Shown: one piece after another, positions 1 to 35,400 of the stretch
How the letters are laid out: every line of letters starts with the position of its first letter
Position numbering within the stretch: the stretch's first letter is position 1
Translations under genes and position numbers: made by a program
Notes under the pieces: generated by a model
Seen by the model: the letters and a program-made list of their open reading frames with translations, nothing else
Database searches by the model: none
Told to the model about the DNA's origin: nothing
Assembly: GCA_024275365.1 (NCBI GenBank)
Contig: JAJRZG010000255.1
Location: forward strand, 1-35,400
Source of the DNA: Planctomycetota bacterium
GTDB lineage: Bacteria; Planctomycetota; Phycisphaerae; Phycisphaerales; UBA1924
DNA length: 35,400 nucleotides
Direction: 5' to 3'

Positions 1-1017
1 CTCACCACCCGCTCGACAACGCTCACCCTCCCCGGCGGGCGCCGCGTCGAGGTGCGAGGCTCGATCGAGTGCCTCAGCACCATGCACCGCCCCTACGGCC
101 TCATGCACCGGATCGTCCAGGATGCTCGCGAGGGGGTCCGGTCACTCTTCCGCTGGGGCGTGGTCGATGTGCTCGAACAGTGCGAAAGGGATCGGCCCTG
201 CGAGTCGTGCAACCTCCACCCCGAGTGCCTCGGGAGGGCCAAAGACCGGCGCGATGCTGGGCACATCAGCATTGAGGACGCGGTGCGGATGAAGTCCCGC
301 GTCGGGGCAGCGACCTGGGATGCCGAGATGCTCTGCCAGAGACCCAGCCGGAGCGATTCGGTCTTCCCCGAGTTTGACCGCGCGGTGCATGTCGTCGGCG
401 AGGGGGACACCTGGCAAGCGCCCAAGGGCGAGCTGTTGGCGGGGATGGACTTTGGCTTTCGCGCCCCGACGGTGGTGCTCTGGACAATCCACGACGAGCA
501 CGGCGTGCTCTGGGTGATCGCCGAGCGCGTGCAGGCCGAGACGGTGCTCGCCGAACACACCCGGGCGATCGTGGAGGGACCGGGTGTTGACGGGATCGAA
601 GGTCCGCCCTCCTGGATCGGGGTTGACCCAGCGGGCAGACAGCGCAACGACCAGACCGGCCTGAGCGCCTCAGCCGCCCTGCGCAAGGCCGGGCTGACGG
701 TCAAGGATCAATCTCTCGGACAACAGGCCGGGCTCTCGCTTGTGCGCGCAAGGCTCAAACCAGCAGCCAGCGCAGACCAAGGCGCGAGTGCCGGCGCGGG
801 TGCGGGTGCGAGACCGGACACAGCCGCCCCGCCGCGACTGTTTATCCATGCCCGATGCACCCGCCTCATCGAGTGCCTCGAACGGTACCACTACCCGGCA
901 GACCGCCCCGAGTGCCAAAAGCCTGAGAAGGATGGCTTTGACCACGCCCCGGACGCGCTGCGGTACCTCATCCAGGGTCTTGATCGTCCGTTTACCTGCA
1001 AGTTCAGCTCCTACTAG
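1..1017 (+). CDS. Phage-type terminase large subunit, 5'-truncated by window edge
   Basis: The frame is open from base 1, so the gene starts upstream and only the C-terminal part is seen. Large terminase subunits package phage DNA with an N-terminal ATPase and a C-terminal RNase H-fold nuclease. The visible start (a hydrophobic stretch, then STMHRPYG) fits the end of the ATPase domain. DFGFRAPTVVLW fits the first acidic nuclease motif, and DHAPDALRYLI near the C-terminus fits the last acidic motif of the family. Between the domains is a Cys cluster (CERDRPCESCNLHPEC) that could bind zinc. The gene ends with TAG, and no portal or capsid gene follows, so this may be a solitary or remnant phage gene. 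The terminase assignment is from motif recognition only. Confidence 0.72.
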   Translation, partial: LTTRSTTLTLPGGRRVEVRGSIECLSTMHRPYGLMHRIVQDAREGVRSLFRWGVVDVLEQCERDRPCESCNLHPECLGRAKDRRDAGHISIEDAVRMKSRVGAATWDAEMLCQRPSRSDSVFPEFDRAVHVVGEGDTWQAPKGELLAGMDFGFRAPTVVLWTIHDEHGVLWVIAERVQAETVLAEHTRAIVEGPGVDGIEGPPSWIGVDPAGRQRNDQTGLSASAALRKAGLTVKDQSLGQQAGLSLVRARLKPAASADQGASAGAGAGARPDTAAPPRLFIHARCTRLIECLERYHYPADRPECQKPEKDGFDHAPDALRYLIQGLDRPFTCKFSSY

Positions 1018-1140
1018 GGGTTATACCACTGAACTATGGATTTCTTCTCTATGGGATATGGTCCAACTGCCGAACAAATAGGCCTGTAGAGTGGTAAAAA
1101 GGTTGAGAGTACTGCAAGAGAAGTGGTAGTATTCGGAGTT

Positions 1141-1410
1141 ATGGAACTGATGGAACGGACACACCGAACACAACGCACCACAGCTGCCAGGCGGCAGGCT
1201 ATTGGCTATGAATGTCCGACAGGCCGCCCGTTGGATTTCCGCTGGCTAGACACCGCAGCACAAGCACACAGCCGAGTTGACCAATCCGGCAGATACGCAG
1301 ATTCCCGCAAGATGGCCGAGTTTCTTGCTGCCGCGGTTGCCACAGCGGCAGTCTCCGCGGCTTTTCTCAGCGCACTCGAAGCCCTGAGCCGGAGCATGGA
1401 TCGGCGATGA
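1141..1410 (+). CDS. Small hypothetical protein, translationally coupled to the next gene
   Basis: About 89 residues, with no recognised family. The N-terminal half is polar and Arg-rich, and the C-terminal half is Ala-rich (AEFLAAAVATAAVSAAFLSAL), possibly a membrane helix or amphipathic helix. The stop TGA overlaps the ATG of the next gene by four bases (ATGA), which is the main reason to believe it. The start is unclear: GTG at 1123 and ATG at 1141 or 1150 are all possible. GGAG just before 1141 favours one of the two ATGs. The preceding 1018-1140 shows nothing I recognise. Confidence 0.45.
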   Translation: MELMERTHRTQRTTAARRQAIGYECPTGRPLDFRWLDTAAQAHSRVDQSGRYADSRKMAEFLAAAVATAAVSAAFLSALEALSRSMDRR

Positions 1411-1862
1411 GCGAGCCCGACGAACAGACAAAACTTGATCGAACAGAGAATCCCGAGACGGCTTCACAAGATGTGCAAGGCATGCCCGAAGATATGGCGG
1501 ATGTCATGCGAGGAATGCCGCCACAGGTTGTGAAAGCAATGATGACCTCGTTCACGATGGGTCCACTCCCTAACCCCATCATGGACAAGATCAACGAGGA
1601 ACACATCAGCAAGGCGTTGGGTCTCGCGTCACAAGCGGTAGAGAACAACTACAAGCTTGATAACCGTGAGATTGACATCAAAAGCTCGAATCGCTGGTTC
1701 GCTTTAGCTGTTCTGGCCATCATCCTCGGTGTTCTTGTGGCTCTTGTGATAGTGCTTCAGGATAAGCCGGATGTGCTTCTCCCCACGATCACCGGTCTCG
1801 TCGGGCTCGGAGCCGGGGCATTAGGCGGGTATGGCTACGGCAAGTCCAAAGCCGACTCCTGA
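1407..1862 (+). CDS. DUF2335-like two-helix membrane protein
   Basis: 151 residues. The polar N-terminal part (about 1-90) ends in a helical segment rich in Glu, Asn and Lys (EEHISKALGLASQAVENNYK). Two membrane helices follow, at about residues 97-118 (FALAVLAIILGVLVALVIVL) and 124-145 (LLPTITGLVGLGAGALGGYG). This layout (soluble coiled region, charged stretch, two closely spaced helices, short tail) resembles DUF2335 membrane proteins of unknown function, often found in accessory regions. The start overlaps the stop of the upstream small gene (ATGA), suggesting one transcript. The family link is a judgement from layout, not a search. Confidence 0.6.
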   Translation: MSEPDEQTKLDRTENPETASQDVQGMPEDMADVMRGMPPQVVKAMMTSFTMGPLPNPIMDKINEEHISKALGLASQAVENNYKLDNREIDIKSSNRWFALAVLAIILGVLVALVIVLQDKPDVLLPTITGLVGLGAGALGGYGYGKSKADS

Positions 1863-1871
1863 GACCTTTGC

Positions 1872-2174
1872 CTACTCCGGCATCGGCAGCAACATCGGTA
1901 CCGCAACCTGGATAAACAGGTACGACCCCACGCCCAGCAGGATCATCGCCAGCACCACCTGGAAGGTCAGGATGAGCACCTTCAGCCAATACTTCTCGAA
2001 GGTTGCCACCCGCACCGCCCGGTAGGTCAGCGATATCCCAAACGCCAGCGGGATCAGCAGCAGGAACCACTGCCGATGCAGGTCGATTGGATCAAGGAAC
2101 GGCCTCCACCCGGTCGAGGCGAGGGGCAACTCGAGACCCATGAGGATGGAACCCGGACTGAAGGGGCCAATCAT
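1872..2174 (-). CDS. Small hydrophobic membrane protein, second gene of a two-gene operon
   Basis: 100 residues. The ATG at 2174 overlaps the TGA of the upstream gene (ATGA), which fixes the start. A longer reading upstream is only the antisense shadow of that gene. Two membrane helices are visible, at about residues 35-50 (QWFLLLIPLAFGISLTY) and 65-95 (LILTFQVVLAMILLGVGSYL), separated by a basic loop (YRAVRVATFEKYWLK). I do not recognise the family. Tight coupling to the upstream membrane protein suggests that they work together. The stop is TAG, nine bases from the convergent DUF2335-like gene. Confidence 0.65.
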   Translation of the reverse strand: MIGPFSPGSILMGLELPLASTGWRPFLDPIDLHRQWFLLLIPLAFGISLTYRAVRVATFEKYWLKVLILTFQVVLAMILLGVGSYLFIQVAVPMLLPMPE

Positions 2175-2689
2175 GACACACGCCCCCGCCGCACTCGGCC
2201 CGCAGATGGGAACGCTGCGTCGATCACCACAATCAGGTTCAGCATCCCGGCAATGGTGCAATAGAGAATCCCGATCTCGTTCATTTTTGCAAGGCTCTTG
2301 CTGATCGGAGGGCGGGACCCAGCCGGGCCGACCACCCACTCCCCGGTGGACGGGTCTTTGATCTCACCAGGCTTTGGGCTCCGGGGCACGCCGGTCACCG
2401 GATCAAGGGCCTTGAAGTGGTTCTGATGGACGAAATCGGTCGCCAGGGCAACCGGGCCGACGAGCACCTGCCCCATAAACCACAGCCGATCCTGCCTTGA
2501 ATCGATGACATCGATGCCCCCGATGAGCAGCCCCCCAAAGAAAAGCCCCAGGATGCCGCCCGCGACCAGCAAGGCCCGTTTGAGCTGTCCTTGATACAAG
2601 TGCCCAGCCCCGGGGAGGATGATTGCCAGAATCCCGGCGATCGGGTCCAAAGGCGGGGTCTCGAGGTGGTCGTGTGTGGTGGGGTTCAT
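2171..2689 (-). CDS. Planctomycete membrane protein (DUF6677-like), first gene of operon
   Basis: 172 residues. The N-terminal motif LPGAGHLYQGQLKRALL is typical of small membrane proteins related to the TM2/DUF6677 type, in which a Gly-rich helix is followed by a Tyr-Gln-Gly turn and a basic stretch. Hydrophobic segments lie at about 18-30, 38-62, 73-85 and 138-158. The middle (about 95-130) is a soluble loop rich in Pro and Gly (PVTGVPRSPKPGEIKDP). The function is unknown. The gene is followed at once by a second membrane protein through a four-base overlap. The family name is from memory. Confidence 0.65.
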   Translation of the reverse strand: MNPTTHDHLETPPLDPIAGILAIILPGAGHLYQGQLKRALLVAGGILGLFFGGLLIGGIDVIDSRQDRLWFMGQVLVGPVALATDFVHQNHFKALDPVTGVPRSPKPGEIKDPSTGEWVVGPAGSRPPISKSLAKMNEIGILYCTIAGMLNLIVVIDAAFPSAGRVRRGRVS

Positions 2690-2697
2690 AGGGCAGA

Positions 2698-2934
2698 TCA
2701 GGGGGTGGAGAGGGTCAAACTAGGGATGGTCTTGGGGAGCCGGGCAGCAGGCCGGTGGGCATCAGAACAACATGACTCAGGAGCAATCGAGCGGGCAAGA
2801 CAGAAGATCGGGACGAACCCCATCGCGGGGACAACATCGTGCGTATGCTCCGCGCCCTGAGTGACAAGGGTACGCGGTTTGGAAGTGTACCGCGAAAAAC
2901 AGGCGGGGCATTCAGCCGGGGCGTCCACCCGCAA
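2698..2934 (-). CDS. Doubtful small ORF with CPxC motif
   Basis: The stretch 2690-3018 separates the divergent minus operon from the acidic-protein gene. It is otherwise empty apart from this 78-codon minus-strand ORF, which has only a TTG or GTG start and no clear ribosome site. It carries a CPAC motif near the N-terminus and further cysteines (CC at about residue 55). Codon third positions are only moderately GC-rich. A small hairpin (CCCCC/GGGGG around 2958-2976) and a repeated GTAC-GCGG motif (2873-2895) fall in the same stretch. I consider the ORF more likely non-coding than real. Confidence 0.15.
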   Translation of the reverse strand: MRVDAPAECPACFSRYTSKPRTLVTQGAEHTHDVVPAMGFVPIFCLARSIAPESCCSDAHRPAARLPKTIPSLTLSTP

Positions 2935-3018
2935 GAAGCCCGTCAGAACAAAGACATCCCCCCAGAAAAGGGGGACGGGTCGGTAAGGCGATCCGGGGAC
3001 CGTGCAGGAAGGTGCATC

Positions 3019-3243
3019 ATGGCGATGGAGCAGGTTATGGACTCGTGCGAACTACTGGAAAGGGCCGTGCAACCGAACTGGTCACGCGCTGCGACATTCA
3101 TCCTCGGCCAGGACGGGGACGAGGAAGAGTTTGACGGCTTTGACGACTTTGACGATGATGACGACGACGAAGCCTTCGATGAGTTCGGGGATGACGACGA
3201 TGACCTCGATGACGACCCCGTCGATGACGATGATGATCTCTAA
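3019..3243 (+). CDS. Small protein with poly-aspartate C-terminal tail
   Basis: 74 residues from the ATG at 3019, which has a good ribosome site (GGAAGG, six bases upstream). The first 37 residues look like ordinary folded or helical sequence (MDSCELLERAVQPNWSRAA). The second half is almost only Asp, Glu and Phe, with runs of five or more Asp residues. The tail could bind cations or mimic nucleic acid, but the sequence does not show which. The tail repeats (F-D-x-F-D-D, then D5 blocks) come from GAT/GAC repeats that can expand by slippage. No family is recognised. Confidence 0.6.
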   Translation: MAMEQVMDSCELLERAVQPNWSRAATFILGQDGDEEEFDGFDDFDDDDDDEAFDEFGDDDDDLDDDPVDDDDDL

Positions 3244-3281
3244 CGCCCATCGTGCATAACGGTGCGGCGGGGAGAGATCTC

Positions 3282-3719
3282 ATGCCAGCCGCCAACAACA
3301 CGCCCGAGAATGAATCCCTGCCACAGGGGGTCACCCATGACCGCCGATCGGGAGAGGACCGCCGCGATCTCCAGACCGAAGACACCGGCTTTGCGCGCCG
3401 TCGAGGGCCTGGTCGGCGACTCAGTGACTTTGTCAAAGCCGCAGAAGAAGGCGAGATGACCCCCGAACAGTTCCTGTTCCTGGTCGCGATCGATGCCTTC
3501 AAGAAAACCAACAGCGTGGCGTACCCGAGCTGGACCGATGTGCTCGAAGTTGTGCGTCTGCTTGGGTACCGCAAAACGATGCCCTCAGAAATTGAGTTCA
3601 GGAACGCTGAAGACTGGCGCGAGCAGCCTCATACCGAGTCTGGCGTACGCCCCCAACGCTGGCACGAACGGTTCACACCCGGTGAACTCGGGCAGAAGCA
3701 CAACAACGACGCGGCGTAA
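3282..3719 (+). CDS. Hypothetical protein with RRSGEDRR motif
   Basis: 145 residues. The start at ATG 3282 is preceded by GGGGAGAG. The N-terminal 50 residues are polar and carry DRRSGEDRR and RRRGPGRR, a basic motif pattern often found in linkers of signalling or pilus-related proteins. The remaining part (EQFLFLVAIDAFKKTN, then TDVLEVVRLLGYRK) looks helical and folded. No catalytic motif is recognised. The gene lies 38 bases after the acidic-protein gene, so the two may share a transcript. One could speculate that this basic protein pairs with the acidic one, but there is no direct evidence. Confidence 0.6.
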   Translation: MPAANNTPENESLPQGVTHDRRSGEDRRDLQTEDTGFARRRGPGRRLSDFVKAAEEGEMTPEQFLFLVAIDAFKKTNSVAYPSWTDVLEVVRLLGYRKTMPSEIEFRNAEDWREQPHTESGVRPQRWHERFTPGELGQKHNNDAA

Positions 3720-3744
3720 CCACTCTCCCGCTGGCTCGGTTCCC

Positions 3745-3962
3745 GGTGCAACGGCTCTCCGAGCCGTGCATGTCGCGTGCGCACCTCTTTTTTTGAACGC
3801 CGATACTCCATGTTTTTACGAGCCCCGAGCGCAAGCCCGAGAGAAGGGAATGTCCAGCATCGCAGACAAAGCCCGACCCTGTGCTCGCGTACAGGGCTCG
3901 TAGAGACACACACAAAGTCACACAATCCGTATCACACGCACGGCTCGGAGAGCCGTCCCACC
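3745..3962. repeat. Inverted pair of family-A palindromes enclosing a family-B element
   Basis: The gene-free stretch 3720-4140 is mostly repeats. A family-A palindrome (core ACGGCTCTCCGAGCCGT) sits at about 3745-3768. Its inverted partner sits at about 3938-3962, with a variant outer end (CCCACC instead of GCCACC). Between them lies one family-B element (3817-3902). The arrangement is one palindromic repeat nested inside another. From 3963 to 4140 I see only a short hairpin before the STAS gene. Confidence 0.8.
3817..3902 (+). repeat. Family-B repeat copy 1 (86 bp, paired GCAA hairpins)
   Basis: It begins TACGAGCCC and ends GGGCTCGTA, so the ends can pair. Inside the left end is a hairpin around a GCAA loop, and inside the right end is a hairpin whose complementary strand also has a GCAA loop. 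A second copy of exactly the same length lies at 16525-16610. Confidence 0.8.
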
Positions 3963-4073
3963 GGGGACCGGATTCCGCACACTTCCCCAATCCACTCAGC
4001 CCGGATACGCATCACACCCCGTCCCTGCACGCAAGATGGGCTGCACGAATGCTCGCCCTGCCCTTCCCTGTTT

Positions 4074-4094
4074 GGCACATATTCACTGTGTGCC
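4074..4094 (+). promoter_or_regulatory. Inverted repeat upstream of STAS gene
   Basis: GGCACA and TGTGCC flank a nine-base spacer, 46 bases before the start codon of the STAS gene. It could be an operator or a leader hairpin. There is no T-tract, so it is not an obvious terminator. Confidence 0.3.
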
Positions 4095-4140
4095 GGGCGC
4101 TGGGTCTGGCTGAATCTGGGCTCCTGGGGAGGGGTGAAGT

Positions 4141-4539
4141 ATGTCCATGCTGGAAGAAGTGCCGTCGGCTTCGGAACTAGTCTCTGTGCTCGATGTCGGG
4201 ATGGTCAAACCATTTGCGATGGTCACGGTTCGCCCCGATGCGCTCCGCGAGCATCAGGTTTCGCTGCTCCGTAATGAGCTTGCCGATGTCGTTGATCGCT
4301 CGTGCGGGCAGGTGTTGCTGCGGTTTCGAAATAATGCCGATGTGTGCGTGAGCTGTCTCAATGAGCTGATCTGTGAGTCCCATCGGTGTGAAGCCCTCGG
4401 CGGCCGCATGTATATCGTCGGCCTGAGTCCAGACATGCGGCACATGCTCAAGGGCACCGGGCTCGATCAGCACCTGCACCTGGCCCACGATACCGCGGAT
4501 GCCATGCGGCACTTTGACCGCAGGCATCTTGCAGCCTGA
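4141..4539 (+). CDS. STAS-domain protein (anti-sigma-factor antagonist type)
   Basis: 132 residues. The ATG at 4141 is preceded by a strong purine-rich site (GGGGAGGGG). The pattern follows the STAS fold: a strand (FAMVTVRP), a helix (EHQVSLLRNELADVV), a strand (GQVLLRF), then the loop plus helix that normally holds the phosphorylated Ser or Thr. Here that region reads NNADVCVSCLNELICESHR. The strand MYIVGLS and a final helix (TADAMRHFD) follow. STAS proteins bind anti-sigma factor kinases or act as phospho-switches. The likely switch residue is the Ser in VSCLNEL. No kinase or sigma gene is adjacent, so the partner is unknown. Confidence 0.7.
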   Translation: MSMLEEVPSASELVSVLDVGMVKPFAMVTVRPDALREHQVSLLRNELADVVDRSCGQVLLRFRNNADVCVSCLNELICESHRCEALGGRMYIVGLSPDMRHMLKGTGLDQHLHLAHDTADAMRHFDRRHLAA

Positions 4540-4566
4540 TGCGAGCTCCGTATCGGCATCTGCCAG

Positions 4567-4932
4567 CTAATGGCACTTCCGCTCGGGTTGTCGTTTGACT
4601 TCTACCGGCTCGCCCCCGACGGTGAGCGTCGCGCGCGTGCTGCTGCGCGTGCGGTGCCTGGAAAAGAGCGACGAGGGGAGCACCCGCCGAAGCAACCACG
4701 CGCCCGCGCACAATGCCGCCAGCGTCACGAACCAGAACTGCGGGTCGGCAAAGGGGAGCTGTGTATTCGTCACGCTTTCTGCCGGGGCAGACTCCTGGGC
4801 CGCCATCGTGATAGGAGCGAGCACAGAGCACTGAGCAACAAGGCTGATGGCTAAGCAAAACCAAGAGACTCGCACACTATCCCTCTCGGGCGTTGCGCAT
4901 TGCCCCTGCGATTGTATCGCGATGCTGTTCAC
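4567..4932 (-). CDS. Small single-helix membrane protein coupled to feoB
   Basis: 121 residues from a GTG at 4932 that overlaps the feoB stop (GTGA), so it is the third gene of the feo operon. It has an N-terminal hydrophobic segment (WFCLAISLVAQCSVLA, possibly a signal peptide) and one clear membrane helix at about residues 66-81 (FWFVTLAALCAGAWLL). A basic cytoplasmic-type tail (RRVLPSSLFSRHRTR) ends in Lys-Cys-His. FeoB operons often end with a small Cys-bearing membrane protein (FeoB-associated type) or FeoC. This protein has that position and size class but I cannot assign it to either family. Confidence 0.6.
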   Translation of the reverse strand: MNSIAIQSQGQCATPERDSVRVSWFCLAISLVAQCSVLAPITMAAQESAPAESVTNTQLPFADPQFWFVTLAALCAGAWLLRRVLPSSLFSRHRTRSSTRATLTVGGEPVEVKRQPERKCH

Positions 4933-6986
4933 CCAACCACCTTCATAACCTGAAACACCGCTCCCGAGAACACATACGCGAGCCCACACATCCAGCCCAG
5001 TTGCAGGACAGCCCACTTCCAGTGCCCCGCCTCCTTGGCGGTCACCACGAGCGTCGGCAGGCACTGCATCGCAAGCACATAATAGATCAGCAGCGACCAA
5101 CTCGTCGCGGCTGTAAAGATGAGCGTTTTGCCATCATCACGCTTTGCGACCGCGAGAGACTTGAGAAACCCGTTTCCCTCATCGGTCCCTGCGGTCTGCA
5201 CCGCCATCGTCGAGACAAACACCTCTCGTGCTGCAAAGCTCGCAAGCACGCCGATGGTCAGCTGCCGGTCATACCCAAGCGGTGCAAAGATCGGCTCAAC
5301 CGTCGCCCCCAGCCGTCCCAGATAACTGTACCGCGAGGCGTGCTTGGCTTCGAGAATATCTGCCCGAGCGAGCAACTCCTCAGAGGTTGCTCCCTCCTCT
5401 CCCCCTTCTTCATTTGCCATGTGCCCATTTGCCCGCTCCCGCAGCTCCACCGCCTGCGCCGGAGGCTCAACGATCGGATACGCATTGAGCCACCACAACA
5501 CCATCGTGATCGCCAGGATCGCAGTCCCTGCATTCTGCAAAAAGAGCACGCCCCGGTTCCGGGCTGTGAGCAGCGCGTTCCACATGCTCGGCGCACGATA
5601 GCTCGGCAGCTCCATCACCATCGCCCTGCTCTTGCCCGGCAGGATCGTTCGCCTTGCAATCATCGCGCTCACCACGCCCGCAAACACGCCAAGCACATAG
5701 CACCCGCTAAACGCAAGCGCCTGCATCCCGGGGCTCTCCGGGAACAGCAACCCCGTCAGCAAAACATAGACCGGGATCCGCGCGGTGCAGCTCATAAAGG
5801 GCGCAGCCAGGATTGTTGCCAGCCGATCCCGCCTGTCTGGCACGCCACGCGCCGCGATGATCCCGGGGATCGCGCACGCATGGCTCGATAAAAAAGGCAC
5901 AAACGCGTGCCCGCTCAGCCCAAACGGGCGGAGCACCTTGTCGATCACGAACGCGGCCCGGGCGAGATACCCCGTGTCCTCGAGCAACGAGATCAACAAA
6001 AACAATATACATATCTGAGGCACAAAGATCAGCGTCGAGCCCACCCCCGCGAGCACGCCATCAATGAGAAGATCATGCACCGCGCCGGCTGGCAACACCC
6101 CACTCAGCCAGCCCCCGAGGTGCCCAAAGAGCATGTCGATCCAGTTCATCGGATAGGCTGCGAGCTTGAAGATGACCCAGAAAAGCCCGGTCATCACCGA
6201 GACAAATGTCAGCACGCCAAGCATCGGGTGCGTGAACGCCCGGTCGAGCCGATCCGTCAGCGTGTCGGGCAGCGGCGGGGCTGTGCCGGCTGCCATCTGG
6301 GCATAGAGCTCGTCGGCCCAGTCGGAGAGCCCCTCCTCGGTGCCCGGCGGGCTCTCGCGCGGGATACGGGGTGTGGCGAGAGTCTCGCAGAGTGTGTCCA
6401 CGCCCTCGCCGGTGCGCGCGCTGCACACCACCACCCCAACGCCCAACCGATCGGCCAGCACCTTCTCGTCGGCGTGGATGCCCCGCTTGCGCGCTTGATC
6501 GACGAGGTTGATCGCCACCACCATCGGCAGGCCCCGCCGGGTTGCCTCGCCAACGAGCATGAGGCTGCGCGAGAGATTCGTCGCGTCGGCGACGACCACG
6601 ATCGCGTCGGGCTCTGCGAGCGATTCACCCTTGAGTGCGAGTTCTCCGGCGAGCACGCTTCGGCAGATCTCGGCCTCGCTCTGTTCGAGTTCGAGCGAAT
6701 AGATGCCGGGGAGGTCGATGAGTTCGCTGCCTTCGGGCAGGCCTCGGGGCGCGCCGACGCGAGATTCCTGCGTGGTGCCGGGGAAGTTGCTCGTCTTGTG
6801 CCGCACACCACAGAGCCGGTTGAAGAGGCTCGTCTTCCCGGTGTTGGGGTTGCCAAGCAAGACAACCCTTCGGGGAGCATCGGGTGCTCCTGATCCGACG
6901 CTTTGCTCGAAGACTCGCTCAGCGTCGGCGTCCGAGCGAGCAGGTGATGTATCATCGGCGTGATTGGCGGCAGAAGGGCTCGTCAT
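4929..6986 (-). CDS. feoB: Ferrous iron transport protein B
   Basis: 685 residues. The N-terminal G domain has G1 GNPNTGKT at 45-52, the switch segment NFPGTTQE, G3 DLPGIYSL, G4 NLVD and the G5-like SARTGEG. The membrane part carries the FeoB signatures SSHACAIPGIIAAR and PFMSCTARIPVYVLL, with about ten hydrophobic segments. FeoB moves Fe(II) across the inner membrane. The protein is shorter than E. coli FeoB (773), and a Glu-rich loop (NEEGGEEGATSEELLARA) lies between membrane blocks. About 40 extra polar residues precede the G domain. It lies 45 bases after feoA and overlaps the small third gene by four bases. Confidence 0.95.
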   Translation of the reverse strand: MTSPSAANHADDTSPARSDADAERVFEQSVGSGAPDAPRRVVLLGNPNTGKTSLFNRLCGVRHKTSNFPGTTQESRVGAPRGLPEGSELIDLPGIYSLELEQSEAEICRSVLAGELALKGESLAEPDAIVVVADATNLSRSLMLVGEATRRGLPMVVAINLVDQARKRGIHADEKVLADRLGVGVVVCSARTGEGVDTLCETLATPRIPRESPPGTEEGLSDWADELYAQMAAGTAPPLPDTLTDRLDRAFTHPMLGVLTFVSVMTGLFWVIFKLAAYPMNWIDMLFGHLGGWLSGVLPAGAVHDLLIDGVLAGVGSTLIFVPQICILFLLISLLEDTGYLARAAFVIDKVLRPFGLSGHAFVPFLSSHACAIPGIIAARGVPDRRDRLATILAAPFMSCTARIPVYVLLTGLLFPESPGMQALAFSGCYVLGVFAGVVSAMIARRTILPGKSRAMVMELPSYRAPSMWNALLTARNRGVLFLQNAGTAILAITMVLWWLNAYPIVEPPAQAVELRERANGHMANEEGGEEGATSEELLARADILEAKHASRYSYLGRLGATVEPIFAPLGYDRQLTIGVLASFAAREVFVSTMAVQTAGTDEGNGFLKSLAVAKRDDGKTLIFTAATSWSLLIYYVLAMQCLPTLVVTAKEAGHWKWAVLQLGWMCGLAYVFSGAVFQVMKVVG

Positions 6987-7031
6987 CGCGGGGTTGCTTT
7001 CTCACTCAAAGAACGAGACGAGTCAGTGGCT

Positions 7032-7430
7032 TCACAACGCTGCACCGTTCACCGAGCCGGGGAGACTCTCGTTGACCTCGACCTGCACCTGCTCGGCAAG
7101 CTCACGCGCAAGCCCGATGCGGCTCGCTGGCCCGCCCTGGCACCCCACCTCGACGATCCAAGGCCCATTCGCCCGGCAGAGCCTGATCCGCTGATTGGGA
7201 CGAAGACCCAGTGCCCGCAGATACGCCGCGTCGGCCCCGGCAGCAGACAAGCCTCGGATGATCCCGCACTCGCCGGACTCCATGCAACAGAGCCCGACGA
7301 TCCGCCCCGAGCCCTGCTTGCCGCAACAGGCGTTCTCACGGCCACAGCCCTCGGGCTCGCCCGCGTGCCCCGCCTGACCTGCCTGGTCCTTGCGAGTTGG
7401 ATTCTGGTTATCCCGAGTCTGCTCAGCCAC
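7032..7430 (-). CDS. feoA: FeoA-domain protein with Cys-rich N-terminal extension
   Basis: 132 residues from a GTG at 7430. The C-terminal 80 residues match FeoA, the small SH3-like partner of FeoB: GIIRGLSAAGADAAYLRALG, then LGLRPNQRIRL, and PWIVEVGCQGGPASRIG. The first 50 residues are an extension not typical of FeoA. It is polar and then rich in Cys (CGRENACCGKQGSG...LCCMESGEC), with seven Cys in about 28 residues. An internal ATG at about residue 50 would give a standard-length FeoA, so the extension could be non-coding, but the Cys spacing suggests a real metal-binding segment. First gene of the feo operon. The 238 bases upstream (7431-7668) show no clear Fur or DtxR box to me. Confidence 0.8.
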   Translation of the reverse strand: MAEQTRDNQNPTRKDQAGQAGHAGEPEGCGRENACCGKQGSGRIVGLCCMESGECGIIRGLSAAGADAAYLRALGLRPNQRIRLCRANGPWIVEVGCQGGPASRIGLARELAEQVQVEVNESLPGSVNGAAL

Positions 7431-7668
7431 GCTCTACGCCTTCCAGCGGCCCAATCGGACCCGCCGGGGGAGTATAGCCGGGGGATTGAGACTCAGTCGC
7501 AGATAGCCGGGGTATCTGCTGAACTCTTGCGTTACCCGTTCCCGCTCGACGACCCTACCTGCCAAAGAATGCATGTTCGACAGATTCCGAGTCACCGAAG
7601 CGGAGGCAGAAATGATGCGAGCCACATGGTATGAACGCGATGTGAAGTACTTTTGGCGACTCAGCGAT

Positions 7669-8928
7669 TCAGTCCAGCATCGCCTCCATTGCCTGAAACG
7701 CCGGATGGTCCGGGTATTCCGAAACCACCATTCCGGCAATCACCGCGGCCTCGTCATGCTCTCCGAGTCTGGCGTAGGTCAGAGCGAGTGTGCAGAGCAC
7801 ATTACTTCGCACCGGTTCAGACATCCATCTCTCGGACTGCTGGTCCCCTCCAAGCAATGGCGCACTCGCGATTATGTCGGCCTCGGCCAGTTCCGCGGGG
7901 TGGGCCAAGACGCTCTCGAGCAAATCTACCGCCTCCTGAAGGCGCATTCGATTACTCGGAGGGAAGTTTGCAAGATGGAACGCGAGCATGTACGCAAGAT
8001 GGGCCTCAGCACTGCCCCAGTCTTCCGCTTGGGCAAGCCATGCTCGGGCGAATCCTTCACGGAAGCTGCCAAGTGGGGTTACATCACCTGCGCACAACAG
8101 GGCATGTTCTCCAGCCCCTGCTCGCCGAACACTCAGACCGTTGATCTGTATTAAAATACCGATCGCACCATCGAGGTCGCCGGCATCGACCCGATCCCGT
8201 GCGGTATCCTGCAGGCACTGATCGGCCCACCAAGACCAAGCGAGCGACTGCTGCACAGACTCCGGCAACCCTCTCACGAAACTGGCGGACTCCTCAAGAA
8301 GTGAGGCAGATGCCTCAAAAGCCCCGGCTGCCCGTTCACCATGTGATGCAACCCGGAACAAACGCTGCACGCTCAGCACGGAAACCGGGTCTACTTGAAA
8401 GAGAGGATCGTCCAGTGTGGAACGCACAACACCCAGTGCCTCTATTGCAGTCTGTAGCGTGGCATCCCGATCCTCGTCACTACCAGTTCGTGCCGCCGCT
8501 GTTTCGCGTAGGGCAACTCGCTGATCCCAGTACGCCAGACGATCCTGCAACCGAAGAGCATACATCGAGCCATCAACAGCGATAACCTCTGCCAGAACAA
8601 AGTCCTCGACACCGTTTGCCAGTGCAAGACATGTAAAACGAACCGATTCTGGTGCCTGATTCGGCGGTGTCCGCTCGTATTCTGTAAATAGGAGACCGAG
8701 CCAATCCCGATAGAACTGGATGCGGTCGTCACGAGTTGGATTGCTCCTTTCAAACCTCCTCGCAGCTTCGGAGTACGCACGAAGCAGGGAGTTCGCATCA
8801 TCATCTCCCGGATCAGAGGTTCTTGCACCCGCCAATACCACGCTGGTTATGGCCACAGCGACAAGGGACATGGCAAGGCGAGATCGGAATAACTTCCGAA
8901 ACAGCTGGGCGGGGTTCATGCTTCGCAT
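7669..8928 (-). CDS. Exported helical-repeat (TPR-like) protein
   Basis: 419 residues from the ATG at 8928, chosen because AAGGA lies about eight bases upstream. An ATG 24 bases earlier lacks one. The N-terminus is basic and then hydrophobic (LFRSRLAMSLVAVAITSVVLAGA), a signal peptide or anchor. The rest is helical and Ala/Leu/Glu-rich, with pairs of helices such as LQEAVDLLESVLAHPAELAEA and CTLALTYARLGEHDEAAVIA, which fit degenerate TPR repeats. No enzyme motif is visible. It begins 37 bases after the end of the extended reading frame of the upstream exported protein, so the two probably share a promoter. Confidence 0.7.
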   Translation of the reverse strand: MRSMNPAQLFRKLFRSRLAMSLVAVAITSVVLAGARTSDPGDDDANSLLRAYSEAARRFERSNPTRDDRIQFYRDWLGLLFTEYERTPPNQAPESVRFTCLALANGVEDFVLAEVIAVDGSMYALRLQDRLAYWDQRVALRETAAARTGSDEDRDATLQTAIEALGVVRSTLDDPLFQVDPVSVLSVQRLFRVASHGERAAGAFEASASLLEESASFVRGLPESVQQSLAWSWWADQCLQDTARDRVDAGDLDGAIGILIQINGLSVRRAGAGEHALLCAGDVTPLGSFREGFARAWLAQAEDWGSAEAHLAYMLAFHLANFPPSNRMRLQEAVDLLESVLAHPAELAEADIIASAPLLGGDQQSERWMSEPVRSNVLCTLALTYARLGEHDEAAVIAGMVVSEYPDHPAFQAMEAMLD

Positions 8929-8964
8929 GTATAGGTTCCTTTCCCGAAACATATGTCCACACGA

Positions 8965-9243
8965 TCACTCAAGAGTCTCACAATCGACCTCTGAGAGGAG
9001 CGAACAACTGCCGTTTGCCCAGAGATTGGCAACACCGGTGGATGTCCCGTCGCCACATGGCTGCTGCCACGGGTTCCCAAGAATCGAGCAGGTACACCAT
9101 GTATAAGTGTTGCCCCATGTGCCGCCGGTACTCCACGAGTGAGTCATTTCGACAGTCTTTCCCATGGTACCCAACAGAGTTCCCGAGATTGTCGCGATCT
9201 TGCAAGGAGGAGTCGAGTATGTGCAATCGCTCCGTATTTCAAC
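8965..9243 (-). pseudogene. Displaced C-terminal part of the exported Cys-rich protein (shifted frame)
   Basis: This minus frame opens just after a TGA at 9244-9246 and has no plausible start of its own. It encodes CTYSTPPCKIATISGTLLG, then WSTGGTWGNTYTWCTCS, and ends GSCSLLSEVDCETLE. The composition (Ser, Thr, Gly, Trp, Cys) matches that of the exported protein encoded in the other frame up to about 9243. There the first frame turns into an unlike, Arg/Leu-rich end. A one-base insertion or deletion near 9240-9260 explains both. Confidence 0.55.
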
Positions 9244-9701
9244 TCAACCGTGGTGCCAATCGTCACCCCAAGGGCAGCACCAAGCGACGCCTCAATCCCG
9301 GGCACGCCCACAGTGACTTCGGAACTGATGGTCGCCGTTGCTGACTGTGTTTGAGAAAGCTTGGTTCCCAAAGTGCAGGTTAACGGGCCGCTGGGCGGAT
9401 TGTCAGGGCAGCCTGGGTCTGCTTCCTCGTTACAGTTTTTGCACAATAGCGAGCCCGCGACAACAAGTGGCGTTCCAGGGAGTGTGACAACGGGTGTGCC
9501 ATCAACCCGACGGCACCATGTTTGGTTCGGTGTACAACAGAAATCGTTGTCGTGAGGGAGCATGCAAGTACACTCGGAGAGCGGTACGATCATCGCCCCA
9601 CCGCCCGGCCCACCCCCGACTTGTGCAGATACCCCCGCTGTCATGAAACTCATACCAACACAGGCTGCCATGAGATTCCGTCGAGTTCGAAATGTCCTCA
9701 T
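9144..9701 (-). CDS. Exported Cys-rich protein, probably frameshifted near its C-terminus
   Basis: 185 residues as read. The ATG at 9701 has AGGGG nine bases upstream. A signal peptide is clear (RRNLMAACVGMSFMTAGVSA, cleavage before QVGGG). The mature part has about ten Cys in pairs (ECTCMLPHDNDFCCTPNQTWC and LLCKNCNEEADPGC), then a Ser/Thr/Gly-rich strand-like region (SQTQSATATISSEVTVGVPG). From about residue 153 the sequence changes character (HTRLLLARSRQSRELCW), which I read as out-of-frame; the natural continuation lies in another frame at 8965-9243. No family is recognised. The alternating strand pattern would suit a secreted beta-rich protein. Confidence 0.6.
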   Translation of the reverse strand: MRTFRTRRNLMAACVGMSFMTAGVSAQVGGGPGGGAMIVPLSECTCMLPHDNDFCCTPNQTWCRRVDGTPVVTLPGTPLVVAGSLLCKNCNEEADPGCPDNPPSGPLTCTLGTKLSQTQSATATISSEVTVGVPGIEASLGAALGVTIGTTVELKYGAIAHTRLLLARSRQSRELCWVPWERLSK

Positions 9702-9751
9702 GTATCTTGCCCCTTCATCTGCTCGGATGAGCTATGACTCAGATATCGGAC

Positions 9752-9785
9752 AGACTACCCCCCACCCCCCCCCCCAACCTGTCAA
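9752..9785 (-). promoter_or_regulatory. Candidate promoter with poly-G spacer
   Basis: On the minus strand, a perfect TTGACA (9780-9785) is followed by a 22-base spacer made of GGTT, eleven G, T and six G. A TAGTCT (9752-9757) follows, about 50 bases before the start codon of the exported Cys-rich protein. The spacer is about five bases longer than the usual 17, and its length depends on homopolymer runs prone to slippage. The AT-rich stretch 9786-9850 lies just upstream. Confidence 0.45.
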
Positions 9786-9859
9786 GGCAAAAACCTCTTA
9801 TTTTAGTTGCATTTTAGAACCTAGTGTTTTTAAGGGGTTACAATTATACATGTCCAGTA

Positions 9860-9957
9860 TCAACCTCCCGCCGACCCCACCAGTTCACCGCTACCCTCGA
9901 ACCGCTTCATCGCTGCGAGCAACTGCTCGACCTGCTGGGGCGGCTTCATGTTCATGA
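9860..9957 (-). pseudogene. Relic of a second rho gene (3' end only)
   Basis: The minus strand encodes 31 codons then TGA: MNMKPPQQVEQLLAAMKRFE followed by GSGELVGSAGG. The intact rho (10345-11580) ends with the same MNMKPPQQVEQLLAAMKRFE, followed by SNAMLVGSAAGKQA. The DNA match runs for about 100 bases, including sequence just before the ATG. The different final residues, and the stop at the matching place, suggest a relic of a diverged rho paralogue rather than a fresh copy. Everything 5' of this point is missing. Confidence 0.75.
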
Positions 9958-10170
9958 GCTAACGGCGAGAACTCCAGCTCGGCCTACCTCTTCCACCCCG
10001 TGCCCTGCAGGGCCGACCTCACCGGCGACGGTGTGGCAGACATCCTGGATTTCCTCGGGTATTTCGCGTTGTGGACAGCCCACGACCCCAACGCCGATTG
10101 GAACAGCGATGGTAAAATTAACACCCTCGACTTCATCGCGTTTCTGAGAAACTGGGCAGCGGGGTGTTAG
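9958..10170 (+). pseudogene. Orphan dockerin-type C-terminus, 5' part lost
   Basis: The frame is open from 9958 to TAG at 10168-10170 and has no convincing start. It encodes two EF-hand-like dockerin repeats, ADLTGDGVADILDFLGYF and ADWNSDGKINTLDFIAFL, and ends NWAAGC. The D-x-T/N-x-D-G loops and the Gly-Cys end are typical of the C-termini of large exported planctomycete proteins, where this unit is thought to act as an anchoring or sorting tag. The sequence upstream belongs to the rho relic on the other strand, so the rest of the gene has been deleted. Confidence 0.75.
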
Positions 10171-10227
10171 AGCACGATGCCGCTGGAGCCTCAGACGGGC
10201 CTGATTGACGGAAAACGGGCGATCCGT

Positions 10228-10262
10228 GCGGCTATTTCAAAGTCAGACTTTGGAACAGCCGC
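10228..10262. terminator. 35-bp near-perfect palindrome downstream of rho
   Basis: GCGGCT and AGCCGC form the outer arms, and CAAAGTC and GACTTTG form the inner arms, around a single central A at 10245. The stem is about 17 bp with few mismatches. It lies 82 bases past the rho stop and 57 bases past the dockerin stop, between convergent genes. It could work as a bidirectional terminator, although no T-tract follows. The rest of 10171-10344 shows nothing else. Confidence 0.4.
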
Positions 10263-10344
10263 AATACTCGTCGATGACCATCAATCGTGACCTGCCCCCT
10301 CTTTCCGCACGGCTGCACTAAGAAGCGTGGTGCGGCGAAAGCGT

Positions 10345-11580
10345 TTAGGCTTGCTTGCCCGCTGCCGACCCCACCAGCATGGCATTGCTCTCAAACCGCT
10401 TCATCGCGGCTAAAAGCTGCTCGACCTGCTGGGGCGGCTTCATATTCATCAGCCGACGCCGGAGGGCGGTGATGGTCGCGAGGGTCTGGGGGTCGAGGAG
10501 TTTCTCATCTTTGCGGGTGCCGCTGGCAGCGAGGTTGATCGCGGGGAAGAGCCGCTTCTCGCTGATCTTGCGGTCGAGGATGAGTTCCATGTTGCCGGTG
10601 CCCTTAAACTCCTCGAAGATCACCTGATCGCCCTGGCTTCCGGTATCGACAAGACAGGTCGCCAGAATAGTCAGGCTGCCCGCTTCTTCGGTGTTGCGGG
10701 CAGCGCCAAAGAGCAGCTTGGGCACTTCGAGCGCCTTCGAGTCGATCCCGCCACTGAGAGTTCGGCCCGAACTGGCGTGCTGTCTGGATCGGTTAAACGC
10801 CCTGCCGACACGGGTCAGCGAGTCGAGCATGATGACCACATGCTTGCCGGCCTCGACCATGCGCTTTGCCCGCTCGACGGTCGTGGTGCTGACCGCCACA
10901 TGCCGCTCTGTGTCGTGGTCGTTGCTCGAAGCGATGACCTCGATCCGGTCGCCCCAGGGCGGGGATTTGCGAGACTGCTTGCCGGTGTCGGGGTCGCGAG
11001 TCATCGGCCCGAGGAACGACCGCTTGAAGTCGGTCACCTCTTCCGGCCGCTCGTCGACGAGCAGCATGAACACATACAACTCGGGGTGGTTGGTCAGTAG
11101 GCCTGTTGCGATATCTTTAAGGAGCGTAGTTTTGCCGGCCTTGGGAGGCGACACGATCAAGCCGCGTTGCCCGCGCCCAATCGGGCAGAACAGATCAATC
11201 AATCGGCATGAGTCCGGGCAGCCCGGGTGCTCAAGAGCCAGCATCGGCTCAGGATCGATCGAGGTCAGGTCGGCAAACTGGGGTCGTGTGCAGAACTCCT
11301 CGGGAGGCATCCCCTCGATCGAGACAAACGACTCGACCACCGGGCGCGGGGGCCTGGGAGCGTTGTTCTGCTTGTGCTTGCCCGCCCGACGCCGCCGGCG
11401 GGGCTTTTTCATGGTCACGGTAACAGTGACCTCGAGCCCGTTGCGCAGGTTGAACTGCTCGCCAAAGGCAAGGGGGACAAAGGGGTCGTCAGCGTGTTCG
11501 AGGATGTTCGCGTCCTGCAACTGGCGAACACGACCCTCGGCGCGCTGAGGCCACTCAAGGATACCGGTCAGCGTTTCCAT
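10345..11580 (-). CDS. rho: Transcription termination factor Rho, short N-terminus with basic insert
   Basis: 411 residues from the ATG at 11580. Rho is the hexameric RNA-DNA helicase that ends transcription. Walker A SPPKAGKTTLLKDIA lies at about 143-156. Other Rho signatures follow: MLLVDERPEEVTDF, SNDHDTERHVAV, VVIMLDSLTRVGRAFN, GNMELILDRKISEKRLFPAI. The usual N-terminal helix bundle is missing, and the cold-shock RNA-binding domain is poorly conserved (residues 1-55). A short basic insert (KKPRRRRRAGKHKQNN, 58-73) follows and may bind RNA. The upstream leader holds a CGGGGT-GAAA-ACCCCG hairpin (11629-11644). An ATG 45 bases further upstream is less likely to be the start. Confidence 0.93.
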   Translation of the reverse strand: METLTGILEWPQRAEGRVRQLQDANILEHADDPFVPLAFGEQFNLRNGLEVTVTVTMKKPRRRRRAGKHKQNNAPRPPRPVVESFVSIEGMPPEEFCTRPQFADLTSIDPEPMLALEHPGCPDSCRLIDLFCPIGRGQRGLIVSPPKAGKTTLLKDIATGLLTNHPELYVFMLLVDERPEEVTDFKRSFLGPMTRDPDTGKQSRKSPPWGDRIEVIASSNDHDTERHVAVSTTTVERAKRMVEAGKHVVIMLDSLTRVGRAFNRSRQHASSGRTLSGGIDSKALEVPKLLFGAARNTEEAGSLTILATCLVDTGSQGDQVIFEEFKGTGNMELILDRKISEKRLFPAINLAASGTRKDEKLLDPQTLATITALRRRLMNMKPPQQVEQLLAAMKRFESNAMLVGSAAGKQA

Positions 11581-11628
11581 ACGGTCTCTGCACTCTGCCC
11601 TGGATGCGGTATACAGCAACCACACGCA

Positions 11629-11741
11629 CGGGGTGAAAACCCCGCCTGTCAGAGTCGGCTTGGTGGCACTCTTTCGTAGTCACCCCCACGCCAACACCAC
11701 TATCAGACCCGCTTCAACCCGGTTTGTCAAGCCCGGGCTTG
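11629..11741. promoter_or_regulatory. Divergent control region of rho and enzyme I: hairpin and 14-bp palindrome
   Basis: A six-base-pair hairpin with a GAAA loop on the plus strand (11629-11644) lies 49 bases before the rho start. A perfect palindrome, CAAGCCCGGGCTTG, lies at 11728-11741, about 68 bases before the enzyme I start. Either could be an operator or leader structure. Neither has a T-tract. Confidence 0.3.
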
Positions 11742-11808
11742 TGGGTCTCTGGCAAGAATGGGTCCACAGCCGCTACCATGCAGCCTAGAAAGGACCCCAA
11801 CGCCCTCC

Positions 11809-13578
11809 ATGCAGATTCTCCAAGGCATCCCTGTTTCGTCGGGCATCGTTATCGGGCGGGTCTTCGTGCTCGACCACGACCCCCACCGCGTCGCCCGCTG
11901 GACGGTCAGCCCGGATCGTGCTGAGGACGAGGTCGCCAGGTTTGATACCGCGATCGAGCAGTCTCTGGCCGATCTCGATGGTGTCTATGCCGAGGCTGAA
12001 GCCGAACTGGGCATCGAAACGGCCAAGATATTCCTCTTCCACAAGGGCATGCTCAGCGACCCCTCGCTCATCGATCCCATCCGCGAGATGATCCGCCAGG
12101 AGCGGGTCAACGCCGAGCACGCGGTTGTGGTGGCCTTCGACGCGCTCGCCCGGGCCTTTCGTCGGCAACGAAACTCCGCCTTTCGCACGAAAACAGACGA
12201 TATCCGCGACCTCGCCACCCGCGTGCTCGACCACCTCATGGGTTCTGGACCCGCCCGGCTTGCTGAGCTTGAGCACCCCGCGATCATTGTCGCCACCGAC
12301 CTGACCCCCTCCCAGACCGCAGCCTTTGACCGCGAAACCATCGTCGGGTTTGTCACCGACCTGGGCGGCAGGACAAGCCACACCGCCATCGTCGCCAACG
12401 CGCTCGAACTCCCTGCGGTCGTCGGCTGCCGAAATATCACCATGACCGCAAAGGCCGGGCACACCGCCATCATCGACGGCGACCGGGGTCTGGTCATCCT
12501 CGACCCAGAGCCTCAGGAACTCGAAAAATACCGAGGATTCATCGAGCAGCGACGCACCTACCAGCTCTCGCTGGCCGAGGTCGCCGATCTGCCCAGCATC
12601 ACCCGAGATGGCATCCACATCCGAATCTTCGGGAATATCGAGTTTCCTGAAGAATGTACCACCACCATCGAAAAAGGCGGCGAAGGAGTCGGGCTCTACC
12701 GCTCTGAGTTCCTCTACTTTGCTGGCGGCGAGAGCGAGCCCACCGAGGAAGACCACTTCAATGCCTATACAGAATGTCTCGATCGGCTGCATGGCAAGCC
12801 CCTGACCATCCGCACCGTCGATCTCGGGGCTGACAAATATACACAGTCACAGGCAGTAACGCCCGAACGAAACCCGGCTCTTGGGCTTCGCTCGATCCGC
12901 TACAGCCTTGCAGACAAACCCGCGTTTGTCAGGCAACTCCGAGCGATCCTCCGGGCCAGTGCGCTCGGGCCGGTCAAAGTCATGTTCCCCATGGTCACAA
13001 CCATCGGTGAGCTCAGGCAAGCCAAGCATATCCTCGGGGATGTCATGGAAGACCTCGATGATCTCGGGGTCGAGTTTGACCGTGGGATCGAGGTCGGGGT
13101 GATGATCGAGCTCCCCGCAACAGCCCTCACAGCCCCCACCTTTGCCCAGGAGGCCCAGTTCTTCTCAATCGGGACAAACGATCTGGTGCAATACACCCTG
13201 GCGGTCGATAGAACCAATGAACGGGTCTCGTCGCTCTATCAGCCGGCCCACCCCGCGGTCGTCCAGCTCATCCGCATGATCGTCAAAGCTGCCAATAAAG
13301 CAGAGATCGAGGTCTCCTGCTGCGGCGAGGCAGCGGGCGAGCTAGACTACGCCCTCTTGCTGATGGGGCTGGGGCTCCGGACCCTCTCGGTGCCCGGCAA
13401 CTCCATCCCCCACCTCAAACGGCTGGTGCGGAGTGTTTCGATACAGCAGTGCGAGCGGATCGCCCGAAAGGTGCGGTCGTTCTATTCGGAAGTCTTGGCC
13501 GCGACCTATCTGCGCGACCAGACACGGAAATTGGTCCCCGAGGCCTTCGACGGGCGTGCTGTCGAAGCAAGGGATTGA
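11809..13578 (+). CDS. ptsI: Phosphoenolpyruvate-protein phosphotransferase (PTS enzyme I)
   Basis: 589 residues from the ATG at 11809 (MQILQGIPVSSGIVIGRVF). Longer readings begin with unlike sequence. Enzyme I takes phosphate from PEP onto a His and passes it to HPr. The phospho-His is H191 in GGRTSHTAIVANALE. The PEP-binding barrel is complete, with GVGLYRSEFLY, then IRTVDLGADKY, NPALGLRSIR, VMFPMVTTIGEL, MIELPATAL, FFSIGTNDLVQYTLAVDR, and the catalytic Cys in SCCGEAAGE. There is no N-terminal GAF domain, so it is the sugar/regulatory type rather than PtsP. No HPr or EII gene is near, consistent with a regulatory PTS as in many bacteria without sugar permeases. Confidence 0.92.
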   Translation: MQILQGIPVSSGIVIGRVFVLDHDPHRVARWTVSPDRAEDEVARFDTAIEQSLADLDGVYAEAEAELGIETAKIFLFHKGMLSDPSLIDPIREMIRQERVNAEHAVVVAFDALARAFRRQRNSAFRTKTDDIRDLATRVLDHLMGSGPARLAELEHPAIIVATDLTPSQTAAFDRETIVGFVTDLGGRTSHTAIVANALELPAVVGCRNITMTAKAGHTAIIDGDRGLVILDPEPQELEKYRGFIEQRRTYQLSLAEVADLPSITRDGIHIRIFGNIEFPEECTTTIEKGGEGVGLYRSEFLYFAGGESEPTEEDHFNAYTECLDRLHGKPLTIRTVDLGADKYTQSQAVTPERNPALGLRSIRYSLADKPAFVRQLRAILRASALGPVKVMFPMVTTIGELRQAKHILGDVMEDLDDLGVEFDRGIEVGVMIELPATALTAPTFAQEAQFFSIGTNDLVQYTLAVDRTNERVSSLYQPAHPAVVQLIRMIVKAANKAEIEVSCCGEAAGELDYALLLMGLGLRTLSVPGNSIPHLKRLVRSVSIQQCERIARKVRSFYSEVLAATYLRDQTRKLVPEAFDGRAVEARD

Positions 13579-13926
13579 GCCGGGCTACACCGGGCAGAAT
13601 GAGCCCGCCCCCGGCACAACCCCCTCCAACGGGCACAGAACAACACGGCGTGACGCCCATTTCGGTGTCGTGCCGGGACGAACCACTCCGGGCTCTTGGT
13701 TGGACACCCAAGACCCGACACTCGACGAGCGTTCCACCCGGAATCGGATGCCGGACCTCGACGAGAGCATTCCACCGCCACGAGCGCACCGCGCTTTGGG
13801 GCGGCACAGTGCGCAAGGCTCCCATGCCGACCTGAGGCACGGGAGGAGAGGCAAGCACCCGCACGAACCCCCCTTGGGCAGCTCGCTGCAGCGCGACCAC
13901 AAAGCGGTCGTAGCGGAAAGGCGACG
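13579..13926 (+). other. Long leader before RNase E/G, no gene seen
   Basis: The 348 bases between enzyme I and the RNase start hold no credible gene. The RNase frame stays open upstream to 13696, but the implied protein is an unlike Arg/Pro/Ala mixture. A GGGCTCTTGG/CCAAGA hairpin lies at about 13690-13718. RNase E mRNAs are known in other bacteria to have long structured leaders used for self-control, so this could be such a leader. Confidence 0.35.
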
Positions 13927-15789
13927 ATGCCAGAAACTTCTATGATTATCAACTATGTCCCCGGCGAAGAGTGCCGGCTTGCGATCGTCTGCGACGGGAT
14001 GCTCGAAGAGTTCCACGCGGAGCGCACCTACGCGGTGAGCCGGGTCAACAACATCTATGTCGGCAAAGTGACCAATGTCGAAGCGGGCATTCAGGCTGCC
14101 TTTGTTGACTTTGGGCTCGAAGACAACGGCTTCCTCCACATCTCTGATCTCCACCCTCGCTACTTTGTCGAGGACGACGCGACCGAGCGGGTCGGGAAAA
14201 AGACCCCCCGCCGCGAGAGGCCGCCCATCCAGCACTGTCTCAAGCGCGGGCAGGAGATCATCGTCCAGGTCCTCAAGGAAGGCGTGGGCACCAAAGGCCC
14301 GACACTCACCAGCTACCTCTCCATCCCCGGTCGCTATCTGGTGATGATGCCTCAGATGGACAAGGTCGGCGTCTCGCGCAAGGTCGAGGACGAAGAAGAT
14401 CGCACCAAGATGCGCGACATCCTCAACGAGCTCGACCTGCCCGAGGGCTTTGGGTTTATCCTCCGCACCGCCGGCTTTGACCGCACCAAGACCGACCTCA
14501 AGCGCGACCTTGCCTACCTCATGCGGCTCTGGAAGGACATGGAGGCCAGCCGCAAGAAGGCCGGGAAGCGGACCCGTTTGCTCTATACCGAGAGCGACCT
14601 GCTCGTCCGTGCGCTCCGTGACCTGGTCACCAACGACATCTCGCGGATCATTGTCGATGACGAGGGTGCCCTCGCCCGGGCTGCCCAGTTTATGAAAATT
14701 GTCGCGCCGAGATCGAGCGTCAAGGTCATGCGGTATACGGGACGCCGACCCATCTTTCATGCCTTTGGTATCGAGCAGCAGCTCGCCCTCTCGCACGCTC
14801 GCGAGGTGCCGCTGCCCTCGGGCGGTCGGCTGGTCATCGACGAGACCGAGGCCATCATCGCGATCGATGTCAACAGCGGCAAGAGCCGATCGGCACGCGA
14901 TGCCGAGACCAACGCCTACAAAACCAATGTCGAGGCGGTCGAGGCGATCTGCCGTCAGCTTCGGCTGCGAGATATCGGTGGCATCGTGATCAACGACCTC
15001 ATCGACATGCGCCAGTCGAAAAACCGCAAGTCGATCGAGTCGCTCTTCCGCGACCGCCTCAAGCGCGACCGCGCCAAATCGAGCATCGCCCCGATCTCCC
15101 CCTTTGGCATCCTCGAAATGACCCGCCAACGCATGAGAGGCAGCCTCCGGAGCCAGCACTACACCGACTGCCCAACCTGCCACGGCAAGGGACTCGTCCA
15201 ACGCCCCAACTCGGTCTCGAGCGACGCGCTCCGTGAGGTCGCGGTCCTGCTCGAACACGAAAAAGTCGAACGGGTCGAACTTGTGGTCAGCTGGCGCATC
15301 GCTGGCGAGTTGCTCAGCAACCGACGCAGCAGCCTCAACCGGCTCGAACGCGCAAACAGCAAGCAGGTGCAGGTCCGTGTGAGCGAAACCCTCGGGATCG
15401 ACCGGTTCAGCATCTACGCCTATGACGCCAACGGCTCGGATGTTGACCCCTCAAGGCTGCCCAAGCCCAAGAGCCCTGAGAGCCAGCTCGAAGTGGTTGA
15501 ATCTGCCGCTGTGCCCGATGGGTGGGCGGTCGATCCGATCGAATCACCCGCAAATCTCGACGATGATGCCCCGCCCGCACCCGAAGGCCCCACGCTCCAT
15601 CCCATCGAGATGGAGGTTGGCGAAGAGCGCGCCAGCGACACCGAGAATGGAGAAGGCACCAGCAAAAAGAAACGCCGCAGAAGACGCCGCCGCTCGAAGA
15701 AGCCGGGCGAGGGTGAGGCTGGTACCGAAACCACAGAAGCCGAGACCACCCAGGCCCAGCCCACCGAGAACACGACACCGCAGGATTAA
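13927..15789 (+). CDS. rng: Ribonuclease E/G, catalytic part plus first basic block, ends at an in-frame TAA
   Basis: 620 residues from the ATG at 13927, with AAAGGCG just upstream. It is an endonuclease that starts mRNA decay and processes rRNA. The S1 domain begins about residue 36 (NNIYVGKVTNVEAGIQAAFVD) and contains a charged insert (VGKKTPRRERPP). The catalytic core has AIDVNSGKS with Asp314 as a metal ligand, and VINDLIDM as the second ligand site. The zinc link CPTCHGKG (Cys415, Cys418) joins dimers. After about residue 500 the chain is disordered, Glu/Pro/Thr-rich, and has one basic block (KKKRRRRRRRSKK). The frame stops at TAA 15787-15789 but continues in the same frame with three more blocks of the same kind. 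Confidence 0.93.
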   Translation: MPETSMIINYVPGEECRLAIVCDGMLEEFHAERTYAVSRVNNIYVGKVTNVEAGIQAAFVDFGLEDNGFLHISDLHPRYFVEDDATERVGKKTPRRERPPIQHCLKRGQEIIVQVLKEGVGTKGPTLTSYLSIPGRYLVMMPQMDKVGVSRKVEDEEDRTKMRDILNELDLPEGFGFILRTAGFDRTKTDLKRDLAYLMRLWKDMEASRKKAGKRTRLLYTESDLLVRALRDLVTNDISRIIVDDEGALARAAQFMKIVAPRSSVKVMRYTGRRPIFHAFGIEQQLALSHAREVPLPSGGRLVIDETEAIIAIDVNSGKSRSARDAETNAYKTNVEAVEAICRQLRLRDIGGIVINDLIDMRQSKNRKSIESLFRDRLKRDRAKSSIAPISPFGILEMTRQRMRGSLRSQHYTDCPTCHGKGLVQRPNSVSSDALREVAVLLEHEKVERVELVVSWRIAGELLSNRRSSLNRLERANSKQVQVRVSETLGIDRFSIYAYDANGSDVDPSRLPKPKSPESQLEVVESAAVPDGWAVDPIESPANLDDDAPPAPEGPTLHPIEMEVGEERASDTENGEGTSKKKRRRRRRRSKKPGEGEAGTETTEAETTQAQPTENTTPQD

Positions 15790-16494
15790 ACCACAGCGGT
15801 TCCCGAACAACCGGACGCGGGTGAAGCAGGCGAGAGTGCATCGGCAGATGGCGAAGCGCCCAAGAAAAAGCGTCGCAGGCGCAGACGGGGGAAGAAATCC
15901 AGCACGACAACAGAGACTGCTGCAACCACCGAAGGCCAATCCACAGCCGAGGTGCCGACAACCGAGTCGGATGCCAACGCGGGGGGCCAGGCACAGAACA
16001 ATGCACCGACTGACGAGGCAACCGACGAAGTAACACCCGAAGGCGAAGAACAACCCAAGAAGAAAAAACGGAACCGCCGTTCTCGCCGGAAAAGAAAGCC
16101 ATTTGCCACCGAAGATGCAGATGCACAGACCGAGACCGCCGAAGCAACACCGGCATCTGCACTGGCCGAATCTGCCTCGGATGAGACCGCTTCCCTGAGC
16201 ACCGACACGACTGGAGCAGAGCCCGCCAACTCAGAGCCTGTTGCCAAGAAAGTTAAAAAGAAGCGTCGCCGTCGAAAGCCTGCGGGTGAGACCGCGAGTG
16301 AGTCCCCGAGTGGCTCGGTGAGCAACTCCACCGTTGAGACCAAGCCCGTCGAAGCAAATGCGAAAAAGACAGCAAAGAAAGCCGCCAAGAAGGCTGCGAA
16401 AAAGACTGCTGCCAAGAAAGCCCCCCGCACACTCTACGGCTCCACCCGCCGCAAGATCGGTCCCTCAGAATCCTCCCGGGCACACGAGGAATAA
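15790..16494 (+). pseudogene. Same-frame continuation of the RNase E/G tail after TAA
   Basis: 234 codons in the same frame as the RNase, with no other stop until TAA at 16492-16494. The style is identical to the tail before the stop: acidic Thr/Ala/Glu spacers alternate with basic blocks (PKKKRRRRRRGKK, QPKKKKRNRRSRRKRK, KKVKKKRRRRK). A histone H1-like Lys/Ala segment (AKKTAKKAAKKAAKK) and a terminal segment (LYGSTRRKIGPSESS) follow. A single change from GAA to TAA would explain the break. It could be a true nonsense mutation, a sequencing error, or a site of readthrough. I see no separate start with a ribosome site. Confidence 0.7.
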
Positions 16495-16524
16495 CGCGGT
16501 GTACGAAGAGTTCATGGGTGTCTT

Positions 16525-16610
16525 TACGAGCCCCGAGCGCAAGCTCGGGTTTGTGAATGGCCGATTGTCACAGGCATGTCCCAATCCTGTGCTTGCGCAC
16601 AGGGCTCGTA
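16525..16610 (+). repeat. Family-B repeat copy 2 (86 bp, paired GCAA hairpins)
   Basis: Same orientation and the same length as the copy at 3817-3902. The ends are TACGAGCCC and GGGCTCGTA. The left hairpin is CCCGAGC-GCAA-GCTCGGG. The right hairpin read on the minus strand is CCTGTGC-GCAA-GCACAGG. It lies between the end of the RNase tail frame and the convergent sulfotransferase gene and may act as a terminator for both. Confidence 0.8.
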
Positions 16611-16639
16611 GAAACACACGAGCTATATTCGCAATCTCT

Positions 16640-17401
16640 TCACCCACCATACCAATATCTCGCCAAATCCTCGGAAAACGCAGCATCAAACTCCGCGTCG
16701 AGATCGGGATCGATGTGGTCGAGGCTCTGCCCCGTCGCGCCTTTGTTAAGAAACATCGCCTCCCGCGCGAGCGATTCCCGCCCACCCCGGAAGAGGCTCT
16801 CACCGCCTCGGGCCTTCTCTTTGCGTTCGATCTCTCTCATGCGCCAAAAGTCAGAAAGCTCGACAGCACGGGCGACCTTCGCCTCGTCGATCGCCTCACC
16901 AGCAAACTCGAGCATCGTCCGAAGCTCGCGGGCAGTGTCGGCCTTGATCGCCTCGTAGCTGGTCACGAGCACGGGGAATCGGTCGGTTGTCGTCCAGCTC
17001 TCGGCGTGCTGTGTCCAGGAGCCAAAGCCCATCTCGATCCATGTCGGGTCGCCGCCACGGTCGATGAATGTGCGCGCATAGGAGGTCGCATCAAGCCGGG
17101 ATGCCTGTTCGAGCCGGGCGTAGTTCATGCCGCTGAGCAGGATGTCCTTTGGGTGACGGGTGATAACAATCGCCCTGTCTGTCATGCCGAGATAGGGCAG
17201 GGTGTCAGTGAGCACAAAGTGTGTTTTCACGAATAGTTTTTCGCTCGAAGTGTCAATTCGCCCTGCGGGACGGTGCAAATCCGGGATGCGGCGGTTGAGA
17301 TCGAGTGAGTTGCGGGGCTCACCCCACAAATAATGGTGCAGCAGGAACCGCACCCAGGTGTTGCCGCTCTTGGGATAGCTCGCAAGCCAGACGACCTTCA
17401 T
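16640..17401 (-). CDS. Sulfotransferase family protein
   Basis: 253 residues. Sulfotransferases move a sulfuryl group from PAPS to a hydroxyl or amine. The 5'-phosphosulfate loop is YPKSGNTWVRFLL at residues 9-21. The 3'-phosphate loop is TRHPKDILLSGMNYARL. A conserved FVKTHF provides the region around the catalytic residue. The size fits bacterial PF00685 members. The start overlaps the stop of the glycosyltransferase gene (ATGA), so both are made from one message. This suggests that the sulfotransferase modifies a glycan or glycoprotein made by its neighbour, though the acceptor is not known. Confidence 0.85.
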   Translation of the reverse strand: MKVVWLASYPKSGNTWVRFLLHHYLWGEPRNSLDLNRRIPDLHRPAGRIDTSSEKLFVKTHFVLTDTLPYLGMTDRAIVITRHPKDILLSGMNYARLEQASRLDATSYARTFIDRGGDPTWIEMGFGSWTQHAESWTTTDRFPVLVTSYEAIKADTARELRTMLEFAGEAIDEAKVARAVELSDFWRMREIERKEKARGGESLFRGGRESLAREAMFLNKGATGQSLDHIDPDLDAEFDAAFSEDLARYWYGG

Positions 17402-19155
17402 CGGGTGGCTCCCTGTGCTCGCACCAATGCTGCGTACGCCCCGTGCAGCCTGTCACAAAACGCGGTCTGGTCCATCAAGTACGAGGCCTTCATGCGCGCG
17501 CGCAGCGAAGTACGGAGTGTTGCGAGCTTCTCCATATCACTTGCCAACGCCGCAGCGATCTCGATGTACCGTTCCGTATCCGACGCGATGCACTCCTCCA
17601 ACCCCACCGCAAAGAGCAGCGAGACCCCCACCCGCCCCGCGTGCAACTGCCCGGAAAGCGTGACGACGGGCACACCCATCCACAACGCCTCGCAGGTGGT
17701 CGTTGTCCCGGCATAGGGGAAGGTATCGAGTGCGATATCGACATGCGCGTAGGCTGCCATATGGTCGGCGGTGTCACCAGTCGGGGCGAGCGGCTCGATG
17801 CGATCGACCTCGACACCCCGGGCGGTGAGTTCTCCCACGATGCTCGCTCGCGTCGGCTCATCGGTGAACGCCGCGTTTTTCAGAACGAGCCTCGAACCAG
17901 GCACTCGCGCGAGCAGCCTTGCCCAGACATCGAGCACACCCGGTGTGGTTTTGGCGAGGTTGTTGAATGAGCCAAACGAGATGCGCCCCCGCTCGATCGC
18001 TGGCAGAGGCAAGACTTGCGGGGCGTGTTCGGGCTCGCTATAGCACCACGCGCAGGGGTCGAGCCTGATGAGTCTTTCGCTGCACCACACCTCGGCACCA
18101 TCGGGATCGGTTCGGCTGTCCACAACGCGAGCATCGATCGCGGGGTTGCCCGTCGTTGCTGGATAGCCCAGCATGCTCACCTGTACCGGTGCCATGCGGG
18201 CAGCAAGGGCGGTCTGGCGGTTGCCGACCGAATGGCCGGAGAGCTCGACGAGCAGGTCGATCCCGTCGCTTCTGGCCATGCTGACCAGTTCGGCATCGCT
18301 GAGGCTGGCAGCCTCTCTCCATGTCACGGTGCGGGCGCGCAGCCGTGCTGACCACGCATCTTGATGAGGTGTCGTGTCATAACAAAAGACTTCGACCCGG
18401 TCATCGCTTGCCAGTGCGGGCTCGAGAAACGCTGCGACGGGGTGGTCGCGGAAGTCGGCTGAGAGGTACCCGATGCGGAGTCGGGGGGCACTCGGATCGA
18501 TCGTCTTGAGCTCTGGCAGGTCGCCAGCAAATCGCTTCGCTGCAAGCGTGTGCAGGCGGCCGAGTGTGCGGTGGGTTTCGAGGAGTTGCTCGGGTGTCGA
18601 TGCGTCGTCATAGTTCATCGCAGCGGTGAGCAGCGTGTTGAGCGTGATGCTCGGGCCGAGCGTGTCGATCGCAGTGCGGAGTGCTTTGACCGCTTCGTGC
18701 GCGCGCCCGGTGACGATGAGGCACGACCCGAGGTTGGCAGCCGCCTCTGGGTTGTCGGGGGCAAGTCGGTGCGCCTCTCTGGCCTCGTGCTCTGCATCGC
18801 AGAGCCGACCCAGGCTGAGCAGCACCCCGGCGAGCCCGACGCGGGCTGGGGCGTAGGCATCGTCGGCATCCAGCGCGAGCCGATAGTGTTCGAGCGCTTC
18901 TTCCATTCGGCCTGCGCTTGTCAGCACGCCGGCATGGTTGCTCTCAAACTGCGGCCTGCCGGGGGCCATTTTCGAGGCCCGTTCGAGGTTGAAGAGCGCC
19001 TGGTCGAGCCGCCCGATACGGCTCTGGAGCACGCCTAGGAAGTGGTAGGCATCAGGCGGGGCACCGCGTTTCTGTGTCATGCGTTCGAGCACCGCGATGG
19101 CGGGCTTGAGCCGCCCCTGCTGGGACATGGCGAGGGCGTGCTGAATGGTCTGCAT
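17398..19155 (-). CDS. TPR / SPINDLY-type O-linked glycosyltransferase (OGT, GT41 family)
   Basis: 585 residues from the ATG at 19155 (MQTIQHALAMSQQGRL). The open frame reaches 19266, but that part is a palindromic repeat. Residues 1-190 are TPR repeats (for example AYHFLGVLQSRIGRLDQALFN and AAANLGSCLIVTGRAHEAV). The catalytic part begins RIGYLSADFRDHPVAAFLEP and has HSVGNRQTALAARMAPVQVS, ISFGSFNNLAKTTPGVLDVW, DIALDTFPYAGTTTTCEALW, and GVPVVTLSGQLHAGRVG, all GT41 signatures. Such enzymes add a sugar to Ser or Thr of proteins. It overlaps the downstream sulfotransferase by four bases. Confidence 0.9.
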   Translation of the reverse strand: MQTIQHALAMSQQGRLKPAIAVLERMTQKRGAPPDAYHFLGVLQSRIGRLDQALFNLERASKMAPGRPQFESNHAGVLTSAGRMEEALEHYRLALDADDAYAPARVGLAGVLLSLGRLCDAEHEAREAHRLAPDNPEAAANLGSCLIVTGRAHEAVKALRTAIDTLGPSITLNTLLTAAMNYDDASTPEQLLETHRTLGRLHTLAAKRFAGDLPELKTIDPSAPRLRIGYLSADFRDHPVAAFLEPALASDDRVEVFCYDTTPHQDAWSARLRARTVTWREAASLSDAELVSMARSDGIDLLVELSGHSVGNRQTALAARMAPVQVSMLGYPATTGNPAIDARVVDSRTDPDGAEVWCSERLIRLDPCAWCYSEPEHAPQVLPLPAIERGRISFGSFNNLAKTTPGVLDVWARLLARVPGSRLVLKNAAFTDEPTRASIVGELTARGVEVDRIEPLAPTGDTADHMAAYAHVDIALDTFPYAGTTTTCEALWMGVPVVTLSGQLHAGRVGVSLLFAVGLEECIASDTERYIEIAAALASDMEKLATLRTSLRARMKASYLMDQTAFCDRLHGAYAALVRAQGATR

Positions 19156-19189
19156 GGGCGTTGGCACGGGGGAGGGTATGGAGTTGAAT

Positions 19190-19251
19190 GGTGGCACGGC
19201 TCTCCGAGCCGTGAGGGAATCAAGACACACGGCTCGGAGAGCCGTGCCACC
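19190..19251. repeat. Family-A palindrome pair (62 bp) just upstream of the OGT start
   Basis: Two inverted copies: 19190-19213 begins GGTGGC followed by ACGGCTCTCCGAGCCGT, and 19228-19251 is its reverse complement ending GCCACC. A partial third end (GCCGTGCCACC) lies at 19256-19266. The pair occupies the gap between nnrD and the OGT start codon, so it is probably in the OGT leader. Confidence 0.9.
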
Positions 19252-19274
19252 AGAAAGCCGTGCCACCGAAACAT

Positions 19275-20267
19275 CTACGCCCCTTTACGGATTGACTCGG
19301 CGCACCCTGGGATCAGGTCGGCAAGCTCGCTTGCAAGCAGGCCAGCCGAGGCTTTGTGCTGCTCGGCCCAGCGTTCGCCAGCGAGGGCATGGACCAACAC
19401 ACCGGCGCGGGCGGTCTCGAAGAGATCAGAGGTATGTACCGGCTGGAAGCCGGTCCCACGGGCTGAAACCGCCTGGACGCCGGTCCCGCATCCTGCAACA
19501 CCCTGCCCGATCAGCCCTGCAATCACGCCGGTGAGCACATCGCCTGTGCCGGCGGTGCCCAGGCAGGCGTGCCCCCTCGGGCAGACCCACAAGCGGTGGC
19601 CATCGGTGACGACTGTGCCCGCGCCCTTGAGCACCACGATGCACCCGAGCTTCTGGGCCATCGCTTGGGCAGCAGCCGGGCGTTGGGCGGGGTCGGTCGG
19701 GTCGAGCGTGATCTTGAGCGGCCCAGCCAGCCTTCGGAACTCGCCGGGGTGGGGTGTCAGGACAGCAGAGGCCCGGAAGTCGCGGGCAAGCTCAGGAATG
19801 CCGGCAAGGGCGTTGATCGCGTCGGCATCGACAACAACCGGGAGGGTGTCCTGCATCACCGCGCGGAGCGTGACCGCTTCGACTCCCTGGCTACCCTCGG
19901 TGTCACTCCCCAGCCCAGGCCCAACGGCGAGGGCATCGCACGAAGCAAAGACCGAATCAAGCAGGGCGGCTGCCTCGTGGGCGATGATGGTGCCCGTCGA
20001 GTCTGTCGGCAGCACGACTCCCGTTGCTGAGGGCGTGATGGCGAGCGCCCCGGCAAGCACGGGCTCGGGGCAGACAAGCCGGGCGAGCCCAGCGCCAGCC
20101 CGGAGCGCACCGAGGGCTGCGAGGGCGGGCGCACCGATCATCATCGCGCCACCCGAGACACACCCCCCGATCACCGCGATGGTGCCAAACGATCCCTTGT
20201 GCCCGAGGGGGTCACGGGCAGGCAGGCAGGGCTCTGGGAGGTCTGGTTCGGGGGGGTCTCTTGTCAC
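19275..20267 (-). CDS. nnrD: ADP-dependent NAD(P)H-hydrate dehydratase with palindromic-repeat insert
   Basis: 330 residues from a GTG at 20267, overlapping the upstream stop (GTGA). It repairs hydrated NAD(P)H, using ADP. Ribokinase-like signatures: GHKGSFGTIAVIGG, a Gly/Ala-rich nucleotide region (GGAMMIGAPALAALGALRAG), DALAVGPGLG, VVVDADAINAL, LTPHPGEF, VVLKGAGTVVTDG, and GTAGTGDVLTGVIAGL. The epimerase domain found in fused Nnr proteins is absent. Between GVIAGLIGQGVA and LFETARAGVLVHALAG, which normally lie close together, there is an insert of about 20 residues encoded by two family-C repeats (GTGVQAV and GTGFQPV). The insert is in frame, so the protein is probably still made. Confidence 0.9.
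   Translation of the reverse strand: MTRDPPEPDLPEPCLPARDPLGHKGSFGTIAVIGGCVSGGAMMIGAPALAALGALRAGAGLARLVCPEPVLAGALAITPSATGVVLPTDSTGTIIAHEAAALLDSVFASCDALAVGPGLGSDTEGSQGVEAVTLRAVMQDTLPVVVDADAINALAGIPELARDFRASAVLTPHPGEFRRLAGPLKITLDPTDPAQRPAAAQAMAQKLGCIVVLKGAGTVVTDGHRLWVCPRGHACLGTAGTGDVLTGVIAGLIGQGVAGCGTGVQAVSARGTGFQPVHTSDLFETARAGVLVHALAGERWAEQHKASAGLLASELADLIPGCAESIRKGA
19437..19490. repeat. Tandem family-C palindromes inside nnrD
   Basis: Two direct copies of a CCGGCTGGAAGCCGGTCCC-like unit, at 19437-19459 and 19466-19490. The second has variant arms (ACCGCCTGGACGCCGGTCCC). Both lie inside the reading frame of nnrD. The shared core GGCTTCCAGCC is also seen at 24929, 25007, 31881 and 32029. Confidence 0.85.
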
Positions 20268-21739
20268 TTGACCTCCTCGATGTCGATCTCGAGTGTACCA
20301 AGGAGCGGTGCGATGCCCGCAAGCGAGCTGACTGCCTTGCCCTCTTTGAGGCTGCTGACACCAAAGGCGATGTGGGTCGCGTCAAACGGGATGCGATCGC
20401 TCAGAGTTGCGTCGAGGTCGATCCACGCTGGGCCTGCGTCGGTCTCAAGGAGTGCCTGCGTCCACATGTGGTAGCCAAAGACATTGCGCTGCCCGGCAAA
20501 GCGATCGACATAGACCACCCCCACCGCGACGCGCGAGGGGATGCCCGCCGCCCGCAACATGGCTGCCAGCAGCACACCGTGCTCGGAGCAGTCGCCCTTG
20601 CTCGATCGGGCGGTCTCCGAGGCGGTTGCAAAGGCGGTGCCGAGGTTTTTGTCGGAAATATAAGTGAATACGAACCGACGCAATGCCTCCGCCTGGACAC
20701 GAGGCGCATCACCCGCGCTTGCAAGAGCCTGAGCAGTCAGCTCCTGGATCAGCTCATCATCTGCATCGGCATAGGTCGTCGAGGCGAGGAAGAGCTGACG
20801 GTCGGTGTCGCCCGCGGGCACGGGGTTGTTCATGTCCACCGTCACCCGCACCTCGCCGCCAGCGAGCAGCTCGACCTGCTGATACGCCGAGGTCGGCAGC
20901 TCGGGCATCGTCCCCTCGCTCAGACGGACCCTGTAGACCCCCCGCTGTTGCAGGCGGGCAGCACGAATCACCTTGTCCGGCTTGATAAAGGTCGAGACCA
21001 GTATCTCGGCGGGGTCGGCCTCTTCGAGGGCTCGCTCCCGGGTCGAGGCAATCATGGTCATCTCAAGCCCGCCGAGGTTTGTTTCGTTTCGCAGCATCGC
21101 TCCATCAATGGTCAGCCACTCCTTTGCCTCCAAGGTGACCGCGCCGACCTTGGTCGTGCTGGTGACACTGAAGCAGTCTGTCTCTCTCCCGAGCACCTCG
21201 ATCTCTGTCGGGGTGATCTGCGTTCTGACTATCTTGACGATCGCCAAGCCGTTGCTGGGGTCGAGCGTGTGGCTGGTGATCTCGGTCGCACCGGATGCCA
21301 GCCGCTTGGCAAGAAACCGCGACGCCGCAGCCGGGGGGAGCCAGTCACTCTTGGGCAACGGCATGGAGGACTCCCGGGTCTTGCCGTCCTGGGTGCTGGT
21401 GATGTGTACTTCGCCATCTTGGAAGACATAGCGTGTTTCGATGGGAACCTGGCCGAGCGACTGGCTGACAGTCATCTCGATGGGTTCGCCCTTGAGCGAT
21501 TCAACGAACGAGCTGGTTGTCCGGATGGTGATTGCCTGGTCGGAGCGGCCAACCGACATCGACATCTCGGAATATGTGGTGATGGTGTCTTCATCAGTGG
21601 TGACGGTCTCGTGCGACCACCCCGACCGCGAATCGGATATCCATATCTCGTACCAGCGGTCGGTGTCCTGGGCGCTTGCGCGCGACACGAGCACGGGGAG
21701 GAGCAGGAGGACACACGCGAGACAGGGGTGGATCTTCAT
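20264..21739 (-). CDS. Exported transglutaminase-like protein
   Basis: 491 residues. There is a signal peptide at the N-terminus (CLACVLLLLPVLVSRASA, then QDTDRWYEIW). The first 300 residues are strand-rich and bind no motif I know. From about 340 a transglutaminase-core domain follows, with the catalytic Cys in KGDCSEHGVLLAAML, His in NVFGYHMWTQALL and Asp in WIDLDATL, so the triad is complete. Such domains in bacteria act as proteases or amide-bond enzymes in the envelope. The gene overlaps nnrD by four bases, an operon with no obvious shared task. The class with a long N-terminal region resembles planctomycete and myxobacterial exported transglutaminase-like proteins. Confidence 0.85.
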   Translation of the reverse strand: MKIHPCLACVLLLLPVLVSRASAQDTDRWYEIWISDSRSGWSHETVTTDEDTITTYSEMSMSVGRSDQAITIRTTSSFVESLKGEPIEMTVSQSLGQVPIETRYVFQDGEVHITSTQDGKTRESSMPLPKSDWLPPAAASRFLAKRLASGATEITSHTLDPSNGLAIVKIVRTQITPTEIEVLGRETDCFSVTSTTKVGAVTLEAKEWLTIDGAMLRNETNLGGLEMTMIASTRERALEEADPAEILVSTFIKPDKVIRAARLQQRGVYRVRLSEGTMPELPTSAYQQVELLAGGEVRVTVDMNNPVPAGDTDRQLFLASTTYADADDELIQELTAQALASAGDAPRVQAEALRRFVFTYISDKNLGTAFATASETARSSKGDCSEHGVLLAAMLRAAGIPSRVAVGVVYVDRFAGQRNVFGYHMWTQALLETDAGPAWIDLDATLSDRIPFDATHIAFGVSSLKEGKAVSSLAGIAPLLGTLEIDIEEVK

Positions 21740-21831
21740 GGGGAGAGTCTATCGCGTTATGAGAGGTGCGCCTTGGTGGGTATGGCGTCCCTCTTTTGTT
21801 TTTTTAGAAACAGGCATTGCTCAAAGACACT

Positions 21832-22122
21832 TTTTTACCGCAGAGGACGCAGAGTTGCGCTGAGGAAAGGCATGAAGATATTTTTAACCACAGATGAACA
21901 CAGATGAACACAGATAAAGGCAAGAAGATGAGTGGTGGCACGGCTCTCCGAGCCGTGCGAGTTGGATAATGCCCGAAACTCACGGCTCGGAGAGCCGTGC
22001 CACCATGTCCTTCATCTTTCTTCATCTGCCTTTATCTGTGTCAATCTGTGTTCATCTGTGGCAATACTGCCTTTTTCCTCTGCCTTCACTCAGCGAAACT
22101 CTGCGTCCTCAGCGGTAAAAAT
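21832..22122. repeat. Three-level nested inverted repeat (families H, I and A)
   Basis: The gene-free stretch 21740-22137 is almost all repeats. Outer arms (H): TTTTTACCGCAGAGGACGC at about 21835, inverted as GCGTCCTCAGCGGTAAAAA at about 22102-22120. Middle arms (I): AACCACAGATGAACACAGAT at 21886-21905, extended by further copies of the unit, inverted at about 22021-22061. Inner pair (A): 21934-21957 and 21981-22004. Each layer is an imperfect palindrome around the next. It lies between the hydrolase stop and the transglutaminase start and is probably transcribed. Confidence 0.9.
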
Positions 22123-22137
22123 AGAGATGTATCGCCC

Positions 22138-23439
22138 TTACTGCTCGAGTGCATCGAGCCAGTCGAGCAGCGCGGGGGCTTTGGCGGGCAAATACGCCAA
22201 GAAGAGCACCTCGTGCCCGACCGGGGCTGCCCATCGTTCGGGCTCGCCGAGGCGTTGCCAGAGCAGGTCGCCAGTTGCTGCGGGCACCGCCTTGTCTGTG
22301 CTGCCGTGGAGCATGAGGATGGGGATATCAGCCATGCGCGGGGCGGTGTGGTAGCTGTCGAAGGGGGCAGCGTCGAGGTAGAGCTTGGTGAAGCGGTCGG
22401 CTGCATCAGAGAGAGCCGGATCGCGCACGGCTCGGAGAGCCGTGCCACCGTCGGCATCGTCAGCCCATTCGATGCGCACCGCGTTGATCCAGTCGGCGTA
22501 GTTGCTCTCCATCGCGATGGCAGCAAAGTCACACCCCGCCCCGATAAAGACGGCCGCCTTGTATGGACCGGGCTCCCGGGCGACAACGGTGGGCAGGAGC
22601 ATCCCGCCGCCACTCATGCCCAGAGCAACGCGGGTGTCGATCGGGATTTCGGGGCGGGTGTCTGCGATAAAGGCACAAACCGCTTCGGTCGCAAGGGCGT
22701 TCTCGACCGCGCGGTCGCCGAGCTCGTCTGCGATCTCGCGGGCGATGGCTTCGAGGTTGCCCTCGGGGTCGAGCGTGTACGACACTCGTTCTGTAAAGCG
22801 GGAGGAGTGGGTGAGCATGCGGAGCACATGCCAGCCGCGATCGCGGAGCATCCCGACGAGGCTGTCGATCATGGCTTCGGGTGTGCCGAACATCCCGGGG
22901 AGGAAAACAACCACGCCCTTTGATGGTGTCGCGTCTCCTGTACGGGGCGCATAGAGGGCAAACCAGGTGCGTTGGAGTTGCACCGTGTCACCTTCGCGTC
23001 GGTCGGCAGAGAGGTATTCGTAGGCTGCCATGGGCTTTCCTGCCAGGCGAGCGGTGCGCGAGAGCTTGCCCTCGGGCATGCGCACGACGACGGATCCCTC
23101 GCCCTCGAAGCGGACCGTGCTGTTCTTGAGCATGTCGGTTATCCGCGTCGCGTCGGCGACATCGGCCTCCTCCCAGCCCATGCCGAACTCGCTGACCCAG
23201 CGCAACGCCCATGGCCCGACCTTGAGCTCTCGCACCAAAACTGCTTCCCGGGTCGGCCAGGGGAGGGGCTCGGTGGCTGCCGCGGCTGGGGGTTCGGGCT
23301 GATCGGGCTGATCGGGCTGAGTGGCGCACGCAGCCTGAGAGAGTGTCGCTATCGCGGCGAGCAGGAGACACGCGATCCCCCTCCTCCTTGAGGAGGGGGT
23401 GGTCGCGCCAGTGACCGGGGGAGGTGCGGAACTGCACAA
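22138..23439 (-). CDS. Exported alpha/beta hydrolase with repeat-derived N-terminus and internal insert
   Basis: About 433 residues if started at the TTG at 23439; the true start is unclear. The frame is open to an ATG at 23733, but 23377-23676 is repeat DNA and 23733 lies inside galE. A lipoprotein-like signal is seen (RRRGIACLLLAAIATLSQAAC), with its Arg run encoded by a family-E repeat. The hydrolase fold shows VVVFLPGMFGTPEAMIDSL, then the nucleophile elbow GMSGGGMLLP, Asp in MLHGSTDKAVPA and His in APVGHEVLFL. The segment DGGTALRAVRD is encoded by a family-A palindrome. The substrate is not evident; an esterase or carboxymethylenebutenolidase-like enzyme is likely. Confidence 0.75.
   Translation of the reverse strand: MCSSAPPPVTGATTPSSRRRGIACLLLAAIATLSQAACATQPDQPDQPEPPAAAATEPLPWPTREAVLVRELKVGPWALRWVSEFGMGWEEADVADATRITDMLKNSTVRFEGEGSVVVRMPEGKLSRTARLAGKPMAAYEYLSADRREGDTVQLQRTWFALYAPRTGDATPSKGVVVFLPGMFGTPEAMIDSLVGMLRDRGWHVLRMLTHSSRFTERVSYTLDPEGNLEAIAREIADELGDRAVENALATEAVCAFIADTRPEIPIDTRVALGMSGGGMLLPTVVAREPGPYKAAVFIGAGCDFAAIAMESNYADWINAVRIEWADDADGGTALRAVRDPALSDAADRFTKLYLDAAPFDSYHTAPRMADIPILMLHGSTDKAVPAATGDLLWQRLGEPERWAAPVGHEVLFLAYLPAKAPALLDWLDALEQ
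22426..22449. repeat. Family-A palindrome inside the hydrolase gene
   Basis: A single full copy (palindrome ACGGCTCGGAGAGCCGT, then GCCACC) in the coding region. On the minus strand it encodes GGTALRAV without breaking the frame. Confidence 0.9.
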
Positions 23440-23676
23440 ACACCCAAACCCAATGACTTTCGCAGACAATGCACGGATTGCAGCAGAATACGGTGTGGAG
23501 CGAGGCACGCGGGTCGATGTAGAGTGCCGCACCTCCCCCGGCCATCGCTTCGCTCGGCCACCCCCTCCGCAGGGCGGAGGGGGCTCGACGCACCTCCCCC
23601 GGCCATCGCTTCGCTCGGCCACCCCCTCCGCAGGGCGGAGGGGGATCGGGCGGGCGAGATGCCCGCCCCACTGGAG
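23377..23676. repeat. Cluster of three family-E repeats and one family-F repeat
   Basis: E1 at 23377-23429 lies in one direction. E2 (23528-23583) and E3 (23589-23644) lie in tandem in the other. Each E unit has a first hairpin of the CCCCCTCC/GGAGGGGG kind, a second hairpin of variable sequence, and GGGGGAGGTGCG at the far end. E3 is followed by family F (23645-23676, hairpin GCGGGCGAGATGCCCGC). The unique sequence 23430-23527 between E1 and E2 shows no gene. E1 abuts the signal-peptide coding region of the hydrolase. Confidence 0.9.
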
Positions 23677-23690
23677 GGGAATGCAGCAGG

Positions 23691-24719
23691 TCATGATGCG
23701 TACCCGTTGGGGTGTTCGCTGAACCAGTGCCATGCGGTTGCGACAGCCTCGTCGAGGTTGGTGTATTTCGCTGACCAGCCAAGCTCAGCCTTGATCTTGG
23801 CGGGGTTGGCAAAGAGCTCGGGTGGGTCCCCCGGCCTGCGGTCGCCCTTGCGGACCTCGAAATCTTTCCCAGACACGCGGCGGACGCTCTCGATTACCTC
23901 GCGCACGGAGTATCCATTCCCGATGCCGAGGTTGTAGGCTCTTGATTGGCCGGGCTTGAGGTAACGCATGACCGCGACATGCGCATCAATCAGGTCATCG
24001 ACATGGACATAGTCGCGGATGCAGGTGCCATCGGGTGTGGGGTAGTCCTCACCAAAGATCGTGATGGCGTCTCGCTGGCCCAGGGCAGCCTGAATGATGA
24101 CGGGGATGAGGTGGGTCTCGGGGTCGTGGTCTTCGCCGATGAGCCCGTCAGGGTCAGACCCCGCGACATTGAAATATCGCAGGGCGGCAAAGCCGAAGTC
24201 CCTGCCCTCTTTGGCAGCAGCAGCGCAGGCATCACGGAGCATGTGCTCGACATGGAGTTTGCTCATGCCATAGGGGTTGATGGGGGCTTGGGGGCAGGAC
24301 TCGGGGATGGGGATGAACTCGGGGGTCGGCTCGCCATAGGTCGCGCAGGTTGAAGAGAAGATGAACCGGCTGACCCCGGCTTCGAGTGCTTCCTCGATGA
24401 GGGTGAGTGCTGAGGCCGTGTTGTTGCGGTAGTACCGTAACGGCTGCTCGACGCTTTCCCCGACCTGGGCGAGGGCTGCAAAGTGCATGATCGAGTCGAT
24501 CTTGTGGTCTCGCAGGGTTGCCCGGACCTGCTCGCGGTCGCCGATGTCTGCCTTGACAAACGAGAGGCGGCCGTCGGCGATGGTCTTGAGGGCTTCGATT
24601 GCCTCGAGATGCCCGACGGAGAGGTTGTCGAGTGCGACGACGGTTTCTCCCTCTGCCAGGAGGCGTCTGACCGCGTGAGATCCGATGTAGCCTGCGCCGC
24701 CTGTCACGAGGAAAGTCAT
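23691..24719 (-). CDS. galE: UDP-glucose 4-epimerase
   Basis: 342 residues from the ATG at 24719, with AAAGGAG five bases upstream. A longer frame adds nine residues but has no ribosome site. It is a short-chain dehydrogenase that interconverts UDP-glucose and UDP-galactose. NAD-binding VTGGAGYIGSHAV is at the start. Then come LDNLSVGHLEAI, FVKADIGD, IMHFAALAQVGESV, the Ser-Tyr-Lys triad (SSTCATYGEP and YGMSKLHVEHML), RYFNVAGSDPDGLIGEDHDPETHL and the specific CIRDYVHVDDL. All match GalE closely. It supplies sugar nucleotides for envelope glycans, and the glycosyltransferase 4.5 kb downstream could be a user. Confidence 0.95.
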   Translation of the reverse strand: MTFLVTGGAGYIGSHAVRRLLAEGETVVALDNLSVGHLEAIEALKTIADGRLSFVKADIGDREQVRATLRDHKIDSIMHFAALAQVGESVEQPLRYYRNNTASALTLIEEALEAGVSRFIFSSTCATYGEPTPEFIPIPESCPQAPINPYGMSKLHVEHMLRDACAAAAKEGRDFGFAALRYFNVAGSDPDGLIGEDHDPETHLIPVIIQAALGQRDAITIFGEDYPTPDGTCIRDYVHVDDLIDAHVAVMRYLKPGQSRAYNLGIGNGYSVREVIESVRRVSGKDFEVRKGDRRPGDPPELFANPAKIKAELGWSAKYTNLDEAVATAWHWFSEHPNGYAS

Positions 24720-24760
24720 TGGTGCTCCTTTGTGTCCCCGCATCATAGAGGTTTCTGCGG

Positions 24761-24850
24761 AGCGAGCCGGGCTCTGTGCGCCCGGTTTCTGTGTCTCTCC
24801 GAAGTCTCCGGGAATATGGGGAAACCGGACCCACAGGGTCCGGCTCGCGT
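24761..24850. repeat. Family-D inverted pair (90 bp) between dxr and galE
   Basis: The left unit begins AGCGAGCCGG and ends CCCGGTTT. The right unit is its inverted relative (AAACCGG, then CCGGCTCGC). The same layout recurs at 29927-30031. The galE ribosome site lies just outside it. Confidence 0.85.
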
Positions 24851-24854
24851 TGGG

Positions 24855-26180
24855 TCAGAGTGACGACCTTGCAAACTCTCGGGCGGTTGCATCGAGCGTT
24901 AGGACCTCTTCGAGCGTTTCGGGCATTCGTGGGACCGGCTTCCAGCCGGTGCGTGCGCGTTCCTGTTTCGATGTGGTCTGCTTGGAGCCTAAACTCAATC
25001 GATGCGCACCGCCTGGAAGGCGGTCCCACGGGGTGTCTCCTACTGGGATATTTCGGAGCGCGGCTTCCACAATCTCGACGATCCGCCCGAAGGGGATCGT
25101 GCGGTCAAGGAATGCCTGCACCGCGACCTCGTTGGCTGCATTAAAGACCGTGCCCGCTCCGCCGCCACGACGGATGACCTCATAGGCAAGCCCGATTGCG
25201 GGGAACCGCTCCGGGTCGGGCTCGGTAAAGTCGAGGCTGGTGAGTGTGCGCCAGTCAAGCTGCGCAGCACACCCGGGCAGGCGCATCGGCCAGGTGAGGG
25301 CGAGCTGGATGGGGCTCCGCATGTCGGGGGTCGAGAGCTGGGCGATGCTTGAGCCGTCAGCAAGCTCGGCGATGGCGTGAACGATCGACTGCGGGTGGAT
25401 CAGCACGCCCAAATGATCGGCATCAAGTTCAAAGAGCCAGCGGGCCTCGATGAGTTCGAGCCCCTTGTTGACCATCGTCGCCGAGTCGATGGTGTTCTTT
25501 TTCCCCATGCTCCAGGTTGGGTGGGCGAGGGCTTCTTCGACGGTTGCGGTGCGCATCGTGTCGATGGGCGTGGTGCGGAAGGGGCCACCAGATGCAGTCA
25601 GGATCGCCCGGGTGAGGATCGGAGGCACAACACACGGGGGCACAAGATGCTCGCCCCGTGGGCAGAGGCCCTGGAGGCATTGCCACAAGCCGGAGTGCTC
25701 GCTGTCGATGGGGAGCAGCCTGCTGCCAGCCCGGCGGGCGAGGGGGACAACCAGATGCCCGGCTGCGACGAGTGTTTCTTTGTTGGCAAGGGCAATATCA
25801 ATGCCCAGCTCGGCAGCAGCCAGGGTCGCGGGCAGGCCGGCAGCCCCGACCATCGCCGCGACAACCAGGTCGGGGCGGGTCTCGCGGACGAGCTGCTCGG
25901 GGGCATCGCGGCCTTGAAAGCTGCGGGCGGGGATGTCGAGTGCCGTGTCGGGGTTTGCCAGCGCAACGAAAGGGACGCTGAAACGGTGGGCCTGCTCAGT
26001 AAGAAGCTCAGCACGCGTCCCGGCAGCAAGGCCGACCACCTCGAACCGCTGACGCGATTGGCCCGCATCGGCAAGGGCGTTGAGGTGGGCGATGGTCTCG
26101 AGGGTCTGGGTACCAATCGAACCAGTCGAACCAAGCACCACGACCCGGCGATGGATGATGTGTGAATCTGGGAGACTCAT
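24855..26180 (-). CDS. dxr: 1-deoxy-D-xylulose 5-phosphate reductoisomerase with repeat-encoded insert
   Basis: 441 residues from the ATG at 26180. The frame is open far upstream only because of repeat DNA. Dxr makes 2-C-methyl-D-erythritol 4-phosphate, the first committed step of the MEP isoprenoid path. NADPH-binding GSTGSIGTQTLETI is followed by ALANKETLVAAG, LPIDSEHSGLWQCL, ASGGPFR, the very typical HPTWSMGKKNTIDSATMVNK, HPQSIVHA and FNAANEVAVQAFL. Near the end, 34 or so residues (PWDRLPGG through GWKPVPR) are encoded by a 101-bp family-C inverted pair. They sit between NIPVGDT and MPETLEEVLTLDA, where other Dxr proteins have a short turn. A smaller insert (around CPRGEHLVPPCVVPP) also seems unusual. 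Confidence 0.94.
   Translation of the reverse strand: MSLPDSHIIHRRVVVLGSTGSIGTQTLETIAHLNALADAGQSRQRFEVVGLAAGTRAELLTEQAHRFSVPFVALANPDTALDIPARSFQGRDAPEQLVRETRPDLVVAAMVGAAGLPATLAAAELGIDIALANKETLVAAGHLVVPLARRAGSRLLPIDSEHSGLWQCLQGLCPRGEHLVPPCVVPPILTRAILTASGGPFRTTPIDTMRTATVEEALAHPTWSMGKKNTIDSATMVNKGLELIEARWLFELDADHLGVLIHPQSIVHAIAELADGSSIAQLSTPDMRSPIQLALTWPMRLPGCAAQLDWRTLTSLDFTEPDPERFPAIGLAYEVIRRGGGAGTVFNAANEVAVQAFLDRTIPFGRIVEIVEAALRNIPVGDTPWDRLPGGAHRLSLGSKQTTSKQERARTGWKPVPRMPETLEEVLTLDATAREFARSSL
24929..25029. repeat. Family-C inverted pair (101 bp) inside dxr
   Basis: The left copy is GGGACCGGCTTCCAGCCGGT (24931-24950). The right copy, with variant arms, is ACCGCCTGGAAGGCGGTCCC (25008-25027). About 57 bases separate them. 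The whole pair is read through in the dxr frame. Confidence 0.9.
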
Positions 26181-26231
26181 GGCTGCATTGTTGTCCTGGT
26201 TCCGCAGTGGAGCGGGCGGCCCACTCGTCCG

Positions 26232-26413
26232 ATCCAGTGGGGTGGGCGTCTCGCCCGCCCGATCCCCCCCCGCCCTGCGGAGGGGGTGGTTGCGCAGCAA
26301 CCGGGGGAGGTGCGAGACGCTCAAAGACCAGTCCCGGTCGGCTCGACTCCTCAGACACACCTCCCCTGACCATCGCTTCGCTTGGCCACCCCCTCCGCAG
26401 GGCAGAGGGGGAT
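26232..26413. repeat. Family-F unit plus family-E inverted pair between two genes
   Basis: Family F lies at 26236-26265 (hairpin GGGCGTCTCGCCCGCCC). It is followed directly by E4 (26264-26314), and E5 (26357-26413) is inverted. E4 has the second hairpin GGTTGCGCAGCAACC, unlike the GCGAAGC type in E5. The outer GATC end of E5 overlaps the stop codon of the upstream sulfotransferase-like gene. Confidence 0.9.
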
Positions 26414-27204
26414 CACGCCTGCGCATACCCAAGCAGTCGGCAGGTCTGGGCGTAGTCGTCGCTGGCCTCGAAGAACTCGCGGGTGGTGGGGTCGAGCGTG
26501 CGTCGGGCAGCCGGTCTGATTTCGCCGATGGCTTTGGCAAGTGTTGCCTCGTCGCCGGTGGTGTTAGCATAAGTTCGGTAGCGATCATGCCAGGTCGGGT
26601 CATACACAACACCCAGCCCTTCGCAGAGGCTGGCAAGCTCGGCATCGGGGTCGAGTGTGAAGTCTTCATACCGGACGAACCCGACATCTGTGGCAAGCTC
26701 GGCAAAGGCCCGGCAGCCACGGAGGTAGACCGCGGGATCGACCCTGCCCCGAAGCATGTCGAGCCGTTGCTGGCTGACCCACTGGTCGGCGGGGTGGCGG
26801 ACTGTGGCGAATCGAGAGATCGCAAATCGCGAGCCCAGCAGCTGCGACGATCGGCTGGTGAAGCCGGGCTCTGTGAAGGGTGTGCCGAGGAAGTCCAGGT
26901 GCGACCAATCGCGGATGAGGAGGGCTTTGCCCGTGTCGCGTGCGCGCTTGGCGAGCAGGAGCATGAGTTCGTCATATCGGCCCCGCCCGCTGCGCCATGT
27001 GGATATCTCAGCGGGCTTGAGCAAGCCGTGCCACCGCATCGCCTGCTCGGCTGGGTCGATCATGCGGACACCCAGCGGGTGGACCTCGCTGAGCAGCGCG
27101 ACACCTTCCATACACCCGAGGCACCGGCTGATGAGCGTGCCGCCGGAGCGGGCGAGGTTGAGCCAGAGGGCCAGGTGGGGTGGGGTTGGGGGTGAGGGAG
27201 GCAT
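26413..27204 (-). CDS. Sulfotransferase-like protein
   Basis: 263 residues. The N-terminal NLARSGGTLISRCL at about 16-29 matches the P-loop-like 5'-phosphosulfate site of sulfotransferases. The later TVRHPADQWVSQQRLDMLRG matches the 3'-phosphate site, followed by FVRYEDFTLDPDAEL as in the family. No histidine-rich or membrane part is visible. The substrate is not known. The stop codon TGA (26413-26415) is formed with the GATC end of a family-E repeat. The gene is the most upstream of the minus-strand series and is divergent from the cytochrome gene. Confidence 0.75.
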   Translation of the reverse strand: MPPSPPTPPHLALWLNLARSGGTLISRCLGCMEGVALLSEVHPLGVRMIDPAEQAMRWHGLLKPAEISTWRSGRGRYDELMLLLAKRARDTGKALLIRDWSHLDFLGTPFTEPGFTSRSSQLLGSRFAISRFATVRHPADQWVSQQRLDMLRGRVDPAVYLRGCRAFAELATDVGFVRYEDFTLDPDAELASLCEGLGVVYDPTWHDRYRTYANTTGDEATLAKAIGEIRPAARRTLDPTTREFFEASDDYAQTCRLLGYAQA

Positions 27205-27599
27205 GAAGGAGAGCGTAGGAGAAACAGGTCATGGGTGCCTCGGTCTGGCCGGAGGGTTGAAATACGGATTTCATAAAGAATCCGTGCTCCTGGGTACTTC
27301 GCTCCTCCGGAGCGATTCTACTTTTCTCCTCATCTGCTGGACGAGTTTGTTGTGGGATTCGTATTTTCCTTTGAGCCCTGGCTCATTGCTTTGAGCCTTG
27401 GCTCTTTGCCTTGAGCCCTGGAAGGGTTCCGGTTCATAGCCCCATTCGGGGCTTGGGGCACGGGCTCTCTTCGGACAGCACCTAGGGCTTGGAGGACGGG
27501 CTCTCCACGGGCTGCGCTCGGGGCTATGGACCTGTGCCCCACATCTGGAGCTGTCTCTGGCTAGCACCAGCGAGAAGAGAGGCAGATAGACTCCACGCC
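27205..27599. other. Gene-free region with hairpins and three 20-bp direct repeats
   Basis: This stretch separates the divergent sulfotransferase and cytochrome genes. Hairpins: ACGGATT/AATCCGT at about 27263-27285, and CGCTCCTCCGGAGCG at about 27300-27314. Three direct 20-bp units beginning TTGAGCCCTGGCTC lie at 27371, 27391 and 27411. An inverted pair (CATAGCCCC near 27435, GGGGCTATG near 27520) follows. No convincing promoter is seen. Long minus-strand frames here look like shadows of repeats. Confidence 0.6.
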
Positions 27600-28784
27600 A
27601 TGCACCGCTTGCAACAACACACACCCTGTCTGGCCTTGGTCGCAACCGCGACGATCTTGTTGCTGTCCGGCTGCTGGCGGGAGGATGTCTCGCATACCGA
27701 TACGACATCTTCGACCCAGGAATCGACCTACCTCGGCCGCGATGCCTGCCTTGCCTGCCATCAGGCAGAGTTTGATGCCCACGCCGGCTCACACCACGAC
27801 CTTGCCATGCAGCCGGCAACCGCTGAAACCGTGCTCGGGGACTTTGACAACGCCGAGTTTGTGTACTTCGGCGTCGTGAGTCGTTTCTTCACACGCGACG
27901 GCAACTTCTATATCAAAACCGACAGCCCCGATGGAGGGCTGCGGGAGTACAGGGTCGAGTACACCTTTGGTGTCGATCCACTTCAGCAATACCTCGTCGC
28001 GCTCCCGGGTGGGCGGCTTCAGGCGCTGCCTCTGTGCTGGGACACGCGACCCAGAGCCGAGGGCGGGCAGCGGTGGTTCCACCTCTACCCTGATGAAGCA
28101 ATCCTGCCCGGGGATGAGCTGCACTGGACCGGGCGGAACCAGAACTGGAACTTCTCGTGCGCCGAGTGTCACTCGACGAACCTGCACAAGGGCTACGACC
28201 TGAGCACAGATACCTTCCACACCACCTGGTCCGAGGTCGATGTTTCGTGCGAGGCGTGCCACGGCCCGGGGTCGGGGCATGTCGCGTGGGCTGAGGAAGC
28301 GGGCGAGGGTGCAAATAAAGCCGATGCGCTGGACGCAGGGCTTGTCATCAACCTTCCGGATGAGGATGGGGGCAAGTGGAGATTTTTGCCGGGTGCCCCT
28401 ACAGCGGTCCGCAGCACGCCCCGAAGTGTGCGCACTGAAGTCGAGATGTGCGCTCGATGCCACTCCCTGCGGGCAGCCCTGACCGATGAGTATCAGCACG
28501 GGGCTCCGATTCTTGATTCTCACAGGGTGTCCCTGTTGACTGCGCCCGAATATTTCCCCGATGGGCAGGTGCTTGAAGAGGACTATGTCTATGGCTCGTT
28601 CCTCCAGAGCCGAATGTATGCTGCGGGGGTGACCTGCACAGACTGCCACGACCCGCACACCGCGCAGCTGCGGGCGACGGGTGATGCGCTGTGCTTCCAG
28701 TGTCACCAGCCGACGGTCTTTGGTGTCGAATCACACAGCCGCCATCCGTCGGCGGGTGGGGTCGATTCTGCGGGTAGGTCTTAG
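27600..28784 (+). CDS. Multihaem cytochrome c lipoprotein, N-terminal part, ends at an in-frame TAG
   Basis: 394 residues from the ATG at 27600. A lipoprotein signal is seen (LALVATATILLLSGC, with Cys as the lipidation site). Six CxxCH haem sites follow: CLACH, CAECH, CEACH, CARCH, CTDCH and CFQCH, with the distal-type His spread between them. The order and the segment WFHLYPDEAILPGDELHWTG fit the planctomycete family of cytochrome c554-like proteins fused to TPR repeats. These are thought to move electrons in the periplasm. The frame stops at TAG 28782-28784, but two more haem sites and the whole TPR part continue in the same frame. The true gene is therefore probably 27600-29906 (about 768 residues). 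Confidence 0.88.
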   Translation: MHRLQQHTPCLALVATATILLLSGCWREDVSHTDTTSSTQESTYLGRDACLACHQAEFDAHAGSHHDLAMQPATAETVLGDFDNAEFVYFGVVSRFFTRDGNFYIKTDSPDGGLREYRVEYTFGVDPLQQYLVALPGGRLQALPLCWDTRPRAEGGQRWFHLYPDEAILPGDELHWTGRNQNWNFSCAECHSTNLHKGYDLSTDTFHTTWSEVDVSCEACHGPGSGHVAWAEEAGEGANKADALDAGLVINLPDEDGGKWRFLPGAPTAVRSTPRSVRTEVEMCARCHSLRAALTDEYQHGAPILDSHRVSLLTAPEYFPDGQVLEEDYVYGSFLQSRMYAAGVTCTDCHDPHTAQLRATGDALCFQCHQPTVFGVESHSRHPSAGGVDSAGRS

Positions 28785-28805
28785 GTAAGTTGCGTTGAGT
28801 GCCAC

Positions 28806-29906
28806 ATGCCCGTGCGCACCTTTATGGTCGTGGATGATCGGCACGACCACAGCTTCCGCGTGCCTCGGCCTGATCTATCTGCTGCGCTTGGGACTCCCAA
28901 TGCGTGCAATGCCTGCCACGATGACCAGAGCCCCGAGTGGAGCGCGGGGCATATTGCCGAGTGGTTTGGAGAGGGTCGTCGGCAGGAGTGGCGCTTTGGC
29001 GAGGCGTTGCACGCGGGGCGCAACGGGCAGCCGGGGGCGGTTGATCTGCTTGCGAGGCTTGCCAGCGACCCCGACCAGCCGGCGATCGCGCGGGCGACGG
29101 GGCTTTCCCTCTTTGCCCGGTATCCGGGGCAAGAACTGGTGGAGGCGGTGCGTGCGGGGGTTGCTGATACTGACCCGCTGGTGCGGCTGGGGGCTCTGGC
29201 GGCTCTGGGTGGTGTTGCGCCCCCAGAGCGTGTGCCACTAGCGGGTGCTCTGCTGCATGACCCGGTGCTCGCGGTACGGGCAGAGGCGGTGAGGGTGCTT
29301 GCGCTTTCGATGAGCGAGGCAGCGTCGCCCGTCGTGCAGCGTGCGTTCGAGGCGGCGATGGAGGACTTTATCGCTACGCAACTCGCAACCGCTGAGCGAC
29401 CAGAGTCTCACATCAACCTCGCGGTGGTGTATACCGATCTGGCTCGGCTTGAGGACGCTGAGCGCGAGTACCGCACAGCACTGGGGCTCGACCCGGCAAA
29501 CATCGCGGCTGCGGTCAACTTTGCCGACCTGCGCCGGATGCAGGGACGAGATGAAGAGGGGGAACAGATACTCCGGGAGGTGCTCAAGCAAACACCCCGA
29601 AGCGCGGCTGCCCGGCATGCGCTCGGGCTCACGCTCATCCGGCTGGGGCAGCGGGAGGAGGCCCTGGCTGAGCTTTCGCGGGCGGCAGAGTGGGCACCCG
29701 AGGTCGCCCGGCATGGGTATGTCTATGCGGTGGCGCTCGACTCGATGGGGCAGCCTGGACGGGCGCTCAGGGTGATGCGGGGTGCCCACGAGACGCACCC
29801 TTACGACCGGGACATCCTCGAAGCGTTGGTGGGGATGTGTCGGCAGCGGGGACTAGACGAGGAGGCTGCCCGGTATGCCCGGAAGCTCGAATCGCTGACG
29901 CAATAA
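28806..29906 (+). CDS. C-terminal part of the multihaem cytochrome: haem site, HEAT-like and TPR repeats
   Basis: 366 residues from the first ATG, but the frame is open from just after the TAG at 28784. It is the same frame as the upstream part, and the seventh haem site (CVECH) lies before this ATG. So this is most likely not a separate gene. It has the eighth haem site CNACHDD, then HEAT-like repeats (PLVRLGALAALGG and DPVLAVRAEAVRVLAL) and TPR repeats (INLAVVYTDLARLEDAEREY, HALGLTLIRLGQREEALAEL). The ATG lacks a ribosome site. It ends just before a family-D repeat pair. Confidence 0.75.
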   Translation: MPVRTFMVVDDRHDHSFRVPRPDLSAALGTPNACNACHDDQSPEWSAGHIAEWFGEGRRQEWRFGEALHAGRNGQPGAVDLLARLASDPDQPAIARATGLSLFARYPGQELVEAVRAGVADTDPLVRLGALAALGGVAPPERVPLAGALLHDPVLAVRAEAVRVLALSMSEAASPVVQRAFEAAMEDFIATQLATAERPESHINLAVVYTDLARLEDAEREYRTALGLDPANIAAAVNFADLRRMQGRDEEGEQILREVLKQTPRSAAARHALGLTLIRLGQREEALAELSRAAEWAPEVARHGYVYAVALDSMGQPGRALRVMRGAHETHPYDRDILEALVGMCRQRGLDEEAARYARKLESLTQ

Positions 29907-29926
29907 GCGGGTTATCGACTTCCCCC

Positions 29927-30031
29927 GCGAGCCGGCCCCTGTGGGGCCGGTGGGTGTGCGTGCATGCGCAGAGGTGTCGCACTTGCGGGCGCATCCAGAA
30001 AGAGACTCGGCCCCACAGGGGCCGGCTCGCT
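29927..30031. repeat. Family-D inverted pair (105 bp) between cytochrome and DUF1080 gene
   Basis: The left unit is GCGAGCCGGCCCC, then GGGGCCGG. The right unit is the inverse, ending GGCCGGCTCGCT. Both have CCCCTGTGGGG-type hairpin centres. This is the same design as 24761-24850. Confidence 0.88.
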
Positions 30032-30066
30032 ACACTGCGCGTGTACCTTGCACGGAGACTTTACCT

Positions 30067-30876
30067 ATGCGTCAAACACACCACCCGATCGCTGTTGTTG
30101 TACTCGCTTCTCTCTCCAGCGTCGTCATGGCGCAGGGCGTTGGCTATACCGACACGCCGAAGCTGCCCGGGCAGGAATGGAAAGTCCACGACAAGGACCG
30201 CCCCAACCCGCCGGTGATCGATCCCGGCCCGGCAGCCTCCGAGCCCGCGCCGCCGCCGAGTGATGCCATTGTGCTCTTTGATGGCACCAACACCGATGCC
30301 TGGCAACACGCAGGCGGACGCGATGCAGAGTGGATCGTCAAAGACGACGGCTCGATGCAGGTCAAGGCGGGGAGTGGCGACCTCCTCACCCGACAAAGTT
30401 TCGGTGATTGCCAACTGCACATCGAATGGGCAACACCAACAACAGTGATCGGCGAGAGTCAGGGACGGGGTAACTCGGGGGTGTTCTTCTTCGGCATGTA
30501 CGAAATTCAGATCCTTGATTCGTATGACAACACCACTTACGCTGACGGGCAGGCGGCGGCTCTCTATGGGCAGTACCCGCCCGAGGTGAACGCCTGCCGA
30601 GCGCCGGGCGAGTGGCAGACCTACGACATCATCTTCGAGGCGCCGCGGTTTGACAGCAAGGGCAACCTGGAGAAGCCCGCCTTTGTGACAGTGATCCACA
30701 ACGGTGTCGTTGTGCATAACCGCCGGGAGTTTCTCGGCAGGACCGCGCACCGCGCGCTGCCCAGCTATGCACCGCACAAGGCGAAAGGCCCGATCAAACT
30801 CCAAGACCACGGCAACCCGATGCGGTTCCGGAATATCTGGGTAAGGCCACTGGTATCCACACCAGAGAATACCTGA
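30067..30876 (+). CDS. Exported DUF1080 (3-keto-disaccharide hydrolase type) protein
   Basis: 269 residues from the ATG at 30067, with GGAGA upstream. Signal peptide: IAVVVLASLSSVVMA, then QGVGYTD. The DUF1080 fold, a concanavalin-like jelly roll, begins IVLFDGTNTDAWQH. The family hallmarks are LHIEWATP, GRGNSGVFFFGMYEIQILDSY, GQYPPEVNACRAPGEWQTYDI and the final PIKLQDHGNPMRFRNIWV. Members with this domain cut 3-keto-sugars made by oxidation of disaccharides, or bind glycans. A Pro-rich linker (PAASEPAPPPSD) joins the signal peptide to the domain. Very many copies are usual in planctomycetes. Confidence 0.9.
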   Translation: MRQTHHPIAVVVLASLSSVVMAQGVGYTDTPKLPGQEWKVHDKDRPNPPVIDPGPAASEPAPPPSDAIVLFDGTNTDAWQHAGGRDAEWIVKDDGSMQVKAGSGDLLTRQSFGDCQLHIEWATPTTVIGESQGRGNSGVFFFGMYEIQILDSYDNTTYADGQAAALYGQYPPEVNACRAPGEWQTYDIIFEAPRFDSKGNLEKPAFVTVIHNGVVVHNRREFLGRTAHRALPSYAPHKAKGPIKLQDHGNPMRFRNIWVRPLVSTPENT

Positions 30877-30933
30877 GAACACTCGCGGTGATGCAAAAAA
30901 TATCTTTATCCTGCCAGAGTGGCAGAACTTGTG

Positions 30934-30949
30934 TGGCATGGTTTGTGCA
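30934..30949 (+). promoter_or_regulatory. Candidate sigma-54 promoter (-24/-12)
   Basis: TGGCATGGTTTGTGCA has GG and GC at the spacing of the sigma-54 consensus (TGGCACG, four bases, TTGCA) and differs at two of the defined positions. It lies about 85 bases before the 79-codon acidic gene. An upstream TGCCA-GAG-TGGCA inverted repeat (30912-30924) could bind a regulator. The sigma factor itself is not in the window. Confidence 0.35.
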
Positions 30950-31033
30950 TCGTGACTTTCGTGCGCCGGTATCGCTGAAAGAGTGAAACCTCAGCGGCTC
31001 GGATACGAATGAGAGTGTGACAAGGATACTGCC

Positions 31034-31273
31034 ATGCGGAACGACGACGACTTTACTATTGACCCCATGCGACTGATCGACGCTGCCGATGCGGTCGGGG
31101 TTGCGCTTGCCGAGGTCGCTGACGCATCGACAGGGCGATGCCCGTATCCGCCTGCCATGCTCGAGATGGACGAGCACCCTGAGTGTCTCGATGAGTTCAC
31201 CAGTGAAGAGCTCGAAGAGGCGACTGCCTTTCTCTGCCGACTGGGGTTCCTGGTGCGCCGGCCCGACCGATAA
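31034..31273 (+). CDS. Small acidic hypothetical protein
   Basis: 79 residues. The ATG is preceded by AAGGA about nine bases upstream. It is acidic (MRNDDDFTIDPMRLIDAADA, then DEHPECLDEFTSEELEEA), with predicted helices and no signal peptide. It has two Cys and a final basic end (LVRRPDR). No family is recognised. It lies downstream of a sigma-54-like promoter and 80 bases before the SnoaL-like gene, so the two may be cotranscribed. Confidence 0.55.
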   Translation: MRNDDDFTIDPMRLIDAADAVGVALAEVADASTGRCPYPPAMLEMDEHPECLDEFTSEELEEATAFLCRLGFLVRRPDR

Positions 31274-31353
31274 CTGCTGCCCGTGCTGCCACCTTGCGTG
31301 ATATGCTCTCCTGACACCCGCGGGCGCCTGCTCGCCAAGTTAGGGGGTGCATT

Positions 31354-31857
31354 GTGCGCGCACGCTTTTTCCTTGCTGTCTGTCTGTTGGGTTCGTTTGC
31401 TGTCTTGGTGCTTGCGGGTGCTGGGGGTGCTGGGGGTGCATCCATGACCAGCCTCTCCCGCGGCGGCTCGATCTCTGAGGTGCTTGACGACTTTCATGAT
31501 GCTGCAGCCCATGCCGATGAGGCCCGGTACTTTGGTCACTTTGCCCAGGACGCGGTGTTTTTGGGGACAGACCCGACCGAGCGGTGGACCCTTGCGGAGT
31601 TTCGCGTATGGGCCAAGCCATACTTTGCGCGCGACGAGGCGTGGACCTATCGCGCGGTCGAACGCCACATCGAGATCGCCCCGGGCGGCAAGGTCGGGTG
31701 GTTTGATGAAGTTGTCCGCAACAAGTCCTATGGCGATCTGCGGGGCACGGGGGTCGTGCTGCAAGTCGAGGGCGAGTGGAAGATCGCGCAGTACAGCCTG
31801 ACCTTTATGGTGCCCAATGAGGATGCCGGTGCGGTGCTCAAGATCATCAATGACTAA
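31354..31857 (+). CDS. Exported SnoaL/NTF2-like protein
   Basis: 167 residues from a GTG at 31354, with AGGGGG just upstream. The N-terminus is a signal peptide or anchor (FFLAVCLLGSFAVLVLAGAGG). The rest fits the SnoaL_3/DUF4440 cone fold: helix (ISEVLDDFHDAAAHADEARYF), then HFAQDAVFLGTDPTERWTLAEFR, AYWAK-like segment (WAKPYFARD), and strands (VGWFDEVVRNKSYGDLRGTGVVLQVEGEWKI, in parts). Such proteins are often small-molecule-binding or enzymes of varied type. No specific substrate can be given. Confidence 0.8.
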   Translation: MRARFFLAVCLLGSFAVLVLAGAGGAGGASMTSLSRGGSISEVLDDFHDAAAHADEARYFGHFAQDAVFLGTDPTERWTLAEFRVWAKPYFARDEAWTYRAVERHIEIAPGGKVGWFDEVVRNKSYGDLRGTGVVLQVEGEWKIAQYSLTFMVPNEDAGAVLKIIND

Positions 31858-31880
31858 GAGTAACGAGGGGCTCGATTGTG

Positions 31881-32046
31881 GTGCAGGCTTCCAGCCTGCA
31901 TCGGCGTTGTGTGTCATCTCATTCTGGCTGTGTGAGCGTCAGGGATGGCAGCGTGCAGCCGCACACGGCCAAGATGTCCGTGGCACACAGTGCATGATTC
32001 TGCAAGATGCTCTCGCCAATGGAGAATGTGCAGGCTGGAAGCCTGC
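31881..32046. repeat. Family-C inverted pair with GCAGGCTTCCAGCCTGC core
   Basis: The left copy is at 31881-31901 and the right copy at 32029-32046, inverted. The core GGCTTCCAGCC is shared with the copies in nnrD and dxr, but the arms are CAG/CTG rather than CCG/CGG. It lies between the SnoaL-like gene and the convergent TPR/alpha-CTD gene. Confidence 0.85.
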
Positions 32047-32059
32047 GTCACAACCTTGA

Positions 32060-32998
32060 TTATTCCGGGTCCAGAATCCGGAGCGAAAGCCCGTTTTCGT
32101 GCAGCTTCTCGCGGACCTCGACGAGTGATGTTGCGCCAAAGTTTTTGACGCCCATCAGCTCGGCTTCCGTGTGGCTCGCCAGGTCGCCGATGGTCTGGAT
32201 ATTGAGCAGTTGCAACGCCCGGCGGGCACGCACCGACAGGTTCATATCGGTCACGGGCTTGGCGAGCATTGCCTCGTTGCCCGAGCCTTTGAGCTGTTCC
32301 ATGATCGCCCGGCGGGCAGCACGGTGGGCGTCTTCGAGCCCCTGCCCGAGCCGAAGCCCCTTCATCGTGAGCATCCGCTTGATCTCGGTCAGGCTCGACT
32401 CGCCGAAGTTTTTGTAGCTCATCAGCTCGGCTTCGGTGATGCGGAGCAGATCGCCGAGCGTGCGGATGCTCATCTTCTTCAAGCATGTCCGCGCCCGGAC
32501 CGAGAGCTCAAAGTCTGTCACCGGGGTATCGAGCAGGGCCTTGCGCTTGAAGATATCGCGGTCCTGCTCTTCCTCGATCACCATCTCGCGGCTGGCCTGC
32601 ACATCCTTCATAAAGAGCACCGCCCGCGCGTGCGTGGGGTTGGTCTCGAGGATCTGCCTCAGGCATCGCTCGGCCTTGACATACTGCCCGCGGTCCTCAT
32701 AGAGCACCGCTGCGTTCATCAGGGCGTTGATCGGCGCGGGCTTGAACTCGCACACCCGCTCATAGAGCGCGATCGCCTCGTCGTCCTGCCCTGCCATATC
32801 GAGCAGGAAGGCAAAGCGGAACATCACCGCTGCGTTGGTCGGGTCGGCAGCGACCGCCTTGCTGTATTCTTCGAGCACCAGCTCGTGCTCGCCCTCGGCC
32901 TCAGCTGCCCGGGCAGCCTCGGCGTGCTTGAGGGCGGCCTCGGCATCGCGCTTGGCAGACTCCACACCGATCATCATGTCCATCGGGTCGTTTGACAT
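32060..32998 (-). CDS. TPR protein with two RNA polymerase alpha-CTD-like domains
   Basis: 312 residues from the ATG at 32998, with AAGGAG five bases upstream. Residues 1-140 hold TPR repeats (HELVLEEYSKAVAADPTNAA and ALMNAAVLYEDRGQYVKAER). Then come two related HhH-type domains. The first has PVTDFELSVRARTCLKKMSI, RTLGDLLRITEAELMSYKNF and GESSLTEIKRML. The second has PVTDMNLSVRARRALQLLNI, QTIGDLASHTEAELMGVKNF and GATSLVEVREKL. Each matches the C-terminal domain of the alpha subunit (LELSVRSxNCLK, then IxxIGDLVxxTExELL-like), which binds UP elements and activators. No alpha N-terminal domain is present. It is likely a transcription-linked adaptor, as in other planctomycetes. Confidence 0.88.
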   Translation of the reverse strand: MSNDPMDMMIGVESAKRDAEAALKHAEAARAAEAEGEHELVLEEYSKAVAADPTNAAVMFRFAFLLDMAGQDDEAIALYERVCEFKPAPINALMNAAVLYEDRGQYVKAERCLRQILETNPTHARAVLFMKDVQASREMVIEEEQDRDIFKRKALLDTPVTDFELSVRARTCLKKMSIRTLGDLLRITEAELMSYKNFGESSLTEIKRMLTMKGLRLGQGLEDAHRAARRAIMEQLKGSGNEAMLAKPVTDMNLSVRARRALQLLNIQTIGDLASHTEAELMGVKNFGATSLVEVREKLHENGLSLRILDPE

Positions 32999-33127
32999 GG
33001 AAACTCCTTGCAGCAGTTCGTCTTGATACCCGTCCCCCCACTTGGCAGGGGGCAGACCACGGGCACGCAACCGAATGCTGTCAGCATCAATAATAGAACC
33101 CAAGCTGGGCAGTCTCCAGCCCCGGGG

Positions 33128-34762
33128 TCAGACTTCCCCAGGCAAACCACTAGCCAAAGCCTCGGTCGGGGCAGGAAACTCTTCGTTTGGAGGGCCACCG
33201 GTCGCCGAGGCACCGAGCACATCGATCGTTTTCCACCGCCCGGCCATGAACCGGATGAGGAAGAGTACCCCAAGCAGGATGATATAGGTGCTCGCCCCGA
33301 TCCAAGGCCCGAGCGACCCGAGCTGGGGGGCGAAGACGAGCGCCAGGTGCCCGATCCCGATGATGCACGCCCAGGAGACGATCACCGTCACCACGCCGGG
33401 CCAGACGGTGTCGCCCGCGCCGCGGAGGGCACCGCTGATGGTGATGGCGATCGCATCAAAGACCTGGAAAATGGCGGCTGCGATCATCACGCTCGCGCCG
33501 ACACGGAGCAGTGCCTGTGCGGCTTCCGGGTTGGTCTCGTGGAGTTGGTCGGAGACAAACACATCCACAAGCTGCTCGCGGAAGATCACAAAGATCAGCG
33601 CGCAGATCCCCATGTACGCAACTGTCAGCCTCATGCCAAGCCAGGCGCGTTTCTCAGCGAGGTCGGGTCGGCCCATGCCCATGTACTTGCCGACGATCGC
33701 GGTGACTGCGATCGACATCCCGACTGCGGGCATAAACGAGAGGTGCATGTAGCGCAGGGCGATCCACCCGGCGGTGTTGGCGGTGGTCATCGCCTGATCG
33801 ACCGCAGCATCAAGCTGCTCGGGGGGCAGGTCGGCGAGCTTGGCCTTGGCAGCGCCGCCCATCGGAAGCATGACCGCCATGAGATACGCCCAGCAGAGCA
33901 TCTCGTTGGCAAACATCACCCCCGCCGGCCACCCGAGGCGGAAGATGTCGCGGAAGTGGGCAAGCGAGGGCCTCCAAGCGCTACGGGTCTTGTATGTGCG
34001 GTTCATCCACGGGCTGAGAAAGACCACAAACGGGATGAGCAGTTCGATCGCTGCGCCGCAGACGGTGCCGATGGCTGCCCCCGCAACACCCATCGGCTGG
34101 AGGTCGAGCATCACCGCGAGGGATTGAATATGCGTGCCGAAAGGCACCCAGCTCGGTGGCCCCTGGTCGCCATAGATGAGCAGGGCGTTGAGTATGATGT
34201 TCATGACATTGGCGATGAGCGCCGAGATCATGATGACCGAGGGTTTGTGCAGGCCGTAGAAGAAGTGGGCGATGCCCCGCGACCCGAGCACAAAGAAGGC
34301 CCCCACGAGGTTGATCTGGGCGTACTGGGTTTCGAGCTCGACGAGCCGCTCGGGGTGGCCCATGTTCGCAAAGAGCGTCGGGAGATAGAGCCCGAAGGGG
34401 ATGAGAACGATCGCCCAGATGAGCGACATCCAGAGGGCTGTCCAGCCGTAGGCGCTGCCCCGTTCGGGCGTGCCCTGGCCGAGGTTTTGCGAGACGAAGG
34501 TGTTGATGACGCCCATTGCGCCCAGCGCCAGACTGAGTGCGAGCCAAACGGCCATGCCCCCGTTCCCCTGGGCAGCGACATAGACCGAATCGGCAGGTGT
34601 GATTTCGCTGACCATTTTGCCATCGATAAACTGCATGACGGTATAGCTCGTCATGGTGACGATGGAGGGAGCCGCGATGATGACCATCTCCATCAGCGGG
34701 CTGCGCTGTTGGAGGCGCTTGAGGGCGCGCAGGGGCTCGGTTGTCTCACGGGGAGATGACAT
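33128..34762 (-). CDS. MATE-family efflux transporter
   Basis: 544 residues. The family is a multidrug or organic-compound antiporter driven by sodium or protons. About twelve membrane segments are seen, and the two halves are related. Typical stretches are MEMVIIAAPSIVTMTSYTVM, then GAMGVINTFVSQNLGQGTPE, LGWPAGVMFANEMLCWAYL and MPAVGMSIAVTAIVGKYMG. The C-terminal tail is polar. A charged soluble loop (AKAKLADLPPEQLDAAVDQA) lies between helices in the second half. The start has no clear ribosome site. A very long open frame on the plus strand over this gene is a codon-usage shadow. Confidence 0.88.
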   Translation of the reverse strand: MSSPRETTEPLRALKRLQQRSPLMEMVIIAAPSIVTMTSYTVMQFIDGKMVSEITPADSVYVAAQGNGGMAVWLALSLALGAMGVINTFVSQNLGQGTPERGSAYGWTALWMSLIWAIVLIPFGLYLPTLFANMGHPERLVELETQYAQINLVGAFFVLGSRGIAHFFYGLHKPSVIMISALIANVMNIILNALLIYGDQGPPSWVPFGTHIQSLAVMLDLQPMGVAGAAIGTVCGAAIELLIPFVVFLSPWMNRTYKTRSAWRPSLAHFRDIFRLGWPAGVMFANEMLCWAYLMAVMLPMGGAAKAKLADLPPEQLDAAVDQAMTTANTAGWIALRYMHLSFMPAVGMSIAVTAIVGKYMGMGRPDLAEKRAWLGMRLTVAYMGICALIFVIFREQLVDVFVSDQLHETNPEAAQALLRVGASVMIAAAIFQVFDAIAITISGALRGAGDTVWPGVVTVIVSWACIIGIGHLALVFAPQLGSLGPWIGASTYIILLGVLFLIRFMAGRWKTIDVLGASATGGPPNEEFPAPTEALASGLPGEV

Positions 34763-34824
34763 GGGAATATCCGGTTCTTGGGGAGCAGGCGGGCAGAAAG
34801 TCTAGGCCGACACCCCGGGATAGA

Positions 34825-35024
34825 GCCCCTCGCGCACGCGAGGGCTTGATCCCCCTCCGCTTTGCGGAGGGGGTGGCCGAGCGAAGCGATGGTCGGGGGA
34901 GGTGCGTCTTGGGGGTTGATCTGACGGCAACTGCACTTTGGACAGTTCGCACCTCCCCCGGTCGCGTGCGCGACCACCCCCTCCTCAAGGAGGAGGGGGA
35001 GCAACCCCTCGCGTGCGCGAGTGG
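34825..35024. repeat. Nested inverted repeat: outer CTCGCG palindromes, inner family-E pair
   Basis: Outer palindromes are CCCTCGCGCACGCGAGGG (34826-34843) and CTCGCGTGCGCGAG (35008-35021). The inner family-E units are E6 (34851-34906) and E7 (34948-35000), inverted. E6 has the GCGAAGC-type second hairpin, and E7 has GGTCGCGTGCGCGACC. The region lies between the MATE start and the pdxA end and holds no gene. Confidence 0.88.
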
Positions 35025-35044
35025 TTCAATACCAAAGAAAACCT

Positions 35045-35096
35045 CACGGCTCGGAGAACCGTGTCACCATCTCACGGCTTGGAGAACCGTGCCACC
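35045..35096. repeat. Two direct family-A palindromes at the pdxA 3' end
   Basis: Copies at 35045-35068 and 35073-35096 both end in a CACC-type head (GTCACC and GCCACC). Both are variants (ACGGCTCGGAGAACCGT and ACGGCTTGGAGAACCGT). The second overlaps the pdxA stop codon. Confidence 0.88.
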
Positions 35097-35400
35097 TTTT
35101 GGGCCATCTTTGCTGCCAGGAGCATCGCAGCCTTCATACTCCCTGCATCAGCAACATTGCGCCCCGCAATATCGAAGGCGGTGCCATGGTCGGGGCTTGT
35201 GCGCACCGTCGGCAACCCCACGGTGACATTGACCGCTTCATCACGGTAGAGCAGCTTGAGGGGGATCAGCCCTTGGTCGTGATACATCGCCACGACGAGA
35301 TCGAACTTTGCCCGTCGGCCCTCGGGGCTGGGGATTGCGTCGCGGAAGACCGTATCGCCCGGATAGGGCCCCGAGGCCTCGATGCCATGCCCGCGGGCGA
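35072..35400 (-). CDS. pdxA: 4-hydroxythreonine-4-phosphate dehydrogenase, C-terminal part (cut by window edge)
   Basis: The frame is open beyond base 35400. PdxA oxidises 4-phosphohydroxythreonine on the path to pyridoxal phosphate. The visible part has the metal-site segment [14 protein letters not shown], then [24 protein letters not shown], and [17 protein letters not shown], all diagnostic of PdxA. The last residues (VARFSKP) and the TGA stop are encoded by a family-A palindrome, so the native C-terminus has been replaced or extended. This is the 3' end only. Confidence 0.93.

Follow-up and report, generated by a model that had tools for sequence, protein, structure and literature searches.

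A poly-G spacer in a Phycisphaerales promoter before an exported-protein operon: a probable spacer-length phase-variable switch

Results and Discussion

The locus and its promoter

The window, a 35,400-nt stretch of DNA, belongs to a metagenome-assembled genome (G000; 3.22 Mb in 350 contigs). Between rho and feoB it carried a promoter with a long G tract and, behind it, an operon for exported proteins. The features are listed below, with their counterparts in a congener (G002) and in a member of another genus (G015).

4929 to 6986, minus strand: feoB, downstream synteny landmark
7669 to 8952, minus strand: P0002, second gene of the operon, encoding a 427-aa exported protein weakly similar to TPR proteins; gene order as in G002
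8970 to 9243, minus strand: second reading frame, continuing the exported protein past a duplicated GTTGA; window positions 9237 to 8980 align with the C-terminal region of the G015 homologue
9147 to 9701, minus strand: P0001, first gene, an exported Cys-rich protein of 185 aa as read; its homologue in G015 (L032) stands behind a poly-G promoter of its own
9752 to 9757, minus strand: -10 hexamer TAGTCT, identical in G002 and the most frequent -10 among the order's poly-G promoters
9758 to 9779, minus strand: spacer of 22 nt, GGTT-G11-T-G6 (GGTTGGGGGGGGGGGTGGGGGG), the length-variable element; 16 nt in G002 and 19 nt in G015, each with a G9 tract
9775 to 9765, 9764 and 9763 to 9758, minus strand: the G11, T and G6 parts of the spacer, respectively
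9780 to 9785, minus strand: -35 hexamer TTGACA, a perfect consensus, kept in G002 and G015
9786 to 9845, minus strand: AT-rich stretch 5' of the -35, a possible UP-like element
10345 to 11625, minus strand: rho, upstream synteny landmark

The anatomy of the promoter was read directly from the DNA. The original prediction had described a perfect TTGACA and a TAGTCT set 22 bases apart, with runs of eleven and six G between them, and this description was exact; its statement that the spacer was about five bases over the best length also stood, as the sigma-70 spacer optimum lies near 17. A standard sigma-70 scan with spacers restricted to 16-18 nt called no promoter at this site, because a spacer of 22 nt falls outside that range. 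TAGTCT agreed with TATAAT at only three of six positions, but these (T1, A2 and T6) are the best conserved of the hexamer, and it was the commonest -10 of the poly-G promoters of Phycisphaerales, occurring in 11 of 99. The 30 nt upstream of the -35 in the family promoters were AT-enriched, as they were in the window. About 50 bases separated the promoter from the ATG of P0001 (9701), which was preceded by AAGGGG.

The reading frame of P0001 was broken near 9233-9242 by the duplicated GTTGA, and that of P0002 was intact. A Pfam/NCBIfam search with P0001 gave no match, and an Rfam search of the window gave none either. Directly upstream of the promoter, at window positions 9880-9960, the 3' end of rho was present a second time. 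Approximately 385 bp, carrying a dockerin-like fragment on the opposite strand, lay between this copy and the intact rho. This duplication looks like a cassette insertion or exchange at the 3' end of rho.

Tracts of at least ten G numbered about 23 in the genome, and runs of at least ten A were absent. The majority of these G tracts did not adjoin a TTGACA, indicating that the genome is rich in G tracts in general and that the promoter context is what makes the window tract special. Some of the others fell within long ORFs, so long G tracts are tolerated outside promoters too. A second candidate promoter was seen in the same genome (L013, G000:C53, approximately 1904-1920, minus strand), where TTGAC-G17-ATACTC stood upstream of an AAGGAG...ATG gene.

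MutS was found in nearly all relatives checked, so there was no general loss of mismatch repair that would boost slippage, and switching would depend on tract length rather than on mutator status. The mutS gene of the window's own genome carried a C12 tract (L322 2504-2515, G000:C101) just past the conserved ATPase domain and, as assembled, its conserved C-terminal part lay in a different frame from the ATPase part. A run as long as this was absent from all eight related mutS genes compared. The tract may act as a switch on this repair gene, or it may be an assembly error.

Homologous promoters with different tracts

A counterpart of the window promoter was found in G002, in which the order rho, TTGACA-AGGTTGA-G9-TAGTCTG, exported gene, second exported gene and feoB was the same as in the window. 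Both hexamers were kept, as were parts of the sequence past the -10, while the spacer measured 16 nt (G9) against 22 in the window, and the first gene of G002 was intact. The cassette was absent from a further congener, G003. A homology search with P0001 in 40 relatives yielded a sole match, in G015, which was weak (E = 4.7e-5); there, TTGACA-19-TACTCT with a G9 tract lay directly before the P0001 homologue, followed by a second exported gene, and the same locus also surfaced independently in the promoter-pattern search. A DNA similarity search of the relatives with region 9144-9900 returned mostly short poly-G or chance matches, one of the matches being the G002 promoter.

Differences in tract length were also observed between other homologous promoters. 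In two other genera (L079 and L118), approximately 180 bp around the tract were identical except for G9 in one and G12 in the other, while the proteins had diverged. Tracts of G9 and G11 distinguished L080/L105 from L081, and a pair within one genome (G034) carried G11 and G12. The gene behind the L079 and L118 promoters encoded an FGE-sulfatase/dockerin protein, in which the promoter and signal peptide were nearly identical while the protein body had diverged to about 80%; at the level of sequence, this pattern suggests exchange of promoter regions between genera.

An alternative is that the window promoter is a relic, dead or in decay, which once switched, then expanded and broke, leaving the operon silent. 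The spacer of 22 with its interrupted tract, the duplicated GTTGA that shifts the frame of the first gene, and the normal 16-nt spacer and intact gene in G002 all fit such a history. However, interrupted tracts were found in other promoters (such as L163, G9-T-G8 at a spacing of 19), the second gene is intact, and the tract or the frame change may each be an assembly error. Decay at this locus was judged unlikely, while remaining a possibility.

Enrichment across Phycisphaerales

Genome-wide statistics were pattern counts with a reversed-pattern control. Across 400 genomes of the order, TTGACA-N2-16-G8-TANNNT matched 99 times and its reversed form once; in 150 genomes of the family, TTGACA-N0-10-G8+ matched 108 times and, when read backwards, 12 times. 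In 48 of 110 retrieved contexts, TANNNT followed the tract without a gap; the background rate downstream predicts about 0.4 such cases. Poly-C spacers were enriched too (34 versus 3 reversed), with a longer typical spacing (16-19). To judge from these counts, the arrangement in the window is not a product of chance. Consensus promoters of the form TTGACA-N10-24-TATAAT were scarce (15 in 41 genomes) and were thus unusable as a yardstick for spacing.

These counts also bear on whether the tract or its length could be an artefact of assembly or sequencing, or a chance run of G. Homopolymers are error-prone, and the source is a metagenome-assembled genome in 350 contigs. Nevertheless, the promoter and a G tract within it recur in the congener G002, which was assembled independently, and the hundred or so cases across the order outnumbered the reversed pattern 99:1, whereas artefacts would not target the interval between -35 and -10. 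An artefact or chance origin is very improbable and, as far as sequence comparison can decide, largely refuted by the evidence across genomes.

In about six Phycisphaerales promoters, TTGACA and TANNNT were present on both strands around one tract (among them G062:C1:1638707-1638742, G047:C13:52014-52050, G047:C34:164136-164170, G046:C270:5442-5476 and G112:C11:10961-10996), and a single G/C run with elements on both strands may serve two opposed promoters. Outside the order, TTGACA-G9+-TANNNT with a near-consensus -10 occurred among the matches listed (L178-L294) in Clostridia, Bacilli, Treponema, Alphaproteobacteria, Helicobacter, Moraxella, Lentisphaerae and others. As the same architecture was present among matches listed from many bacterial phyla, the phenomenon may be much wider.

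Constraint on total spacing

The distance between -35 and -10 in the 99 matches averaged 16.9, with 79% at 15-20 although 10-24 was allowed, a distribution that differed from uniform (P = 3e-11). Longer tracts were paired with shorter remaining spacers: the variance of total spacing was 7.2, compared with 10.1 when tract lengths were shuffled among promoters in a permutation test (P = 0.0036). This compensation of tract length for the remaining spacer indicated that total spacing is constrained, as would be expected if the G run acts through the distance from -35 to -10. That these promoters are of the sigma-70 type is inferred.

A spacing of 17 was less common than either 16 or 18 in each of three promoter sets (9 versus 17 and 14; 22 versus 29 and 48; 2 versus 6 and 7). 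The dip is suggestive only, with P values of 0.01-0.1 per set; it might mean that the sampled genomes are mostly off, or that spacers with G runs have another optimum.

Genes controlled by poly-G promoters

The first gene behind these promoters usually encoded an exported protein. A hydrophobic, signal-peptide-like N-terminus was present in 71 of 91 first downstream genes, compared with 85 of 220 (39%) background ORFs, which were other ORFs of the same loci (P = 2e-10); the call was heuristic and did not come from a trained signal-peptide predictor. Thirty first genes encoded short exported proteins, no longer than 140 aa, in which cysteine made up 11.8% of residues (2.0% in the background), and many of these genes were followed by a second protein of 200-300 aa, membrane-anchored or exported. 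P0001, itself exported and Cys-rich, fits this general description. The other main classes were a family of approximately 380 aa without a Pfam match (18 members), for which a profile search against the PDB gave nothing convincing, and pilin-like proteins (N_methyl).

Rather than a switch, the poly-G run could be a fixed structural or regulatory element, such as a stiff A-form-like spacer, a G-quadruplex or an operator of the CsoR/RcnR type. RcnR/CsoR proteins are known to use G-tract operators, and in the abutting form the run was nearly always on the non-template strand (99 G). However, otherwise identical promoters differed in tract length (G9 versus G12), tracts ranged from 8 to 18 G, the non-G portion of the spacer had no common motif, poly-C was enriched at the same position, and the constraint fell on total spacing, not on tract length. 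The targets were exported proteins of many families, not metal genes. A fixed element was therefore given little credence. A CsoR/RcnR-type operator in the strict sense, with a defined G length and conserved inverted AT-rich half-sites, was rejected as a candidate, as only the G run was conserved and the tract varied over 8-18.

A spacer-length phase-variable promoter

The comparative data fit a spacer-length phase-variable promoter of the kind known from porA, fetA and opc of Neisseria, in which replication slippage in the poly-G spacer would alter expression by changing how far apart -35 and -10 lie; we put the probability of this reading at roughly 0.78, with switching and expression both inferred. 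Four marks of such promoters were present here: a homopolymeric repeat between -35 and -10; a total spacing centred on the sigma-70 optimum, which held for the set, with the window allele itself at 22; a repeat length that varies while flanks are conserved, seen in between-species comparisons only (window/G002 and L079/L118); and an exported product, to judge from the hydrophobic N-termini, whose exposure at the surface would be a further inference. Two other marks, frequent and reversible length variation within one population and transcription that follows tract length, are inferred. The proposal in the original prediction, a promoter with a length-variable spacer before an exported-protein operon, was borne out by the G002 ortholog (16 versus 22), the hundred or so cases across the order, whose spacings centre near 17, and the G9/G12 pair with identical flanks.

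By this mechanism, slipped-strand mispairing during replication would add or remove G residues in a hypermutable spacer, a source of length change that is itself inferred. Gain or loss of G would shift the distance from -35 to -10 and with it the ability of RNA polymerase to grip the two elements together, so that the exported-protein operon would be on at a spacing near 17 and off or weak at 22. Reversible switching of this kind within a population is likewise an inference. On this reading the window promoter is one member of a large Phycisphaerales set standing before genes for exported proteins.

The window allele is probably off, a state inferred from its 22-nt spacer, its interrupted tract and the broken frame of its first gene. 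A point against a switch at the window itself is that a T interrupts the tract and five G residues would have to be lost before a spacing of 17 was reached. As the first gene is also frame-broken, the allele may be drifting into disuse, or may be fixed in the off state and no longer switch. Tract lengths taken from metagenome assemblies may be consensus errors, and the interrupted 22-nt spacer and the GTTGA frame break could each have arisen in assembly. A broader reading would have the poly-G and poly-C spacer promoters of Phycisphaerales, as a lineage-wide set, make small Cys-rich exported proteins, membrane-anchored partners and pseudopilins stochastically expressed, with most cells in the assembled genomes off; this remains speculative and was considered doubtful.

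Comparison with known systems

Phase variation by simple repeats has been described mostly from host-associated pathogens and commensals, and to our knowledge Phycisphaerales, which are environmental planctomycetes, are not known for it. Our literature search found no relevant report joining Phycisphaerales or planctomycetes with phase variation. The mechanism is already known; as far as the literature searched shows, what is new is its extent in Phycisphaerales. If the reading is correct, it would mean bet-hedging of exported proteins in environmental Planctomycetota, for which the likely selection is phages, predators or neighbours, not immune systems. TTGACA, G tract and TANNNT would then also provide a sequence handle for finding variable exported proteins of uncultured Phycisphaerales.

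Homopolymeric tracts within coding genes were proposed by Orsi et al. (2010) as a general regulatory mechanism in prokaryotes (PMC2831843). Slippage in a homopolymer as a mechanism of regulatory mutation is common to those tracts and to the promoter studied here, but theirs lie in coding sequence and act by frameshift; that survey did not mention Planctomycetota or a promoter-spacer set. In the hif fimbrial genes of Haemophilus influenzae, two divergent genes are reported to be switched by a variable combined promoter (cited in PMC2791445). This system resembles the two-stranded promoters, about six in Phycisphaerales, in having one tract common to the promoter elements, and differs in that the tract here is a mononucleotide G tract and the window promoter is one-directional.

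The nearest likeness is to Neisseria porA, fetA (frpB) and opc, in which a homopolymer lies between -35 and -10 and its length alters the spacing (PMC5320596; PMC2791445). As in those genes, the Phycisphaerales promoters have a poly-G or poly-C tract in the spacer and stand before surface or exported proteins, and the interrupted tract of the window resembles that of gonococcal porA, (T)9C(G)6T (PMC5320596; PMC2791445). In contrast to Neisseria, which are host-restricted pathogens, the carriers here are Phycisphaerales of the Planctomycetota, and the targets are unrelated: small Cys-rich exported proteins, the family of approximately 380 aa and pseudopilins, for which the effect of tract length on expression is inferred.

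Follow-up and report, generated by a model that had tools for sequence, protein, structure and literature searches.

Three concentric hairpin repeats in a Phycisphaerales genome, and a possible mobile element built around the GxxExxY nuclease gene

What brings three palindromic repeats to lie one inside another, on one centre, between two genes of a planctomycete? This question is raised by positions 21832-22121 of the window, the 35,400-nt stretch of a Planctomycetota contig analysed here; the host assembly comprises 3.22 Mb in 350 contigs and is 84.85% complete. Our main reading, to which we give a probability of roughly 0.7, is that three elements inserted one after another between the same two genes, and that the outer and middle layers represent two lineages of a mobile hairpin element, here without the GxxExxY gene which its complete form carries.

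Geometry, folding and setting of the nest

The nest consists of three concentric inverted repeats, whose centres agree to within about 8 nt. The features of the locus are as follows:

20264..21739, minus strand: neighbouring gene, transglutaminase-like
21832..21872, plus strand: left arm of the outer hairpin, RAG-type, TTTTTACCGCAGAGGACGCAGAGTTGCGCTGAGGAAAGGCA, 41 nt; arms 90% complementary, with the design of the arms that bracket GxxExxY genes
21888..21922, plus strand: left arm of the middle hairpin, GAT-type, CCACAGATGAACACAGATGAACACAGATAAAGGCA, 35 nt; arms 94% complementary
21933..21957, plus strand: left copy of the inner REP-like unit, TGGTGGCACGGCTCTCCGAGCCGTG, 25 nt; copies 100% complementary
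21958..21980, no strand: loop of the REP-like dimer, 23 nt; related loops occur at other loci in both orientations
21981..22005, minus strand: right copy of the inner REP-like unit, pairing with 21933..21957
22027..22061, minus strand: right arm of the middle hairpin, GAT-type, pairing with 21888..21922
22081..22121, minus strand: right arm of the outer hairpin, RAG-type, pairing with 21832..21872
22138..23733, minus strand: neighbouring ORF with a weak match to a hydrolase (S33)

The nest is intergenic, and both adjoining genes lie on the minus strand. As single-stranded DNA, the 301-nt nest stretch folds at -118.5 kcal/mol, compared with -36.7 +/- 3.3 for shuffled sequences (z -24.6, 0 of 100). 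The arm coordinates and this fold bear out the first-pass annotation in its claim that three palindromic repeats are nested on a common centre.

The very stable fold, the intergenic location and the maintained complementarity of the arms would also suit a device that acts in RNA and is kept by selection, for instance a bidirectional terminator or an mRNA stabiliser. However, TTTTT stands before the stem and AAAAA after it on the plus strand, and the same holds on the other strand, whereas an intrinsic terminator requires the opposite arrangement; the nest has no Rfam match, and such elements are patchy in occurrence and missing from relatives. An intrinsic terminator or a known RNA was rejected on the T/A arrangement and the Rfam result, and we regard an RNA-level device in general as very improbable.

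The window holds further repeats. At 3737-3970 is a second nest, in which copies of the inner REP family form the outer arms and a different hairpin (3811-3836/3883-3908, of TTTACGAGCCCCGAGCGCAAGC type, which recurs at 16518-16617) lies inside. An inverted repeat of 66 nt, 83% complementary with a spacing of 85 nt, occupies 34817-35033, and clustered CCCCCTCC..GGAGGGGG inverted and direct repeats are found at 23373-23648, in or near coding sequence.

The outer and middle arms and the GxxExxY gene

The outer and middle layers share one arm design, namely ACC followed by about three units of 8-10 bp, RCNRAG or RCNGAT. Both window arms read T-tract, RACC, RCNGAK-type units and AAAGGCA, and both agree with the design when set against the arms of 80 gene-bearing elements. 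The first-pass annotation had called the layers unrelated; for these two this does not hold, as they represent a single cross-phylum design and two clades of one gene family. Three arm types are distinguished: RAG (ACAGAG, GCAAAG, ACGAAG and others), GAT and GAA.

The middle motif, CCACAGATGAACACAGAT, occurs in at least 120 stretches of a species-representative genome collection; the matches listed include Planctomycetota, Cyanobacteria, Gammaproteobacteria, Acidobacteria, Verrucomicrobia, Chloroflexi, Latescibacterota, NC10, Nitrospinota, Binatia, Spirochaetes and others. Among the matches listed, a partner arm lies within 900 nt of 72 of 130 middle arms, compared with 0 of 120 for a shuffled arm, and loops longer than 330 nt are seen only at L090, L095 and L139, each with a GxxExxY gene. 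The middle-type motif thus brackets GxxExxY genes in NC10 (L095), Phycisphaerae (L090) and Chloroflexi (L139). The first-pass annotation had placed strings like those of the two outer families in many distant environmental genomes, which is borne out for the middle family and, in the form of gene-bracketing arms, for the outer type.

Bracketing is a property of the gene family at large. Inverted arms of the shared design flank 80 of 89 GxxExxY genes but 4 of 720 control windows at an inverted score of at least 14 (77 genes and 0 control windows at 15 or above); the 89 PF13366 genes were drawn from repeat-chosen genomes and from a phylum sample chosen independently of the repeat, and since they are mostly best-scoring genes, this 90% is not an unbiased rate. 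Of four plasmid records examined, three show the bracket as well. A complete element consists of a left arm, a GxxExxY gene and a right arm, with arms of about 30 nt and a gene of about 125-150 codons that matches the TIGR04256 and PF13366 models at 146 and 140.6 bits. Over 79 gene-bearing elements, the left arm and the ATG are a median of 4 nt apart, the stop codon and the right arm 5 nt; in 31 the start codon lies ahead of the left arm's end or within it. Edge repeats in these 79 are no longer than those of shuffled flank pairs, and hence no target-site duplication was detected.

Two plasmid elements deserve separate mention. On Sphingomonas plasmid NZ_CP155749.1, a GxxExxY element with CGCGAAG-type arms lies between fabD and fabG; on Fusobacteria plasmid CP102406.1, the repeats that flank the GxxExxY gene are direct, not inverted (CAGATTTAATCCGTGTACCTAT on both sides). 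Carriage by phages or plasmids was rejected: phages gave no match, only 8 of 72,556 plasmids did, and a single-sequence query against viral contigs found no relative.

The GxxExxY family (PF13366/TIGR04256) is a PD-(D/E)XK nuclease with no recombinase beside it. D, E-x-K and Q-x3-Y are conserved in 99-100% of 76 GxxExxY proteins, a pattern which we take to be that of RecB/Cas4-type PD-(D/E)XK nucleases. A sequence search for relatives of solved structure found none, and the family entries TIGR04256 and PF13366 give no function. In the open-access literature covered here, GxxExxY is named in two papers, neither of them on repeats, searches by sequence string returned unrelated papers only, and no description of a link between GxxExxY and hairpins was found.

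The type of arm follows the protein. In a tree trimmed of arm-encoded residues, with three long or ambiguous rows omitted, a single branch (100/99, all bootstraps) separates the RAG-arm genes from GAT and GAA. The three arm labels require 4 changes on the tree compared with 27 when shuffled, one label (L310) being counted as GAT on reading by eye, where a regular expression had given RAG. RAG-class arms match within each element at a mean score of 24, compared with 12 against other elements. The clades mix phyla, so that arm type tracks protein clade across phyla; arms and gene have therefore been inherited together. The GxxExxY protein may also read its arms, but the covariation speaks for joint inheritance, not for recognition.

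The same data bear on a different origin of the hairpins, in which the short hairpins would have come first and the GxxExxY gene would have invaded their loops, much like a homing endonuclease. The position of the gene is precisely the loop, its product is a lone nuclease without a recombinase, and gene-less hairpins are far commoner, with the gene at 3 loci among the 72 paired middle arms of the matches listed. The joint inheritance of arm type and protein clade favours one unit instead, as does the start of 31 of 79 genes inside an arm; moreover, the hairpins would still require a mover of their own. We consider the homing origin unlikely, though it is the main rival on mechanism; it concerns where the hairpins come from and not how they became nested, and its likelihood overlaps with that of our preferred reading.

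Distribution among relatives agrees with a link between repeat and gene. Across the phylum, 33 of 294 genomes carry the middle motif, a few unrelated ones being rich in it; the host genome has 47 matches and six sampled members of its family have 0. PF13366 is present in 31 of the 33 repeat-positive genomes and in 108 of the 261 repeat-negative ones (p 2e-9). Among 61 family genomes, 31 have a strong GxxExxY gene, and 13 of these carry at least four RAG repeats; of the 30 others, 2 do (p 0.002). The host genome is one of these two exceptions, and one relative (G384) likewise has many repeats without a strong GxxExxY gene. At the groEL-dnaJ site, two congeners carry a complete element; the stretches read from 18 further genomes, one of them a congener whose flank is 93% identical, showed none. 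The element is thus patchy both across genomes and at one well-aligned site. A GxxExxY element between groEL and dnaJ was seen at L288 and L291 (and L256), and the same neighbourhood appears in a Phycisphaerales genome of another collection.

In the family of the host, complete elements with the GxxExxY gene inside RAG-type arms were found in three genomes (G034, G095, G270), and no gene-bearing GAT-type element was found. The loops of the window nest hold no GxxExxY gene, and the window copies are therefore gene-less relatives rather than complete elements; no bracketed copy was found in the 85%-complete host assembly. Its single PF13366 gene is long, divergent and unbracketed, and similar weak-scoring, divergent copies occur in most family members. 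The host's own GxxExxY gene was accordingly rejected as the driver.

Layer combinations and the case for stepwise insertion

All three patterns are abundant in the host genome. The outer one gives 69 forward and 60 reverse matches with up to 3 mismatches (reversed-pattern control 8 and 9), the middle one 51 and 53 with up to 2 mismatches (control 4 and 3), and the inner one 136 and 138 with up to 3 mismatches (control 0). By hand count of the layer-annotated rows, with C249 added, there are about 36 two-sided outer or middle hairpins, of many layer compositions. About 8 loci have all three layers on the left and on the right, with arm sequences and junctions that differ; outer and inner occur without the middle at C158, C134, C15 and C221, the middle by itself at C250 and C284, the outer by itself at C145, C158, C162 and C222, and the middle on one side only at C119, C212 and C226. 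On contig C339 (locus L030), a complete nest has a fourth element inside its REP dimer.

These combinations allow two other histories to be weighed. First, the complete nest could be a single composite repeat that is copied whole, with partial nests as its decayed copies. There are indeed about 8 loci with all layers on both sides, and single junctions are near-identical between the window and C271, C339, C119 and C211. However, each of the four window junctions is closest to a different one of these loci, none of which matches the host flanks of the window nest. The outer arms agree better within a locus (mean 0.91) than between loci (0.77, p 3e-9; outer layer only, as the middle-layer extraction contained RAG arms), and outer with inner, middle alone, outer alone and many lone inner copies all occur. 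Layer combinations, arm matching and junction relatives speak against a single composite unit as the main explanation; this alternative is already largely contradicted, and we hold it to be distinctly improbable.

Second, hairpins might lengthen with no transposition involved, through extension of the palindrome or through template switching at a stalled fork, with conversion keeping the arms alike. Arms that match per locus while loci differ, the one-sided layers and the mosaic junctions could all be produced in this way. Against it, the same three families are found separately at many unrelated sites, and the RAG and GAT types are each tied to a gene lineage that spans many phyla; we judge such growth improbable. 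The differing nearest loci of the junctions and the per-locus match of the arms point to successive insertion, together with some mosaic exchange between nests.

Successive insertion was also the proposal of the first-pass annotation, and it is supported: each layer occurs without the others, the four junctions lead to four loci, and outer-alone loci, of the kind it had suggested looking for, exist. The same complete nest at many loci as one unit, which it had named as the contrary outcome, was not what we found.

The inner layer is of another kind. Its unit, GGCACGGCTCTCCGAGCCGTG, is a short imperfect palindrome with 136 + 138 matches, many of them as plus/minus pairs, as expected of REP and REPIN sequences. 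When a GTAG-type foot was sought, the palindrome proved to be preceded by GTGG, which PMC3733652 gives as a foot variant in O. terrae elements. The inner layer is a REP-like dimer, and a RAYT-type Y1 transposase is its probable mover. The best Y1_Tnp gene of the host genome scores 63.6 bits, and a RAYT-like match reaches 69 bits against the NCBIfam cut-off of 80 for REP_Tyr_transpos; no inner-REP copy was seen in the flanks read beside the Y1_Tnp genes ('6 mismatch-free reach'), and none of these genes qualifies as a cognate RAYT.

REP dimers are enriched in the hairpin loops. About 26 of the 36 two-sided hairpins contain the inner repeat; with loops of about 45 nt each, making up about 0.05% of the genome, an estimated 0.07 of the roughly 137 dimers would fall there by chance. 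That the inner repeat favours palindrome centres in general, as the first-pass annotation implied, does not follow: an enclosing palindrome was found around 0 of 15 dimers examined outside outer and middle hairpins. The inner REP therefore needs no palindrome, and the preference is contradicted as a rule for REP dimers. REP dimers inside longer palindromes have been described from A. variabilis, T. roseum and H. neapolitanus (PMC3733652, 2013), a direct precedent for the innermost step, which is thus known behaviour. There, REP-free target palindromes were not found in two of the three genomes, and the targets were tied to no gene family; here, the targets are related to GxxExxY elements, REP-free hairpins are present, and two hairpin layers are stacked.

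The order of the layers is constant in the host genome, where the outer lies outside the middle on every shared side (15 left and 14 right halves, 0 exceptions). In other phyla, RAG hairpins lie within GAT hairpins at L185, L189 and L198, which rules out a fixed rule of GAT into RAG; order here is therefore a matter of history. At L235, three GAT hairpins stand side by side with near-identical flanking spacer, a tandem duplication without nesting; nesting is thus not universal.

Proposed mechanism, known systems and significance

We propose the following sequence of events. A RAG hairpin would have inserted first at the intergenic site, a GAT hairpin would then have entered its loop, and a REP dimer the loop of the GAT hairpin; each loop, the position of the gene in the complete form, would host the next element. 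The target may be the loop of an extruded cruciform, as the first-pass annotation proposed. The layer order would then be the order of arrival in the host lineage; that it never varies in this genome is in keeping with RAG copies being more widespread in the family and with the lack of GAT copies in the sampled relatives. The gene-less copies of the host genome would derive from gene-bearing elements. As to the enzyme, the PD-(D/E)XK protein may cut its own repeats or their folded form, with repair copying the element into the break; cutting at the repeats, with repair spreading them, is the mechanism we favour, at about even odds. A hairpin around a nuclease gene in so many phyla suggests an unrecognised mobile element, the loops of which collect further insertions. 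Somewhat short of even odds, and tentatively, we put the broader view that GxxExxY, a lone RecB/Cas4-like nuclease, is the enzyme of an unrecognised pan-bacterial mobile class, with recognition of the tandem arm units coded by lineage (RAG, GAT, GAA) and gene-less hairpins spreading into earlier loops.

Several known systems resemble parts of this picture. REP/BIME and REPIN sequences with RAYT (TnpA-REP, Y1 HUH) are alike in their short palindromic units, inverted dimers and high copy number, and in having a single domesticated nuclease-type gene that is thought to mobilise gene-less copies; the likeness suits the innermost layer. The outer and middle arms differ in consisting of about three non-palindromic units without a GTAG/CGTC foot, and the gene linked to them encodes a PD-(D/E)XK and not a HUH enzyme. 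MITEs, which derive from insertion sequences by loss of the gene, share the inverted repeats, the gene-less multicopy state and a gene-bearing relative; however, the gene-bearing form here has neither transposase nor integrase, and the target-site duplication expected of a MITE was not detected in the 79 gene-bearing elements. Free-standing homing endonucleases are alike in that a nuclease gene stands by itself in the middle of a site that can be recognised, whereas the present element is multicopy, intergenic and enclosed in its own inverted repeats.

The link between a very common, anonymous interspersed repeat of environmental genomes and the GxxExxY family gives this family a testable role, and the pairing of arms with genes offers ready-made tests of sequence recognition. 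If the system is REP/RAYT-like with a different class of nuclease, the range of ways in which short palindromes spread would be wider. The order of layers would give relative dates for invasions within a genome; if this is true, genomes accumulate concentric records of the successive invasions they have received.
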